DNA from: Saccharophagus sp. K07
Lineage (GTDB): Bacteria; Pseudomonadota; Gammaproteobacteria; Pseudomonadales; Cellvibrionaceae
Reading direction: 5' to 3'
DNA: 64,000 bases
Assembly (NCBI RefSeq): GCF_014336955.1
Contig: NZ_QRAI01000003.1
Span: forward strand, 248,001-312,000
In this document: piece by piece, positions 1 to 64,000 of the stretch
Numbering within the stretch: the first letter of the stretch is position 1
How the letters are laid out: every line of letters begins with the position of its first letter
Translations under genes and position numbers: made by a program
The notes under the pieces: generated by a model
Database searches by the model: none
The model's input: the letters and a program-made list of their open reading frames with translations, nothing else
What the model was told of the DNA's origin: nothing

Positions 1-1
1 T

Positions 2-373
2 TGGCGTTTTATTCCGGGCGAATATCAAAATGAACTGCAGGCGAAAGATAAATTCCACGAGATGGGATATCTATACGCGCCAGTCGCCATGCAGCTTCCC
101 AATGCACCGGCATACCGCAATAAAAAGAAAACCCTAGCATTTCAAATTGCAGAAAAGCTCAATCAGTCGGGCTTGTATAAATTCCGTTATATGACCGATG
201 CGGACGTCGAAAAATTGAAAAACCGGCCCGCGTCGCAAGTGCCCATCGCCGAAGATTACCTGGAAACTGATCCAGTGCTGCGCAAGCCGTGGATTTTCCA
301 CCCGCTCAAACGCTCCCGCGTTTTGCGCAAACTGGATAAATTGGAAAATTTTTTACGGAAAGCTTTTAAATAA
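2..373 (+). CDS. Glycosyltransferase-like protein, C-terminal part only
   Basis: The reading frame is open from the first complete codon at position 2, so the gene begins outside the window; the ATG at 62 is probably internal. The visible 123 residues align by eye with the C-terminus of the glycosyltransferase encoded at 5622-6536. Shared elements in order are LPN-PA-R-K--TLA, an SG-Y pair, RP---VP-AED-L, and PWI--PL near the end. That makes it a diverged paralogue, probably acting on lipopolysaccharide core or another surface glycan. The catalytic N-terminal domain cannot be seen, so the function rests on the paralogue. A family 2 glycosyltransferase follows 38 bases downstream on the same strand. 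Confidence 0.7.
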   Translation, partial: WRFIPGEYQNELQAKDKFHEMGYLYAPVAMQLPNAPAYRNKKKTLAFQIAEKLNQSGLYKFRYMTDADVEKLKNRPASQVPIAEDYLETDPVLRKPWIFHPLKRSRVLRKLDKLENFLRKAFK

Positions 374-411
374 TTCGATCGCGTCTTCGATCTGAGACAA
401 AAGGCCACTTC

Positions 412-1236
412 ATGCAGCTCTCCGTCATTATTTCCACCTACAACTCTCCCGAATGGCTGGAGAAAGTACTGTGGGGCTACAGCTGCCAGACATTTCAGGA
501 TTTTGAAATCATCATTGCCGATGACGGCTCCGATCAGCGCACCGTAGAGTTACTAAATCGCATGCGTGTGGAAACGGGTTTGGATATCCGCCACGTCTGG
601 CAGCAGGACAAAGGCTTTCGCAAATGTCGAATTCTAAATAAGGCGATAACCCAGGCGCGTTACGATTATCTGGTGTTCACCGACGGCGACTGTATTCCGC
701 GGCGCGACTTTCTTCAGGTTCACGCGGAAGAAGCGCGCCCCGGACATTACCTTTCAGGTGGTTATTTCAAGCTGCCTATGTCAACCAGCAAAGCCATTAC
801 CAAGGACGATATTTTCAGCGGTCGCTGCTTCAGTGTCTCCTGGCTGCGCGAGCACGGTCTCAGCTTCTGGCGCAAGAGCTATAAAATCGGCCTAAATCCC
901 AGCTGGGCAAAAGTGTTCAATCATCTAACTACCACCAAATGCAATCTGAAAGGCTCCAACGCTTCGGTATGGAAAGCGGATGCGCTTAAGGTGAACGGTT
1001 TTGACGAACGTATGCCCTGGGGTGGAGAAGATCGCGAATTTGGCGTGCGCCTCATTAATTCCGGCATCAAACCCAAACACGTCCGCTTTAATGCCATTGT
1101 GATTCACCTGGATCACAGCCGTGGCTACATCGATCCTGAACGTGTAAAAGCCAACCGGGAATTGCGTATTGCCAATGAGAAAAACAAAGTCACCACTACC
1201 GAGTTTGGTATTCGCCAGTTGGGCGATAAAGACTGA
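412..1236 (+). CDS. Family 2 glycosyltransferase
   Basis: This 274-residue cytoplasmic enzyme should transfer a sugar from a nucleotide donor to a growing surface glycan. The N-terminus shows the GT-A start (SVIISTYNSPEWLEKVL) and the nucleotide-binding IADDGSD segment. A metal-binding FTDGDC motif lies near residue 90. The C-terminal galactosyltransferase-type helix GFDERMPWGGEDREFG lies near residue 200. The start is the ATG at 412, preceded by an AAAGG ribosome site. It follows a glycosyltransferase fragment and lies near other transferases and a Kdo kinase, which suggests lipopolysaccharide core assembly. The donor and acceptor cannot be read from sequence. Confidence 0.88.
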   Translation: MQLSVIISTYNSPEWLEKVLWGYSCQTFQDFEIIIADDGSDQRTVELLNRMRVETGLDIRHVWQQDKGFRKCRILNKAITQARYDYLVFTDGDCIPRRDFLQVHAEEARPGHYLSGGYFKLPMSTSKAITKDDIFSGRCFSVSWLREHGLSFWRKSYKIGLNPSWAKVFNHLTTTKCNLKGSNASVWKADALKVNGFDERMPWGGEDREFGVRLINSGIKPKHVRFNAIVIHLDHSRGYIDPERVKANRELRIANEKNKVTTTEFGIRQLGDKD

Positions 1237-1295
1237 ATTCTCAGCCCTCCAATCATACGAACTGATTTGCCCTGCGTCCGAACACGCCCACATAC

Positions 1296-1328
1296 GCCCT
1301 CACCTGTGCAACCGGAACATAGGTAACA
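1296..1328 (+). repeat. Left terminal inverted repeat of the IS481-like element
   Basis: The 33 bases are the exact reverse complement of 1841-1873. The core reads GCAACCGGAACATAGGTAAC. Identity across both ends shows that the boundaries are intact although the interior has been deleted. Confidence 0.9.
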
Positions 1329-1348
1329 CTTTAAACCGGGAACATGGG

Positions 1349-1822
1349 TTACACCTTTTCCCCTGCATGCCACTCGCATGCAGTTTCCAGTCGCGAAGTT
1401 TTTAAGTTGATATGACCAAGTAGGTGGAAGCTGTATCTCACTTCCACTCGGTCATTATCAATTTCTCTCATGCCTACATGGTTGAAAGCGAGTAGCTCGC
1501 TGATGTAGATCAACTTGCCGCCCCATTTAATTTCACCGTTTTGGCGAATGCTGCGGACCTTCTGGTCTGCGTCATATTCAATTGGCTTTAAAACAGGTGA
1601 GTAAGCTCGCCTTGATGGCTGGTAGACGCTGGCTGGCGTTTTTCTTCCCAAGGCTTCATGGCTGCGCTCGGAATTGTATTCGTGTCGAAACGACTCCAGC
1701 ATTGCTTGTTGTCGGCTCAAGCTGGAACCTCGCAGCTGATCACCTATCGCCTGATTCAGTGAGCCGTGCATACGCTCATGCCGGGCGTTTTGAGTGGGTG
1801 TACCCGGCTTCGTACGATGCAC
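1349..1822 (-). pseudogene. IS481-family transposase, C-terminal remnant
   Basis: The 157-residue frame carries the end of an integrase catalytic core. It shows the PGTPTQNARHERMHGSL segment holding the region of the last catalytic acid, then FRHEYNSERSHEALG and TPASVYQPS, followed by a small C-terminal beta domain. Full members are normally more than twice as long, with an N-terminal helix-turn-helix and two further catalytic aspartates, all absent here. The ORF is enclosed by the inverted repeats at 1296-1328 and 1841-1873. A functional transposase is excluded. Confidence 0.85.
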
Positions 1823-1840
1823 GGCGATTCCCAGATGAGT

Positions 1841-1873
1841 TGTTACCTATGTTCCGGTTGCACAGGTGAGGGC
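1841..1873 (-). repeat. Right terminal inverted repeat of the IS481-like element
   Basis: This is the exact reverse complement of 1296-1328. It lies 18 bases upstream of the first usable ATG of the transposase remnant, so the deletion removed everything between this end and the transposase C-terminus. Confidence 0.9.
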
Positions 1874-2033
1874 CGTATATCAAACAGATCGGTGCACGCC
1901 CCACTAAATAAAACGGATCCATTTCCATTATCCCTCACCCAAATCCTGTCACACTGGGAATAAACCTTATTCAGAGCGCAGGCCTCGTTACCCCCTGTGA
2001 GGCAATATTTCGCTCAGGTGAACATCAGAAATA

Positions 2034-2060
2034 AAAAAAGCCGGCAAATGCCGGCTTTTT
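2034..2060 (-). terminator. Rho-independent terminator after the CotH lipoprotein gene
   Basis: A GCCGGC/GCCGGC stem with an AAAT loop (2040-2055) is flanked by A-runs and T-runs on both sides, so it can stop transcription in either direction. It lies 13 bases past the stop codon of the minus-strand gene ending at 2073. Confidence 0.85.
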
Positions 2061-2072
2061 GTGCTGCAAAAA

Positions 2073-4451
2073 TCAGGTTCCCGGAGGACAGGATCCCGCA
2101 GTGCCACCCCCATTGGACGAGGGCAGTTGACCATTCAACTGGCTCAGGATATTGCTGGATTTTTCAGTAATGAATTTCAGCAAACCTGGATCCGGGCCAT
2201 AAATGCCCGCACCGCGGCCACCGCTGATATTGCTATTGGCGGGCAGACCTTGATCGAGCGCCTGACGGAATTCTTCATAGGTAAAGAATTTGGTCGGGTC
2301 GTTGCGCACGTAGGTGTCGATCAAAGTCGCGATACTTTCAATCTTGGTACGCATCACCTGCGGGTTGTAGAAGTTTTCGATCAGGCGGCGCAGTTCCGCG
2401 TGATAGCGCTCGCGCAATGTCGAATCTTTCAAGATCACATCCAGCATCGGGCGCGTCGGATTGGCATCGTGCACCGGATTGTCGATCACGTGGTTGGTGA
2501 TGCGGCAAGAACTTTGAGTGGTGCCGCCGAAGCCGCCAAAACCACCGCCGAATCCTCCACCAAATCCGCCGCCAAAACCTCCGAAACCACCACCGAAGCC
2601 GCCGCCACCGCCCAGGTTGGGCGCAGCGCCGTTGCCCCACAGACCAAAACCTAAATTGAAGTCCCAGGGCAGATAGGTGAAGGTGTTTTTGCTGCGGCGT
2701 TCGTACAGATAGAAGTTATTCGCCGTCGCGCCATTGGGGCTGTCGAGGTTGCCGGTCAGCACCAATGCGGCAAGATATTTGATGGTGAGATCTATATCCA
2801 CCCGTGAGCGCGCCAGATCCGCGTTGCCGCTGTTGATGTCCTGGATGAATTTCACCAGCGCAGCGCCTTCCTGCGGGGTACCCACGGTCGATGAGTTGTT
2901 TTTCAACGGCAAGCCCTGGCGATAGTTCGAATAGGAATTGCCATTCAAAGTTAAGCGCTGGAGCAGCTCGCCCTTGTGCAAATCGCCTTGATCGTCTTCA
3001 TCTTCCGGGAAATGTTTTTCCAGGAATTCGGTGTCGATCATCTCGATCATTTGATACAAGCCGAGGTGTTCACCCGCCACATACAAATCCACGTAGGAAA
3101 TTTCCGGCGCAGGCACGCCCGCATCGCGCATCAGGTCATAGGCGAGCAGATCGCGCATGAATGTCGGGTCGGAGAAGCTTTGGTTGAATACGAGCATTTT
3201 CATGCCCATGAATTTCTGGTCGACATAACGATTCATATCGACTTTAAAACCAAAACGTTTGGAGTTTTGGGGAACGGACATCAATGACCCCTGCCCTTTG
3301 ATGCGGAAACCGACGTTCTCAATTTTCGCGCCATTGAGTTCGAAGTTCGCCGGGTAATACACCTCTTGTCGCGCATTCACTATGGATTGCCAGGTGGAAG
3401 GCGAAATATCGACTTTTGCAGTGAAGACCTTGGTGCGGTCAAACAGCACATAGGCAACGTTTTCGTATCCAGGCGTCGGGTACAGCTCCTGGAAGGTGGT
3501 GCTGTTATTGGTCAGGCGACCGTAGCTGCGGCCATTTTTACTGTAATCGCGGCCCCAAATCACATAGTCGACCTCTTCCTCGCCGCGGAACAGGGAAACC
3601 GAATCTTCCCGTCCTAGACCGAAGCTGACATAAGGCGTGCCGTCATTGGTGGTAGCGCCCGCGACAATCACCACGCGCTCACCGGGCTGCAGCGTTCGAG
3701 CCGGCAGTTTTTCCAGCGGGCTTTGATTGTCCGCTAGAGAGAAGTCGCCCAGGTTAATCGCTGCGGATCCCGTATTAACCAGTTCAATCCAGTCGGCAGA
3801 GTCGTGGAAAGCGGGTCGATCAGACTGCGCCACCACTTCGCTGATGCGCAGCGGCGAGTTGCCGGTCGGGTTGCCACGAACAGGACCTGTGGTGATCGGG
3901 AGCTTGTTGGGCGCGCCAGGGGTAGGATCCAAGGTCTGCGGTCTGCCGTCGTACAAGCCATAGCTCTTGCCTTCGGGCGCCTGACCATCCTGCCAGGACA
4001 AACTGCTGATCAGCTCACCCTTCCAATACAAACTCACCAAATCAGCGCCGCCTAATTTGAAAGGCACCGATGGGCTTGGTGGATTGGGATCGTCTTTGTC
4101 CGCCGCGGCAATCACTATGTACTGCTGCGGCCCCAAGGTAATGCTGGGTAGCTGAATCTGCGGACTGGAGTCATCCGCCAGCGCATATTCAGACAGATTG
4201 GCCGCTACAGAACCGGCGTTAAAAATTTCGATCCAGTCGTTGCCAGCCAAATAGTTGTTGTCGGCGGATTTGGCGACCACTTCCGAAACCACCAGATCTG
4301 CGGCGCCGGAACCTGGATTACCCGAGCTGGAAGATGAGGATGAACTTGAAGACAAGGAACCGGAAGAACTCGACGTATCGTCCGGGCTCCCACATGCCGA
4401 AAGCAACCCCGTCAACGCCAGAGTCGCCAAAATGGTGCAATATCGTTGCAT
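2073..4451 (-). CDS. CotH kinase-like lipoprotein with two lamin-tail domains
   Basis: This 792-residue surface or periplasmic lipoprotein starts with a signal peptide ending in LLSAC, giving lipidation at Cys20. A poly-serine linker of about 20 residues follows. Two lamin-tail domains come next (each has SEVVA, DWIE(I/L)-N-GS, and an LADD/LADN strand). After that is a CotH-type domain (TWQSIVNARQEVYYPANFELNG, FRIKGQGS, YLPWDFNLGFG). A glycine/phenylalanine-rich insert of about 30 residues interrupts the C-terminal part. CotH in Bacillus is an atypical protein kinase, but activity here is inference. I chose the ATG at 4451, which has AGGGG just upstream, over an in-frame GTG at 4457. Lamin-tail plus CotH architecture is often exported and may bind the envelope or polysaccharide. 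Confidence 0.82.
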   Translation of the reverse strand: MQRYCTILATLALTGLLSACGSPDDTSSSSGSLSSSSSSSSSSGNPGSGAADLVVSEVVAKSADNNYLAGNDWIEIFNAGSVAANLSEYALADDSSPQIQLPSITLGPQQYIVIAAADKDDPNPPSPSVPFKLGGADLVSLYWKGELISSLSWQDGQAPEGKSYGLYDGRPQTLDPTPGAPNKLPITTGPVRGNPTGNSPLRISEVVAQSDRPAFHDSADWIELVNTGSAAINLGDFSLADNQSPLEKLPARTLQPGERVVIVAGATTNDGTPYVSFGLGREDSVSLFRGEEEVDYVIWGRDYSKNGRSYGRLTNNSTTFQELYPTPGYENVAYVLFDRTKVFTAKVDISPSTWQSIVNARQEVYYPANFELNGAKIENVGFRIKGQGSLMSVPQNSKRFGFKVDMNRYVDQKFMGMKMLVFNQSFSDPTFMRDLLAYDLMRDAGVPAPEISYVDLYVAGEHLGLYQMIEMIDTEFLEKHFPEDEDDQGDLHKGELLQRLTLNGNSYSNYRQGLPLKNNSSTVGTPQEGAALVKFIQDINSGNADLARSRVDIDLTIKYLAALVLTGNLDSPNGATANNFYLYERRSKNTFTYLPWDFNLGFGLWGNGAAPNLGGGGGFGGGFGGFGGGFGGGFGGGFGGFGGTTQSSCRITNHVIDNPVHDANPTRPMLDVILKDSTLRERYHAELRRLIENFYNPQVMRTKIESIATLIDTYVRNDPTKFFTYEEFRQALDQGLPANSNISGGRGAGIYGPDPGLLKFITEKSSNILSQLNGQLPSSNGGGTAGSCPPGT

Positions 4452-4677
4452 AACCACCCCTATGGATGTCCGTTAAGGACTTGTTATCGAATAGCGCCGC
4501 TTCTATCGAGAGCCCACTGTCACCATGGCTTAGACGCTATTTGGGAAAATAACACCCATATATAGGACTTATCTGTGCTCAGCTTCATGCTTCGGAAACG
4601 CGAACAAAGAACCCGTTAAAAAAATGCGGGATGGGAGAGGAACCCGTATCTGGGACTGGATAGATAAGAGGGTTTTG

Positions 4678-5619
4678 TCAGACGTTGTTGCGGAGGATTT
4701 CCCGGACCGCGTCCACGTATGCTTCAGCCGTCCACAGCTGACGGCCGCTGCTCTGCGAGTGAATGGTGATGTAGTGTTGTTGCCGATCACGCAACATGCG
4801 GGTGAATTTGTCGGTCAGCTGAGCGATATCACTGGCATCGAACAGATAGCCCATGATGTCCGCATTCCGCCAATCCACCGACTGGTTCTGGCAATGCCGC
4901 AAGAAGTATTTGTAGGTGCCGAACTCCGACCAGCGCCGGGGCGGCTGTTGCAGCAGCACCTGCCACCAGGGCTTCTGATAGCGGTTTTCCAAGGACGCGA
5001 GCATCGCCCGGACGCTCGGTGCATGCATAACGAATGGCGTGTCGTAATAGCCGTCGTACTCGCTGGCGGAAAAGCGCTCGCCAAACAGTTGGTGGGCAGA
5101 TTCTTGCCAGTGGAAAACCTTGCCTCTGAGTCCGTCGGCTGAGCGCAGATCCTGATAACACACAATTTTACCGGGGCAGACGAAATCCTCGATTGCCGCA
5201 CTTGGTGTGACGATCACATCGGAATCCAGAACGACCACAGTATCCACCGGACTTGCCGCAACAAATGCCAATTTGGTGATCTGCTGGGTGTGCCAACCGG
5301 TATAGCGCACCCAGCGGGGCCAGCCCGTATAGCGCGTCAGGCTGCCGCTCACCACAGTGCCGCGACGGCCCAGGCGCGATTGCCAGACCAGGGCCTCACG
5401 GCGTCGCTGTTCGACCTTTGGCGGCAGAATGTCGGCAGTGGAGTGCAGAATAATGTCGGGGAATTCGCGGAAGAGTGCCAAGTCTTCATGATGCACCACC
5501 ACGTGATGGGGAATGTGGGCGAAGCGCGACTGCGCAAGGGATTGGTGCAGCAACGAAAAATGTGTGCGATCCGCTGCCCAGGTCACCGTAAGAAAAACAA
5601 ACGGTGTGTTCTCATCCAT
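4678..5619 (-). CDS. DUF6492-type putative glycosyltransferase
   Basis: A 313-residue protein with a GT-A-like fold: FVFLTVTW at the start, a conserved HHEDL segment, and a DSDV metal-binding motif near the middle (VVVLDSDVIV). Conserved Trp/His residues follow, including HSQSSG near the end. I recognise it as resembling DUF6492 proteins, usually found in glycan clusters; no substrate can be assigned. The ATG at 5619 has GGGAAG directly upstream and leaves a 2-base gap after the preceding gene, so I prefer it to the in-frame ATG at 5637, which would overlap that gene. It is the last gene of a three-gene minus-strand operon of sugar transferases. Confidence 0.7.
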   Translation of the reverse strand: MDENTPFVFLTVTWAADRTHFSLLHQSLAQSRFAHIPHHVVVHHEDLALFREFPDIILHSTADILPPKVEQRRREALVWQSRLGRRGTVVSGSLTRYTGWPRWVRYTGWHTQQITKLAFVAASPVDTVVVLDSDVIVTPSAAIEDFVCPGKIVCYQDLRSADGLRGKVFHWQESAHQLFGERFSASEYDGYYDTPFVMHAPSVRAMLASLENRYQKPWWQVLLQQPPRRWSEFGTYKYFLRHCQNQSVDWRNADIMGYLFDASDIAQLTDKFTRMLRDRQQHYITIHSQSSGRQLWTAEAYVDAVREILRNNV

Positions 5620-5621
5620 GA

Positions 5622-6536
5622 TCACTTCCCTCGCCATTTACGCCATTTCAACTCGATGCTGTTTAACGTCTTAAACCAGGAACTGCCCTGTAAGGGGTAA
5701 TAAATCCACGGTTCACTTACACGACCTTGCTGCAACTGTAAAAAATCTTCTGCATAAGGCACGGCATTATGAGGCCGCTCAAGAAAACAGCGGTTGTCCT
5801 CAGCGGACATAATTTTCACTGGATAAAAACCGCTGCGGCGGCGTTTTTGTGCAAGGCGCAGCGCCAAGGTCTGCTGTTTGCCGCGAAACGCCGGCACATT
5901 CGGTAACCACGCCGCGAAAGGATCGCGCCAGTACGCCATTTGCGCCAAGAGCTCCCGCGCCTGGGTTTCGTTGCCCGCCTCGCGGGTCACAAAGCGCCAA
6001 CCCACCGCGCGCAAATCGCGCACGCGGAACAGGCAGATATCGGAATAGAAAGCACCCGCACTGTTGCTCAAACGGTCGACGTAGTAAACCCTGTGGGTCG
6101 CGTCGTAGCGGGTGCGCGCAAAGTCTTTCTTTTTGTTGCAGCCGCGCATAAACGCGGGCTGCAACAAACAGGGTTTGGCCTGGCTGGCAAAAAAGGTCTC
6201 GATAGCCTGCACGTCCTCAGCGGACAGAGGCCGGACCAACTGGGTGTCGTCCTGCAGAAAACACACAATATCGTCCGCGCCGCTCTGCTCATAAGCCGCC
6301 TGCATATTGGCGTAGAGACCGCCATGTTTGGTCTGCTCGTGCGCTTGCGGCGTGGGATAGACAACCTGGTGGCGCAGGGCGAGTTCGGCGAGGACCGCGC
6401 GAGTTTCCGGGTCCGAGCTGTGATCATCAAAAATATGAATCGGCCGGCCGGGCGCACAGAGCTCGATCGAGGCGACGCAGTTGCTGAGAAATTCAGCGCG
6501 ATTGTAGGAAAAGACCCAAAAATGCAGGGCGCTCAT
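5622..6536 (-). CDS. Putative glycosyltransferase (GT-A fold)
   Basis: A 304-residue cytoplasmic enzyme. The N-terminus FWVFSYNRAEFLSNCVASI and IFDDHSSD form the nucleotide-sugar pocket, and FLQDDTQLV near residue 95 is the probable metal site. The C-terminus (LPNVPAFRGKQQTLA to PWIYYPL) is the counterpart of the partial gene at 2-373, so the strain carries at least two paralogues. The long open frame extends upstream to 6833, but the added residues are low-complexity and overlap the preceding gene. The ATG at 6536, 11 bases after that gene's stop and with an AGGGTGAG ribosome site, is the sensible start. Role: lipopolysaccharide core or capsule synthesis, by context. Confidence 0.75.
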   Translation of the reverse strand: MSALHFWVFSYNRAEFLSNCVASIELCAPGRPIHIFDDHSSDPETRAVLAELALRHQVVYPTPQAHEQTKHGGLYANMQAAYEQSGADDIVCFLQDDTQLVRPLSAEDVQAIETFFASQAKPCLLQPAFMRGCNKKKDFARTRYDATHRVYYVDRLSNSAGAFYSDICLFRVRDLRAVGWRFVTREAGNETQARELLAQMAYWRDPFAAWLPNVPAFRGKQQTLALRLAQKRRRSGFYPVKIMSAEDNRCFLERPHNAVPYAEDFLQLQQGRVSEPWIYYPLQGSSWFKTLNSIELKWRKWRGK

Positions 6537-6546
6537 AGTGCGCCAC

Positions 6547-7455
6547 TCACCCTTTGATACGCGCGACAGTGCGGCGAATCCAACTGCGCACACCCGTGTT
6601 AATCGCGCTGCCGGTATAGCGGCCTTTAAATACGTGGCGAATGCGGTAGACACCCGGAATTTCCAGCGGCACACCTTGAGTGCGCAGCAGCCAGCGGAAA
6701 GCGCGATCTTCGTAGGCTTTGCACCAAGTTTCCGAGGGGCGCTGGTAATAGGAAAGACTGTCGCAGTAACCGCAGGCGCGCGCGACATCAGCGTGGGTAA
6801 TTTGCAGTGGGCCTGTGGCGCGGGTGCGGACAAATTCTTCGAACTGGGTGGTATCTACATCCACCACCTGCAAATTGTTCCAGTCTATTGCGAGCATGGG
6901 ATCTTCATTGCTGAGCAGCGACGTACAGCGCTCAATGCGCGGATAGACCAATACATCTTTACGCCCCTGCAGAACGTCCGCCAAGCGGTCGAGGCAATCC
7001 TCGCGGAACATCAGATCGCAGTCGGTGAACCAGATCCAGTCGGCTTTGGTATTGAGCGCCGCCTCATTGCGCCCGATCGCGCGGCGGAACAGCGCCTGGC
7101 GCGGCAGCTCGCGCCAGTTCCAGGTGACATTGGGTACTTGCAGAGAGCCAAAATAGTTCAGCAGTGCGACCGTGGTGGTGTCTTCCCTGCAGTAATACAC
7201 CGTCATAGTGACGTGCGCTTTCTGCGGCGGAAAACGCACCAGCGAACTCAGCTGATAAATCAGAAAGTGCGCATATTTCCAGCAGTGGCTGACGATTTCG
7301 ATATGGAGGGTGCCGGTTTTGGCCGCGCGTTCGCTTTCGGCAGGAATCTTGGGCAGAAACCAGCTGGCGGGTACCCAACCACCGGCGGCGAAACGCAAAA
7401 ATCGCCCCACCAATGGGTCGTACCAGCGATCCGGCGGCACTGTGTATTGCGTCAT
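6547..7455 (-). CDS. Putative glycosyltransferase, first gene of operon
   Basis: The 302-residue protein has a GT-A-like layout: IEIVSHCWKYAHFLIYQLSSLV near residue 55, a DWIWFTDCDLMF metal-binding motif near residue 145, and a C-terminal WCKAYEDRAFRW segment of the galactosyltransferase type. The open frame runs to 7632, but that would overlap the divergent Kdo kinase gene. The ATG at 7455 leaves a 136-base divergent promoter region, although its ribosome site is weak, so the start is not certain. It heads the operon 7455-4678 with two more transferases. Substrate unknown. Confidence 0.72.
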   Translation of the reverse strand: MTQYTVPPDRWYDPLVGRFLRFAAGGWVPASWFLPKIPAESERAAKTGTLHIEIVSHCWKYAHFLIYQLSSLVRFPPQKAHVTMTVYYCREDTTTVALLNYFGSLQVPNVTWNWRELPRQALFRRAIGRNEAALNTKADWIWFTDCDLMFREDCLDRLADVLQGRKDVLVYPRIERCTSLLSNEDPMLAIDWNNLQVVDVDTTQFEEFVRTRATGPLQITHADVARACGYCDSLSYYQRPSETWCKAYEDRAFRWLLRTQGVPLEIPGVYRIRHVFKGRYTGSAINTGVRSWIRRTVARIKG

Positions 7456-7591
7456 GAGGATTTGCTCGATCGTCGCCCGCAGGCCAGATAAGTTGAGGCG
7501 GGCATGATACCCAAGTAAAATTCGCCCCTCAATCCGAGCGCCCACCTCTGCGGCGGCGAATCCATCCCTGCACTGACCGTCACTCACACAT

Positions 7592-8314
7592 ATGGCTGAG
7601 CAATCCCCCACCCAGACGGAGCAGGACTCCACGATCTACTTCTGGAATCTGCAGGCTTTGCCCCAGGCAATACCGGAGATATTCACGCCCACCGCCGATA
7701 ACCACAACACTCTCGGTCGCGGCACCGTGATTCTATTCCGTCATGGCGACATGGATTTGGTGTTGCGCCATTACCAGCGCGGCGGTTTTGTTCGGCACTT
7801 TATCCGCGATTTGTATTTCGGCAGTGAGGTGCAGAACACCCGCATGTGGCGGGAATTTCGTTTATTGCTGCGTCTGCGCGAACTCGATCTACCAGTGCCC
7901 ACCCCCATAGCCGCGCGCTGCTGTAAAACCGGCCCCTTTCTCTACCGCGGCGATCTGATCACGCAATTGATTCCCGCCAGCAAAACCCTGGCGCAAACCC
8001 TGCAAAACCACCCGCTATCGGATGCGCAGTGGAGTGATCTTGGAAAACTACTCGCGTGTTTCCACCAGCACGGCGTTTACCACGCCGATCTCAATGCCAA
8101 TAACATTCTGCTCAACGAGCAGGGGCAATTTTTTCTGCTCGATTTTGATCGCGGCGAAATCCGCGAACCTGCCGCGACTTGGCAGCAAAACAATCTCGAC
8201 CGCCTGCTGCGCTCGCTGCGCAAACTGCAGGCGCGCCACTCCCCTTTCCATTGGCACGACAATTCCTGGCAACTGGTGCTGAACGCCTATAGACAAGCGT
8301 CACAAAAGTTGTGA
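7592..8314 (+). CDS. kdkA: 3-deoxy-D-manno-octulosonic acid kinase
   Basis: The 240-residue inner-face kinase phosphorylates Kdo in the lipopolysaccharide inner core. Visible kinase features are a glycine loop LGRGTV, VLRHYQRGG (with RHFIRDLYF) that holds the ATP-anchoring region, the catalytic loop YHADLNANNILL near residue 170, and the metal-binding FLLDFDRGE. The NNLDRLLRSLRKLQ C-terminal helix is typical of the family. It is divergent from the glycosyltransferase operon, supporting a shared role in core assembly. Length matches the family. WaaP-like heptose kinases are related, but the RHYQRGG and short length favour KdkA. Confidence 0.88.
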   Translation: MAEQSPTQTEQDSTIYFWNLQALPQAIPEIFTPTADNHNTLGRGTVILFRHGDMDLVLRHYQRGGFVRHFIRDLYFGSEVQNTRMWREFRLLLRLRELDLPVPTPIAARCCKTGPFLYRGDLITQLIPASKTLAQTLQNHPLSDAQWSDLGKLLACFHQHGVYHADLNANNILLNEQGQFFLLDFDRGEIREPAATWQQNNLDRLLRSLRKLQARHSPFHWHDNSWQLVLNAYRQASQKL

Positions 8315-8372
8315 CACGGCCGCTGCCCACCGTATACTTCGGCGTTTTGGTCAGGTCCAGCGCGGAGTTCCT

Positions 8373-8510
8373 GTGGCAAGGTTTGGCGTCATCAGCTTAT
8401 TGAGCTTTTTTCTTCTGGCTTGCGGTCAGAAAGGGTCGTTGACGTTGCCTCAGTCGCAGCAGCCAGCCGACACTATCGAAGCGCCCGCCTCCGCTACCCA
8501 ACAACAGTAG
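8373..8510 (+). CDS. lptM: LPS translocon maturation lipoprotein LptM (YifL-like)
   Basis: A 45-residue lipoprotein too short for ordinary gene calling. It starts at GTG 8373 behind CGGAG and has a hydrophobic signal followed by LLAC (lipidation at Cys17). The family signature GQKGSLTLP comes right after the cysteine, and a short polar tail ends the protein. In Escherichia coli LptM (YifL) assists oxidative maturation of LptD. It lies 6 bases before lysA, the usual gamma-proteobacterial position (yifL upstream of dapF/lysA). The assignment rests on the post-cysteine motif and on synteny. Confidence 0.85.
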   Translation: MARFGVISLLSFFLLACGQKGSLTLPQSQQPADTIEAPASATQQQ

Positions 8511-8516
8511 GTTTGT

Positions 8517-9770
8517 ATGTCCGTTTTGCAGAATCGCCAAGATCAGTTGTTTATGGAAGACGTCAGTCTCCAAGACATAGCCGCTCAATACGGCACTCCC
8601 ACTTATGTCTACAGCCGCGCGGCGATTACCGAGGCTTATCTCGCTTACGCCAACGCCCTCGGACAACATCCGGGCATGGTTTGCTTTGCGGTAAAAGCCA
8701 ACTCCAACCTCGGCGTGCTCAACGTATTGGCGCGCCTGGGCGCAGGTTTCGATATTGTCTCGGTCGGTGAACTTGAACGCGTTCTGCAAGCGGGCGGCGA
8801 TCCTTCCCGAGTGGTTTTCTCCGGCGTCGGCAAAAAAGCGGAAGAAATGGCGCGCGCTCTCGAAGTTGGCGTTGCCTGTTTCAACGTGGAATCAGCCAGC
8901 GAACTTGAGCTGCTGTCTCAAGTGGCTACCGCACAAGACAAAGTCGCCCACATCTCCCTGCGGGTAAACCCGGATGTGGATGCGCAAACCCACCCTTACA
9001 TCTCCACCGGTCTGCGCGAAAACAAATTCGGTATCGATATCAATGAAGCGGTATCCGTCTACCGCCGCGCCGCCCAGTTGCCGGGCATTCATATCAAAGG
9101 CGTCGACTGCCATATTGGCTCACAATTGACCAGCCTGACTCCGTTCCTCGACGCCCTCGACCGCGTTCTGCTGTTGATCGACCAACTTGCCGACATCGGC
9201 ATTTCTATCCACCACCTGGATTTGGGTGGTGGCTTGGGCGTTACCTATCGTCAGGAAACCCCGCCCACTCCGGCGGAGTACCTTAAAGCCGTCAAAGAAA
9301 AAATTGGCGATCGTCCGCTCGCATTGATGTTCGAACCCGGCCGTTCCATTGTCGCCAACGCCGGTGTATTGCTGACCCGCGTGCTGTACCTTAAACCCAC
9401 TGCGCACAAAAATTTCGCGATCGTCGATGCGGCCATGAACGACATCATTCGCCCGTCGCTGTATCAGGCGTGGCAGGACATAGTTCCGGTCGCCCCTCAC
9501 GACGGCGAAACACGCACCTGGGATATCGTCGGCCCAGTGTGTGAAACCGGCGATTTCATCGGTAAAGACCGCAGTTTGGCCTTGAAAGAAGGCGACCTGC
9601 TGGCAATGAAATCGAGCGGCGCCTATGGTTTTGTTATGAGCTCGAATTACAACACCCGCGGCAGAGCAGCCGAAGTGATGGTGGACGGCACTCGCACCCA
9701 TCTGGTCCGCCGACGCGAAACCATCAGTGATCTGCTCGCTTTGGAATCCATAGTTCCGGATCAAGGTTGA
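8517..9770 (+). CDS. lysA: Diaminopimelate decarboxylase
   Basis: The 417-residue enzyme decarboxylates meso-diaminopimelate to L-lysine with pyridoxal phosphate. The PLP-binding lysine sits in CFAVKANSN (about residue 60). HIGSQL (around residue 200), the phosphate-binding LGGGLGV, and EPGRSIVANAG are all present. The catalytic cysteine is in VGPVCETGDF (about residue 342) and the C-terminal GAYGFVMSSNYN motif closes the active site. Full length for the family. It overlaps neither neighbour; dapF starts 6 bases after its stop, so the two are co-transcribed and probably coupled. Confidence 0.97.
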   Translation: MSVLQNRQDQLFMEDVSLQDIAAQYGTPTYVYSRAAITEAYLAYANALGQHPGMVCFAVKANSNLGVLNVLARLGAGFDIVSVGELERVLQAGGDPSRVVFSGVGKKAEEMARALEVGVACFNVESASELELLSQVATAQDKVAHISLRVNPDVDAQTHPYISTGLRENKFGIDINEAVSVYRRAAQLPGIHIKGVDCHIGSQLTSLTPFLDALDRVLLLIDQLADIGISIHHLDLGGGLGVTYRQETPPTPAEYLKAVKEKIGDRPLALMFEPGRSIVANAGVLLTRVLYLKPTAHKNFAIVDAAMNDIIRPSLYQAWQDIVPVAPHDGETRTWDIVGPVCETGDFIGKDRSLALKEGDLLAMKSSGAYGFVMSSNYNTRGRAAEVMVDGTRTHLVRRRETISDLLALESIVPDQG

Positions 9771-9775
9771 GCGGC

Positions 9776-10606
9776 ATGAAAATTCGCTTCACCAAGATGC
9801 ATGGCCTCGGCAATGACTTTGTCATGATCGATGCCATCAGCCAAAAAATCACTATGACGCCCGAGCGCGTCCGCAAAATCTCGGATCGCAATTTCGGCAT
9901 TGGTTGCGACCAGGTTTTATTGGTGGAGCCACCTCATTCACCCGATTCGGATTTTCGTTATCGCATTTTCAATCACGACGGCAGCGAAGTGGAAAACTGC
10001 GGCAATGGCGCCCGCTGTTTTGCCGTGTTCGTCCGCCAGCGCAAACTCACCGGTAAACGCATTATTCGTGCGGAAACTGCCGGCGGTCTGTTGATCCTGA
10101 AAGTACTGCCGGACAATCGCGTCACCGTGGATATGGGCGTGCCGCGTCTGGAGCCGCAGGAAATCCCCTTCCAGGCACCACAGCGCTCTACCACCTATTC
10201 CCTGCCTTTGGCCGATCGCACCTTGGAAATCTCCGCCGTGTCCATGGGCAATCCCCATGCTGTGACTGTGGTGGATGATGTAGAGACGTTTGATGTGCGC
10301 ACGATCGGCGCGGAAGTGGAAAAACACCCGGCGTTTCCCAAAAAGGTCAATGCGGGCTTTATGCAACCGATCAGTCGCAATGAGATTCGTGTGCGCGTGT
10401 TTGAACGCGGCGCTGGCGAAACTCTGGCTTGCGGCACTGGCGCCTGCGCGGCGGTGGTCGCCGGCAGACTGCGCAACCTGCTTGAAAACAAAGTAAAAGT
10501 TCACCTTCCCGGCGGCGATCTTACGATCCAATGGGATGGCGAGGGCCACCCCGTGCTGATGACGGGTCCGGCCACCACCGTATTCCACGGGCAAATCAAT
10601 ATTTGA
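9776..10606 (+). CDS. dapF: Diaminopimelate epimerase
   Basis: The 276-residue cytosolic enzyme interconverts LL- and meso-diaminopimelate for lysine and peptidoglycan. Both catalytic cysteines are visible: Cys75 in ENCGNGAR and Cys219 in ACGTGACA. The N-terminal FTKMHGLGNDFV is diagnostic. The frame permits a TTG at 9767 overlapping the lysA stop, but the ATG at 9776 begins the conserved MKIRF and has AAGG upstream, so I use it. It is the second enzyme of the lysA-dapF-DUF484 operon. Confidence 0.97.
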   Translation: MKIRFTKMHGLGNDFVMIDAISQKITMTPERVRKISDRNFGIGCDQVLLVEPPHSPDSDFRYRIFNHDGSEVENCGNGARCFAVFVRQRKLTGKRIIRAETAGGLLILKVLPDNRVTVDMGVPRLEPQEIPFQAPQRSTTYSLPLADRTLEISAVSMGNPHAVTVVDDVETFDVRTIGAEVEKHPAFPKKVNAGFMQPISRNEIRVRVFERGAGETLACGTGACAAVVAGRLRNLLENKVKVHLPGGDLTIQWDGEGHPVLMTGPATTVFHGQINI

Positions 10607-10617
10607 CGGACCCGGCG

Positions 10618-11292
10618 ATGAGCAACTCTGACGATCACTTTCCCAGCGAACAAATCATCGCCGACTATCTGGCTCAAAACCCGGACTTTTTTGACCGGCA
10701 CGAGGACGTGCTGCGGGACCTGCGCTTATATCACCCCACCGGTCGAGCCATCTCGCTGATCGAAAAGCAGGTTTCCGCTCTGCGCGAACGCAATACCGAA
10801 CTGCGTCACCGCCTGAACCAACTGCTGGACAATGCCCGCCAAAACGACCGCCTATTCGAACGCAGCAAGCGTCTTGTGCTGGCGCTACTGGAGTGCAATG
10901 AACTGGGCGATATAGTCGACGCGCTCTACTACAGCTTTGATAAAGAGTTCGGTATTCCCTTTACCCGCCTCATCCTCTTTCGCAAACCGCCGCAACCCTG
11001 CAATGTCCGCATCGCGACTGAAGATGAGGCCAAGATGGTTATCGGCCGCCATCTCAAAACCAGCCGGGCGGTCGGCGGTGGCCTTAACCGGGAAGAAATC
11101 GCCTTTTTGTTCGACCGCGATCACGCCCGCGTTGGTTCTGCCGCAATGGTTCCGCTCTATACCAATCAGCTCTTGGGCGTGCTGGCAATCGGTCACACGG
11201 ACCCGAAATATTATCAAGCCGGCATGGGAACGCTGTTTTTAACCCATATTGCCGATGTGCTGGACCGGCTTATCCCCAAACATCTCCCCTAA
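10618..11292 (+). CDS. DUF484 family GAF-like protein
   Basis: A 224-residue protein of the DUF484 family. It opens with IADYLAQNPDFFDRHEDVLRDLRLYH, continues with a coiled-coil segment (IEKQVSALRERNTELRHRLNQLL), and ends in a GAF-like domain with GSAAMVPLYTNQLLGVLAIG. The biochemical role is not established. The start is ATG 10618, 11 bases after dapF. In Pseudomonas and enteric bacteria xerC normally follows this gene; here a terminator comes instead and the next gene is on the other strand. Confidence 0.9.
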   Translation: MSNSDDHFPSEQIIADYLAQNPDFFDRHEDVLRDLRLYHPTGRAISLIEKQVSALRERNTELRHRLNQLLDNARQNDRLFERSKRLVLALLECNELGDIVDALYYSFDKEFGIPFTRLILFRKPPQPCNVRIATEDEAKMVIGRHLKTSRAVGGGLNREEIAFLFDRDHARVGSAAMVPLYTNQLLGVLAIGHTDPKYYQAGMGTLFLTHIADVLDRLIPKHLP

Positions 11293-11331
11293 TTGCCCAC
11301 GCGATTTTATTTCTGCTCAGCCCAAACGCAA

Positions 11332-11355
11332 AAACCCGGCACAAAGGCCGGGTTT
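11332..11355. terminator. Bidirectional hairpin terminator between DUF484 and sutA
   Basis: A 9-base stem (AAACCCGGC / GCCGGGTTT) with a 6-base loop lies between two convergent genes. A-rich sequence precedes the left arm, giving a U-run for the minus-strand sutA transcript; the plus-strand tail is shorter. Confidence 0.75.
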
Positions 11356-11384
11356 AGCTGGAAATTCTGTTTTGTTGAACGCTC

Positions 11385-11666
11385 TTAGATGGGCTGTCCG
11401 CCGTAGTTGCTTTGCGGCTTGCGCGGAGGATCCGAGACAACATTAGGTGGAATCTCGTGAATCACGCCACCACGGGCGAGAAACGCTTCCACGTCGCTCT
11501 GGATCTGTTGGCGCAGAGCCTCACGTGCGACTACGGACTCCTCGACAGGATAATCACCTGTTGGAGCGGCAGCGGTGAAGGCACCAACGTCGTCATCTTC
11601 AGCCAGTTCTTCGGCTTCGGCTTCAATTTCTTCTTCGTTTTCTTCGATATCGTGTTCGTCGCTCAT
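11385..11666 (-). CDS. sutA: SutA-like RNA polymerase-binding regulator
   Basis: The 93-residue acidic protein has a disordered N-terminus rich in Glu/Asp and a conserved C-terminal tail (about residues 60-93: AFLARGGVIHEI, then NVVSDPPRKP and YGGQPI). I recognise this tail from Pseudomonas aeruginosa SutA, which binds RNA polymerase and supports transcription during slow growth. The start ATG 11666 has GAGGA 6 bases upstream. Its position beside glnK-amtB matches the Pseudomonas arrangement. Identification is by tail motif and synteny, not by search. Confidence 0.82.
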   Translation of the reverse strand: MSDEHDIEENEEEIEAEAEELAEDDDVGAFTAAAPTGDYPVEESVVAREALRQQIQSDVEAFLARGGVIHEIPPNVVSDPPRKPQSNYGGQPI

Positions 11667-12114
11667 AACATCCTCACGTTTTCTGTAACTTGCAAGGAAC
11701 TATCACCGGAACCCCCGAGTTTTCCGCAGGCGAAGCCTCGCCAATGCTGCCGGAATACCCCTAAGAATGCGGGTAGTATGGATATTTATAGTCCAGGCCA
11801 ATTTTGCCGTCATCATTAATGTCGCTTTTTCTTAGTATTTTTTGTTCTAGACAGCCAAGCTTAGTAGCTGTTCGGTTATTTAAAAAGAGCACGGCAAAAA
11901 CTTGTGGAAACCCGTTCAAATGTCGGCGAAACCGGCAAAAGAACCCTCTCTATAAACATACCCCGCAGGATAAATTTAGCACATGCAAGCAAGCTGGTTT
12001 GGGCAGCGTCCGGTGGATAGTTTGCGGGCGGGAATTTACAGAAAAGAGATTAACGGAACAAGACAATTCCGCCACCCAAAGCGGGTGGCTGAAAAATTCG
12101 TGAGCGGTACGGCG
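11667..12114. other. Intergenic region between sutA and glnK
   Basis: I see no supported gene in these 448 bases. An open frame of about 99 codons on the plus strand lacks recognisable features and has low-complexity coding. A GCCACCC/GGGTGGC hairpin with a 5-base loop at 12071-12089 lies just past the glnK stop and may end that transcript, but it has no strong U-run. The sutA promoter must lie near its right part. Confidence 0.5.
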
Positions 12115-12456
<342 letters not shown>

Positions 12457-12614
12457 TTATTTCCCGATATTAAATGAACAAGCCAGGGGCTGCGCCCCGT
12501 TTGAATTCCAAAATTAGGGGCAATGTATACCACTCCCAAGGTTAATTGACCACCGCTGAGCGTTACCTCACCGCAATGACCGCACAAAACGTCAACCACC
12601 CTTAAATAAAAAAA

Positions 12615-12635
12615 CCCCGGTCAAAATGACCGGGG
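12615..12635 (-). terminator. Rho-independent terminator of amtB
   Basis: CCCCGGTCA/TGACCGGGG form a 9-base stem with a 3-base loop, preceded on the plus strand by an A-run that becomes a U-run in the minus-strand transcript. It is 31 bases past the amtB stop codon. Confidence 0.88.
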
Positions 12636-12665
12636 CATAAGATGCTAACGGAGTGCAGATTAAAA

Positions 12666-13931
12666 CTATTTGTTCGAGGTAAACTCCGGATAGGCTTCCA
12701 TACCACATTCGGAAATGTCGACACCGGAGAATTCGTCCTCTTCGGAGACTCGAACACCAATGATGGCTTTGATGATCAGCCAGACGACCAGAGAAGCTAC
12801 GAACATCCAGACGGCGATAGTCACTACGCCAACCAGCTGACCTACAAAGGTTGCTTCTGCATCGGAGATCAGGACTGCGAATACACCCCACAGGCCAGCC
12901 GAACCGTGAACAGAAATCGCACCGACTGGATCGTCAATTTTCAATTTGTCGAGCAACAGGATGCTGGCGACAACGATCAAACCACCGACCGCACCGATGA
13001 TGGTGGCAACCAGAGGTGTTGGATCTGCAGGCTCAGCAGTGATGGAAACCAATCCTGCCAGCGCGCCGTTGAGCGCCATAGTCAAGTCGGCTTTACCGAA
13101 CAGCAAGCGTGCAAAGATGAGTGCCGCAATCAAGCCGCCGCATGCAGCAGCATTAGTGTTGACGAACACAACAGCAACTTCGTTGGCAGCGCTGATGGAA
13201 TCCAGAGACAGGGTCGAACCACCGTTAAATCCGAACCAACCTAACCACAGAATAAAGGTACCCAAGGTAGCCAATGGCAGGTTTGCACCCGGAATTGCGT
13301 TGATTGCGCCATTGGGGCCGTATTTTCCTTTGCGGGGACCCAAGATCAACACACCAGCCAAGGCTGCAGCTGCACCAGCCAAGTGCACAATGCCCGATCC
13401 GGCGTAGTCGACATAATTCAGTGAATAGAGACCAAATACCTCTTTACCACCCCAAGTCCAGCTGCCTTCCATCGGATAGATGAAACCAGTCATAAATACT
13501 GCGAAAAGCAGGTATGACCAGAGTTTCATGCGCTCAGCAACAGCTCCAGATGTAATGGACATGGCGGTAGCCACAAACACCACTTGGAAGAAAAAGTCAG
13601 AGGCGTTGGAGTAGGCGTTTGCATCTTCACCTTTGAATTCTCCATAAACGCTTTCTGCCAATGCTTCAGCAGACTCAGCTCCATCCAACGCAATACCTGC
13701 CAGGAACCAGCCACCGTCGTACATGATTTGATAGCCACAAATCAGGTACATGGTGCATGCAATCGCAAACAGCGCGACGTTTTTGGTGAGAATTTCAGTC
13801 GTATTTTTTGCTCGGACTAACCCTGCTTCCAACATGGCGAAGCCAGCGGCCATCCACATAACAAGTGCGCCGCACACCAGGAAATAAAAAGTATCCATGG
13901 CGTACTGCAATTCAAATATCGTATTTTCCAT
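12666..13931 (-). CDS. amtB: Ammonium transporter AmtB
   Basis: The 421-residue inner-membrane trimeric channel imports ammonium. Visible motifs include the first helix (TFYFLVCGALVMWMAAGFAMLEAGLVRAKN), the Amt signature around DYAGSGIVHLAGAAAALAG with the first pore histidine, and FILWLGWFGFNGGS. The second pore histidine is in ISVHGSAGLWGV. The C-terminal tail (SEEDEFSGVDISECGMEAYPEF) is the P-II contact region. It follows glnK copy 2 in the same operon, the standard arrangement that lets GlnK block the pore. Confidence 0.97.
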   Translation of the reverse strand: MENTIFELQYAMDTFYFLVCGALVMWMAAGFAMLEAGLVRAKNTTEILTKNVALFAIACTMYLICGYQIMYDGGWFLAGIALDGAESAEALAESVYGEFKGEDANAYSNASDFFFQVVFVATAMSITSGAVAERMKLWSYLLFAVFMTGFIYPMEGSWTWGGKEVFGLYSLNYVDYAGSGIVHLAGAAAALAGVLILGPRKGKYGPNGAINAIPGANLPLATLGTFILWLGWFGFNGGSTLSLDSISAANEVAVVFVNTNAAACGGLIAALIFARLLFGKADLTMALNGALAGLVSITAEPADPTPLVATIIGAVGGLIVVASILLLDKLKIDDPVGAISVHGSAGLWGVFAVLISDAEATFVGQLVGVVTIAVWMFVASLVVWLIIKAIIGVRVSEEDEFSGVDISECGMEAYPEFTSNK

Positions 13932-13980
13932 AGCGGTATCTCCGGCTGTGGTATCTATAAAGCGTGAGATTTAAATTTTT

Positions 13981-14366
<386 letters not shown>

Positions 14367-14401
14367 GTGGCACCAAAATCCGGAATTTATTTCTCCCTCA
14401 A

Positions 14402-15355
14402 TTAGAAGGAATACAACAATTCCAGGGCAAAAGTATTTCTGTCGTCATCACCGAATTCATCTATACGGTATTCAGCGACCAGCAACAGGTTGTCACCCAA
14501 GGCATAGCTGGGCGAGATGGTGATACCGGTATTTTCCTCAAGGGTGTTACCAGCTGCGTCTTCAATTGAATAATCGTGGTAACGGAGAGTGATACCGAAA
14601 TCGCCAACCGCGTAATTTGCCATCAACAAGAAGCCGTCACCTTCGTCATCGTTGGCGTAGTCTGCTTGGTTATATTCAAAGGCAAACGTGAAATTGGAAA
14701 CTTCGTATGAGGTCCAGAAGTTGATCAGATCATTATCATCATCGCTGATGTAAAACAATTTGGCAGAGAGACCTTCCACCGGCTGAATTGCTACACCGAA
14801 TTCCGTTGCCAAAGTTGTAGTGTCGTATTCGCCAGGCGCTACTGCGCTGTTAACTACCGACACCATGAAATCGACTACGCCGCCGTCATAATAGGCAGAC
14901 ACACCTTGTTGGTAATATCCGTAAAAATACGGGGCATATCCGGTGGGGCTATATTGATACAGTCCGGTGGGTTCTTCTGTCTCCCAGCCGCTATAGCTCA
15001 GGAAACGTCCGGCTTTGACGCTGAACTGATCGTTGATTTGCTTGGTGATATAAGCCTGTTCGATGAACGTGCGGTCTTCCGCAAATTCACCACCCGACGC
15101 GTATTCAACATCGACTCGCGCAGAAATACCGTTAGCGCCGGTGTAGAGAAAATCAACTTCTACTTGGTCAATTCCAAAAGACTTGGTAGTACTTTCTTCT
15201 GCATCGTCGTCAATGTATTGGTATGACATGTCGACGAAACCAGTAACGCTTAAACCTTCCCCCAATTCAATATCAGCAAAAGCCGCAGGAACGGAACCAA
15301 CCGCGAGCATAGTTGCAGCGACAGATGTAGCGAGAGTTTTTTTGTGGAACTTCAT
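14402..15355 (-). CDS. Outer-membrane beta-barrel porin-like protein
   Basis: The 317-residue protein has a cleavable signal peptide (MKFHKKTLATSVAATMLAVGSVPAAFA) and ends in a beta-strand with a terminal phenylalanine (LELLYSF), the signature of outer-membrane barrels. Alternating strands with many aromatic and acidic residues match the OmpL-like beta-barrel porin-2 group. I chose ATG 15355, which has GGAGGAAA upstream, over an upstream TTG at 15370. A sigma-54-like promoter about 80 bases upstream and an NtrC-like palindrome suggest induction under nitrogen limitation. It leads the porin-glnK-amtB operon. Substrate (perhaps a small nitrogen solute) is inferred. Confidence 0.78.
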   Translation of the reverse strand: MKFHKKTLATSVAATMLAVGSVPAAFADIELGEGLSVTGFVDMSYQYIDDDAEESTTKSFGIDQVEVDFLYTGANGISARVDVEYASGGEFAEDRTFIEQAYITKQINDQFSVKAGRFLSYSGWETEEPTGLYQYSPTGYAPYFYGYYQQGVSAYYDGGVVDFMVSVVNSAVAPGEYDTTTLATEFGVAIQPVEGLSAKLFYISDDDNDLINFWTSYEVSNFTFAFEYNQADYANDDEGDGFLLMANYAVGDFGITLRYHDYSIEDAAGNTLEENTGITISPSYALGDNLLLVAEYRIDEFGDDDRNTFALELLYSF

Positions 15356-15444
15356 GGATGTTTCCTCCAAGTAATGAGAGAGACGTCATTTCGTTGTTTT
15401 TGAGCCGTGACCCATTCGCGGAATGGCTGAGCTTCGCCTGGGAT

Positions 15445-15461
15445 AGCAGGTTCTAAGCCAA
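15445..15461 (-). promoter_or_regulatory. Sigma-54-like promoter for porin-glnK-amtB
   Basis: Read on the minus strand the site is TTGGCTTAGAACCTGCT, with the required GG and GC separated by 10 bases. It would start transcription near 15434, about 80 bases before the porin ATG. An NtrC-like palindrome lies about 150 bases upstream, a normal enhancer distance. Confidence 0.6.
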
Positions 15462-15578
15462 TTTTTGTTTCTCCTTTTGAATCATGCAGTTAACTAAAAA
15501 TTGGTCATATTTTTGTGGTTGTACCAAAGCGTCGAAGCTCCCTTGGGGGGCATCCTGATGCACTACGGTTTAGCCAAA

Positions 15579-15595
15579 TGCACTGGTTTTGTGCA
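15579..15595. promoter_or_regulatory. NtrC-like binding site shared by divergent promoters
   Basis: TGCACTGGTTTTGTGCA is a perfect TGCAC-N7-GTGCA palindrome of 17 bases, the same form as the E. coli glnA NtrC sites (TGCAC-N7-GTGCW). It lies between two divergent sigma-54-like promoters (15445-15461 and 15667-15683), so one enhancer may serve both. Confidence 0.65.
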
Positions 15596-15666
15596 AAAGG
15601 GGTGGCGTTGTCTGAATAAATTTTTAAAAATGCCCGATAAAATTTTTTGAAATCAGAAAAAAAGGG

Positions 15667-15683
15667 TAGGCTTGGCGCCTGCC
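15667..15683 (+). promoter_or_regulatory. Sigma-54-like promoter for the TorF-type gene
   Basis: AGGCTTGGCGCCTGCC keeps GG (15669-15670) and GC (15681-15682) 10 bases apart. It shares the GGCTT-N5-CTGC core with the divergent promoter at 15445-15461. The predicted start lies near 15694, about 60 bases before the ATG. It is a poorer match to the general consensus, so support comes mainly from symmetry with its partner. Confidence 0.45.
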
Positions 15684-15753
15684 AAATCGACCGCGCTTTT
15701 ATGCAGGACCGGATTTACACCCCAAACTTGTTGTATCCCTGGAGGAAACATTC

Positions 15754-16446
15754 ATGACATTTATAAAAAAAGCAGTAGCTGGCGCAGTTGCCGCCGCGAC
15801 ATTCGCCGCAGCTTCAGTTCCGGCATTCGCGGAAGTCTCAGCATCCGCGGGCATCGCAAGCACTTATCTGTATCGCGGCCTGGATTTGGGACAGGGAACG
15901 CCTGCGATATCCGGCTCATTGGATTTCAAGAGCCACGGCTTTTATTCCGGCATCTGGGGCACATCCGGAGATGAAGCAAGAGGCTCTAAATACGAGCTGA
16001 GCGCTGGTTACAACGGAGAAGTCGGGGATTTTTCGTACGGATTGGGGGCTATCAGCTACAACTATCCAACACGAGCCAACAGCGAATTCGGCGATTACAG
16101 CGATGCAGTGATTTCTCTTGGCTACGGCCCTGTATCCTTTGGAGCCTATATCCCTGTGGGCAAACTTAACAGCAGCGGCGATTACACCTACTTCACCCTC
16201 GGCGGCTCATTTGGTGACTTCTCTATTCTGCTCGGTATGCACAGTGAAGATGTGGCTGGCGGCGGTGTGGCGAAATGCCATGTGGATGCAGGGTCCACCA
16301 AGCGCAAGTGCTCTCCCGTGCATCTGGATGTGACCTACGCCTATAACGAGAATCTGTCCTTTACCTTGAGCCAGTTTATTGCCGATGCACCATTTGAAGA
16401 CAAATTGAAGTTCGTTGTCTCATTTGGCATTCCAATCGGCGAATAA
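15754..16446 (+). CDS. TorF-family putative porin
   Basis: The 230-residue protein has a signal peptide (cut after VPAFA) and the family opening VSASAGIASTYLYRGLDLGQGTPAISGSLDF, followed by alternating beta strands. These match the TorF/Gcw_chp group of outer-membrane proteins, often found next to ammonium transporter genes. A strong GGAGG ribosome site lies 9 bases before the ATG. It is divergent from the porin-glnK-amtB operon with a shared NtrC-like site. The protein ends in a short strand without the terminal phenylalanine. Two cysteines, unusual in barrels, sit in one insert (VAKCHVDAGSTKRKCSPV) and may form a disulphide. Confidence 0.8.
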   Translation: MTFIKKAVAGAVAAATFAAASVPAFAEVSASAGIASTYLYRGLDLGQGTPAISGSLDFKSHGFYSGIWGTSGDEARGSKYELSAGYNGEVGDFSYGLGAISYNYPTRANSEFGDYSDAVISLGYGPVSFGAYIPVGKLNSSGDYTYFTLGGSFGDFSILLGMHSEDVAGGGVAKCHVDAGSTKRKCSPVHLDVTYAYNENLSFTLSQFIADAPFEDKLKFVVSFGIPIGE

Positions 16447-16456
16447 TCCCTTCTTT

Positions 16457-16477
16457 GCCCCATATCTGTTATGGGGC
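16457..16477 (+). terminator. Hairpin after the TorF-type gene
   Basis: GCCCCATA/TATGGGGC form an 8-base stem with a 5-base loop, 11 bases after the stop codon. No U-run follows, so it is a weak terminator or an RNA 3'-end stabiliser. Confidence 0.45.
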
Positions 16478-16515
16478 GCATCAAAATAGATCACCAGCCG
16501 CTACGCAGCACAGAA

Positions 16516-16896
16516 TCAGGCGCTGATGGGCGGCTCATCATCGAATGCAGGATTAATGACGGGAGGCGTCAACGGAGGCAGACCAAAACGCGCTCGCGCT
16601 TTATCGCAACCCTCATTGTATTCCGCCACTTCCCCGTTACAGGAAAACTCCCGGCAAGGGCTGGGACGATTTTCATAGACTGTACAGCGCACCTGCTCAC
16701 CCACCGTCCCCAGCAGGGCCACACAGCGCGGCTCTTTTTGATTGGTGCCTTTCATACAGGCACGATGCGGATTTATCTGTTCAGTCAGGTTATCCGGCAC
16801 TAAACCGCCGGCAGATTGCAGTTCACCCCAATAAAAAGACACCCGGAAAGAAGCACAGCAGGCGCCACACGACAGACAAGGAGACTGGTTCGACAT
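16516..16896 (-). CDS. YkgJ-family cysteine cluster protein
   Basis: The 126-residue protein contains an N-terminal CLSCGACC cluster and later cysteines ([26 protein letters not shown], and GC near the end) that form the zinc/iron-chelating YkgJ domain. Metal identity and cellular role are unknown for the family. The frame stays open to 16980, but the added N-terminus is not conserved-looking, so I use the ATG at 16896, immediately before [14 protein letters not shown]. It is convergent with the TorF-type gene. Confidence 0.82.
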
Positions 16897-17372
16897 ACAA
16901 CAGTGATGGTTGAAAGCAAATGCAAATAACCACAGCAAGTGCTGATGGCGGTCAAAGGACGAAGCCTCTGCCGCTGGCATCCAAGAGAAGGACGCTTGAG
17001 AAGAATAGCAGCGAGCAGAGTCGCCAGGCGGCGCAATTTATCGGGAAATGGGGTTGTTTGCCAAGTGGGTTGAGGTGAGCTAGACAGCAAGGTAGACCTT
17101 CCTTGTGAAGACGTTGATTAAGACATTGATGGTCGTCTCAGTATCTCAAATATGAAAACGCCAAATAGCTCTGATATCACTGTCGTAATTAAATCTATAA
17201 CTGCACAAGCTATAGCCTTACGCAATCCCTGTTTCAGATAATTCGAATATTAAGAATCGTCAATCGGACAGAGAATGAGGAAAAGAGATTAGAAAATAAC
17301 CGCCCTTACAACAGATGTCTGCGGGCGGCGGCGTGAAATCTTACGCAGTGAGAGAGACAGAGAGAAGAGCGC
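16897..17372. other. Intergenic region before urtE
   Basis: About 476 bases between the start of the YkgJ gene and the stop of urtE, moderately AT-rich in the middle. I see no credible ORF, RNA gene or strong terminator. It should contain the YkgJ promoter. Confidence 0.5.
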
Positions 17373-18068
17373 TTAAACCATCAAATAACTTCTGACCTTC
17401 TGCTCATCCATATCCTGGATATCGCCTGCCACCATCACATTGCCGCGGTCCATAACGATATAGGAATCGGCCAGGGCGCGAGCGAAATCGAAATATTGTT
17501 CGACCAGGAGGATTGCCATTTCCCCGCGTTGGCGCAAAATGGAGATGACTTCCTGAATATCCTTGATGATTGAAGGTTGAATACCTTCTGTAGGCTCGTC
17601 GAGAATCAATAATTGCGGTTTCATAACCAGGGCACGCGCGATGGCGAGCTGTTGTTGTTGACCGCCGGACAAGTCACCGCCGCGACGATGCAACATTTTG
17701 CGCAGCACCGGAAACAAATCGAAGATTTCATCATCGATTTTGCGCTGCTTGCGCGATAAAACCGCAAAGCCGGTTTTCAGGTTTTCCAAAACCGTAAGTT
17801 GGGAAAAGATTTCCCGCCCTTGTGGCACATAGGAAATTCCCATGCGCGCGCGCTCGGAAATGGTCATGCGGGCAATGTCTTTTCCCTCCCACAGAATTTG
17901 CCCGCCGCTGATACTGTGACGACCGGTAACCGCGCGGGCAATACTGGTTTTGCCCACACCGTTGCGTCCCAATATACAGGTGATTTTGCCTTTTTCCGCT
18001 TTCAGGTTGACGCCGTGCAGAGCCTTGCTCGCGCCGTAGTGGAGATCGATATTTTCTACATTCAACAT
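17373..18068 (-). CDS. urtE: Urea ABC transporter ATP-binding subunit UrtE
   Basis: The 231-residue ATPase powers high-affinity urea uptake. It has Walker A GRNGVGKT, the signature LSGGQQQQLAIARAL, Walker B LLILDEPTEGIQPS, and a switch histidine-like region LLVEQYFDF, as in LivF-type subunits. It is the last gene of the urtABCDE operon, 10 bases after urtD, and works with the UrtD ATPase and the UrtB/UrtC permeases in the inner membrane. Confidence 0.94.
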   Translation of the reverse strand: MLNVENIDLHYGASKALHGVNLKAEKGKITCILGRNGVGKTSIARAVTGRHSISGGQILWEGKDIARMTISERARMGISYVPQGREIFSQLTVLENLKTGFAVLSRKQRKIDDEIFDLFPVLRKMLHRRGGDLSGGQQQQLAIARALVMKPQLLILDEPTEGIQPSIIKDIQEVISILRQRGEMAILLVEQYFDFARALADSYIVMDRGNVMVAGDIQDMDEQKVRSYLMV

Positions 18069-18078
18069 AATTTATCCC

Positions 18079-18831
18079 TTACCGACCGAGATAGACTTCG
18101 ATAACACGCGGATTGGAAGACACTACATCGAGTGTGCCTTCCGCCAACACGCTGCCCTCATGCAGAACAGTCACTTTGGTGTCCAACGCGCGGATAAAAT
18201 CCATATCATGCTCAACGACAATCACTGAGTGATTTTCGCTGATGGATTTCAGCAGTTTGGCCGTTTCCATGGTTTCATAATCCGTCATTCCGGCTGCGGG
18301 TTCGTCGACCAGCAACAATTCCGGATCCTGGATAATCAACATCCCTATTTCCAACCACTGCTTTTGTCCGTGGGATAAATTGCGCGCCTGCTCGGCGCGG
18401 CGTTCCTGCAAACCGATCAGCAGAAGAATTTCTTCAATCCGTTCAATTTGCGCTTTGTCGAGTTTAAAAAATAATGTTTGAAAAACATTTCGATGGCCCG
18501 CGAGCGCTAATTCCAGGTTTTCCCATACGGAAAGACTTTCGATCACCGTAGGCTTTTGGAATTTTCGCCCTATTCCCATATTGGCGATTTCAGCTTCATC
18601 GTGTTTGGTCAAATCAATGACATCACGGAATTTCACTTCACCTTCATCCGGTTTGGTTTTGCCGGTGATGATATCCATCATGGTGCTTTTGCCAGCGCCA
18701 TTAGGTCCGATGATTGCGCGCAATTCGCCGGGACGAATATCCAGGGACAAATTATTAATCGCTTTGAATCCATCAAACGATTTGGTGACACCGTTGAGGT
18801 AGAGGATACTTTGAACTTTAGTTTCTACCAT
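18079..18831 (-). CDS. urtD: Urea ABC transporter ATP-binding subunit UrtD
   Basis: A 250-residue LivG-type ATPase. Walker A is GPNGAGKST, the signature is LSHGQKQWLEIGMLI, and Walker B is LLLVDEPAAGM, with VIVVEHDMDF as the switch region. LSHGQKQWLEIGM is typical of UrtD rather than of amino-acid LivG. It lies 2 bases after urtC, so translation is probably coupled. Confidence 0.94.
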   Translation of the reverse strand: MVETKVQSILYLNGVTKSFDGFKAINNLSLDIRPGELRAIIGPNGAGKSTMMDIITGKTKPDEGEVKFRDVIDLTKHDEAEIANMGIGRKFQKPTVIESLSVWENLELALAGHRNVFQTLFFKLDKAQIERIEEILLLIGLQERRAEQARNLSHGQKQWLEIGMLIIQDPELLLVDEPAAGMTDYETMETAKLLKSISENHSVIVVEHDMDFIRALDTKVTVLHEGSVLAEGTLDVVSSNPRVIEVYLGR

Positions 18832-18833
18832 GG

Positions 18834-19997
18834 TTATTTTCCTCCCGCGGTTTGAGGAACCGGCGTTGCAGCCGCTTGATCAGCTTTTTTTCTCGCTACC
18901 TTCTGGCGATATCCATCGAGAATGCCAACGACACCGCGCGGCAGATAAATGGTGGTGATAACGAACAGAGCACCGAGAATAAACAACCAATATTCGGCAA
19001 ACACACCGCTGGTAAAGGTTGTTTTGGCGTAGTTAACCAATATCGCACCAATGATCGCACCGTAAAGTGTTCCACGACCACCGATGGCAACCCAAATAAC
19101 GATTTCAATGGAGTTGAGCGGGTTGAATTCGCTCGGGTTGATAATGCCGATTTGCGGAACATAGAGCGCACCCGCAAGACCGGCGATCAGAGAGGAAACC
19201 ACAAAGACAAACAACTTGTAGTGCTCAACTTTATAACCGATAAAACGGGTTCTGCTTTCGGCGTCGCGAATGGAAATCAGCACTCGACCGGCTTTGCTGC
19301 GGGTGATGTACTGACAGAGGATATAAGCACCTGCAAGACACAGCAGTGTGATCACAAACAAGCTCACTCGGGTGCTGTCCGCCTGCAGGTCAAAACCGAG
19401 AATATCTTTAAAATCGGTCAGACCGTTGTTGCCACCAAAACCCATGTCGTTGCGGAAAAATGCCAGCATCAATGCGTAGGTCAGCGCCTGCGTGATAATC
19501 GATAAATAAACACCGGTAACACGCGAGCGGAAGGCCAGCCAACCGAACAGGAATGCGAGCAAACCCGGAGCAAGGAATACCATCAGCAAGGCAAAGCCAA
19601 AATTGTCGAAGCCGTACCAATACCAAGGCAATTCCTGCCAGTTCAAAAACACCATGAAGTCCGGCAATACCGGGTTGCCATACACACCGCGGTCGCCGAT
19701 TTGGCGCATCAGATACATGCCCATGGCATAACCACCGAGCGCAAAAAATGCGCCGTGGCCGAGGCTCAGAATTCCGCAATACCCCCAAATTAAATCCAGG
19801 GCCAGAGCCAACATGGCAAAACACAGATATTTGCCAATCAGTGTGACCATATAGGTCGGCACGTGAAATGCGGAATCTGCTGGCACTGCGAGATTTAATA
19901 TGGGGACCAGTACACCAAGCACCCCCATCACAATAAATAACCAACGGGATGCTTTGTCGTTTGTCAGTAATAACTGGAGAATCGGTTTGCGGCTCAT
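18834..19997 (-). CDS. urtC: Urea ABC transporter permease UrtC
   Basis: The 387-residue LivM-type permease has about nine to ten hydrophobic segments, beginning with SRWLFIVMGVLGVLVPILNL and including LALDLIWGYCGILSLGHGAFFALGGYAMG, the signature of this permease family. It starts 4 bases after urtB and pairs with UrtB to form the urea pore. The C-terminal tail is charged and Ala/Pro-rich. Confidence 0.93.
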   Translation of the reverse strand: MSRKPILQLLLTNDKASRWLFIVMGVLGVLVPILNLAVPADSAFHVPTYMVTLIGKYLCFAMLALALDLIWGYCGILSLGHGAFFALGGYAMGMYLMRQIGDRGVYGNPVLPDFMVFLNWQELPWYWYGFDNFGFALLMVFLAPGLLAFLFGWLAFRSRVTGVYLSIITQALTYALMLAFFRNDMGFGGNNGLTDFKDILGFDLQADSTRVSLFVITLLCLAGAYILCQYITRSKAGRVLISIRDAESRTRFIGYKVEHYKLFVFVVSSLIAGLAGALYVPQIGIINPSEFNPLNSIEIVIWVAIGGRGTLYGAIIGAILVNYAKTTFTSGVFAEYWLFILGALFVITTIYLPRGVVGILDGYRQKVARKKADQAAATPVPQTAGGK

Positions 19998-20001
19998 AAA
20001 A

Positions 20002-21606
20002 TCAATCCTCCACGAACCGGCCTTTCAGCGCGAACAAGCCGCGCGGACGCCATTGAATAAACAAGATGATGAAAACCAGTACGAAGATTTTGCCAAGTAC
20101 TGCACCTGCGTAAGGTTCGAGGAATTTGTTGACCACGCCCAATCCCATGGCCGCAAAAAAGGTTCCGAGCAAATTACCGACGCCGCCGAAAACCACCACC
20201 ATAAAGGAGTCGATAATAAATCCCTGTCCCATATTCGGACCTACGTTGGTGATCTGGCTCAAGGCCACACCGGCGATACCGGCAATACCGGAACCGAGGC
20301 CAAACGTCAAAGCATCAACCCAGGAGGAACGAATACCCATGGAATTTGCCATAGCGCGATTTTGTGTCACCGCGCGCATTTGCAATCCCAACAAGGTTTT
20401 GCGCAGCAACAGCGCGAGCAATCCCAAAACCAGCAGGCTGAACACGATGATGTAAAGACGGTTATAGGTCAGCGAAAGTGCGCCGTTCACTTGATAAAAA
20501 CCACTCATCCAATCCGGAGTGACTACCGGAACGTTGTTGGAGTTGTAGGTACGCACCAATTGCTGCAGAAAAAGACTGATACCAAAAGTGGCCAGCAGTG
20601 TTTCCAGCGGACGGCCGTACAAATGGCGAATGACTGTGCGCTCAATTAACACGCCGACAGAACCGGAAACCAGAAATGCCATAGGAATGGCGATGATGAT
20701 CGAGGCCTCGATCCAGTTGGGGAAAATTTGTTGTACGGCAAAGGTGGTATAAGCACCCAGCATGATCATTTCGCCGTGCGCCATATTGATCACACCCATT
20801 ACACCAAAGGTAATGGCAAGACCAATCGCGGCAAGCAGCAAAACGGAACCCAAACTGGCGCCGAAGAAAAGATTTTCGATGAATTTCATTATGCCCATGC
20901 GGTGACGCACTTTATCCGCACCCTCGGCCGCAAGTTTGGCAATGTCCGCTGCACCTTCTTTGTCCGCGCTCAAACGCTCCAACACCGCGAGTGCTTCCGG
21001 TGAGTATGACGCAGACATGACTTTTATAGCTTGTTTACGTCGATCCGCATTCTCGGATTCGACATCCACTAAAGCGAGGGCCAACTCCATTTCTTTTTTA
21101 ACGGATGAGGACTCTTCGCGTTCGACAGCTGCTGCGATTATGTCGCGCAATTCGGCGTCGGGTGATTTAATCAAATCGCGAGCGGATTGACGACGCAGTG
21201 AAGCGTCCTTTGCGCTCAGCTGCAATGAAGCTATAACGGTTCGCAGTTTGCCGCGCACACTGTTGTTGATTTTGACTTTCTCCAGCGAGCGTGCACCGAC
21301 AACGTCTATGACTTGTTCATCGCTGATATTTTTGATTTGTACACCATCCGGGTGGTCTTCACCGATCACGACGGTTTGATCGGATTTCTGTAAATACAAT
21401 TTGCCATCCAGCATGGCTTTAAGGACGGTTAAAGAGCGCGGATCTTCCAGCGCCACCAATTGATCGATCAATTTGTTTTTTTGCGCATAGGAACTCTGCG
21501 CTACTTCCTTGGTAAGCGATTCAAAATCTGCTGACCATCCGACGGATATCCAGGATAGAAGTAATCCGATGGCGATCAGCACGATTTTCTTTATCGTGTA
21601 GTTCAT
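20002..21606 (-). CDS. urtB: Urea ABC transporter permease UrtB with HEAT-like N-terminus
   Basis: The 534-residue protein has an N-terminal hydrophobic signal (MNYTIKKIVLIAIGLLLSWISVGWSA), then a helical-repeat domain of about 240 residues. The LivH-type permease follows (from MKFIENLFFGASLGSVLLLAAIGLAITFGVMGVINMAHGEMIMLGAYT). Such an N-terminal extension is usual for proteobacterial UrtB. I chose ATG 21606 because the signal starts there; an upstream ATG at 21657 adds only 17 non-conserved residues. Confidence 0.9.
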   Translation of the reverse strand: MNYTIKKIVLIAIGLLLSWISVGWSADFESLTKEVAQSSYAQKNKLIDQLVALEDPRSLTVLKAMLDGKLYLQKSDQTVVIGEDHPDGVQIKNISDEQVIDVVGARSLEKVKINNSVRGKLRTVIASLQLSAKDASLRRQSARDLIKSPDAELRDIIAAAVEREESSSVKKEMELALALVDVESENADRRKQAIKVMSASYSPEALAVLERLSADKEGAADIAKLAAEGADKVRHRMGIMKFIENLFFGASLGSVLLLAAIGLAITFGVMGVINMAHGEMIMLGAYTTFAVQQIFPNWIEASIIIAIPMAFLVSGSVGVLIERTVIRHLYGRPLETLLATFGISLFLQQLVRTYNSNNVPVVTPDWMSGFYQVNGALSLTYNRLYIIVFSLLVLGLLALLLRKTLLGLQMRAVTQNRAMANSMGIRSSWVDALTFGLGSGIAGIAGVALSQITNVGPNMGQGFIIDSFMVVVFGGVGNLLGTFFAAMGLGVVNKFLEPYAGAVLGKIFVLVFIILFIQWRPRGLFALKGRFVED

Positions 21607-21779
21607 TGTGTTAGCACCAATGTTTGCAAATCTGCCGCGGCTCGATACATGAGCCATTCTTGTTTTAAATCAGATGAAGGGTTTTAACTCTTGCTTTGGA
21701 GGTGCACATCCTTGTGCTACGTATCCTAAGGAGGGAGCCGTAAAGCTATTCCAAAATTGGCTAATTTTGGAGACAGCGA

Positions 21780-23081
21780 TTAATAGTTCTGACCTGAACA
21801 CTTACCAGTTTTGATATTGAAGTTTCCGCAGTTGATTGGCGCAGTCCAATCAGCAACGATGCTGGCAGATTCCGGCAGGAAGTCAGTCCATGCGTCACCA
21901 ATTACACCGTCTGGGGTTTGCCATACAATTTCAAACTGACCGTTTTCTTGAATTTCGCCGATCAAAACTGGCTTGGTAAGGTGATGGTTGGTATTCATGA
22001 CAGCGATGCCACCAGTCAGGTTTGGAACGGTGATTCCGTACATGGCTTTACGCACAGCGTCTACGTCAGTAGTGCCAGCTTTTTCCACCGCTTTAACCCA
22101 CATTTTGAAACCGATGTAAGTGGCTTCCATTGGGTCGTTGGTAGGACGTTTTTTGTCTTTGATGAATTTGTGCCATTTTTCGATAAAGGCATCATTTTCC
22201 GGTGATTCAGCGCTCATGAAGTAGTTCCAAGCAGCCAAGTGACCAACCAGCGGTTTGGTATCAAAGCCAGACAGTTCTTCTTCACCTACGGAGAAAGCAA
22301 CAACCGGGATGTCTTCTGCAGAAATACCAGCGTTAGCTAGTTCTTTATAGAAAGGAACGTTGGCGTCACCGTTGATGGTGGAAACGACAGCAGTCTTTTT
22401 ACCGGCAGAACCGAATTTTTTGATTTCCGCTACACGGGTTTGCCAGTCAGAGTGACCGAATGGGGTGTAGTTGATGGAAATATCTTCTTTTTTCACGCCT
22501 TTGCTGATCAGGTAGGCTTCCAGAATTTTGTTGGTGGTACGCGGATAAACGTAGTCAGTACCTTCGAGAACCCAACGTTTTACACCTTCAGCAGACATCA
22601 AATAATCAACTGCTGGGATAGCTTGCTGGTTTGGCGCCGCACCGGTGTAGAAAACGTTTTTGGAAGACTCTTCACCTTCGTACTGCACCGGATAGAACAG
22701 CAGACCATTTAATTCTTCGATAACAGGCAATACAGATTTGCGTGATACGGAAGTCCAGCAACCAAAAATAACGGAGACTTTATCTTTGGACAGCAATTGT
22801 TTGGTTTTTTCAGCGAATAATGGCCAGTTGGATGCAGGGTCTACCACGACTGGTTCCAATTTTTTGCCCAATACACCACCAGCTTTATTTTGCTCTTCGA
22901 TCATCATCAAAACGGTGTCTTTCAACGTCGTTTCGCTGATCGCCATGGTGCCGGAAAGTGAGTGCAATACACCGACTTTAATGGTATCTGCAGCGTGAGA
23001 TACTGCCGCCCCAGTTGCTAAAGCAGCAACCCCAATGGCCAAACTGGTTTTTTTCACCAGCTTCTTAAGTGTGGAACTCAT
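21780..23081 (-). CDS. urtA: Urea ABC transporter substrate-binding protein UrtA
   Basis: A 433-residue periplasmic protein with a signal peptide (lysine-rich start, hydrophobic core, AVSHA). The mature part begins DTIKVGVLHSLSGTMAISE, typical of UrtA. Conserved patches include CWTSVSRKSVLPVIEE and YVYPRTTNKILEAYL. It captures urea for UrtBC and heads the operon. Regulation is visible: a sigma-54 promoter at 23282-23298 and an NtrC-like site at 23458-23475 point to induction during nitrogen limitation. Confidence 0.95.
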   Translation of the reverse strand: MSSTLKKLVKKTSLAIGVAALATGAAVSHAADTIKVGVLHSLSGTMAISETTLKDTVLMMIEEQNKAGGVLGKKLEPVVVDPASNWPLFAEKTKQLLSKDKVSVIFGCWTSVSRKSVLPVIEELNGLLFYPVQYEGEESSKNVFYTGAAPNQQAIPAVDYLMSAEGVKRWVLEGTDYVYPRTTNKILEAYLISKGVKKEDISINYTPFGHSDWQTRVAEIKKFGSAGKKTAVVSTINGDANVPFYKELANAGISAEDIPVVAFSVGEEELSGFDTKPLVGHLAAWNYFMSAESPENDAFIEKWHKFIKDKKRPTNDPMEATYIGFKMWVKAVEKAGTTDVDAVRKAMYGITVPNLTGGIAVMNTNHHLTKPVLIGEIQENGQFEIVWQTPDGVIGDAWTDFLPESASIVADWTAPINCGNFNIKTGKCSGQNY

Positions 23082-23281
23082 GATAGTCTCCTTCGACTTT
23101 TGTAGCGCTTTTTTAAGATGTTGTGAAAAAATTTTTGGGTGGCGTTAATCGACAAAACCAAAGCAGCTATCGATACGAATAATTTCGGCCTGCTGGATTT
23201 CGAATTAACGGAATTCATTTGCCGTATTTCGATACGCATAAATTCGTATTGCTTTTTTCCGAAAAACGGCTTGGCAGGAAG

Positions 23282-23298
23282 AGCAGAAATGGTGCCAA
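23282..23298 (-). promoter_or_regulatory. Sigma-54 promoter of urtABCDE
   Basis: On the minus strand the site reads TTGGCACCATTTCTGCT. It has TTGGCAC, a 5-base spacer, then CTGCT, and GG and GC lie exactly 10 bases apart, close to the consensus TGGCAC-N5-TTGCW. Transcription would start near 23271, giving a leader of about 190 bases before urtA. Confidence 0.78.
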
Positions 23299-23457
23299 TG
23301 TTGGCGCTTGTTGCGTTTTTGGCACCTTGTATACAAGCAACTTATTGTAAATAAAGAAATTTTTTATGCGGCCGGGGATCCCCTGCAGCTGCATTGCAAA
23401 AGCACCAAATTAGAGCTGTCCATTAATGGCGCAAATCAGGGCACCAAAAACGTCCTC

Positions 23458-23475
23458 TGCACCCACAATGGTGCA
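23458..23475. promoter_or_regulatory. NtrC-like site upstream of urtA
   Basis: TGCACCCACAATGGTGCA matches the NtrC half-sites TGCACC and GGTGCA, with one more central base than the usual 17-base site. It is about 190 bases upstream of the predicted sigma-54 start. Two more GCACCAA motifs lie nearby (about 23401 and 23440). Confidence 0.55.
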
Positions 23476-23599
23476 CAATCGAGTTTTTTGAGGAATTAAG
23501 TGCAGATTAGAGGGATTGGAAACAATAATTGGAGACGAAAAGAGAGCTTTAAAACGCGGAAGAATATGCGCCCCGCATTTTTGTGGGGCGCACGAGTAA

Positions 23600-24157
23600 T
23601 TAGAAGGCGGTAGTAATACCAAAAAGAACTAATAGCGCACCTAAAACCTGCGCGACAACACCCTTGGCGAATTTTTGGCTGTAGTGGCCGAGCCAGGAGG
23701 CGAGCACAACAACCATCGCACTGCTTGCCAATAGTCCAGCCGCAAAAGGCATAGCCGCTTCAGCGGGCAATTCCGTGCCGTGCACAAAACCGTGAATAAT
23801 CGCGGTTAAGGCAACCACTACAGTTCGCAAAATCATCGAGCCTTTTACTGCGCAGGCGATCAAGCCACCCAGCACTACCAAAGTAGCAGTAATACCAGCT
23901 TCCATGGTGAGATGAGAAAATTGCGTGCCGAGCGCAATGGATACAGCCAGGATTGCGATAAAGGCTCCGATAAACCCCACTTTATGGCGCGTCTGAGTTT
24001 GCGCCAACCACAGGCCAGTGGCGACCAATGCCAACAAATGGTCCAAACCCGTCAACGGATGGAGAAAACCGTCCAGCCAGTCAACGTGATGATGCCCGGG
24101 GTGCGCAAGCGCCACAGCGGGAAACATGACGAGGGCAAATGCGATAAGTTTTTTCAT
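23600..24157 (-). CDS. ureJ: HupE/UreJ-family membrane protein
   Basis: A 185-residue membrane protein. After a signal-like segment it has the metal-site motif HPGHHHVDWLDGFLHPLTGLDHLLAL, followed by about five more helices with conserved His in FVHGTELP. HupE/UreJ proteins are nickel permeases or accessory factors for urease and hydrogenase; the position after ureG supports a urease role. The start is ATG 24157, with GAGAGAAA upstream. Confidence 0.88.
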   Translation of the reverse strand: MKKLIAFALVMFPAVALAHPGHHHVDWLDGFLHPLTGLDHLLALVATGLWLAQTQTRHKVGFIGAFIAILAVSIALGTQFSHLTMEAGITATLVVLGGLIACAVKGSMILRTVVVALTAIIHGFVHGTELPAEAAMPFAAGLLASSAMVVVLASWLGHYSQKFAKGVVAQVLGALLVLFGITTAF

Positions 24158-24172
24158 TGGTGTTTCTCTCAT

Positions 24173-24796
24173 TTAAGTGTTGGTTTTCGGCGTGAGCATG
24201 CCCTGTTTTTCGATAAACGCGACGATGTCCGCCACGCCTGTGCCATCTTTCAAATTGGAAAAAATAAACGGCTTTTCACCGCGCATTTTGCGCGCGTCTC
24301 TGTCCATCACCGAAAGATCCGCGCCGACGTATGGGGCGATATCAATTTTGTTGATGATCAACAGATCGGATTTGGTAATGCCGGGGCCGCCTTTGCGGGG
24401 AATTTTGTCGCCGGCGGAAACGTCGATCACATAAAGAGTAAGATCGGATAATTCCGGGCTGAAAGTCGCCGCCAGATTATCACCGCCGCTTTCAATCAAA
24501 ATCACATCGAGATCGGGAAAGCGGTTCTGCAATTCCGCGACCGCCGATAAATTCATAGAGGCATCTTCGCGAATCGCCGTGTGCGGACAGCCGCCGGTTT
24601 CCACACCGATAATACGATCCGGATCCAGCGCCTCATGCCGCAACAAAAATTCCGCGTCTTCGCGGGTGTAAATATCGTTGGTGATCGCCGCGATGTTGTA
24701 TTTATCGCGCAACTCGCCACACAGCGTTTTCATCAGCGCCGTTTTACCGGACCCCACAGGTCCACCAATACCAAGGCGCAGTGCAGGTTTTTTCAT
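24173..24796 (-). CDS. ureG: Urease accessory GTPase UreG
   Basis: The 207-residue GTPase delivers nickel to apo-urease. P-loop [12 protein letters not shown] is at the N-terminus, the metal-binding CPH motif lies in [13 protein letters not shown], and [15 protein letters not shown] and INKIDIAP complete the nucleotide site. Full length. It acts with UreF and UreD, encoded in the same cluster. Confidence 0.96.
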
Positions 24797-24849
24797 GAAC
24801 GGTTCTCTGTTTTTTGAATAATGAGTTTGGTTTTTTTGTTTAGCCGGGG

Positions 24850-25512
24850 TCAGGATCTAAACAACCTCGAATACTGCCGCTCGTGTTTCGCCGATGCCAT
24901 CACAACACCCAGCAAACTCCAGCCAATGTCTTCATCCGGCAATTGCAGGGCTTTTTCTGCGATTGGCGGAATATCCTTCATCAAACACACCAATAGTTTT
25001 TGCGCTTGGGTTTGGCCGAGCGGGACTAGTTTGGTGGCGGCGGCGATTTGGTTTTCCAGCCAGGCCCAGATAAATCCCTGCACCGCATCTGCAGCAGGAA
25101 TTTTCCAGTGGTGGCACGCCAGCGCAAATTGACTGGCAAAACTCACATCGCCACTAAAATTTTCTACGCCCGGAATTTCCAGCGAGCGCATCAAGCGCTG
25201 CAAAGCCACACCGAGCTGTGTGTCTTCCAACATCAATTCCTGCGTTTCACGACAGGCGAGTAAAAATTGGTTCCAATCATTCGCGGTCGCCCAATCGTTT
25301 TCGCGCAACGCATTCATGCAGCGCAATAACACCGGCGCATCCAACTGGCCAAAACCAAAGGCCATAACACCGCGCAGCCAGTTTTCCATCGCGGCTTCAT
25401 TGTTCAGCCAGCCGCTGTCCACCGCGTATTCCAATCCTTGCGAATAGGCATAAGCCCCCACCGGTAACGCGGGGCTGACTAAATGCATTAGGTGGAGCAG
25501 CGCTGCGTTCAT
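24850..25512 (-). CDS. ureF: Urease accessory protein UreF
   Basis: A 220-residue helical protein. [24 protein letters not shown] at the N-terminus, and the C-terminal region near [10 protein letters not shown] are typical. UreF bridges UreG and UreD on the apo-urease. It lies 3 bases downstream of ureE, a tight operon arrangement. Confidence 0.95.
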
Positions 25513-25515
25513 GAA

Positions 25516-25983
25516 TTAATGGTGATGGTTGTGCAGCAATAACATGGAGTGTTGATGCTGGCCGTGATAGGCACCATTTTCCGGTTGAAATGGCTGTTCC
25601 TCGTAATGCACTTCCAAATCCAAACCGCGCACCATATCGTCCAATACGTGATCGCGCAGATAGCGCAAAAATCCCGGGCCAATTTGCAATGGTACGTGGC
25701 GATTACCCAAGTGATAAGCCGCACGCGTCAGCAATAATTGATTTTGGCTGCGCACTTCGCTGACTTCTTCCGCAGCGGCAATCACTTTAATCAACTCACC
25801 GGTTTTACATTGCAGAACATCACCGTCCTGCAAAACTGTGCCACGCTCAATAAACCAACCCAATTCTTTGCCGCACGCGGTTGCCGTTTTGTAACGACTT
25901 TTTTGCCGCTCATCGAAAGTGAGCACCACTTGCATAGTGGCGTCTTGCGATAGCTTTTTGGCAATTTCAAAAACTTCCAGCAT
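25516..25983 (-). CDS. ureE: Urease nickel metallochaperone UreE
   Basis: A 155-residue nickel-binding protein. The N-terminal domain carries LTFDERQKSRYK, the central part AYHLGNRHVPLQI holds the metal-binding histidine, and the C-terminus is His-rich (HGQHQHSMLLLHNHHH). The frame can start with a TTG at 26001, but I prefer the ATG at 25983, with TGGAA upstream. It donates nickel to UreG during activation. Confidence 0.94.
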   Translation of the reverse strand: MLEVFEIAKKLSQDATMQVVLTFDERQKSRYKTATACGKELGWFIERGTVLQDGDVLQCKTGELIKVIAAAEEVSEVRSQNQLLLTRAAYHLGNRHVPLQIGPGFLRYLRDHVLDDMVRGLDLEVHYEEQPFQPENGAYHGQHQHSMLLLHNHHH

Positions 25984-26019
25984 TTGCAATTCCACAATCA
26001 AATAATTTGAATTCCGCTA

Positions 26020-27723
26020 TCAAAATAAAAAGTAGCGCTGAGCCAATGGCAATTCTTTGGCTGGCTCGCAGGTCAGGAGCACACCGTCCGCCCGGACTTC
26101 ATAGGTTTGCGCATCCACTTCCATATGGGGTTGATAATCGTTGAGGATCATTTTGTCTTTGGTGGCGGTGCGGCAGCCTTTTACACCGACCAAACGGCGT
26201 TCCAAACGCAAACTCGCGGCAATGCCCGCTTCCAACGCCGCCTGACTGACAAAACTCACGGAAGTCGCTTTGCACATGCGACCGTATGCGCCGAACATGG
26301 TCCGGTAATGCACAGGTTGCGGTGTGGGAATGGATGCGTTGGGATCGCCCATGGGCGCTGCGGCAATACCGCCGCCTTTAATAATCAATGAAGGTTTAAC
26401 GCCGAAAAATGCCGGTCGCCATAAAACCAGATCCGCCAATTTGCCTACTTCAATGGAACCGACTTCGTGCGCAATGCCGTGAGCAATCGCGGGGTTGATG
26501 GTGTATTTGGCGATATAACGTTTAACGCGGAAATTATCCGCAGGACTGCCATCGCCACTTAATACACCGCGCTGCACTTTCATTTTGTGCGCGGTTTGCC
26601 AGGTGCGACAGATCACTTCGCCCACTCGCCCCATGGCTTGCGAGTCCGACGAAATCAGCGAAAACGCACCGAGGTCATGAAGAATATCTTCGGCAGCAAT
26701 GGTTTCTTTACGAATACGTGAATCGGCAAAAGCCACGTCTTCCGGAATATTCGGATCCAGGTGGTGGCAGACCATCAACATGTCCAGGTGCTCGTCCACC
26801 GTGTTGATGGTGTAAGGCCGCGTGGGGTTGGTAGAGGATGGCAACACGTTGGGCAGGCCGCAGGCTTTGATGATGTCCGGCGCGTGACCGCCGCCTGCGC
26901 CTTCGGTGTGATAAGTGTGAATGGTGCGGCCTTTAAATGCGGCAATGGTGTCTTCCACAAAGCCGGATTCGTTGAGTGTGTCCGTGTGAATGGCCACCTG
27001 CACGTCGTACTCTTCCGCCACCGACAGGCAGTTGTCGATCGCGGCAGGCGTGGTACCCCAGTCTTCATGCAGCTTCAGGCCCATGGCGCCGGCAAGCAGT
27101 TGTTCTTCAATGGGCTGCGGCACGCTGACGTTGCCCTTGCCCAACAGGCCGATATTCATCGGGAAGGCTTCCACCGCTTGCAGCATGCGGGCGAGGTGCC
27201 AAGTGCCGGGCGTACAGGTCGTGGCGTTGGTACCAGTCGCAGGACCGGTGCCGCCACCGATCATGGTGGTCACGCCGCTCATCAAGGCCTCTTCAATCTG
27301 TTGCGGGCAGATAAAGTGAATATGTGAATCGATGCCGCCCGCAGTGAGGATCTGCCCTTCCCCGGCGATCACTTCCGTGCCAGCGCCAATAATAATGTTC
27401 ACGCCCGGTTGAATATCCGGGTTGCCCGCTTTGCCAATGGCGCTGATGCGGCCGTTTTTGATGGCGACGTCGGCTTTGACGATGCCCCAGTAATCAATAA
27501 TCAAGGCGTTGGTAATCACTGTATCCGGCGTGACCGAACAGGATTCCTGCCCCTGCCCCATGCCGTCGCGGATTACTTTGCCGCCGCCGAATTTCACTTC
27601 TTCGCCGTAGATCGTGTGGTCTTTTTCCACTTCGATCCACAATTCCGTATCCCCCAGGCGCACCCGGTCGCCCACGGTTGGGCCGAACATATCCGCATAG
27701 GCGCGACGATCGATTCTGCTCAT
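26020..27723 (-). CDS. ureC: Urease alpha (catalytic) subunit UreC
   Basis: A 567-residue nickel enzyme that hydrolyses urea to ammonia and carbamate. Active-site pieces are visible: HIHFICPQQ (metal histidines), the carbamylated lysine in [10 protein letters not shown] (near residue 217), [24 protein letters not shown], and the mobile flap [22 protein letters not shown] with its catalytic histidine. Length is normal. Its start overlaps the ureB stop by one base (ATGA), which couples the subunits. Confidence 0.98.
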
Positions 27724-28028
27724 TACAAATCCCCCATAATCGCGCCGCGCAGGCCGTATACGCGTCGAAAACCGGCTAATTCCACCAATTCCACCTCGCG
27801 CTCCTGGCCGGGCTCAAAACGCACGGCGGTGCCGGCGGCGATATTCAGGCGAAAGCCGCGCGCGGCTTCTCGGTCAAAACGCAGGGCGGGATTGGTTTCG
27901 TAGAAGTGGTAGTGGGAGCCGACTTGGATGGGGCGGTCGCCGGTGTTGGCGACCAGCAGTTTTTTGGTGGCGCGGCCGACGTTGAGGTCGATGCTGCCGG
28001 GTTGGATTTGATATTCGCCGGGAATCAT
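27723..28028 (-). CDS. ureB: Urease beta subunit UreB
   Basis: The 101-residue subunit opens [16 protein letters not shown] and contains [21 protein letters not shown], both diagnostic. It forms the structural part of the urease trimer. It lies between ureA and ureC with tight spacing. Confidence 0.97.
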
Positions 28029-28039
28029 GGAGCGGTCCT

Positions 28040-28342
28040 TTAAACGATCGGATCGTGGACGGTCACCAGCTTGGTGCCATCGGGAAAGGTGGCTTCGACT
28101 TGCACTTCGGGGATCAGCTCGGCGACGCCTTCCATGACGTCCTCGCGGGTGAGGATGGTGCGGCCTTCGCTCATCAGTTGCGCCACTGTTTTGCCGTCCC
28201 GTGCGCCTTCCATAATCGCCGCGCTGATCAGCGCCACCGCCTCGGGATAATTCAACTTGAGCCCACGCGCTTTGCGACGTTCTGCCAGCAAGGCGGCGGT
28301 AAATATCAGCAATTTGTCTTTTTCCCTTGGAGTTAGCTCCAC
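28040..28342 (-). CDS. ureA: Urease gamma subunit UreA
   Basis: The 100-residue subunit starts [39 protein letters not shown] and has the expected length. It is preceded by a palindromic repeat (28399-28540) that separates it from ureD. Confidence 0.97.
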
Positions 28343-28398
28343 GGTTTTACCCCCAGTAATTTGAAGTGTCTTTCTGATTTGTCAGGGCTGCGTGCCAG

Positions 28399-28540
28399 CG
28401 ATCACCACCGCTTCAGAGCTCCACCCGCCCTTCCCGGGATCGCCCACGAGTACGTCCATGTAGGCTCCCTCACCGACCTCCCTGTCGGTGAGGGTCCCGG
28501 AAAGGGCGGCTGAAACTCTTCCGCTCAAGTGCGGTGATCG
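28399..28540. repeat. Nested palindromic element between ureD and ureA
   Basis: Three nested inverted repeats occupy 142 bases. The outer arm CGATCACC (28399-28406) pairs with GGTGATCG (28533-28540). The middle arm 28425-28439 pairs with 28495-28509 with one mismatch. The inner arm CCCTCACCGAC (28467-28477) pairs with GTCGGTGAGGG (28484-28494) around a 6-base loop. On the ureD-to-ureA transcript it would fold into a large hairpin, and its looks resemble dispersed intergenic repeats. Copies elsewhere cannot be seen here. Confidence 0.7.
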
Positions 28541-28543
28541 GAT

Positions 28544-29419
28544 TTATGTATTCCAAATGCGCGGCGCGACTGCCTGCGCGCCGGTTAAATCCATCCGCAA
28601 CTCGCGCCACACATATTCAAATCCGGCGCGACACAAACGCGTGGACTGGCCGAGATAACGCACGATAAACAGCTCGCCTTTTTGCGTCAGACCCCATTGG
28701 TGATCCGGTGCCGGTGCGAGGGCTTCCAGCGCTTCCACTAAGGCGTCCACCCGGTCGCGAGTGGGCTTGAGCGTAGCGAGAAATGTGCCAGCCACCGGAG
28801 CATTGTGCAGACCCCAGCGCGCCTGCATACGCTCGTCGCCGCCATCAAAGCGATTGCGCTCGATCAGCAGCGGGCGATTGTCCCGGTAGATTTCCAGAAT
28901 CTGTTCACACCGGCCTTCGGAAAAAACCTCATCAGACGCGGGCCTGCCGAGACAGACCACATCCCACACACACGCCCGCGCGTCGCCCTCAAGTTCCAGG
29001 CGGGTGCGCAGTCGACCGTTAGCGCCGTTGAAGACGATGGTTTCCTGCGGCAGCCACTCAATACACGATCCAGATGCACTACTTATGTGCACCTGCTGAC
29101 GCTGCACCTCCTGGAAGCCCTGGGCGCGATAAATCTTGCCCGCCGAGGGGGTGGTGATCAGCCCGGTCGCACCGGGTGCGGCGGCTATGTTAATTTGCAG
29201 CAAATCGCCCAGAACCATGCCGCCCGGCGGGTGCAGCAAGTACACATGACAGCAGCCGTTTTCCTCGGGATAAAACGGCCTCTGGACCCGCAAAGGCCCT
29301 TGATGGCGAACGTGGCTCAAAACGGATTTCGCCCCACGCCGCTCCAGGTGCAGATCCAACTGGGCAAACCAGTGGCGCGTCTGGACAGGTTCGAGCGATA
29401 AAGACTGGTGATGTGACAT
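28544..29419 (-). CDS. ureD: Urease accessory protein UreD (UreH)
   Basis: The 291-residue scaffold assembles the UreDFG complex on apo-urease. Diagnostic stretches are RGAKSVLSHVRHQGPLRVQRPFYPE, HPPGGMVLGDLLQINIAAAPGATGLITTPSAGKIYR, and ALRVRYLG-like C-terminal IVRYLGQSTRLCRAGFEYVWRELR. The open frame continues to 29542, but the ATG at 29419 (MSHHQSL) has CGGAAA upstream and is the natural start. It leads the ureDABCEFGJ operon. Confidence 0.95.
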   Translation of the reverse strand: MSHHQSLSLEPVQTRHWFAQLDLHLERRGAKSVLSHVRHQGPLRVQRPFYPEENGCCHVYLLHPPGGMVLGDLLQINIAAAPGATGLITTPSAGKIYRAQGFQEVQRQQVHISSASGSCIEWLPQETIVFNGANGRLRTRLELEGDARACVWDVVCLGRPASDEVFSEGRCEQILEIYRDNRPLLIERNRFDGGDERMQARWGLHNAPVAGTFLATLKPTRDRVDALVEALEALAPAPDHQWGLTQKGELFIVRYLGQSTRLCRAGFEYVWRELRMDLTGAQAVAPRIWNT

Positions 29420-29568
29420 GAATATTTCCGAGTATTGAAACGCCCGGAAAATCAAAGCTTTGCCGACAAAAGCCAGCAATTTTGCCAACCACGGGGCAAA
29501 ATACGCCCCAAAAAGATGCATAGAATTTTTGCTATGCACCAATACAGCGCCATTGCGCCGGAGGTTTT

Positions 29569-29829
29569 ATGATTTTCGACTTTCCCAAGCAGCGAGTTCA
29601 GGAGTTTTTGCACGAACTGCGCCAAGGCCTCCAAGGCCGCCAACCCGAAGACCTTTCCCCCACCCAACTCCGCGCCCTGCTCGAATCAGTCCTGCGCAAA
29701 CTCAATCTGGTTACGAGAGAAGAGTTTGATGCTCAGCAGGCTGTGCTGCAGCGGACGCGGTTAAAGTTGGAGGAGTTGGAGAGGCAGGTGGGGGAGTTGC
29801 AGGAGAGGATTCATAAGGAGAAGGAGTAA
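29569..29829 (+). CDS. ubiK: Ubiquinone biosynthesis accessory factor UbiK
   Basis: The 86-residue protein ends in a coiled coil (VTREEFDAQQAVLQRTRLKLEELERQVGELQERI) after an N-terminal amphipathic helix, matching the YqiC/UbiK family that supports aerobic ubiquinone synthesis with UbiJ. The ATG is preceded by GGAGG. It is divergent from ureD, with a 149-base gap. Confidence 0.88.
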   Translation: MIFDFPKQRVQEFLHELRQGLQGRQPEDLSPTQLRALLESVLRKLNLVTREEFDAQQAVLQRTRLKLEELERQVGELQERIHKEKE

Positions 29830-29906
29830 GAGTTGCCCAATAGAGCCAACCCGACCAGCATGTGTATACATGCACACATTTATACACATCGGTTTGGGTG
29901 GGTTAT

Positions 29907-30074
29907 ATGAGAACCAACATTGTGATAGACGGCCAATTGATGGATGAGGCTCTTAAAGCATCCGGCTTGAAAACTAAAAAAGAAGCAGTCGAAGCAGGCT
30001 TGCGCGCCTTGATCAAACAACGCAAACAAGAAAGTATCCGCGCACTCCGGGGTAAATTGCGCTGGAAGAGATGA
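29907..30074 (+). pseudogene. vapB: VapB-type antitoxin, C-terminally frameshifted
   Basis: The N-terminus MRTNIVIDGQLMDEALKASG and LKTKKEAVEAGLRALI form the usual ribbon-helix-helix region. Normal VapB tails end in a toxin-binding segment. Here the frame stops after LRWKR. In the next frame, from about 30062, LEEMRRDK can be read, and its TGA (30086-30088) overlaps the ATG of vapC (30085). A deletion near the CTGG at 30062 probably shifted the frame. The antitoxin is thus likely non-functional. Confidence 0.7.
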
Positions 30075-30084
30075 GAAGGGATAA

Positions 30085-30240
30085 ATGATCTTAGTGGACA
30101 CCAGTGTCTGGATTGACTACTACAACGGGCAAAATACTCCACAAACGTCCATTCGTTTTTTATTCAGAAAAACCGAGCGCGTCGGCCAACACCAAGAAAA
30201 TCAAAGAGGAGCCAGATATCGCAAACACCCAATAAAATAA
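30085..30240 (+). pseudogene. vapC: VapC-type PIN toxin, truncated
   Basis: The frame starts MILVDTSVWIDYYNGQNTPQT, the N-terminus of a PIN-domain ribonuclease with its first catalytic aspartate. Similarity ends after about 21 residues (near 30150), where foreign sequence belonging to the minus-strand gene 30160-30531 begins; the rest of the 51-codon frame is unrelated. The central and C-terminal acids are missing, so no toxin activity is expected. Confidence 0.75.
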
Positions 30241-30531
30241 AGCACCCAAACATCGATCAAATTTCGTAGTATGCGCACGGATTAAACTGGCATTTGCATA
30301 GAGAAAAGCTAGACTCCCTTTCTCTAATTTATCGCTCCAAGATTTAGGAAACGCAACAGCCTGTGCAACGTTGATAATATCCCACCCGCTAAAAAATTCT
30401 GCTCCCAATGCGTCTTTGGTTTCCGGATTTTTCCTCAATTTTCGAACAGTGATCTGGCCGAACAGCACGAATAAAATACATGTAAAAAATGCTAAAACTG
30501 CCGGAATGGCGAGTAAAATAGAGAGGTTCAT
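30160..30531 (-). CDS. Small membrane protein of unknown function
   Basis: I do not recognise this 123-residue protein. It has a strong N-terminal transmembrane helix (LLAIPAVLAFFTCILFVLFG), a polar middle with FFSGWDIINVAQ and AFPKSWSDKLEKGS, and a second helix near the C-terminus (LGALFYWVFAISGSSLIFLVLADALG). The start ATG (30529-30531) overlaps the stop of the small ORF 30528-30662 by ATGA, so the two are translated as a pair. Its C-terminal end butts against the truncated vapC, so the pair seems to have been inserted there. Immunity or inner-membrane accessory role is only a guess. Confidence 0.6.
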   Translation of the reverse strand: MNLSILLAIPAVLAFFTCILFVLFGQITVRKLRKNPETKDALGAEFFSGWDIINVAQAVAFPKSWSDKLEKGSLAFLYANASLIRAHTTKFDRCLGALFYWVFAISGSSLIFLVLADALGFSE

Positions 30532-30662
30532 ATAACCCCTATTGCGCTCATAATTTTGTCGTACCATTCACCGCCATGCTTTTTGGCGTATTTATTTGCT
30601 CCAATTGAGGTCGCTGCAGCTGCGCCCGCGATTACGACATCGCCCGCAATTCTACCCAGCAT
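30528..30662 (-). CDS. Small Ala/Gly-rich peptide ORF upstream of the membrane protein
   Basis: A 44-codon frame (ATG at 30662) too short for standard calling. The peptide is Ala/Gly-rich and weakly hydrophobic at its start (MLGRIAGDVVIAGAAAATSI), then basic (NKYAKKHGGEWYDKI). An in-frame TGA lies just upstream of the ATG, so the peptide is complete at that end. It has 4-base ATGA coupling to the next gene. A toxin-like peptide with a membrane immunity partner is possible but unproven, and the ORF could also be the tail of a decayed gene. Confidence 0.45.
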   Translation of the reverse strand: MLGRIAGDVVIAGAAAATSIGANKYAKKHGGEWYDKIMSAIGVI

Positions 30663-30935
30663 TGAGAAATTCGGCCTTCATTAGCCGGCTACACAATCGT
30701 ATTTCACTCATTGTTAACAGCAATGTAATCGTTTAAACCCAACTTTAAGCAAGCGCAAAAGCATTGGCACAAGAATCATAGGAGATAATGGAGGGAGTGG
30801 GAAGCGCACGTTGGCATATCAAAGCGCGTCAAGATACTGCTTTCTACTCGTTTATGAAAGCCCGATCAAGACTTGGATGGTTAGGTCGGCAGCTGATCGC
30901 ATTCACAACACTTGCTAGTGCAACATTGAGGCATT

Positions 30936-32477
30936 CTATCCCTTTTCCGACCTACCTTGATAATTCGCAGGCACTTCCGCATCCAATATCAAATTATGCA
31001 TACGCTCGCACAAGCGTCTTTGTTGGATGATTAATTCTTCGGAAATAGCGCTTAGGGTTTGTACTTCCTGGCGCACCACCGCATTTTCTTCGCGCACTTG
31101 ATGGGCGTTTTGGGTCATGCGTTTGCTGACTTGGTCCTGCTCTTGGGTGGCGAAAGCAATGGACTGGTTCAGCTGGGCGATGCTGCTTAAATTGGTTTTG
31201 AGCTTGTCGAGGGACAGAGTGACAGCGAGGCCGCGCTGTTCGGTTTCCGTGGAAATACGACGGCAGGATTCGAGCATGCTGAGGGTTTTTTCCGAATCGT
31301 CCTGCAGTGCCTTGATCAAGGAAACAATTTCATCGGTGGACTCGCGAGTGCGACCGGCGAGTGCGCGCACTTCATCGGCTACCACCGCGAATCCTCGCCC
31401 ATCGTCACCAGCGCGTGCAGCCTCAATGGCGGCATTAAGAGCCAGCAGGTTCGTCTGCTCTGCGATACTGGTAATTACCGCCACAACGCTGTCGATGGTA
31501 TGGCAGGCGTTGTTGAGATTGCGCATGCGCTCGGACGCCTGCTCGAGTTGCGAATTAATTTCCTGACTTGCCTGCACTACACCGCGCAGAGAGGCTTCGT
31601 CGCTATAGGCATCATTTACCGCCTGAGCGGCGGATTCCGCACTGGAAGCTATATCGTGGACAGCATTTGACAGGGTTTCCACCGCGTTCACCAAATGGTG
31701 GATATCGCTCTGCATGGATTCACTGCGCAGACGCAAATATTCGCGTTTTTCGTCGAGTTCACCAGCGGACGCCGCCAGTTTATTGGATACTTGCTGCACA
31801 TCGCTCAAAAACAATTTGAGGCCCTGGATAAGATTGGCGAAGTGTTTCAAGCCGCTGATACTGTCATCCACCTGTATCCGAAAATCGATGACATTCTCCT
31901 TTTCCATCATTTTTTGCGTGGTGACCGTAAGCACGTCACCTACCGCCACATCCTTACGAGCCGCGTGAGTGAAGATTAAAAAGAAGACGGTTTCGCCAAT
32001 CACATAGCCCGCGTGCATAAATACTCTGAGCCAGTGATCTTCCATATCGCGAAACAACCAAACACCAGCGCCGTGATGCTGTAAATAGCAAAACAGCAAA
32101 TGATGTGCCGCAATGAGAACCGCCGCAACTATCAGAGGCAACCAATCGCGATAAATCGCGATAAAGGCAATCAGCACAAATACCCCAAAGTGCATTTCGA
32201 TCAGCCCCCGCGCCTGGTGAATGTGCAGCATCACAAACACCATCCCAAAGGAGATCAACAAGATCGAGGACAGACGGGTTGCGGGATAGAGGAAGTAACT
32301 GGCAAAACTGAAGATCACTAGAGGTACACCGACCGTTATTACCTCATTCCAGGTCCCGTACCAAGGGGCAAGCGCTAAGGCGTAGAGGAATTCGAGTGCA
32401 ATAACACAGAGAAAGATTTTATCCGCTCGTCTTGCGCGCTCTTTCCGCAGATCATCGATGGTGGTCGCACTTGACAT
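30936..32477 (-). CDS. Methyl-accepting chemotaxis protein with multi-helix membrane sensor
   Basis: The 513-residue receptor has five to six N-terminal transmembrane helices (about residues 20-170) and no large periplasmic domain, then a cytoplasmic signalling domain. The hairpin tip reads [41 protein letters not shown]. It lacks an obvious HAMP. The stimulus is probably sensed within or near the membrane. I use ATG 32477, with AGGA at the right distance, since the upstream 31 residues are not protein-like. It is isolated from the chp cluster, so it may serve flagellar or another chemosensory array. Confidence 0.88.
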
Positions 32478-32994
32478 ATCCGTTCCTAAATGCGTAGAGG
32501 AATAGTTATAAACCTTTTTCACCCTAGCACATAACGGCAAATCCGCTAGCCAAATCATCATATTAACCATGCCTTTAAATAGGGCATCTAAGTGGTAATT
32601 GCCTGTTATAACAAAATATTATCGACTTCGAGTTTTGATTTTATCTATATATAAGAACCGGCTAACTATTAACCATGAAACTATTAGAACCGCTTAGACC
32701 ATGCCGGTGTAGTACGCAATAACTATAAACCCTATGTCCATTACTGGATTCGAACCCCCAAAAAAGGGAGGGTCAAGGAATTTGTCCTAATCAGATGGAT
32801 ACCCTGGGAGAGGGTTGGGTGCAGCAAGCCTGCCCACTCTTCCACCCCCCTAACACTGGCCAACAGAAGCTTCTCGCGCCATAGCAATTTATTTTTGCGA
32901 AATTAATCACAAAAAATCCAATCCTCAATAACAAGAAAAATAAATTAATCTTTTAGCACTTGGACCCCACCACATCCGTAAAGGAGTTACGTTT
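32478..32994. other. AT-rich intergenic region at the left edge of the accessory block
   Basis: I see no gene in these 517 bases. Composition drops in GC here and stays low to about 37.8 kb. A 17-base stretch (32744-32760) contains GGATTCGAACC, which resembles a tRNA T-loop, but no tRNA stems can be built around it. The region 32820-32860 has hairpin potential only. Confidence 0.4.
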
Positions 32995-34170
32995 GTGAAC
33001 ATACCAGATAGGATTCTGCACGAAGATAAAATTGGCACCGCCGTTCGATATCAACTTCCCAACAGACGCCATTGGCTTAATAAAAAGTCCGGCCGCAAAA
33101 TTTATATCGAGCCTGACCCCCTTCAATACGTTACCAATCTCAATGGCTATGATCAGATGCAGGTGTGTAAAAGTATTGAAGAACTCGCCAGCATTCCCTT
33201 ACCCCTAGATGGAGCCGTCAATAAACAACGTCCCGCGTTTTTTAAAGCAAAGCACGCGGATGCTAATGCTTTTAGATTTTTAATTAAATATCGAGTTACT
33301 TCTGAGGCAGTGGTTATTTCGGAAATCTGTCTTAATGACACACTGTTTGGTGTAAAAGATAATTCAAAGGATGAGAGAGCTTGCCTTTACCATGTCAAAA
33401 AACTCGATGTTACGAATTTCCATTCCGGTGTTGATCTTAATACGGTAGCTACGCTACCTAATACCTGGGTATTGGAAGATCCTGTGCTTGAGGTCAAAAC
33501 AAAGATCGCTGCAGTTAACGGTATGCTCAATGACTTGCGAAAGGCGTCCTGGTTAATGGGGATTCATGCTGAGCACGCCTACCCTCAAGATGAGATCAAA
33601 GGCTACACTCTCTTCCACAATCCCAGCGAATCCGCATTACCTGACTTTTTCGAGTCAGTCAGGGACAACTTGGGTTTTACCACTGAAAATGCCAAACATC
33701 TTGCAGAGATTCTGGCCGATATCCAAAGAAAAGGTCAACCAGTGAAATGGGTAGTGCACAGCCAAGGTGGAATTATCTTTAAACAAGCGGTCGCCCATCA
33801 TATTAAAAAGTACCCCGGTCAATCCTTGGATAAAAACTCCGTTGTATTCCATGCGGGGGGTAATAACAAGAAGGAAACTGAAAAGCTTTTAGGTCAAGTT
33901 GGAATTCGCAAAAACGCTCCAGACAAGGATAATCCTTTTGACCTTGTTCCTCATTTGGCAGGAAGAAATGACCTGTACCCGGCAACCATAAAACGTACCT
34001 TGCAATTCTGGAAAAAGGTCAAAGGCAACGAAACCGCCAGTGTCGTTGAAAGTCCTCATACACTCCCCTTTATCAGCCTTGAGGCTTATCATCACTTTCT
34101 GACACTGGCGGGCGACACTAAGTCTGCTTCAAGGGTGGAAAAGTATATGAAAAGGCTGGCCAACTCGTGA
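32995..34170 (+). CDS. Unrecognised GxSxG hydrolase-like protein
   Basis: I do not recognise the family. The 391-residue protein starts at GTG 32995 behind AAGGAG. It has no signal peptide. A nucleophile elbow WVVHSQGGIIFKQA gives Ser256, and a C-terminal histidine (H355, in SPHTLPF) sits where lipases place theirs; several aspartates between could complete a triad. The N-terminal half has no obvious known domain. The next gene, a lipoprotein, overlaps by GTGA, so the two are co-translated. This resembles the layout of type VI lipase effectors and their periplasmic lipoprotein immunity proteins, but no T6SS marker or VgrG is in view. Codon and base usage are AT-rich, which suggests transfer. 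Confidence 0.55.
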   Translation: MNIPDRILHEDKIGTAVRYQLPNRRHWLNKKSGRKIYIEPDPLQYVTNLNGYDQMQVCKSIEELASIPLPLDGAVNKQRPAFFKAKHADANAFRFLIKYRVTSEAVVISEICLNDTLFGVKDNSKDERACLYHVKKLDVTNFHSGVDLNTVATLPNTWVLEDPVLEVKTKIAAVNGMLNDLRKASWLMGIHAEHAYPQDEIKGYTLFHNPSESALPDFFESVRDNLGFTTENAKHLAEILADIQRKGQPVKWVVHSQGGIIFKQAVAHHIKKYPGQSLDKNSVVFHAGGNNKKETEKLLGQVGIRKNAPDKDNPFDLVPHLAGRNDLYPATIKRTLQFWKKVKGNETASVVESPHTLPFISLEAYHHFLTLAGDTKSASRVEKYMKRLANS

Positions 34171-34919
34171 AACCTCAGCCACTATTGTCACCTAGAATTC
34201 TGGTCTTTTTACTTATGTCATTGATTAGCACTCTTTTCGGTTGCAAACCGGCTTCCCTACAGGGGCCGGACTTCAACCAGACCATTCCTAAAATCCTGCA
34301 TATAAAGCCAGGCATAACGGTTACATATGAGATGCCTAGCAATATGTCCAACTTGATGAATTTCGGAATTCGCTATCCAAACGAATCTCCAAGAACAATA
34401 ACGTTTGATACAACGGAAGAGCATAAATTTCAGTTATGGCATTGGCGAGAATCGGTTATGCTCGATGGTGCTATGTGGGACTACAAGATGAAAGGCAGGG
34501 CTGATCTAAATTTAAGAATCGATATCGCCTTGAAACCTGAATTAACTAGCCTAAAATCTTTTATCGCTTCTCTATATGAAGAATTCTATAACGGAGAAAA
34601 TGGACTAAATACTAATTTCCGACGCAAGCGCCCAAATCGGTCGGATGATGAACTCGGCAGTTGGATAAAATCAATACCTAACGACTTCTCCGAAATCTCC
34701 GTCAACGGAGCACCCGCATTCACGTGGTCAGAGGATAGTAGAGATACAGGTCAAGGCGCTAGATATTATGCCCTTGAGTTTCATGATCGATATTTTTTGA
34801 CTTTCGCATTTCTATCCTCGATCTCCGCCCGCAATACTAAAGAGCTGGAAATGGCCAAAGGCAGAATTCCGCAGGATATAGCAGCATTTATGGAAAGGGT
34901 ACACGTGTTTCAGAAATAG
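34167..34919 (+). CDS. Putative lipoprotein, possible immunity partner
   Basis: The 250-residue protein has a signal peptide ending LISTLFGC, with lipidation at Cys26. The mature part is mixed alpha/beta with PNESPRTITFDTTEEHKF and a C-terminal segment near FHDRYFLTFAFLSS. Start is GTG 34167 inside the upstream stop (GTGA). It is not recognised. Location in the periplasm and tight coupling to the hydrolase upstream are what immunity lipoproteins of lipase effectors show, so that is the leading guess. Confidence 0.5.
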   Translation: MKPQPLLSPRILVFLLMSLISTLFGCKPASLQGPDFNQTIPKILHIKPGITVTYEMPSNMSNLMNFGIRYPNESPRTITFDTTEEHKFQLWHWRESVMLDGAMWDYKMKGRADLNLRIDIALKPELTSLKSFIASLYEEFYNGENGLNTNFRRKRPNRSDDELGSWIKSIPNDFSEISVNGAPAFTWSEDSRDTGQGARYYALEFHDRYFLTFAFLSSISARNTKELEMAKGRIPQDIAAFMERVHVFQK

Positions 34920-35033
34920 AAAATTAAATAGTTTCTATTGTTTTATAGGTACCCCAGCGAAATTTGCCAAACAGGGCGACAGTGTTCTCAACTCACGAAG
35001 TCTGAAATTCAGAATTTATTACTTTGTTGAGGT

Positions 35034-36314
35034 TCATGCTATTCGAAAATCCAGATTCAACCGTTTCCAATGATTGCGAAGCCACTGCTTGTGGTTTTCA
35101 TTCATCGGCAGGTTTTTTAAAGCTTCCGGCCATAAAGTTCTGGCTTTTTCCATCACATCGTTCAGATGCCATCTGATGGCTCGCCACGGAATATCAGAAT
35201 GTTCGGACCAATATTGAAAATGCTGTAGAGATACTTGATACCAATCCTTGGTTTTACCAAGATTGAGGGCAAACTGTCGTTCATTTTCCACGTAAACACC
35301 GGTGGTTACTATGTCGTAAGAAGGTGAAAGCCGCGGAGTTATTTTGTCCATATAAATAAGGCTCCAGTTTTTCAAATGTGCATCACCATTGGCGAGTAGA
35401 ACGTTCACAAGTAGCCGTCTAGCAAGCTGTTGCGCATCAGCCAAACCATCACCAGAAAATAAGTAAAGAACACGAGCGATTTGCTCATAGTTGGCTGTAT
35501 TATATTTTTCGTGCGGATATTTAACAAAAACCTGTGCAAAATCCTCCATATGAATCCGTTTGCCTTCTTCTCTATCAAAACGTTTAATTGCAAACGCTAA
35601 ATTTTCTTGCGGAAGATTGATTGGCGGTAAATTAACAAGCTTGTCCAGAGCAACAAGTTTGATATCCGGAATATTAACACCAACCATCGCAGCAAGTGAC
35701 ATAGAGCTGTATTCATTGAGCGGAACATCTTTATGCTGTGTAGACGGCGTTTTCACAATCCAGTCGCCCAACTCACCTTCCGCGGGCAGATTATATCGCC
35801 CATCCTTTTTGTTCATGGAGAACTTCATTTGGACACCGGCAAGAGAAAATCTATTTTTTTCTCCGCCTTTTAGGATTTTTTTTCCGAATTTTACCGGGTT
35901 TACCTCAGCATTGATATTTAACGCTGCTCTCGGAACCTCTTCCGGGTCCATAGGTTCTGCCATTAATGCGCCAGGTAAATCTCGGCCGAGATATGAAAAA
36001 ATATGAAACTCGTTATCCACATGAACTTTCAAGCTGTGAGCGATATACTCTCTTAAAGATCCTTCTGGCATTAAATTCGATAGTATTGGATGGAGTCGTT
36101 GTGAACGCACCAGTGGTTCAGCCATGAACTTAACTGAGCGAGGAAATTTTGGATGGGTGATTAAACTCAATGTTGGTCGCAACGAGTCCTGTCGATATTC
36201 ACGAGCAAAACTCAGTATATTTCTGCCATTAAGGTATCCCGTCAAGTAACCTATTAGCTTTCCATGTAACGTAAGTTTGAGTACGTTAACTTCATTTTCT
36301 CTTCCCTGACTCAT
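35034..36314 (-). CDS. hipA: HipA-family serine/threonine kinase toxin
   Basis: The 426-residue kinase has the P-loop-like SLAGVQMKFS, the catalytic NGDAHLKNWSLIY with the catalytic aspartate, and the metal-binding LSPSYDIVTTG. HipA toxins phosphorylate glutamyl-tRNA synthetase and slow growth; the exact target here is unknown. Its start overlaps the hipB stop by 4 bases. The catalytic motifs appear intact, so the toxin could be active. Confidence 0.9.
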   Translation of the reverse strand: MSQGRENEVNVLKLTLHGKLIGYLTGYLNGRNILSFAREYRQDSLRPTLSLITHPKFPRSVKFMAEPLVRSQRLHPILSNLMPEGSLREYIAHSLKVHVDNEFHIFSYLGRDLPGALMAEPMDPEEVPRAALNINAEVNPVKFGKKILKGGEKNRFSLAGVQMKFSMNKKDGRYNLPAEGELGDWIVKTPSTQHKDVPLNEYSSMSLAAMVGVNIPDIKLVALDKLVNLPPINLPQENLAFAIKRFDREEGKRIHMEDFAQVFVKYPHEKYNTANYEQIARVLYLFSGDGLADAQQLARRLLVNVLLANGDAHLKNWSLIYMDKITPRLSPSYDIVTTGVYVENERQFALNLGKTKDWYQVSLQHFQYWSEHSDIPWRAIRWHLNDVMEKARTLWPEALKNLPMNENHKQWLRNHWKRLNLDFRIA

Positions 36315-36622
36315 GGATCATCTCCTAATAACCCATCCCATGGATCGTCAGATACAGGTTTTTTGCTTTCATTAGGCTGTTCGCTCTCTTCGGATTTCTC
36401 GCTAAGGATCGCTATGACAGTGTCGAGTTTTTCGTTTGGTATCAAGAGAATTTCGCTATTAAGCCCCTTGGCGATCAGTTCGAGCGTGTCAAGCCTTGGG
36501 TTTCCCTTCGACTCCAAAAGTTGGTACTGCTGGCGGGAGATGCCTATGCGGGACGGCATATCACTTTGCTTAAACTTCAAGGCCAAACGCCGCGCTTTTA
36601 TCTGTTGCAAAAGAGATTTCAT
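36311..36622 (-). CDS. hipB: HipB-like antitoxin and autorepressor
   Basis: The 103-residue helix-turn-helix protein (MKSLLQQIKARRLALKFKQSDMPSRIGISRQQYQLLES) has a cro/CI-type fold and an acidic tail (about residues 72-103) with SEESEQPNESKKP. I use ATG 36622; the frame upstream runs into the operator region. Five palindromic operators precede it, consistent with autoregulation. It should bind HipA and neutralise it. Confidence 0.85.
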   Translation of the reverse strand: MKSLLQQIKARRLALKFKQSDMPSRIGISRQQYQLLESKGNPRLDTLELIAKGLNSEILLIPNEKLDTVIAILSEKSEESEQPNESKKPVSDDPWDGLLGDDP

Positions 36623-36625
36623 TGG

Positions 36626-36781
36626 GAAACATATATGTTGCATTTCAATTTGTAAGCAACATATTAGTTGCCAACCAACCAAAAAGCAACATATAGATTG
36701 CTTTCAAGGTTGTCACTACAGTAAAGCAATATATAAATTGCTTTTCACATTATAACTGCGGAAATGCAACTTTTTTGTTGC
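36626..36781. promoter_or_regulatory. Array of five phased HipB-type operators
   Basis: Five 16-base sites of the form GCAA-N8-TTGC start at 36626, 36656, 36686, 36726 and 36766. The first (GAAACATATATGTTGC) has one mismatch; the others read GCAACATATTAGTTGC, GCAACATATAGATTGC, GCAATATATAAATTGC and GCAACTTTTTTGTTGC. The start-to-start steps are 30, 30, 40 and 40 bases, near whole turns of the helix. They lie directly before hipB and reach to the gap before the hydrolase at 36891. Confidence 0.85.
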
Positions 36782-36890
36782 TTTTGGATCAATCTACCAG
36801 CTCCGCTACTGCCTTAGACTCGAAAGGACGGCGCGGACTCTACAGCCAAACACAAATCCATAACCATTCGACAAACACGAATAACTACAA

Positions 36891-37817
36891 ATGAAATCTT
36901 TCCTGCTTATCTGTATCCCCTTCATTTTTTCTTGCTCCATCATCAGCACAACTTCAACATTGCCAGAAAGAGTCGCTCTTTCAAGAAGCGACGGCTCTAC
37001 AATTGACTTTTATATGAAATTTGATTCTGCCAAAACACTTTTGCTTTATTTACAAGGTTCCGACTGCAACAGTGTTTTGCACGATAGATTTTTGCAAGAC
37101 CATATCGAAAAGCTCTGGCCTTCTGCAGATGTACTATTGGTTGAGAAACGTGGCATCACTGCAGATTTACCGCCTTCTTTTGACGCAGCGCGATCAGGTT
37201 GCCCCCAAGAATATATTCAGCACGATAATCCCGAACAAAGAGTTACGGATCTGAAAAAGGCGCTTAATTCAGTCCAGCAAAAATATGCTTACCAAAAAGT
37301 GATAGCCCTTGGAGGCAGCGAGGGCGCTCAAATAGCTGCAATGATTGCAGCAGAATCCGATTTAATAGACGCTGCAGTTCTGATCAATGCCGGCGGCCGC
37401 TATTTTCTGGATGATGTACTTCACAATATCCGTTTGACCACGCCGGAGGATATTCTAGAGGAAGAAATCGCCGGCTTCAGCGAATTTGCCAAGCAAATTG
37501 TTATGGGAGATTTTTTTGAGTTGGAGGTCAGCAATCACGGTTATAAATGGTGGCGCAATATGTTGACTTACGATATGCAAAATACCTTGACCTCAATTCG
37601 CATCCCCACTCTTATTATTCAAGCAGGCCAGGATAAATCTGTATCAGCGGAAAATGCTACTGCCATGGTGGAAAACCTTAAAGCTTCGGGAAAAAGCAAT
37701 CTCGACTTTGTGGTTTACCCCGATTTGGATCACGGCCTAATAAACACAGATGGAATTTCAAAAGCGGAACAGGTGGTTGAAGATATTCACCACTGGTTAA
37801 AACTGCATATCAAATAA
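36891..37817 (+). CDS. Alpha/beta hydrolase, possibly lipoprotein
   Basis: The 308-residue protein has an N-terminal signal that ends FIFSCS, so lipidation at Cys15 is possible but the lipobox is poor. A hydrolase triad can be proposed: Ser143 in ALGGSEGAQ, Asp248 in QAGQDKS and His281 in LDHGL. The LLYLQGSDCN strand is typical of the oxyanion-hole region. The substrate is unknown. It is at the right edge of the AT-rich accessory block. Confidence 0.78.
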   Translation: MKSFLLICIPFIFSCSIISTTSTLPERVALSRSDGSTIDFYMKFDSAKTLLLYLQGSDCNSVLHDRFLQDHIEKLWPSADVLLVEKRGITADLPPSFDAARSGCPQEYIQHDNPEQRVTDLKKALNSVQQKYAYQKVIALGGSEGAQIAAMIAAESDLIDAAVLINAGGRYFLDDVLHNIRLTTPEDILEEEIAGFSEFAKQIVMGDFFELEVSNHGYKWWRNMLTYDMQNTLTSIRIPTLIIQAGQDKSVSAENATAMVENLKASGKSNLDFVVYPDLDHGLINTDGISKAEQVVEDIHHWLKLHIK

Positions 37818-37890
37818 ATTAAGACCATCCCACTCGTAGCGTCATCGTTTGACTTAAGGACACTACGAGCGCGTCCCCATGCTATTACGA

Positions 37891-38298
37891 CTAGTGTTTT
37901 TTAGGTGGCAACTCACTATATTTCGGCAGTTCATGTGATTCCACATACCAGCAGGCGCGGGAGTCCCAGAAGATATTTTGCTGTGGCCTGATTTCTGGAT
38001 CGTCGTCTAATGTACCTGCGGGTATCACCACATTTTTTCCGCCTTTGACATGCCATGGCAGAGACGAGCCACAATTTTTGCAAAAGCAGGTAGAAAAATA
38101 TTTTGCCTCGGGAATTTCAAAGCGCCCTACTTTTTCTTCACCGCTCAACCAACGAAATCTTTCCGGCGGAACGAATATATTGGAGGCGTGGGCGGAGCCG
38201 GTAAATTTTCGGCAGCGTTGGCAGTGGCAGTACTGGAAAATTTTAAAAGGCGGGTCGATTTCGTAGGTTACGGTGCCGCATAAACAACTTCCTTTCAT
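37891..38298 (-). CDS. GFA-family zinc protein
   Basis: The 135-residue protein has the GFA/CENP-V zinc cysteines: CLCGTVTYEI at the start, CHCQRCRKFTGSAHA, and CFCKNCGSSLPW. The fold is that of the glutathione-dependent formaldehyde-activating enzyme; most members are of unknown function. It is divergent from the RNase Z-like gene. Confidence 0.88.
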   Translation of the reverse strand: MKGSCLCGTVTYEIDPPFKIFQYCHCQRCRKFTGSAHASNIFVPPERFRWLSGEEKVGRFEIPEAKYFSTCFCKNCGSSLPWHVKGGKNVVIPAGTLDDDPEIRPQQNIFWDSRACWYVESHELPKYSELPPKKH

Positions 38299-38415
38299 AA
38301 ATGTGTCTCCGCTAGTCAGGTTTGCTGGGTTGGGCGATTAGGATGTTGTGTACCGCGTGATTATCGACCCATATTGCAGTACATTTCCACAAGTCATTTC
38401 TGCAACGAGTCCGTT

Positions 38416-39393
38416 ATGGAATTTATTTTTTTGGGCACATCCGCTGGTACACCAACCAAGTTCCGCAACGTAACAGGTTTCGCATTGCTGGAAACGTCCG
38501 GCCGGAGCTGGTATTTGGTCGACTGCGGCGAGGCAACGCAGCATCAGATTTTGCGCACGCCCTTATCTTTGCGCAGCCTCGGCGCCATTTTTATCACCCA
38601 TATTCACGGTGATCATTGTTATGGTCTGCCCGGAGTTTTAGCCAGTGCTGGCATGAGTGGACGCGAGGAGCCGCTGGTAATTGTGGCTCCCGCAGGAATT
38701 CAGGAATGGCTCAACAGCACTATGCTGCACACATCCTTGCATCTGCCTTTTGAATTGCAATTTCTCGCTGCAGAATCTTTAGCGGAACAGTCGATCGGCA
38801 ATTATGTCGTCAGCTCTGTGGCCTTATCTCATCGAGTTCCGTCTTATGCCTACAGCTTTACCGAGGTGCGCCAGGAGTCGCGTCTAAATCAGGAAAAATT
38901 GCAGGCGCATGGCATTGCCCGCGGTCCGCTCTGGGGAGAAATCAAAAAAGGTGTGGATGTCGAGTTAAACGGAAAGTGGCTCCGCGCAGAAGAGTATTTA
39001 CTGTTCGATTATGAACCGCGAAAAATCGTAGTGTGTGGAGACAATGACACGCCGGAATTGTTGGCAAACGTCAGCGCTGGATGTCACGTGCTGGTTCACG
39101 AGGCGACCTATACCGAGGAGGTAGCACGGAAATCCGGCGAGCTTTGGGGACATAGCTCTGCCGCCAGAGTCGCCTCCTTTGCCAATAATGCCGCTATTCC
39201 CAACCTCGTCCTCACCCATTTCAGCCCGCGTTATCAGCGAGATGCAACCAAATCACCGTCCATTATGGATGTGCACCAGGAGGCCTCCGCGAACTATCAA
39301 GGTAATCTGTTTCTGGCAGAGGACTTTGCGCACTACCGCTTGGATAAAACAGGGGTGCTTCACCGAATTGAACCGTCGTCAAATCCAGCTTAA
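38416..39393 (+). CDS. rnz: RNase Z-like MBL-fold hydrolase
   Basis: The 325-residue metallo-hydrolase has FLGTSAGTPTKFRN at the N-terminus, the metal-binding HIHGDHCYGLPG, VDCGEATQHQ, and a C-terminal HSSAARVASFANNAAIPNLVLTHFSPRY. These match RNase Z, which removes tRNA 3' trailers. The ATG at 38416 begins the conserved MEFIFLGTSAG; an in-frame ATG upstream at 38374 adds an unconserved leader. Related arylsulfatase-like MBL proteins are possible, but the pattern favours RNase Z. Confidence 0.82.
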   Translation: MEFIFLGTSAGTPTKFRNVTGFALLETSGRSWYLVDCGEATQHQILRTPLSLRSLGAIFITHIHGDHCYGLPGVLASAGMSGREEPLVIVAPAGIQEWLNSTMLHTSLHLPFELQFLAAESLAEQSIGNYVVSSVALSHRVPSYAYSFTEVRQESRLNQEKLQAHGIARGPLWGEIKKGVDVELNGKWLRAEEYLLFDYEPRKIVVCGDNDTPELLANVSAGCHVLVHEATYTEEVARKSGELWGHSSAARVASFANNAAIPNLVLTHFSPRYQRDATKSPSIMDVHQEASANYQGNLFLAEDFAHYRLDKTGVLHRIEPSSNPA

Positions 39394-39632
39394 TAGGGAT
39401 TCTCAGCGAGTCCCTACGCAACACTGCCGAATTTTCTTACACCCGTGTCATTTTTTCTGTCATCAGCAGATTTTCGGCGACATTTGTCTAATTTTTTTGT
39501 TTGCAAATCAATCATATAGGAAGCCCCTGGTCCAACCGGCACAAAACGGCACGAGACGTGCTAAGTGTCACGCTGCTTCGCAATGAGAGCCAACCTTGGC
39601 TATAGCGGACACTTCAACAAGACGGAGACTAT

Positions 39633-40655
39633 ATGAAACGATTGATTGCCAGGGCCTTATTCGCGGCCTCAACCAGCTTATTAAGCTTAGGGGCTTTTGC
39701 TTTACCCTTAAGTGAGTACAACCTGATCGTTGCGGAGGATTACACGCACCAATCCTCTTCTGTCGGCGGTAAGATTTTCGTCGGCGGCAACGTCATCGCC
39801 AAAAATTCTCTTGACCTCGGTCTGGATCTAACCAAAAGCCCCACTTTGGATTCGCTGACGGTTGTCGGCAATATCACCGGCAACAACAGCTGGTTCAATG
39901 TACAGGCAGGCAATGTGGTCACCGGTGGTAATGTGAGCGGCACCGGCTTTAATTTCAACGGCGGCGGTAAACTGCTCAAGGGCAACCAGAGCGACCTGCA
40001 AAATCAACGCGACAACATCATCAGCGAGCTCTACGATACCTCTGAACGCTACAGCAACCTGACTGCCAACGGCAGTGTTGTTGCGAGTCCCAACGTTGTA
40101 TCTTTGAACTATTCCGGTTCCGACAGCGTGGCTGTGTTTTCCGTGAACGCGGCTGATGTTTTCCGTCAAAACGCTCGTCTGGAGTTGAATGCCGGTTCCG
40201 CTGAAACCGTCATCATCAACGTTTCCACCGCTCACCTGGTTGGCGGCGCGGGCCAATTGGCTTATGACTTCACCGCTCCTGGCGGAATTAATTTCACCAG
40301 CGGTTTTGCCGCTAACGCCGATGCTTTCAACCTGGGCGCCAGCAATATCCTTTGGAACTTCTACGATGCGACCTATCTGAACCTGCAAGGCCTGGATACT
40401 TTCCGCGGTTCTTTGCTGGCTATAGGCGCAGATTTGGTGAATCTGGGCACAGCTGACGGTTCTATCGCCGTAAAATCGCTGATCCAAAATCGTCAGATCC
40501 ACAACTATACATTTGTGCCACCATCAGAAGTTCCTCTGCCGGCTCCGTTGCAATTTATGTTGATCGGCATGGCATGCTTGTTCGGCTTGCAACAGTGGCG
40601 CAAGCGTAAGCAAGCAACCACAGAAGAAATTAATGCAGTCCCTGCATTGGCTTGA
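39633..40655 (+). CDS. Choice-of-anchor A protein with VPLPA-CTERM sorting signal
   Basis: A 340-residue secreted protein with a signal peptide (cut after GAFA), an extracellular beta-rich choice-of-anchor A domain, and a C-terminal tripartite sorting signal: EVPLPAP (near residue 300), a hydrophobic helix, then basic RKRKQ. The motif is VPLPA-type, not the usual PEP. Its sorting enzyme is almost certainly the exosortase at 43238-44767, and PrsT at 40853-43231 is the usual companion. The terminator 40669-40694 follows. Confidence 0.85.
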   Translation: MKRLIARALFAASTSLLSLGAFALPLSEYNLIVAEDYTHQSSSVGGKIFVGGNVIAKNSLDLGLDLTKSPTLDSLTVVGNITGNNSWFNVQAGNVVTGGNVSGTGFNFNGGGKLLKGNQSDLQNQRDNIISELYDTSERYSNLTANGSVVASPNVVSLNYSGSDSVAVFSVNAADVFRQNARLELNAGSAETVIINVSTAHLVGGAGQLAYDFTAPGGINFTSGFAANADAFNLGASNILWNFYDATYLNLQGLDTFRGSLLAIGADLVNLGTADGSIAVKSLIQNRQIHNYTFVPPSEVPLPAPLQFMLIGMACLFGLQQWRKRKQATTEEINAVPALA

Positions 40656-40668
40656 AATTAAAGAAATA

Positions 40669-40694
40669 AAAAAGGCCCTTCGGGGCCTTTTTTA
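40669..40694 (+). terminator. Rho-independent terminator of the choice-of-anchor A gene
   Basis: A GGCCC/GGGCC stem with the stable TTCG loop is flanked by A- and T-runs, 14 bases after the stop. It can also end minus-strand prsT transcription. Confidence 0.9.
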
Positions 40695-40852
40695 TTGCGC
40701 GTGATTTGTCCATCACCAGTTCATCTCATACATAAATCTCGGATTTGGCTCAGGGCCTCACAGAAACAAAATGTCCGATAAGACACATCGGGGCGTTTGC
40801 TGGGATCAGCATTAGCTGATTTCTGAATAGACAGAGCCATCAGGTCAGAACT

Positions 40853-43231
40853 CTACAATGAATTTTTCAACCCTATCACTTTCTCCAATAAACTGCTGTT
40901 GCCTGAGGCTTCCGCCTGCTTTTGCAACTTATCCAGAATATCCAGAGCCGCTTTTCTTTTTCCGTCCATTTTAAGTGCCTCGACGTAATGCAATTGAATG
41001 TCCGGAATATCAGCAATAGATAGCGCTTTCTGAAAGGTAAATATGGCGCGCTCGATATTCTGATTTTTCAAAGCTGCCTGGGCATAGGTATCCAACAGCG
41101 CCGGATTTTCTGAGTTGGCGAATCCTTCGGTCAATTGCAACGCTTTGCGCCAATCTGTTGCTGCTTCAGAAGCTAGCAGAAATGACGCGTAGTTATTACG
41201 CACTACATCATTATCGGAATAGTTCGCTAAAAGATTTTCATAAAGTGCCGCAATTTCTGCCGGAGTCCCGGATTGTTGCAGAAAACGGGCATAGGCAATC
41301 CCCACTCCAGCACTGGGACTTCGTTGATACTGCGTCTGAAGCAATTCGAGCGCCGCTTTTTCATCACCGGCATTGCGTTGCAACTCCGCTAATAAAACCG
41401 CGCCCTCCCCCCAATCCGGATATTGCTGCAGAGCGGCCTCCACTTTCTCTTTTGCCTGCGGCAACTCTTTCGCATCCGCAAGACGTGTATGCAACAGAAG
41501 TGCACTTAAATCGGCAGGATATTGCACAATATGCTTGTGCAAAAATTGCTTTAATGATGCACTATCACGTATTTGCTGAGCGCTTGTCACCATTGCCTGC
41601 AACGCCTTGTCAAAACCTCCGCGCGCACTGACTGCTGCGGCAAAATCCTGCATAGCGGCTTTGTGGTTGCCCTGTTGCTGTTTAATAAAACCACGGAAAT
41701 AGGCAATATCGGCCGAGTCCGCATTCAACTTCTGCAATTGTTCGAGAATTTTATTGGCGTCACCGTAATTTTTGCGCAATGCCGCCAGCTGCAATTGCAT
41801 GCTCATCAAGGAAATATCATTGGGGTATGCTTGCAGGGCCTTGCTCAATTGCGCATCCGTATTGGCGTAATGGCCCTTGCTGAAGCTCTCGGCAATTAAA
41901 TATTTCATAGCGTCATAATGTTTGGGGTCCAGCTGCAAAACCTTCTGATAATAATCATGGGCTACGCCACTCTTTCCCTGCCGTTGATTGTGCGCGGCCA
42001 ACATTGCCAGGGCTTCGACGGAATTGCGGTTTAAGCTCAATAACTTATTAAGGTGTGCCACCGCTTTTTCCGTCTGATTTTGTTGCATCAATAATTTGGC
42101 CTTAAGCAACAAGGCGGATTGGTGGCTGCTGTTAACACTGAGGACCTGATCCACATAAGACTCGGCGCTGTTCCAATCCTGCGTCAACCATGCAAGCTCA
42201 GCGAGCAATGCACGCGCTTCATAAAGGGCTTTTTCATCATTTTCCGCGCGTTTTTCAATGGTGAGCAAATCCTGCCGCGCCAACTGGAGATTATTATTAG
42301 CCAAAGCCGCATATACGCGGTAAAAAAGCAGCCCAGTTGGATTGGTTGCCGATTGGATATAGCGATCAAGCAACTCCCCCGCTTTTTGCAAATCCTGGTT
42401 TTTCACCAGATCGACATGCAGCGTCTGCAAAGCATAGGCTTCGGGGAAGCGTTTTATATAGGAAACCAGAGTTTCCACTGCTGGCGCTTGTCCGTCCCGC
42501 TCAAAAATCAATTTTGTTAATTGCAAAATTTGCGGTTCCGGATAGCGCACCTGTTCAATCAGTGCGGTCAAATCGGTAATGGTCGATTCAACATCGCCGC
42601 GCTCTTGGTTGACTTCAGTGCGCAGCAATCGATATTGCAATGGGTCCTTCGCCAACTGAATAGCGCGATCCAACGCAGACAGCGCGCGTTCCCAACGGTG
42701 TTGTTTTTTAGCGCTTACTGCGGCAAGCCCCCACAATTCGGCGCTTTCAGGATAGGACTTCAAACTTTCATCCACTATCTGATCCGCATCCACCCAGCGC
42801 TCTTCCGCAATGGCCAAGGCAATAGAAAGCTGCGCGCTGTGTGCACTGCCCGGACTCAGTTCGCGCAGTTTTTTCTCGGCACTGCGCGCTACCTGTAAGT
42901 CGCCGGTGAGAATCGCCAGCTCACCGTGTTCAAATAGGTAATCCGCGTTTTGCGGGTCGAGCTGTGCCGCTTTGGCAATATGAAAAAGCAGCGCCGCCTG
43001 ATCCTGCTTCTCCCGCGCAATCTTGGCAAGACCATAATGGGCTTGCGCACTATTGGGATCCAGAGCCAATGCATTGCGATATTCGACGCGCGCTTTATCC
43101 AATTCTTGCTGCTGGTAGAATCGATCCGCATTTTCGAGATAATCCTGTGCGGTGTTTTTATTTTTACATGCTGTTCCCGCCATGACAGCGGCAAGCAAAA
43201 CGACGGGGGCTAGGCGGAAATAAGACACCAT
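40853..43231 (-). CDS. prsT: PEP-CTERM system TPR lipoprotein PrsT
   Basis: The 792-residue lipoprotein (AGTAC lipobox, Cys22) has about 20 tetratricopeptide repeats, many with the canonical LDPN-A-A-Y pattern. It matches PrsT, the periplasmic companion of exosortases in the PEP-CTERM systems. It lies 6 bases after xrtD on the same strand, so they form an operon. The protein probably scaffolds handling of sorted proteins and exopolysaccharide; the exact role is unknown. Confidence 0.85.
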   Translation of the reverse strand: MVSYFRLAPVVLLAAVMAGTACKNKNTAQDYLENADRFYQQQELDKARVEYRNALALDPNSAQAHYGLAKIAREKQDQAALLFHIAKAAQLDPQNADYLFEHGELAILTGDLQVARSAEKKLRELSPGSAHSAQLSIALAIAEERWVDADQIVDESLKSYPESAELWGLAAVSAKKQHRWERALSALDRAIQLAKDPLQYRLLRTEVNQERGDVESTITDLTALIEQVRYPEPQILQLTKLIFERDGQAPAVETLVSYIKRFPEAYALQTLHVDLVKNQDLQKAGELLDRYIQSATNPTGLLFYRVYAALANNNLQLARQDLLTIEKRAENDEKALYEARALLAELAWLTQDWNSAESYVDQVLSVNSSHQSALLLKAKLLMQQNQTEKAVAHLNKLLSLNRNSVEALAMLAAHNQRQGKSGVAHDYYQKVLQLDPKHYDAMKYLIAESFSKGHYANTDAQLSKALQAYPNDISLMSMQLQLAALRKNYGDANKILEQLQKLNADSADIAYFRGFIKQQQGNHKAAMQDFAAAVSARGGFDKALQAMVTSAQQIRDSASLKQFLHKHIVQYPADLSALLLHTRLADAKELPQAKEKVEAALQQYPDWGEGAVLLAELQRNAGDEKAALELLQTQYQRSPSAGVGIAYARFLQQSGTPAEIAALYENLLANYSDNDVVRNNYASFLLASEAATDWRKALQLTEGFANSENPALLDTYAQAALKNQNIERAIFTFQKALSIADIPDIQLHYVEALKMDGKRKAALDILDKLQKQAEASGNSSLLEKVIGLKNSL

Positions 43232-43237
43232 AAATAC

Positions 43238-44767
43238 CTATTTAAAAGAAGAATCCGGGAGATATTGGAGAATCACGGGATGTGCCGAGGCAATAAATTC
43301 TGTAATGATTTGTTCTGACTGCGCCAAGTTGTTGGCGTCTACCACGGGAATCGTCACACGGATCAAAGATCCGTCACTACGCCCCGTGCTCAAAAAATCT
43401 TTCAGCAGCAACCATTTTTTATAATATTCGTTGGCGACTATCATCCCGCGCTCAGCGAACCAGTAGTACACCAATTGCTTCTGTCCTTCGCGAGTAATAA
43501 GAGTCCGGTTTACCGGCATTCCATTTAGATAAGTGCGCTCAAAGTTTTCCATTTCCCAGCCACCTCCGGGAATGCATACTCGCGGCGAATGGGGCGATTC
43601 ACCATTGCGTTGGTTGGCGTAAAACGCAATATACAAATTAATCGGCTCCATCCGGTCCGGGTGATGAAAATTCATCATTAAATAATCACTGAAAGATAAT
43701 TTCCTTTCGATATCAGCATCTATAATCGACATTTGGCCGCGCCACATTCCCAATTGATGGGGGAATAACGCAAGATTGGTTTCCGGCACGTTTGTGCGCT
43801 GAATATTGCTCAACACGTACAACGCAGAACCAGAAAAAATCAGCAATATCAGCGCGCAATACGCTGGCCGGGTGTGCAGATTTACCACCCCCACTGCGGC
43901 GCCGACTTTTGGACTGTCAATGCCGACGCATTCGAGCAAAGGTCGGCGTGACGTCAACCGTTCCAGGAGAAACACTTCCGCAAGTAATAGCAATAAACAG
44001 CCGCCAAAGGTGAGCCAACCTTCCGCATCGTGAACCAACCCTTCTACCACGACTTGGCCGTATTTCTCGACCAGCACTGCAGTGAGCGCAATGCGCAAGC
44101 TGTTCATCAAAATAGTGATGGGAATGGTGGAGGCGAAAATCAGCAGACGCTTAACAAAATGCGCCTGATAAAAATATGCGAGGATAAAACCTATGCTCAT
44201 CAGCGGGTATAAAAAACGCAAACCGCTGCACGCTTCCACTACCTGTAATTGCACATTGCCGAGGTCGATGATATTACCGCTGAGAAAAACGGGTATGCCC
44301 ATCCAGCGGATAAACATCACCCCCAGTTCCGACGACAGCAATTGCAGACGCGCTGTCAAAATGGCCTCGATAAAATAGGGAACCGGAATGGCAAACAATA
44401 AAATCAAAATTGGCGCCAGCAATAAGCGCCCCGCTCCTTTTCCAAGATAGGCATAAGCCAATCCCAAAAGCAGAACCACAAAAGAAATTTGTTTCGCAGC
44501 AAATAGCGCGCTGATTTCTCCCAACAGCAGCAACACCACCGCAAATGCGATCATCCACACGCCCCAGACGCTGCCGTTGGCCGCACTGGTGCGGATGTCC
44601 TGGCGGCGTTCGTAGATGATGTAAAGGCTGATCAGCGGAATTAAAAATCCGTGACTAAATTCGGTTTCCGTCATCCAGCGCTGCCACAGATTGTGCAACG
44701 CTGGCAGGTACAGAAAAGGGATACTGACCAGAGGAAAAAGCGACCAGTAGCGGGAGAAAAACCTCAT
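43238..44767 (-). CDS. xrtD: Exosortase D (XrtD) with fused EpsI domain
   Basis: The 509-residue inner-membrane transpeptidase-like enzyme has about eight transmembrane helices. The catalytic Cys180 is in VVEACSGLRFLYP, the arginine in MNSLRIALTAV, and the histidine in GLVHDAEGW. The C-terminal 200 residues form an EpsI-type domain (HSPRVCIPGGGWEME). Fusion with EpsI and the VPLPA-CTERM substrate nearby point to the XrtD subtype. It leads an operon with PrsT. It should cleave or transfer the substrate at its CTERM motif. Confidence 0.85.
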   Translation of the reverse strand: MRFFSRYWSLFPLVSIPFLYLPALHNLWQRWMTETEFSHGFLIPLISLYIIYERRQDIRTSAANGSVWGVWMIAFAVVLLLLGEISALFAAKQISFVVLLLGLAYAYLGKGAGRLLLAPILILLFAIPVPYFIEAILTARLQLLSSELGVMFIRWMGIPVFLSGNIIDLGNVQLQVVEACSGLRFLYPLMSIGFILAYFYQAHFVKRLLIFASTIPITILMNSLRIALTAVLVEKYGQVVVEGLVHDAEGWLTFGGCLLLLLAEVFLLERLTSRRPLLECVGIDSPKVGAAVGVVNLHTRPAYCALILLIFSGSALYVLSNIQRTNVPETNLALFPHQLGMWRGQMSIIDADIERKLSFSDYLMMNFHHPDRMEPINLYIAFYANQRNGESPHSPRVCIPGGGWEMENFERTYLNGMPVNRTLITREGQKQLVYYWFAERGMIVANEYYKKWLLLKDFLSTGRSDGSLIRVTIPVVDANNLAQSEQIITEFIASAHPVILQYLPDSSFK

Positions 44768-44835
44768 AAAAATTCAAATCCAGAAGGGGCAAATGCCCGA
44801 AGATCCTTTTATTTTCCCTACAAGCGGCTTATGCC

Positions 44836-45315
44836 TTACAACCTGCGCGTATTTTTATAGGTGCAATATGCTTTTTGCAGACCTGTAATATCGGGTATCA
44901 CCAGTTCTTCCACTCCCACACGTACATGCATCAATTCGTAAACGTGGGTGGCAGTGTTGTAGCCGAGAATATCTTCTTTGGAAACCGTGATATTGCGCGG
45001 AATCCCCTGAGTCGGAATGGCGATAAACGGCACTTCATCATCAACGCCGGTAGAGTTGAACACCGCAATTCGCCCGTTCGGGTTGATGCCCGCCACGGAC
45101 TCTCCGTTGAGTTTTTCAAAACTCAACAAGGGCACACGGCCATTGCGCCAGCTGTAATAACCGAGAAACCAGTCAGGTCCACTGTTATCCGGGAAAATCG
45201 GCGCCACCAGTGCCATTTCCGCTACCGAGACCACCGGCACCAATAAAGTCTGCGCCTTAATGGGAATCATCATGCATTCCACCGGGTCGGACGGCAGATT
45301 TTCCAGATCACTCAT
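44836..45315 (-). CDS. chpC: CheW-like protein ChpC
   Basis: The 159-residue protein carries a CheW fold (MIPIKAQTLLVPVVSVAEMA, WFLGYYSWRNGRVPLLSFEKLNG). In the Pil-Chp system ChpC links additional receptors to ChpA. It closes the Pil-Chp cluster, 15 bases after chpB. Confidence 0.83.
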   Translation of the reverse strand: MSDLENLPSDPVECMMIPIKAQTLLVPVVSVAEMALVAPIFPDNSGPDWFLGYYSWRNGRVPLLSFEKLNGESVAGINPNGRIAVFNSTGVDDEVPFIAIPTQGIPRNITVSKEDILGYNTATHVYELMHVRVGVEELVIPDITGLQKAYCTYKNTRRL

Positions 45316-45330
45316 AAAACATCTCTCTCG

Positions 45331-46308
45331 TTACGACTGCTGGGGTCGCAATCCCTCTTGGTGCAATTTGACGAACCGCCGCGCCAGCTCAGCCGGCGTA
45401 GCACTGAATTGGGCACAACCTTTTTTTGCCACGCTTACCGGCATGGAATCGATGGTGCAGGAAGCGGCTTCTTGGATCCACACTTGCCCGCCGCGGTGGT
45501 GCATCATGGTGCAGCTGTTGGCGCCGTCGTCCCCCATTCCGGTAAACACAATGACCCCGCCGCGCTCGCGATACACCCTGGCGACTTTGGCGATCACCTG
45601 ATCGATCGATGGTCTATAGCGACCACCCCAAGGCTCCTGCAGAGGCGATAAAACGCCGCCCTCCAATAATTCGACTTGATGCTGCGGGGATATGAGATAC
45701 ACGGTGTTTTCGCGAATCACCCGCGCTTCTTCCGTGGTTTCCACAGCCCAACCGCAGTGGCGGGTCACGACCTTTTGCAGGTTGCTCATCGCCTGGTGTT
45801 CGATGTGCTGAACATACAGCAACGCCACGCCTTCCAGTTCATCCGGCAAACCGGCGAGAAATTCCGCTACGGCTTCCGGTCCGCCCGTTGAGGCGGCCAA
45901 CACCCAGACCTTTTTGGCGCGACGGCGAGTCTCTGCGGCCGAATCGCGCACCAACTGGCGCAGCTTCAACGCTAGGCGCCGCTCTTTCTGCTGGCGGATT
46001 TCCGCGGGCAACAACGGCTTTTCATCCACCGCTTTAGTCGGCGGGGGAACGATCTGCAGATCGTCTTCATATATGACCGGCGGACCATCGAGATCGAGAT
46101 AGTCCATCACGCTGCGCACACTCGGATCGTGCAGATCCAGGTTGGCAACCCAGACATCCACCTGCGGCAGAGGCGTGGTTAAACCGGGTTTGATCTCCAC
46201 CGAAGCGGCCACGTTATAGCCCGCACCTTTTACCAAACGGCCCAGCTCGCTCACTTGCTTGATCGAGGCTGCGATCACTCCTATCGCCAGACCGTTGTTC
46301 ATCATCAC
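45331..46308 (-). CDS. chpB: ChpB methylesterase
   Basis: The 325-residue protein ends in a CheB-type catalytic domain (VLAASTGGPEAVAEFL with the catalytic serine, YVQHIEH, and VIVFTGMGDDGANS). The N-terminal part looks like a degenerate receiver lacking the clear phospho-acceptor aspartate pocket. It removes methyl groups from PilJ, opposing PilK. It starts 39 bases after chpA ends. Confidence 0.88.
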   Translation of the reverse strand: MMMNNGLAIGVIAASIKQVSELGRLVKGAGYNVAASVEIKPGLTTPLPQVDVWVANLDLHDPSVRSVMDYLDLDGPPVIYEDDLQIVPPPTKAVDEKPLLPAEIRQQKERRLALKLRQLVRDSAAETRRRAKKVWVLAASTGGPEAVAEFLAGLPDELEGVALLYVQHIEHQAMSNLQKVVTRHCGWAVETTEEARVIRENTVYLISPQHQVELLEGGVLSPLQEPWGGRYRPSIDQVIAKVARVYRERGGVIVFTGMGDDGANSCTMMHHRGGQVWIQEAASCTIDSMPVSVAKKGCAQFSATPAELARRFVKLHQEGLRPQQS

Positions 46309-46347
46309 GCGCTTCTCATATCAACCGGCGACCCGGACGCTTGTAGG

Positions 46348-49300
46348 TCACGCCTTCTTAGGCTGCTTGTTGAGAAGCGATTCCATGGTCTTGAGCAGCA
46401 CTTCTTCCTGATAAGGTTTGCCGAGATATTCGTTAACCCCGATATTGAGCGCGTGCTGCCGGTGTTTGTCGCCAGTGCGTGAAGTAATCATGATGATCGG
46501 CAAATGGCGCAAACGGCTGGTTGAGCGCACGTTCTTCGCCACCTCGAAACCGTCCATACGCGGCATCTCGATATCGAGCAGCATCAAGTCCGGGATTTCT
46601 TCCTGCAGCACCTGCAGTGCATCCACACCATCTTTCGCCGTAATGACGTTGAAGCCTTCGCGTTCGAGGAAGCGGGTCATCACCTTGCGCACAGTCACCG
46701 AGTCGTCCACTACCATAATGGTTCGCTGCGACGGTTCGGTCTGCGGCAAATAAGCCTGGGGTTTTGCCGGAGCAGGCAAACTGCTGAGCGCGACTTCGCG
46801 CCGCACCAGGGCGTGCGGATCGAGAATCACCACCACAGAACCGTCGCCCATCACGGTAGCCCCGGACAAACCTTGCACAGCGGCGAACTGCGGGCCCAGG
46901 CTTTTCACCACAATTTCGCGGCTGCCCTGCAGACCATCCACTTGCAGCGCCATAGTGTGCTGCGCCGTGCGCACCAATATGACAGGCAGAGGTAAGACCT
47001 GGCCTTCCAGATTCGGCAAATGGTCGCGATCCAGCATGGTAGCCAGATAACGCACCTGATAATTCTCCCCGGCGTACTCGAAGCGCGCTTCGGGATGGCT
47101 GTAATAGTGTTCGAGCTCGAACGGGCTGACCCGTACGATACCTTCGATGGTGTTGAGAGGAATGGCGTAGGTCTCATTGCCCAGCTGTACCATCAACGCG
47201 CGGTTGACCGATACGGTGAACGGCAGGCGCACAGTGAACTGGGTGCCGACGCCCATCTTGGAGTCTATGACGATGGTGCCGCCGAGCTGCTTGATCTCCG
47301 CCGCTACCACGTCCATACCGACGCCACGGCCGGAAATATGGGTGACGTTTTCCGCCGTACTGAAGCCCGCCTGCAGAATAAACTGCATGACTTCGTGATC
47401 GCTGAGATTGGCATCCGCAGTCATCAGGCCGCGTTCAATCGCCTTGGCGCGCACTCGCGCCAAGTTGATACCGCGACCGTCGTCCGCCAGACGCAACAGA
47501 ATATCGCCACCCTCGCGGGCGAGGCTGAGCAGAATACGACCTGTTTCGGGTTTGCCTGCCGCTATGCGGTCGGTCGGCGTTTCGATACCGTGGTCGACCG
47601 CGTTGCGCAGCATATGCTCCAAAGGCGCGACCATACGCTCGAGTACCGAGCGATCCATTTCACCTTCGACGTTATCCAGCTCGAAATTGACGTGTTTGCC
47701 GAGCTCACCGGACACCTGCCGAACTATACGGCGCAGGCGCGGTACAAGGCGGGAGAAAGGCACCATGCGCGAGCGCATCAGACCTTCCTGCAACGCAGAG
47801 TTGATGCGCGACTGCTGCAACAGCAGGGTTTCGGCATCGCGGATCTTTTCGCTCAGAGTCGCTTTCAAGTCCACCAAGTCGGACGCCGACTCCATCAGCG
47901 AGCGGGTCAACTGCTGCAACTGGGAGTAGCGGTCCATCTCCAGCGGGTCGAAACCTTCGTGGCTCGCCATTTTTTCCTGGCGGAATAGAACCTGGGCTTC
48001 GGTTTCGATATCGAGACGGCGCAATTGTTCGTGCAAACGGCGCAAGGTGCCATCCACTTCGTCCACCGCACCGCTCAAATCGCTGATCTGCTGTTCCAGG
48101 CGGCCGCGGCTGATAGAGGTTTCGCCTGCGAGGTTGACCAATTCTTCCAGCAGGTCCGCGGAGACCTTGATCATCTCCTGCGAACCCTGGCGTTTGGTCG
48201 TTTGCGGCATGGCTGGTCCGCGCGGCGCCGGGGCCATAAAGTGGTCATCCAGGTCGTCGCCCTCATCCACCGGGCTGACCGCCTTAGCAACAGGCGCGCT
48301 GGGCACTTCCTCCGTGACTGGTGCTGCTTCCACGGCAGCGGACGGCGCAACTGGTTCTGCTGCTACAGGTGCTTTGACTGGCGGCGGCACGGCGGCAGAG
48401 GTCTTGATCGGCTCCGGTGGCGGCTCACCATCAAGCCGCGCTTTTACAGCGCGCACGCCGTTGAGCACTTGATCTTGATAGGCCAACAATTTTTGGAAAT
48501 AGGTGGGATCGCTCGATGGGTCGCTTGAGACAATCAAGAAGGATTCATAGTCGTGCGCGAGCTCGCCCAAGTTTTTCAGGCCTGCCAAGCGCGCACCACC
48601 CTTCAGGGTGTGCAGCGCACGCTTCATAGTGTCCGGAGCGTCGCGGTTATCCCAATTGGATTCCCAATCGTGGATCGCTTCGTCCATCTCCTCGATCAGC
48701 TCAAAAGCTTCGTCGAGGAAGATTTCCAGAATATCCGGATCGAAGTCCGCTTCGTCGATATAAGCGGTATCCAGTGTACTTGGGGCAAATGCCGCTGGCT
48801 GCACCACAGTCACCGGCGGTGGTTCCACATCTGCTGCGGTTTGCAGCACCTGTAGAGATTCAACCGGTTCAAAAACTTCTTCGGCAGCAGGTTCGTCCAC
48901 CTGTTGCTCCGCATCTGCCTGCGCTTCTGCGATCAGCTCTGGCTCTACCACATCCTCCAGAACGACTGGCTCTTCCTCTTGCAAAACGACAGCGTCTTCT
49001 TCGACTGACTGAAGATCCTGCTCCTCCGCCGGTTCGTCTGCAAATGCATCGTCTTCCACCGGCACATAGAGATCAGACGGCGTCTGCTCTTCTCCAGCAA
49101 AAAGCGGCTGCTCGGCAGAGATCTCCTGCTCCGCCAACAAGAACTCTTCTTCGTCCATCACGAAATCTTCCGCCGACAGATTGGAATCGTCGGGGATTTC
49201 GTTGGTTAAAATTGCAATTTGTGCAGAATCGTCAGCCAAATTGGCTTCTGCAACCAACCCTTCACTGGCTGACCAATGATCATTAGCGGCGAATGCTTGC

Positions 49301-52300
49301 TCCTCCTCTAATAGAGGTGCATCCGCACTGACCAATTCCTCCTCGGTTGCTTCAGCATCAAAGGACAGGCCATCAAACTCGCCAGCATCCGCGGATTCTT
49401 CATCCGCAATCAGGAAGTCGCCAGCAGTGAGCTCACCTTCACTGCTTTCTTCAGAGAAGTAGATCAGCTCTTCTTCATCCAGCGGCGTGTTTTCTTCCAG
49501 CAGGGTTTCTTCCACTGCCGCAACATCGGCGTCTGTTGCAATTTCGTCGGTAGCAGCAAATTGGTTATCGAACAGCAGCTCGGAGCTCGGCAGCTCTTCG
49601 CCGATCCAGCCGGCTTCCGCTGATTCTTGCTCTTCCGCCTGAGATTCCTCTTCGACCTGAGCTTCATCCGCTGGCACGTCTGCTTCTGCCAGCACTTCAG
49701 GCTGTTCGGCGAGGGTGTCGGTCAACAGGGTTTCCTGTGCCAGCCAGGGTTCTTCCGGCGTGGTTTCGCCAGCCGTTATTTCCGCCGCGGGAGTCAACTC
49801 TTCAGCGACGGTCTCTTCTGCTTCGGCAAGTTCAGCAGGTGCGGCTAACGCATCCAAACGGCTCTGCAGTTCGGCGGACAATGGCTGGATCGTCTGGCCA
49901 GCGGCGATCTGGTCCACCATATCGAGCAGTTTTTCATGCGCGGCAATGGTGACATCGAAGAAGTTGTCGTCACGCGGCAAACGTCCATCGAGCACCGCCT
50001 GATGTGCAGCCTGGAGCTGTTCAGCAAGCAGACTGACAGCTGGCAGATTCGCCTGCCGCGCACCTTCGCTCAGGGTGCGCAATTCATTCAGCAGCGGCGG
50101 CAATTCATTGTTGATAGCCTCTGGCTCATTGCGCCAGCGCGCCAGCAGCAGATCGGCGTCCAACAACAGGCGCATTTCCTCGGCCATAAAAATGGCGAGC
50201 ATGCGCGGGTCGACGGTTTTGTTTTCCCCTCCGCTGCTCTCTTTCAGGTGGATCAACGGCGCCAAGTGCAGCTCATAAAGCTCCTGCACCCGGGCGACAA
50301 ATTGTTCTTGCTTCGGCAACACCACCGGGCGGTGGCCGTAGATGCATTCCAGACCTTCGCGGGTATAAGCCGCCGCATCCTGCAACAACTGCAAAATGTC
50401 GTCGTCGATACGGATCTGGTAGCTGCGCAATTCTTTGATGAAGTTTTCCAGCGGCGCCATTATGGCCGCAACCGGAGCCACACCCGCCATATGAGCGCTG
50501 CCTTTCAGGGTGTGCAAAGCGCGTTGCAGTTGATCGGTCGGCGGCGTGTACAAAGGCGCAGCAGTGATCATATCCGCAATATATTCGTCCACCACCGCCA
50601 AGTGAGTGGTCGCTTCGGACGCAAAGATCTCCCACAAAACCTGGTCTTCGTTTTCTTCTTGAAGCACCGCTTCCTGTTCCGGCTCGGGCTCGACGGTTGG
50701 AGCTTCCGGAGTGAAATCCTGGTACTGGCTGGAGGAATCCAAAGCTGCAGGGAAGCGGCCCTGAGCCATCTCTTGCGCCCAATCGATGTACTGCTGACAG
50801 CGAACCGGGTCCGGGTGCGGACGGCGGTTTTTGAAGGCGTCGATCAATGCCGGCACAACCTTCAAAACGCGCTCAATCAAATGAATATGAGCGGGTTGAG
50901 CCGGGACGGTACGATCCAGTACTCGGTTGAGCATGTTTTCCACTGCCCAGGCGAGTTCACCTATGTCCTGGGCATCCACCATACGACCGCTGCCTTTGAG
51001 CGTGTGAAAGGCGCGCCGCACTGTGACCATGGCGTCTTCGTCGCCGAGATTGTCGGCCCAGCGCGGTACGTACTCTTCCAACGTGGCCAGAACGTCAGCC
51101 GCCTCTTCGATAAAGATATCGATGATCTCATCATCGATATCACTTTCGTTGTCTTCTTCAAGCTCTTCCGCCGTTACCAAACCTTCGGCAACCAGCGGCG
51201 GCGCCACCGCAGCGGCTGGCTCCTCTTCCGCTTGGTCTTCGACAATGCTTTCTTCTGCTGGAGCCGCCACAGGGGTGGGCGCGACCTCTGGTGCAGGAGC
51301 CGGTTCGCGCGCCACTGTCGCAGTCGGTTCCAGCAGTGGTTTACCGTTGACGGAATGACCCAACTGGGCGAGCGCCTCTTCGGCCAAATCCAGATACATA
51401 TCCAGATCGTCGCCGTGACCGCCGATCAGGCGCTCGAGGAAATAGTCGATACTGGCGATGGCTTCTGCCAGCGCTTGAAGCTCCCGGCCCGGCAGTGCTG
51501 GGCGGTGGGACAGCTGATCGCGGATATAAACACTGCAGGCTTCGGCAATCGCCGCCGGGCGCGGCAGCGGTACCATCAGCAGACCGCCCTGGACGTGGTG
51601 AAGCGTCTCCACCGCGCGCGGCAAGTTGCTGGTGTTCCATTGATTGGACATGGCTTCGACGATGGTTTCCTTGACCGTCTCCATGCCCGCGCGGCATTCC
51701 ACCAACACCGCGTGTTTGGCCGCGTCGATTTCCACCTCGCGCTCGTCGAGGTTGGCGTAATCGGTCGTTTTGCCCGCGCCTTTGGCGATGGCTTCCAAAC
51801 GGTTTTCCAGGGTGGCAAGGCCGTTGGCGATATCAATCAGCTCGCTGTCGCCGAATTTGCCCGCACTGCGGATACGCGCCAATGCGTCGTACTGCTGCAT
51901 GCACTGCTTGCGCATTTCGCCAATACCGAGCACCGCCAGGGTATCGCCAATGCGTTTGATGATCGGCAGCATTTCTTCCAGGTCGCTCAAACCGCCCTGG
52001 CCGGACAGAGCCAAGTCCAACAGGTGTTTGCAGGTGTTGAGTTCATCCTGCAGGGCCACCACCACAGCACGGATGGCGTCGGGTTCGGGGGGAGAAATAA
52101 GACCTTTGCGCATTTGCGCGCGGGTGGAGGTTCCGCCGAGCAAGGCGCCGTCCAGACCGTAGCGCTGTTTGACCTCAGCGACCCGCGAGCCGCCGTCTTC
52201 CGCCTGGGCGACGTAGTACAACAGGTTGCGCAGCAGGCCTTCCTTCGGCGGCGCATCCAGCGCAGCGACGCCGTGTTCCTCCAGCACGCGCAATTCACGC

Positions 52301-53028
52301 GCGAGCTGACGCAGCAGTCCGCGCACCGCAATACTCAATTCCACATCGTCGCGCACCAGCGCTTCCAAAAGTGCAGCTGCTGCCTGCCACAAAGGATGGG
52401 CAGCCGTGCCGCGGCTGACGCCTTCGGCACGCACCAGCACCTTGTCGAGATAGGTGAGGTTTTCGTCGATCTTCACCCCGCGCAGTACGCTGGCGGCGGC
52501 GTATTGATACATTTCGCGCAGCTTTTTGAAGACTTCGCGCAGTTTGGCTTTGTCCTGCAGGATCGGATGGCGCTCACCGCGAATCTCGGCGAGGCTGGAC
52601 AGATCCGGACTGAACAGATTGGTCTCACTCAAATAGCTCTGCTTGCGCACCGCGCGCAAATCGTTGAGCAGAGGTAGTACCACGCTGGGGTGGTCGTCGT
52701 GGTGGACTTTGACTTGATCAAGATACAGAGGTAACTGCAACAGGGAGCGCATCAGCGCTTCCTGAGCTTCTTTTTCATTGGTGACCTGGCCGTGCATCAA
52801 CGCTTCGGCTAAGGCTTCCATCTCTTCTGCGAAGAGTGAAGCCCCGTGGAATTGCACCATTTGCAGCGAGCCGTGCACTTGGTGAATGTGAGTCAGGCAG
52901 AAACGTATCCGCGCCGTATCGCGAGGGTCCTCAACGTAGGCCTCCAAAGACTGTCGCGCGTCCTTGAGGGTTTCGCCGATTTCGCCAATCACCCAATCGA
53001 GGGCGGCGTAGTTACGTTTATCTCCCAT
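46348..53028 (-). CDS. chpA: ChpA hybrid histidine kinase of the twitching pathway
   Basis: This is the 2226-residue core kinase of the type IV pilus chemosensory system. Hpt or Hpt-like domains are centred near residues 51 (HIHQVHGSL), 478 (HHVQGGL), 673 (FHTLKGSG), 839 (LHTLKGSA) and 1470 (LHTLKGGA); the first two have poor matches. A long acidic low-complexity linker spans about residues 1090-1420. The kinase dimerisation domain follows, with N-box LRNAVDHGIETP (near 1809) and G-box GRGVGMDVV (near 1906), then a CheW domain, and a C-terminal receiver (VVDDSVTVRKV near 2105 with acceptor aspartate in LMLLDIEMP near 2152). P. aeruginosa ChpA is similar but with more Hpt-type domains. It phosphorylates PilG and PilH. 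Confidence 0.95.
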   Translation of the reverse strand: MGDKRNYAALDWVIGEIGETLKDARQSLEAYVEDPRDTARIRFCLTHIHQVHGSLQMVQFHGASLFAEEMEALAEALMHGQVTNEKEAQEALMRSLLQLPLYLDQVKVHHDDHPSVVLPLLNDLRAVRKQSYLSETNLFSPDLSSLAEIRGERHPILQDKAKLREVFKKLREMYQYAAASVLRGVKIDENLTYLDKVLVRAEGVSRGTAAHPLWQAAAALLEALVRDDVELSIAVRGLLRQLARELRVLEEHGVAALDAPPKEGLLRNLLYYVAQAEDGGSRVAEVKQRYGLDGALLGGTSTRAQMRKGLISPPEPDAIRAVVVALQDELNTCKHLLDLALSGQGGLSDLEEMLPIIKRIGDTLAVLGIGEMRKQCMQQYDALARIRSAGKFGDSELIDIANGLATLENRLEAIAKGAGKTTDYANLDEREVEIDAAKHAVLVECRAGMETVKETIVEAMSNQWNTSNLPRAVETLHHVQGGLLMVPLPRPAAIAEACSVYIRDQLSHRPALPGRELQALAEAIASIDYFLERLIGGHGDDLDMYLDLAEEALAQLGHSVNGKPLLEPTATVAREPAPAPEVAPTPVAAPAEESIVEDQAEEEPAAAVAPPLVAEGLVTAEELEEDNESDIDDEIIDIFIEEAADVLATLEEYVPRWADNLGDEDAMVTVRRAFHTLKGSGRMVDAQDIGELAWAVENMLNRVLDRTVPAQPAHIHLIERVLKVVPALIDAFKNRRPHPDPVRCQQYIDWAQEMAQGRFPAALDSSSQYQDFTPEAPTVEPEPEQEAVLQEENEDQVLWEIFASEATTHLAVVDEYIADMITAAPLYTPPTDQLQRALHTLKGSAHMAGVAPVAAIMAPLENFIKELRSYQIRIDDDILQLLQDAAAYTREGLECIYGHRPVVLPKQEQFVARVQELYELHLAPLIHLKESSGGENKTVDPRMLAIFMAEEMRLLLDADLLLARWRNEPEAINNELPPLLNELRTLSEGARQANLPAVSLLAEQLQAAHQAVLDGRLPRDDNFFDVTIAAHEKLLDMVDQIAAGQTIQPLSAELQSRLDALAAPAELAEAEETVAEELTPAAEITAGETTPEEPWLAQETLLTDTLAEQPEVLAEADVPADEAQVEEESQAEEQESAEAGWIGEELPSSELLFDNQFAATDEIATDADVAAVEETLLEENTPLDEEELIYFSEESSEGELTAGDFLIADEESADAGEFDGLSFDAEATEEELVSADAPLLEEEQAFAANDHWSASEGLVAEANLADDSAQIAILTNEIPDDSNLSAEDFVMDEEEFLLAEQEISAEQPLFAGEEQTPSDLYVPVEDDAFADEPAEEQDLQSVEEDAVVLQEEEPVVLEDVVEPELIAEAQADAEQQVDEPAAEEVFEPVESLQVLQTAADVEPPPVTVVQPAAFAPSTLDTAYIDEADFDPDILEIFLDEAFELIEEMDEAIHDWESNWDNRDAPDTMKRALHTLKGGARLAGLKNLGELAHDYESFLIVSSDPSSDPTYFQKLLAYQDQVLNGVRAVKARLDGEPPPEPIKTSAAVPPPVKAPVAAEPVAPSAAVEAAPVTEEVPSAPVAKAVSPVDEGDDLDDHFMAPAPRGPAMPQTTKRQGSQEMIKVSADLLEELVNLAGETSISRGRLEQQISDLSGAVDEVDGTLRRLHEQLRRLDIETEAQVLFRQEKMASHEGFDPLEMDRYSQLQQLTRSLMESASDLVDLKATLSEKIRDAETLLLQQSRINSALQEGLMRSRMVPFSRLVPRLRRIVRQVSGELGKHVNFELDNVEGEMDRSVLERMVAPLEHMLRNAVDHGIETPTDRIAAGKPETGRILLSLAREGGDILLRLADDGRGINLARVRAKAIERGLMTADANLSDHEVMQFILQAGFSTAENVTHISGRGVGMDVVAAEIKQLGGTIVIDSKMGVGTQFTVRLPFTVSVNRALMVQLGNETYAIPLNTIEGIVRVSPFELEHYYSHPEARFEYAGENYQVRYLATMLDRDHLPNLEGQVLPLPVILVRTAQHTMALQVDGLQGSREIVVKSLGPQFAAVQGLSGATVMGDGSVVVILDPHALVRREVALSSLPAPAKPQAYLPQTEPSQRTIMVVDDSVTVRKVMTRFLEREGFNVITAKDGVDALQVLQEEIPDLMLLDIEMPRMDGFEVAKNVRSTSRLRHLPIIMITSRTGDKHRQHALNIGVNEYLGKPYQEEVLLKTMESLLNKQPKKA

Positions 53029-53137
53029 TGCGGAGTCCTGTTCTATTTATGTACGTAGCCGGCACATCAGCTACGGCTATCTATTTATACGACTGATACG
53101 ACCAAACGCGCCGGGCATACCCCAAACGCCGCCTCGG

Positions 53138-53998
53138 TTAAGTGTGGATGTACGCCTGCACGCCATCCGCCGCGACTCGCTTCATGTCGGGGTGGGTCCA
53201 ATCCACCACTTCCCCAAGACCAATAACCAAAATACCGCCGGGTTTCAGGCGCGCCACAAACGCATTGAGTATTTGCTCGCGCAGCCAGCGGCGGAAATAC
53301 ACCAGCAGGTTTTGACAAAAAATGGCGTCTACCTGGATGACTGGCATTTCGTTGATATTCAGCACGTTGCCATGGGTGAAACAGATGCGGTCCCGGAGCA
53401 GGGACGAGATCTGATACTGGTTATCCGCCACCTGCAGGAAATATCTCTGGCGATAATTGTCGTCCACCATCTGCACCTTGCGCGCTCCGTAGATACCGGC
53501 GCGGGCTACGCCCAAAGCCGCCCGGCTGATATCAGTCCCTGTAATCGCATAACGCGGCTCTAAACCTGCGTTCTGGTAGGCATCGCTCATCACCATGGCG
53601 AGAGAGTAAGGTTCCTCGCCGGATGAACAACCGATACTCCACAAATCAAAAGCAGCGCTGCTGCCGTCACCGGCTTTGACCCGCTGCAAGTGGGCGGCGA
53701 CATGCCGTCCGACAAAATCGATCGAGGGGCGATGGCGGAAAAAACTGGTTTCATTAACCACCAGACGATCCACCAACAAGCTCCACTCCACCATCCCTGC
53801 GACGCCGTCCACCACGCGCTGGTAGTACTCGCCATAATCACTGTAGCCCAGCTCGCGCATACGCATCGCAACTTGCGTCTGCAGGAAAACCTTCTTCTGC
53901 TCGCCTAGATAAATGCCCGCACGTTCCTCCAGCAGCTTGCTCCACAAAGCAAATTGCGCGTCAGATAACGCAGGAACGGATTGTAGGGACCAAACCAT
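53138..53998 (-). CDS. pilK: PilK methyltransferase (CheR type)
   Basis: The 286-residue enzyme methylates PilJ with S-adenosylmethionine. CheR motifs are visible: LVVNETSFFRH, the SAM-binding WSIGCSSGEEPYSLAM, the TGTDISRAALGVAR, and IFCQNLLVYF. It lies 17 bases after pilJ. Confidence 0.92.
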   Translation of the reverse strand: MVWSLQSVPALSDAQFALWSKLLEERAGIYLGEQKKVFLQTQVAMRMRELGYSDYGEYYQRVVDGVAGMVEWSLLVDRLVVNETSFFRHRPSIDFVGRHVAAHLQRVKAGDGSSAAFDLWSIGCSSGEEPYSLAMVMSDAYQNAGLEPRYAITGTDISRAALGVARAGIYGARKVQMVDDNYRQRYFLQVADNQYQISSLLRDRICFTHGNVLNINEMPVIQVDAIFCQNLLVYFRRWLREQILNAFVARLKPGGILVIGLGEVVDWTHPDMKRVAADGVQAYIHT

Positions 53999-54015
53999 AG
54001 GTTATACCCGGGGCA

Positions 54016-56184
54016 TCACCCTCTGGCACGGCTGGTTTTGGGTGCAGCCTCCGCATCATCTCCGTCCAGAGCCAATGCTTCTTCAGTATCACGAGCAAAA
54101 CGCGAGCGGCCGGCCGAAGGCACCACCGCAAAGTCATCAGCACTCAATTCCGGTTCAACCGCGGCCATTTCTTCCGGCAGTTTGAAGCCCGCAACCGACT
54201 CACGCAGCTTGATCGCCATATTGGCCAGGTTTCCGATCGCTGCTGCAGTGGCGCTGGTACCGGCGGATGTCTGTGAAGTGATCTCTTGAATCACATTCAT
54301 GGTATTGGAGATATGGCCCGCAGATGCCGCCTGCTGGCGCGCTGCGTTGGAGATGTTCTGAATCAATTCCGCCAGGTTGGCGGATACGGTTTCGATTTCT
54401 TCCAAAGCCACACCGGCGTCCTGCGCCAGGCGTGCACCGCGCACCACTTCTGCGGTGGTCTGCTCCATGGAGATAACCGCTTCGTTGGTGTCGTTCTGAA
54501 TGGTTTTTACCAGCGCCTCGATCTGCTTGGTCGCTGTTGCTGAACGTTCTGCAAGACGCTGAACCTCGTCCGCTACCACCGCAAAACCGCGGCCCGCATC
54601 ACCGGCCATAGATGCCTGGATCGCCGCGTTCAAAGCGAGGATGTTGGTCTGATCTGCGATGTCGTTAATCAAGCTCACGATATCGCCGATCTCTTGTGAC
54701 GATTCACCCAGACGCTTGATCCGCTTGGAGGTCTCTTGAATCTGTTCACGAATGGTATCCATGCCGTGGATAGTGTTCTGTACCACCTTGGCGCCGTTGT
54801 TGGCGATGGATACCGAGCGCTCCGCTACCCCGGCAGACTCAGCCGCGTTGGCAGAAACCTGGTCGATGGTGACCGCCATTTCGTTCACCGCCGCAGAAGC
54901 CCCGGCAATTTCTTGGGCTTGGTGCTCAGAGGCTTCGGCCAGATGCAGTGCGGTTTGCTGCGTTTCCAAAGCGGCTGCGGCCACTTTCGCTGATGTTTCG
55001 TTAATGCGCGATACCAGAACCCGCAACTGGTCAATGGTGTAGTTGATGGAGTCGGCGATCGCCCCGGTGAAATCCTCGGTTACAGTCGCGGTGGTGGTCA
55101 GGTCACCATCCGCCAGGTCGGCCAGCTCGTCGAGCAGACGCAAAATCGCGTTCTGGTTGCGTTCGTTGGTTTCTGCCGTCGCTTTCAAGCGGCGGTTGGT
55201 GGCGACGTTCAACTGCCAGCCAATCATGATCAGGATGATCAAGGCGAGACCACCGGCGATCAGCAGCGTAGTGTTATTGGCACGACGGGTATTGGGCAGC
55301 GCGTCGATGCGTTCATTCAACTCGCCGAGCCGCTCGAGCAAAAGGGGCGTGCCGTCAAGAATGGAGTTGGTCGCTTGGCGAGCACTGAACAGGGCGGGCG
55401 ATTTTTCAAAGATGTCGCGCACCGAACCGCTAACGAAGGCAAACAATTCGGTAATGCGCTGCAGGCTTTCCACTGCATCTGGATCCGCTACTTTGGTAAT
55501 CCCCATGGTGGGATCACCTTTCTTCATGGCTTCCAATACCTTGCCGAAGCGGTTGGCGTCGATATTGAACTCGTCTGCGGCTTTATCCGCATCCAGACCG
55601 CCGCGCAGCATTTTGTCGACGTTACGACCGATACGCTCAGCAAACCAGGATTGGCGCTGCGCCATGGAAACCTGCTCTGCGGGAGCGCGGTTTTCCAGCA
55701 GGATTTCCACGATGTTGTCGTGCTCCGCCTGCAGCTGGGGAAGCGCTTCGTTCAAGGTAGTTGCCACATCGTGCATCAGGATGATCGCAGCTTCGTTTTC
55801 CGTAATCACCTGGGAGTTTTCCCGCACCCGGCTCCACACACCTTCGTAGGAGGTCATTTCTTTGTTGAGAGCAGTTTTGGTCGGCGCGTCGCCGCCTTTG
55901 AATTGGTTCCACGTGTTATCCATTCGCGAAACCAGGCGTGACAGCCTTTCGAAAGCCTGTTTGTTACCCGCAGTGGCGTCCCGGGAAAGAGAGGTCAGCT
56001 GATAGGACGACGCCCGCAACTCCGCCACTAATTCGCGTAAATGCTGGTCTTTGTCTGAATAAGCCAGCAGCTGGGCGACGATAAAGCCCATCACCACGAC
56101 GCAGCCGAGCAAAAGTAAGATCAATACCGCCAGTACCGGGTTTTCTTTGACCCGCGAAAAAAGGCCACCTGATCGAGTTTTCAT
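54016..56184 (-). CDS. pilJ: PilJ methyl-accepting protein
   Basis: A 722-residue receptor with a first transmembrane helix (residues about 15-40: [24 protein letters not shown]), a periplasmic PilJ-type helical domain, a second helix (near 305: [20 protein letters not shown]), HAMP-like region, and a signalling hairpin with [40 protein letters not shown] (near 528). It senses surface contact or pilin and controls ChpA. It is the only classical receptor within this cluster. Confidence 0.94.
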
Positions 56185-56291
56185 AGGACGCTCCCGAGTG
56201 AATCAATCATCCGGCGTGCACATATGCAACTCGTGCGCACCGAAAAAAAACTGTCTGTCGAGCCGTAGGGCTCATAAACCTTAAACTGCAT

Positions 56292-56834
56292 CTAACTGAG
56301 CGCTGCGTTTGCGAAACGAGGATCCTGCAGCAGCGACGGAATATTCATGACTGCCCAAGAATTGCCGACCGCATCGGTGTAGGCACCTTGGACAATAGAC
56401 TGGACGGCATCTGGAATATCGGTTGCTTGTTCGCTGTATCGCTCGGAAGTGAAGTGCTGCATCCCGTAGGCTTGGTCGACGATCAGTCCGCTGTAATAGT
56501 TATTGCTGTCTACCACCAAAACCCGGTGTTGTTTGCGCTGCGTGCTGGTCACACCGCCAAAAAACTGTGCCATATCAAATAAAGGCAAAAGGCGACCGCG
56601 CACATTTGCCAACCCTACGACCCAAGGCTGCACACCAGGCAAACGCGTCGACGGCGGCACCTCCAGCATCTCGGCAATCTGCCCCAGCGGTACGACGAAC
56701 CGTTGGTTCAACAACGAGAAGCCAATACCGCTCCACCGCGGAGAAGCATTAACTTGGGCTGGCAGGGCCTTGGCGTGTTTTTTACTGAGTTCGGCAAGTT
56801 CAACGAGCGCCTGAAAGGCAGCTTCTTGTGACAT
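56292..56834 (-). CDS. pilI: PilI CheW-like adaptor
   Basis: The 180-residue protein has the CheW fold (GIGFSLLNQRFVVPLGQIAEML, LPGVQPWVVGLANVRGRLLPLFDMAQF) and connects PilJ to ChpA. It is 12 bases downstream of pilH in the same operon. Confidence 0.93.
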   Translation of the reverse strand: MSQEAAFQALVELAELSKKHAKALPAQVNASPRWSGIGFSLLNQRFVVPLGQIAEMLEVPPSTRLPGVQPWVVGLANVRGRLLPLFDMAQFFGGVTSTQRKQHRVLVVDSNNYYSGLIVDQAYGMQHFTSERYSEQATDIPDAVQSIVQGAYTDAVGNSWAVMNIPSLLQDPRFANAALS

Positions 56835-56846
56835 ATATCCCTGCGC

Positions 56847-57209
56847 TTATCGACACAATTGATTGATGGCTTTGATCAGCTCCGCTTCGTTAACGGGTTT
56901 GGTCAAATAATGTTTCGCCCCTTGGCGCATCCCCCAGACGCGATCCGTTTCCTGGTCTTTCGTGGTGACTATGATGACCGGAATGGACGACGTTTCCTGA
57001 GCACGGCTCAATTGCCGAGTGGCCTGAAACCCATTCAAGCCCGGCATAACTACATCCATTAATACGATATCCGGCAATTCCCGTCGCGCTTTCTCCACGC
57101 CTTCCTCACCATTGGCGGCACTGGACACTGTATGTCCATGCTTCTCCAACATGCTCGTCAGCTTGTGGGTTTCGGTCGGAGAATCGTCCACAATCAATAC
57201 TCTTGCCAT
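56847..57209 (-). CDS. pilH: PilH response regulator
   Basis: The 120-residue single-domain receiver has ILIVDDSPTETHKL-like acidic pocket, acceptor aspartate in DIVLMDVVMPGLNG, and TTKDQETD plus KPVN near the end. PilH is thought to favour PilT-driven retraction or quench phosphate from PilG. It lies 63 bases after pilG. Confidence 0.94.
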   Translation of the reverse strand: MARVLIVDDSPTETHKLTSMLEKHGHTVSSAANGEEGVEKARRELPDIVLMDVVMPGLNGFQATRQLSRAQETSSIPVIIVTTKDQETDRVWGMRQGAKHYLTKPVNEAELIKAINQLCR

Positions 57210-57272
57210 AGCTCCCCAGAACCTCTAAGAAACGCTCTCAAAATTCATTATGTTGAGAAAATTCGCGCCAGC

Positions 57273-57668
57273 TTAGGACGCTCGCGCCACTTTTACGTGC
57301 GCTTCGATGGCGCCGAGCAACTCACCTTTGCTGAAAGGTTTGGTGAGGTACTGATCTGAGCCAACGATGCGCCCTTTGGCTTTATCAAACAGGCCATCTT
57401 TACTGGACAGCATGATGACCGGGGTGGATTTGAATTCGCTGTTATTTTTGATTAATGCGCAGGTTTGATAGCCATCGAGACGGGGCATCATGATATCGAC
57501 GAAGATGATGTCAGGGCGGGTATCGGCTATTTTCGCCAGAGCATCGAACCCGTCGGTGGCGGTCACCACAGTACATCCCACCTTCTGCAGTAAGGTTTCG
57601 GCGGTGCGACGTATGGTTTTACTGTCGTCAATCACCATCACTTTGAGGTGTTCAAGATTCACGTCCAT
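57273..57668 (-). CDS. pilG: PilG response regulator
   Basis: The 131-residue receiver has MVIDDSKTIRRTAE, the acceptor aspartate in DIIFVDIMMPRLDG, MLSSKDGLFDKAKG, and TKPF. It promotes pilus extension through PilB and FimX-type partners. It is the first gene of the pilGHIJK-chpABC operon. Confidence 0.95.
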   Translation of the reverse strand: MDVNLEHLKVMVIDDSKTIRRTAETLLQKVGCTVVTATDGFDALAKIADTRPDIIFVDIMMPRLDGYQTCALIKNNSEFKSTPVIMLSSKDGLFDKAKGRIVGSDQYLTKPFSKGELLGAIEAHVKVARAS

Positions 57669-57985
57669 AGCTAGACCCTACTCGATTGTTTTATAAAAAA
57701 GTTTTTGCCACCAACCTCCCTGGTCTCGACTGCGGCCACTTTTAACATAGTTCGTGAGTTTAATCCATAAACGCCCCCGGAACGGAATAAGTATTCCGAG
57801 GACTAAAACTGCGGAGCATAATTCCGCTTTTTCGCTGCTCACAAGTCCTTTTATAATCGTCCATAGTTGCCTAAATCGCCACTCCAAGCGCGACGCAATT
57901 TTTTCTAGATTAGACTTGCGACGCAGTTTTGCTCTGTTAAGCAAACCCCTTGCCTTTCCCCCAGCTCCCACGGAATCCCGACGCC
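57669..57985. other. Divergent promoter region between pilG and gshB
   Basis: These 317 bases separate two divergent operons and should hold both promoters. A 97-codon frame on the minus strand (57678-57971) fills much of it, but it is not protein-like and has no ribosome site, so I do not call it. No terminator is needed or seen. Confidence 0.5.
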
Positions 57986-58966
57986 ATGAATGACGCAGTT
58001 AGTCCTCAGCCGACCCCGGTAAAAAATCTGTTAGTGGTCATGGATCCAATAGACCGAATTCATTTTTACAAAGACACCACCCTCGCGCTCCTATGGGCGG
58101 CACAAGACCGCGGCTGGCAATTGTTTTACGCCGAGCAAAAGGACCTTTACCTGCTGCAGGGAAAAGCCATGGGAAGCCTGCGGCGCCTGGAGGTTTTTCG
58201 CGATTCGAGCAAGTGGTTCACTTTGGCAGAGCCCCAGACGCTCGAATTGGCCAAGATGCGCACCATTTTGATGCGCAAAGATCCTCCATTCGACAACCAG
58301 TTCGTGTATACCACCTATATTTTGGAACAAGCGGAACGCGAAGGCTGTTTGGTGGTTAACAAGCCGCAAAGTTTGCGCGACTGCAATGAAAAGGTGTTCG
58401 CCACCCGGTTTCCGCAATGCTGTCCACCGGTGTTAGTTGCACGCGATCCCAAACTGTTGAAGGAATTTCACCGCGAGCATCAAGATGTCATCTTTAAACC
58501 TTTGGATGGCATGGGCGGCAGCCGCATCTTCCGTTGCCGCCCTGATGACCCAAATGTGACGGTGATTCTGGAAACCCTGACTGGCTTCGGTACCGAGTTC
58601 ATTATGGCGCAGCGGTTTATCCCGGCCATTACCGAGGGTGACAAGCGAATTCTGGTAGTCGACGGTGAAGCGGTTCCCTATTGTTTGGCACGAATTCCCG
58701 CCAACGGCGAAACCCGTGGTAACCTAGCCGCCGGCGGACGAGGCGTGGCACAACCATTGTCCGAACGCGATCGCTGGATCGTGGAACAAGTCGCGCCAAC
58801 CTTGAAAGAAAAAGGCTTGCTGTTTGTCGGCCTCGACGTTATCGGCGACTATCTGACGGAAATCAACGTCACCAGTCCAACCTGTGCGCGGGAGATCGAC
58901 AAAGCCTTCGATACCAATATCGGCGAACGCCTGATCCTCGCCATCGAAAAGAAACTTGGCTTGTGA
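57986..58966 (+). CDS. gshB: Glutathione synthetase
   Basis: The 326-residue ATP-grasp enzyme joins gamma-glutamylcysteine and glycine. The signature stretches are VVMDPIDRIHFYKDTTLALL, the phosphate-grasp FKPLDGMGGSRIFR, and GLDVIGDYLTEINVTSPTC. The ATG at 57986 begins MNDAVSPQPTPVKN; an in-frame ATG at 57950 adds residues outside the normal length. It starts an operon-like run with tonB3, yqgE and ruvX. Confidence 0.97.
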   Translation: MNDAVSPQPTPVKNLLVVMDPIDRIHFYKDTTLALLWAAQDRGWQLFYAEQKDLYLLQGKAMGSLRRLEVFRDSSKWFTLAEPQTLELAKMRTILMRKDPPFDNQFVYTTYILEQAEREGCLVVNKPQSLRDCNEKVFATRFPQCCPPVLVARDPKLLKEFHREHQDVIFKPLDGMGGSRIFRCRPDDPNVTVILETLTGFGTEFIMAQRFIPAITEGDKRILVVDGEAVPYCLARIPANGETRGNLAAGGRGVAQPLSERDRWIVEQVAPTLKEKGLLFVGLDVIGDYLTEINVTSPTCAREIDKAFDTNIGERLILAIEKKLGL

Positions 58967-58985
58967 TCGTTAACAGGAGTTGGTG

Positions 58986-59007
58986 ACCGGGCGCCTGAAA
59001 GCCCGGT
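58986..59007 (+). terminator. Weak hairpin after gshB
   Basis: A 7-base ACCGGGC/GCCCGGT stem with an 8-base loop lies 20 bases after the gshB stop. There is no U-run, so read-through into tonB3 is likely. Confidence 0.4.
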
Positions 59008-59046
59008 TCACGTGCAAAATCATTATAAAAACCAGCAGAAATTAGC

Positions 59047-59922
59047 ATGAGCCTCGACAAAACCAGCAGCAGCGAACGCTTGAGTTTCACAGTCTTTCTG
59101 GCTGTTGCGGTGCATGCCATTCTCATTTTGGGCGTGACCTTCACCATTGACCGCAATCCTAAGCCCGCACCTACGCTCAATATCACGCTGGCAACTCACC
59201 AGTCCGTCAAGGAACCGGAAAAGGCGGACTATCTGGCGCAGTTCAACCAGGAAGCGAGCGGTACCATCGCCGATACCAAAGAGCTGACCACGCGCGAAAC
59301 CTCGGAAGTCGTCTCCCCTAATATCAACCCGATCGTGCCAGTGCCGCAGCAGCGCAGCATGGTGGCGACGGTGCGCCAGCAGGAATTTCTGACCACCGAA
59401 TCGAGTGATTTCAAAATCACCCAACCTTTGGATGCCGAAGCGGCGGAGACCCAGGAATTTCGCGAGGCGCAGCTGGAAGACACGCCGCTGCTCAACCCCG
59501 AAATCGCCAGCCTGCGCGCCAAACTCGACCGCCTGCAGCAGGAATTCGCCCGCCGTCCGCGTATTCGCCATATGACATCGGTAGCGACACGTTCGTCCGT
59601 CGACGCCGAGTACCTCAATCGCTGGACGCAGAAAGTGGAGTTGATGGGTAATGAGAACTTCCCCCGAGCGGCTCTGGAGAATCAGATCTTCGGCAGCTTG
59701 CGCATGTCCGTCATCATCAATGCCGACGGCACAGTCGACAAAGTGGAGATACTAAAACCCTCCGGTCACCCGATTCTCGACCAGGCAGCACTGCAAATCA
59801 TCCGTTTGGCCGGACCGTTTGAACCTTTCCCTCCAGAAATCCGCCAAACGGCCGATCAACTTGATATCATCCGTACCTGGCGTTTTGAAATCACGGGCTT
59901 GAAAACTGGCGCCAGTGACTAA
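59047..59922 (+). CDS. tonB3: TonB-family protein (TonB3-like)
   Basis: The 291-residue protein has an N-terminal membrane anchor (LSFTVFLAVAVHAILILGVTF), a long periplasmic linker with charged heptads (ASLRAKLDRLQQEFARRPR), and a C-terminal TonB domain (SVIINADGTVDKVEILKPSGHPILDQAALQIIRLAGPFEPFP). In P. aeruginosa TonB3 lies between gshB and the yqgE-ruvX pair and affects twitching; here the order is the same. Confidence 0.85.
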   Translation: MSLDKTSSSERLSFTVFLAVAVHAILILGVTFTIDRNPKPAPTLNITLATHQSVKEPEKADYLAQFNQEASGTIADTKELTTRETSEVVSPNINPIVPVPQQRSMVATVRQQEFLTTESSDFKITQPLDAEAAETQEFREAQLEDTPLLNPEIASLRAKLDRLQQEFARRPRIRHMTSVATRSSVDAEYLNRWTQKVELMGNENFPRAALENQIFGSLRMSVIINADGTVDKVEILKPSGHPILDQAALQIIRLAGPFEPFPPEIRQTADQLDIIRTWRFEITGLKTGASD

Positions 59923-59993
59923 ATTTTGCTGTCTAGTTTCCGTTTAGCGATTGAACTGCTTGTTTTCCAGGTAATTCACCGCATACTTGAGTT

Positions 59994-60578
59994 ATGGCTA
60001 CAAAACCTTTCTTGCACAATTCTTCCGGCGACAACCTCAGCAATCACTTTCTGATTGCCATGCCCGGGTTGCACGATCCCCTGTTCGCCAATTCCATCAC
60101 TTACATCTGTGAACACAGCCCCGAGGGGGCCATGGGCCTGGTGGTCAATCGGGCGATGGATCTGCATATGAGCGATATCTTCGAGCAGATGTCGCTGAGT
60201 TACGACGAAAAATACGGCCGCGCGCCTATTCTGGCCGGCGGCCCGGTCCACACCCAGCGCGGATTTATTCTTCACCCAACCGGCGGCATCTGGCAGTCGA
60301 CCATTCAAATCACGCCGGAAATCTCCCTGACCGCATCCAAGGACATTATCGCCGCCCTCGCCACTGGCCAGGGTCCGGAAAACGCCCTGTTTGTCCTCGG
60401 TTACTCTGGCTGGGGAGCGGGACAACTGGAGCAGGAAATCAAAGAAAACAGCTGGCTGACGGTACCCGCGGATACCGACATTCTGTTCCGCACCCCCCTT
60501 GAACAGCGCTGGCATGCGGCCGCTTTGCGCTTGGGTATCGACATGAACCTGATGTCCGCCCAAGCAGGCCATGCATAA
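59994..60578 (+). CDS. yqgE: YqgE/AlgH family protein
   Basis: A 194-residue protein of the UPF0301 family. Characteristic elements are NHFLIAMPGLHDPLFANSITYICEHSPEGAMGLVVNRAMDL and FVLGYSGWGAGQLEQEIKENSWLTVPAD. The function is not well defined. It precedes ruvX, as in many gamma-proteobacteria. Confidence 0.93.
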   Translation: MATKPFLHNSSGDNLSNHFLIAMPGLHDPLFANSITYICEHSPEGAMGLVVNRAMDLHMSDIFEQMSLSYDEKYGRAPILAGGPVHTQRGFILHPTGGIWQSTIQITPEISLTASKDIIAALATGQGPENALFVLGYSGWGAGQLEQEIKENSWLTVPADTDILFRTPLEQRWHAAALRLGIDMNLMSAQAGHA

Positions 60579-60595
60579 CCAGCCTTCTGCACCCC

Positions 60596-60614
60596 GCCGA
60601 TTCCCTGAATCGGC
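60596..60614 (+). terminator. Hairpin between yqgE and ruvX
   Basis: GCCGATTC/GAATCGGC is a perfect 8-base stem with a 3-base loop, 18 bases after yqgE. No U-run follows, so it is more likely a regulatory or stabilising hairpin before ruvX than a full stop. Confidence 0.45.
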
Positions 60615-60641
60615 GCTTACGGATTATCTTGAGCCCCTCAC

Positions 60642-61058
60642 TTGAACATTCAGACAGTCCTGGCCTTTGATTACGGCCTGAAAAATATCGGTGTCGCCTA
60701 CGGCCAGAGCCTGACTGGGACAGCCAAAGAACTGCCTCCCCTGCCCGCACGCGACGGCGTTCCAGACTGGGAACAGATCGCTCGGCTGATCAAAGAGTGG
60801 CAGCCCCAGCTGTTGTTGGTCGGCCTGCCTTTGAATATGGATGACACGGAAAGTGAACTCAGCCAGCGAGCGCGCAAATTCGGCAATCGCTTGAAGGGGC
60901 GCTTTGGACTTGCGGTGGAAATGTTCGATGAGCGCCTAACATCGCGCCTGGCCAAGGAAGAGGCGCGCGAGCGCGGCCACAAAGGTAATTACGGCCGCGC
61001 GCCCGTGGATTCCATAGCCGCGCGGCTGTTGCTGGAGAGCTGGTTTAGCTGCCAATAG
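60642..61058 (+). CDS. ruvX: RuvX (YqgF) Holliday-junction/pre-16S rRNA nuclease
   Basis: The 138-residue nuclease starts at TTG 60642 (NIQTVLAFDYGLKNIGVAYG, first catalytic aspartate), with LLLVGLPLNMDD, DERLTSRLAKEEARERG, and a final DSIAARLLLESW. It processes the 5' end of 16S rRNA. Its 3' end overlaps the 3' end of the convergent GDT1 gene by 14 bases. Confidence 0.92.
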   Translation: MNIQTVLAFDYGLKNIGVAYGQSLTGTAKELPPLPARDGVPDWEQIARLIKEWQPQLLLVGLPLNMDDTESELSQRARKFGNRLKGRFGLAVEMFDERLTSRLAKEEARERGHKGNYGRAPVDSIAARLLLESWFSCQ

Positions 61059-61644
61059 CGATTGCAGTGCCGTTGCGCATACCAATCACGGTCACCACTG
61101 CCAGCAGCACGAAAATGACAAATGCCGCCTTGCGCGCAAGCCCGAGGGGCATGCGGTCCATCAACCACTTACCGGCAAAAATCACCGGCACATTCGCCAG
61201 CAGCATTCCCAAAGTAGTCCCGGCAATCACGGCAAACGACGACGCAAAATCCACGCTGTATTTGGCGGCCAGCACCACGGTCGCGATCTGGGTTTTATCA
61301 CCGATTTCGGCCAGGAAAAATAACACCAGGGTGGCAACAAAAGGGCCGTAACCCGCCCAGCGCCCCATATCATCGTCATCTTTATCCGGCACCAATAACC
61401 AGATCGCAATCGCCAGAAAACTTCCGGCAATCAGCCAGGGAATCCAGTGCGGCGGAATTACCTTCGCCAGCGCCAGTCCCACCCACGCCGAAAGCGCGTG
61501 ATTGACGACTGTCGCCACCAAAACGCCCAAGCTGATCACGAATGGGCGGCCGTAACGCGCAGCGAGGAATAAAGCCAAGAGTTGAGTCTTATCGCCAATT
61601 TCAGCAACGGCGACAGCAAGTGTCGAACTGATAAAGGATTCCAT
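61045..61644 (-). CDS. GDT1/TMEM165 (UPF0016) manganese exporter
   Basis: The 199-residue membrane protein has the duplicated signature EIGDKTQLLALFLAARYG (first) and EIGDKTQIATVVLAAKYS (second), and six helices. UPF0016 members export Mn2+. The ATG at 61644 begins MESFIS; the frame upstream (from 61674) is an unconserved leader. A yybP-ykoY-type riboswitch lies directly upstream, so Mn2+ should induce it. Confidence 0.93.
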   Translation of the reverse strand: MESFISSTLAVAVAEIGDKTQLLALFLAARYGRPFVISLGVLVATVVNHALSAWVGLALAKVIPPHWIPWLIAGSFLAIAIWLLVPDKDDDDMGRWAGYGPFVATLVLFFLAEIGDKTQIATVVLAAKYSVDFASSFAVIAGTTLGMLLANVPVIFAGKWLMDRMPLGLARKAAFVIFVLLAVVTVIGMRNGTAIAIGS

Positions 61645-61713
61645 AGAAGTCGATCCGAGGCGGGATGAACACACAGAGATACAACCGCCGTCCCGCCTAG
61701 GGCAGCAGTGGTA

Positions 61714-61835
61714 TCTCAGGTCTCATCAATCCGCTAATAAGGCGGGACGCTTTTGCCATGTCCATGAGGGACAAGTTTGTTGACAAAAGCACCGGGCAAC
61801 TGGCGAAAGCTGCCGGGCAGATTACTCCCCCGAGA
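61714..61835 (-). ncRNA. yybP-ykoY manganese riboswitch
   Basis: Read on the minus strand the leader carries the family marks: GGGGAGTA near its 5' end (61823-61830), GTCAACAAACTTG in the middle, and GATGAGACCTGAGATACC at the 3' side. P1 can be drawn as TCTCGGG (61829-61835) with CCTGAGA (61714-61720), with one G-U pair. A 9-base alternative stem CGTCCCGCC (61741-61749) with GGCGGGACG (61689-61697) spans the P1 3' strand and the distance to the gene, suggesting a switch of expression. It controls the GDT1 gene at 61045-61644. Confidence 0.85.
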
Positions 61836-61894
61836 AGGGTTGGCGGATTATAGGGGCGCCGACAAGGCGCCCACAATAACCCAAGAACGACAAA

Positions 61895-63034
61895 CTAGAA
61901 CCGGCGTGAGCGGTTGTCGTCTTCCTGAATACTGAGTTCCTTCGCGGCATTGTTGAGGTAGTCCGCGTCGGTCTCCGATTTCAGTTTGATCATCAGGCGC
62001 AGGTCGTTCGGTGAGTCCGCGTGGGCCAGCGCATCTTCGTAGGTGATTTCACCGGCGTCGTACAGATCGTAGAGCGCCTGGTCGAAGGTCTGCATGCCGA
62101 GCTCGGTGGATTTTTTCATCAGCTCTTTGAGCTCGTGCACCTGACCTTTACGGATCAAGTCCGCCGCCAACGGTGTGTTCAACAACACTTCAAGACACGC
62201 GCGACGGCCGTTGCCATCGGGAGTGGGAATCAACTGCTGCGCGACAATCGCTTTTAGGTTGAGGGACAGGTCCATCCACAACTGCGAATGGCGATCCGCC
62301 GGGAAGAAGTGGATGATCCGGTCGAGCGCCTGGTTGGCGTTGTTGGCGTGCAGGGTACACAAACACAAGTGACCGGTTTCCGCGAAGGCGATGGCGTAGT
62401 CCATGGTTTCGCGCGAGCGCACCTCACCGATCAAAATCACGTCTGGGGCTTGTCGCAGGGTGTTTTTCAAAGCCACTTCGAAGGATTCGGTATCTATGCC
62501 CACTTCCCGCTGAGTGATCACGCACCCCTGGTGCTGGTGGATAAATTCGATCGGGTCTTCGATGGAAATAATGTGGCCTTTGGAGTGGCGGTTGCGGTGG
62601 CCGATCATCGCCGCCAATGAGGTGGACTTACCGGTACCGGTTGCACCGACGAAGATGATCAGACCGCGTTTGACCATCGCCAGCTCTTTGATGATTTCCG
62701 GCAGGCCGAGGTCGTCGATTTTCGGAATATTGGTTTCAATGCGGCGCAGCACCATGCCGGCGAGGTTGCGCTGGAAAAATGCGCTGGCACGGAAACGCCC
62801 CACCCCGCGCACACTGATGGCGTAGTTGAGTTCTTTCTTTTCGACGAACTCATTACGCTGTTTTTCATTCATGGTGCTCAACACCGTCTCGCGCGCTTTT
62901 TCCGGCGAAAGCGGCGTGGTGGTAACGGGCACTATGCGGCCGTGAAGTTTGATCGAAGGCGGAATGCCCGCCGTAATAAAAAGGTCAGAGGCGGATTTCT
63001 CCACCATCAGGGAGAGAAGACGATCAATATCCAT
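61895..63034 (-). CDS. pilU: Type IV pilus retraction ATPase PilU
   Basis: The 379-residue ATPase has Walker A GATGTGKST, the Asp box IISIEDPIEFIHQHQ, Walker B VILIGEVRSRETMDYAI, and the His box LCTLHANNANQALDR. The C-terminus is charged (DDNRSRRF), as in PilU. PilU supports PilT-dependent retraction. It lies 93 bases after pilT in a pilT-pilU operon. Confidence 0.95.
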   Translation of the reverse strand: MDIDRLLSLMVEKSASDLFITAGIPPSIKLHGRIVPVTTTPLSPEKARETVLSTMNEKQRNEFVEKKELNYAISVRGVGRFRASAFFQRNLAGMVLRRIETNIPKIDDLGLPEIIKELAMVKRGLIIFVGATGTGKSTSLAAMIGHRNRHSKGHIISIEDPIEFIHQHQGCVITQREVGIDTESFEVALKNTLRQAPDVILIGEVRSRETMDYAIAFAETGHLCLCTLHANNANQALDRIIHFFPADRHSQLWMDLSLNLKAIVAQQLIPTPDGNGRRACLEVLLNTPLAADLIRKGQVHELKELMKKSTELGMQTFDQALYDLYDAGEITYEDALAHADSPNDLRLMIKLKSETDADYLNNAAKELSIQEDDNRSRRF

Positions 63035-63127
63035 AGCGGATTCCTCACACGGTCACAGCAAACCGTCGTTGTGTATTTATTATCGTAGTTGGGTATTTAT
63101 TAATCGTAGCTCGCCAGTGATGCCGGT

Positions 63128-64000
63128 CTAGAAGTTTTCCGGCATCTTGGCTTTTTCCCGCGCAACGTCGCGGGTAATGATGCGGCGCTCGACCAGATCG
63201 GCCAGACACTGGTCCATGGTCTGCATACCCAGGGCGGCACCGGTCTGAATCGCCGAGTACATCTGGGCAACTTTGTCTTCGCGGATCAGGTTACGAATCG
63301 CCGGCGTACCGCGCATGATTTCGTGGGCCGCCACTCGACCACCGCCAACGCGTTTGAGCAGGGTCTGAGACACAACCGCTTGCAGCGACTCCGACAACAT
63401 CGACCGCACCATGGCTTTTTCCGCTGCAGGAAATACGTCGACCACCCGGTCAATGGTTTTGGCCGCTGAGGTGGTGTGCAGGGTACCGAATACCAAGTGA
63501 CCGGTTTCCGCCGCCGTCAGGGCAAGGCGAATGGTTTCCAGTCTCACCCACCAGGATGATGTCCGGGTCTTCCCGCAGCGCTGAACGCAAGGCTTCCGCA
63601 AACCCGTGAGTATCGCGGTGCACTTCCCGCTGGTTCACCAAACACTTCTTACTTTCGTGCACGAATTCGATCGGGTCTTCGATGGTGAGAATGTGGTGGT
63701 ATTTGTTTTCGTTGAGGTAGTCCACCATGGCGGCGAGGGTGGTTGATTTACCGGAACCTGTAGGACCGGTCACCAGTACCAGACCGCGAGGCACAGAGCA
63801 GATATCGCGGAACACCTGGCCCATGCCGAGTTCTTCCATGGTGAGCACTTTGGACGGAATGGTCCGGAATACAGCGCCGGCACCACGGTTGTGGTTGAAG
63901 GCGTTTACCCGGAAACGCGCAACCCCTGGAACTTCAAACGAAAAGTCGGTTTCCAGAAACTCTTCATAGTCCTTGCGTTGCTTGTCATTCATGATCTCGT
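63128..64000 (-). pseudogene. pilT: PilT retraction ATPase, frame broken and partial
   Basis: The gene runs off the window at 64000, so the N-terminus is missing. From there the frame reads NDKQRKDYEEFLETDFSFEVPGVARFRVNAFNH, Walker A GPTGSGKST and IEDPIEFVHESKKC, up to EDPDIILVGE. It then leaves the PilT sequence. The correct continuation (ETIRLALTAAETGHLVFGTLHTTSAAKT to the end) is in another frame. Normal PilT has GEMRDLETIRLA here; about 8 bases of the MRD region seem to be missing at 63541-63543. Either pilT is a pseudogene or the base calling or assembly is at fault. A working pilU sits next to it. Confidence 0.82.

Follow-up and report, generated by a model that had tools for sequence, protein, structure and literature searches.

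A conserved array of putative HipB operators with helix-related spacing ahead of hipBA in Saccharophagus sp. K07

The hipBA locus of Saccharophagus sp. K07 was analysed in a 64-kb stretch of DNA (64,000 nt, hereafter the window), in which the gap between hipB on the minus strand and a divergent gene on the plus strand is filled by an array of five 16-bp palindromes located directly 5′ of hipB. The hipB gene (36311–36622, minus strand) codes for a helix-turn-helix antitoxin identified by its HTH_3 domain (PF01381, E 1.2e-7) and by ortholog alignment, and its start is the ATG at 36620–36622, as in the orthologs. It lies directly upstream of hipA (35034–36314, minus strand) with a 4-base overlap, the gene order of a HipBA module, and hipA codes for a HipA-family kinase toxin carrying HipA_C (PF07804, E 1.4e-47) and Couple_hipA (PF13657, E 3.9e-14) domains. 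Residues S157, D311, H313, K315, N316, Y333 and D334 of HipA align with identical residues of E. coli HipA, which we take to be the P-loop serine and the kinase catalytic residues. Similarly, HipB W95 aligns with the C-terminal Trp of E. coli HipB, and 90 of the 94 HipB proteins compared have a Trp among their 14 C-terminal residues. Judged by gene content and motifs, the array belongs to a type II toxin-antitoxin system of the HipBA kind. The divergent gene (36891–37817, plus strand) codes for an alpha/beta hydrolase, a neighbour with no demonstrated part in the system. Two more distant HipA-family matches were detected in the same genome (G000:C4:470247-471212 and G000:C3:596781-597191), and a protein with a choice-of-anchor A/ice-binding-like adhesive domain is encoded nearby at 39633–40655.

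The sites were numbered outward from hipB, start at 36626, 36656, 36686, 36726 and 36766, and are not assigned to either strand. O1 (36626–36641, GAAACATATATGTTGC) is nearest to hipB and ends 4 bases ahead of its ATG, which would place it within the hipB 5′ leader. It is followed by O2 (36656–36671) and O3 (36686–36701), and by two distal sites, O4 (36726–36741), 40 bp from O3, and O5 (36766–36781), 40 bp from O4. Thus, the start-to-start steps from O1 to O5 are 30, 30, 40 and 40 bp. The exact GCAA-N8-TTGC sequence is present in four of the five sites (O2–O5), and O1 reads GAAA-N8-TTGC with one mismatch, GAAAC/GTTTC being a frequent alternative form of this motif in the ortholog upstream regions. 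The five palindromes and their 30/30/40/40 steps, first noticed in a sequence-only reading of this DNA, were therefore confirmed, with the correction that the first site begins with GAAA rather than GCAA.

The bare pattern was not enriched in the 64-kb window, where 50 matches with at most one mismatch were found versus 53.75 expected. Four of the six exact matches in the window fall in the array, within 126 bp, and a pair of exact sites stepped by 30 bp is found at a single place in the 4.27-Mb genome. A symmetric position weight matrix built from 197 sites in ortholog upstream regions, with the window left out of training, scored O1 to O5 at 19.5, 25.3, 25.4, 26.2 and 20.1 bits, respectively, and gave no other hit of ≥8 bits in the 64 kb. 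In the 93 orthologs, which were also the training set of the matrix, 288 hits of ≥8 bits were obtained versus 0.9 per shuffled set. It was the clustering of the sites, not the bare pattern, that exceeded chance. Genome-wide, the pattern gave 47 hits; among six picked by eye, the best site lay in a long ORF for five and between ORFs for one. A single 16.7-bit site between ORFs at G000:C4:81726 (L165, about position 1527) may be another genomic target of HipB.

To follow the array beyond the window, hipBA loci were collected from genomes with HipA matches (87 of 145 relatives), from class genomes with HipB matches (26 of 369) and from the best 80 of 466 HipA relatives in a genome collection. This gave 114 loci, 112 of them with a hipB match (all except L067 and L096), and removal of 18 near-duplicates left 94 distinct loci. 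Weaker hits (L021–L031 and L048–L058) were kept outside the site analysis, and neither the HipA clusters nor the tree include L045 or L047. A scan of plasmids gave 93 records with E values of 1e-60 or lower, a single one of which exceeded 60% identity, and L148–L158 were drawn from these plasmid relatives. In viral contigs, a single-protein scan gave 0 matches and an alignment scan gave two relatives at 38% identity.

Two to seven such sites were found upstream of 92 of the 94 distinct hipBA loci. At a matrix score of ≥2, three sites (40 loci) and four sites (37 loci) were the most frequent, followed by two sites in 11 loci, five in 3, and zero, one and seven in a single locus each; the zero count belongs to L046, whose operators have another sequence. 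Five or more sites were present at 4 of the 94 loci, namely the window, L088 and the same-genus L097 with five each and L095 with seven. Five sites are therefore at the high end of the range, neither unique nor exceptional. At L095, from a Kistimonas metagenome-assembled genome, the seven operators upstream of hipB include five successive 30-bp steps. Of the 86 loci scored, 43 have a distal site no more than 62 bp upstream of O3 and the other 43 have none there, which indicates that the distal sites are dispensable. Among five alphaproteobacterial relatives, L157 and L158 (36–38% HipA identity) carry four palindromes in two pairs, with steps of 30, 44, 30 and 31, 43, 31 bp, and L154, L155 and L156 showed no clear array.

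Comparison of the 87 loci containing both O2 and O3 pointed to a hipBA promoter built into these two sites. The putative −10 element, TAATAT (36661–36666, minus strand), forms the center of O2, and the putative −35 element, TTGCTT (36684–36689, minus strand), overlaps the hipB-proximal half of O3, its right half in the hipB orientation, 17 bp from the −10. The spacer was 17 bp in 79 loci, 16 bp in 4 and 18 bp in 4. O2 was taken to be whichever site fell between −62 and −38, a range shorter than one step that leaves at most one candidate in nearly every locus; the start anchor of L120 appears to be one step off, and its O2 assignment is probably wrong. TTG was present in the right half of O3 in 83 of 87 loci, compared to 22 of 91 for O2 and 2 of 74 for O1, the last being assigned in 74 of the 94 loci. 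Conversely, the central hexamer was TAATAT at 66 of 91 O2 sites but at 1 of 87 O3, 1 of 74 O1 and 0 of 53 distal sites. A similar bias was observed for A at the second central base (88/91 for O2, 10/87 for O3, 4/74 for O1 and 8/53 for distal sites). This site-specific conservation is the pattern expected of a −35 and a −10, which we infer these elements to be. Against this reading, the putative promoter agrees with the σ70 consensus in only 7 of 12 positions, and a consensus scanner listed another weak pair instead. Since O3 and O2 accommodate the putative −35 and −10 with a 16–18-bp spacer in 87 of 87 loci, the 30-bp O3–O2 step is partly a matter of promoter geometry. Separately, an AGGAG-like ribosome site was seen in the O1 stretch of 10 of the 94 loci, nine of them titled Desulfuromonadales or other Deltaproteobacteria; at L064, L088, L098, L118, L119, L122, L125, L129 and L138 this site lies inside O1, whose right half is degenerate.

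The identity of the ligand was approached through HipB itself, for which 434 Cro was the best solved match (E 6.9e-5). In the alignment, HipB residue 30 falls opposite the first of the paired Gln residues in the 434 Cro recognition helix. Of the 94 HipB proteins, 93 carry Arg as residue 30, and each of the 93 loci with matrix sites has G as its outer operator base. Gln at position 30 was found together with outer A at L046 (whose HipB is the same as that of plasmid L150), at L143/L144 and at the Shewanella plasmid locus L153. The operators of these Gln-type loci begin with ACA (ACAA half-sites), at steps of 51, 30 and 29 bp in L046/L150, 51 or 52, 29 and 30 bp in L143/L144, and 30, 30 and 31 bp in L153. 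Arg-G and Gln-A are textbook residue-base pairings, and Gln28 of 434 reads A. The joint change of residue 30 and the outer base points to HipB as the ligand of the sites and suggests a simple rule for predicting HipB specificity. Gln/A may represent the ancestral state, and the change may have happened only once, its placement being weak on long branches. L151 combines Arg and outer G with otherwise different half-sites, which were missed by the generic palindrome search and found with a hand-written pattern. Taken together, the held-out matrix scores and the recurrence of the same sites at related loci bear out the earlier proposal that these are hipBA operators, and the five palindromes ahead of hipB are very probably binding sites of the HipB antitoxin. 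Comparative support extends to the predicted binding of HipB to operators in its own promoter and to the predicted repression.

The distances between neighboring sites fell into a few narrow classes. Among 220 neighbor steps, 216 were 29–31, 40–41 or 47–51 bp long, in windows that were set after the data had been seen; the others measured 27, 57, 61 and 242 bp, those of 57 and 61 bp looking like arrays with one site missing. The 53 steps upstream of O3, from 43 loci, avoided 31–39 and 42–46 bp and were 30 bp in 6 cases (from only two loci, L095 and L097), 40 or 41 bp in 8 and 47–51 bp in 39. With loci collapsed at 75, 80 and 85% HipA identity, 0 of 5000 uniform draws from a simple 28–62-bp null reached the observed periodicity. 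The best-fit period was 9.45–9.55 bp for the distal steps and 9.8 bp for all steps, shorter than 10.5 bp. At 10.5 bp per turn, each step carries a phase of −51° at 30 bp, −69° to −51° at 40–40.5 bp and −120° at 49 bp. The five sites of the window accordingly point to 0°, −51°, −103°, −171° and +120°, and they coincide only at 10.0 bp per turn. Thus, the proposal that the sites are helically phased on about the same face of DNA was largely right on phasing, given the discrete step classes about one helical turn apart across the 94 loci, but overstated the shared face, which is only approximate, since the drift of 50–120° per step does not fit a single face of relaxed B-DNA. By this comparison, helix-related spacing is supported and a single face is not.

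The even spacing might also be the product of promoter geometry and common descent rather than of cooperative phasing, the 17-bp promoter spacer dictating the O3–O2 step and inheritance accounting for the others. The O3–O2 step is indeed fixed by the −35/−10 overlap, the loci are related, the class of the O3–O4 step shows a minimum of only 7 changes across the loci that carry O4 (on a rapidly built, weakly supported tree with 20 of 89 inner branches starred), and the best period is 9.5–9.8 rather than 10.5 bp. However, the O2–O1 and distal steps are free of the promoter yet fall on the same step classes, and at every inferred change the step jumped from one class to another. Within the genus, aligning the window with L097 leaves a 10-nt gap in each of the O3–O4 and O4–O5 intervals, and these two gaps turn the 40, 40 steps of the window into 30, 30. 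Together with the outcome of the uniform draws, this leaves descent and geometry as an unlikely explanation, albeit one to be taken seriously.

Other readings of the palindromes fared worse. If the sites bound another regulator, or acted as RNA hairpins or terminators, a terminator-like hairpin such as the one scored on the plus strand for O5 with the adjoining T-run (36766–36790) would be of note; however, one terminator-like site was found versus 0.6 expected, and the palindromes accompany hipB in 92 of 94 loci, overlie its promoter and change their outer base together with HipB residue 30, which makes this idea highly implausible. The suggestion that the operators also control the hydrolase at 36891, as a bidirectional switch, drew on the divergent arrangement of the hydrolase and hipBA in 2 of 3 genus genomes and on a 9/12 promoter-like match on the plus strand overlapping O4. 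Hydrolase matches among the compared loci were found only here and in the same-genus genome G001 (L008, L097), a GFA fragment following the hydrolase in both L097 and the window, and the sites occur elsewhere without a hydrolase match, although many flanks extend only 1–3 kb upstream of hipB and would hide a more distant copy. In addition, 109 bp separate the end of O5 from the start of the hydrolase gene, promoter-like matches are about as many as expected by chance (2 versus 1.2), and the −35 of the match overlapping O4, the only one near the sites on the hydrolase strand, lies in a 10-nt stretch missing from L097. A hydrolase promoter looked for near the sites with the scanner and the L097 alignment was not established, and control of the hydrolase by the operators was left unsupported and appears quite improbable.

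We therefore favor, with considerable confidence, the reading of the palindromes as autoregulatory operators of HipBA with GCAA/GAAA half-sites, in which the promoter lies in O3 and O2, O1 lies in the leader, and O4 and O5 are helix-spaced additions, with predicted binding by HipB and predicted cooperativity. The sites, their overlap with the promoter, the discrete spacing, the variable site number and the joint change of residue and base emerge from sequence comparison, and from them we infer binding, cooperativity and the direction of the effect. With O3 and O2 built over the −35 and −10 and O1 just ahead of the hipB start codon, HipB would block the polymerase directly. The repressing species would probably be HipB with HipA bound, as in E. 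coli. O4 and O5 would serve as add-on distal sites at helix-related steps, through which neighboring HipB-HipA complexes may touch and fill the array together, resulting in sharper repression. HipA-HipA contacts between neighboring complexes were reportedly described by Schumacher in 2015. A bolder and rather doubtful extension would have HipB-HipA form an ordered helical stack in which steps of about three, four or five turns bring each complex up against its predecessor, the number of distal sites (0 to 4 beyond the core three) rising and falling as an evolutionary dial for the steepness of repression and thereby the frequency of dormant cells. The loci offer some 90 naturally occurring versions of a single autoregulatory array, with two to seven sites, steps that change by roughly one turn and one joint change of residue and base, and they open to direct testing how operator number and phasing act in toxin-antitoxin repression.

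On this evidence, the array is best described as HipB autoregulation of the known kind in a well conserved variant form, whose operator sequence and spacing are its own; the accessible portions of the open-licence literature contained no description of this operator class. Phage 434 operators have ACAA half-sites and are 14 bp long, and thus resemble the sites of the Gln-bearing HipB relatives in half-site but differ from the 16-bp sites here in length, and phage 434 has no kinase partner. E. coli hipBA shares with this locus the hipB-hipA operon and several spaced palindromes with 8-bp centers upstream of hipB, although identity to the E. coli proteins is 26% for HipA and 27% for HipB. In the one E. 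coli genome compared, four exact TATCC-N8-GGATA sites lie at −134, −106, −67 and −39, with steps of 28, 39 and 28 bp, versus five sites and steps of 30, 30, 40 and 40 bp here. The five sites read GMAA-N8-TTGC and none has the E. coli-type half-sites, in agreement with the sequence-only reading of more sites than at the E. coli hip promoter and of a different sequence. According to the accessible parts of two reports, the four operators of the E. coli hip promoter are bound cooperatively with a 70-degree bend (PMC3376134, PMC3920265). The accessible part of the work on Legionella HipBST (PMC10653801) describes multiple evenly spaced inverted repeats upstream of hipB, whose number matters for gel shifts, and in this arrangement of palindromic sites 5′ of hipB it resembles the array here. 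As far as that account goes, HipBST differs in having three sites, 53-bp gaps, six-base half-sites and three genes with a separate HipS (PMC10653801), whereas in Saccharophagus sp. K07 the N-terminal Couple_hipA domain, absent from HipT, is fused in the same 426-aa HipA and hipB directly precedes hipA.
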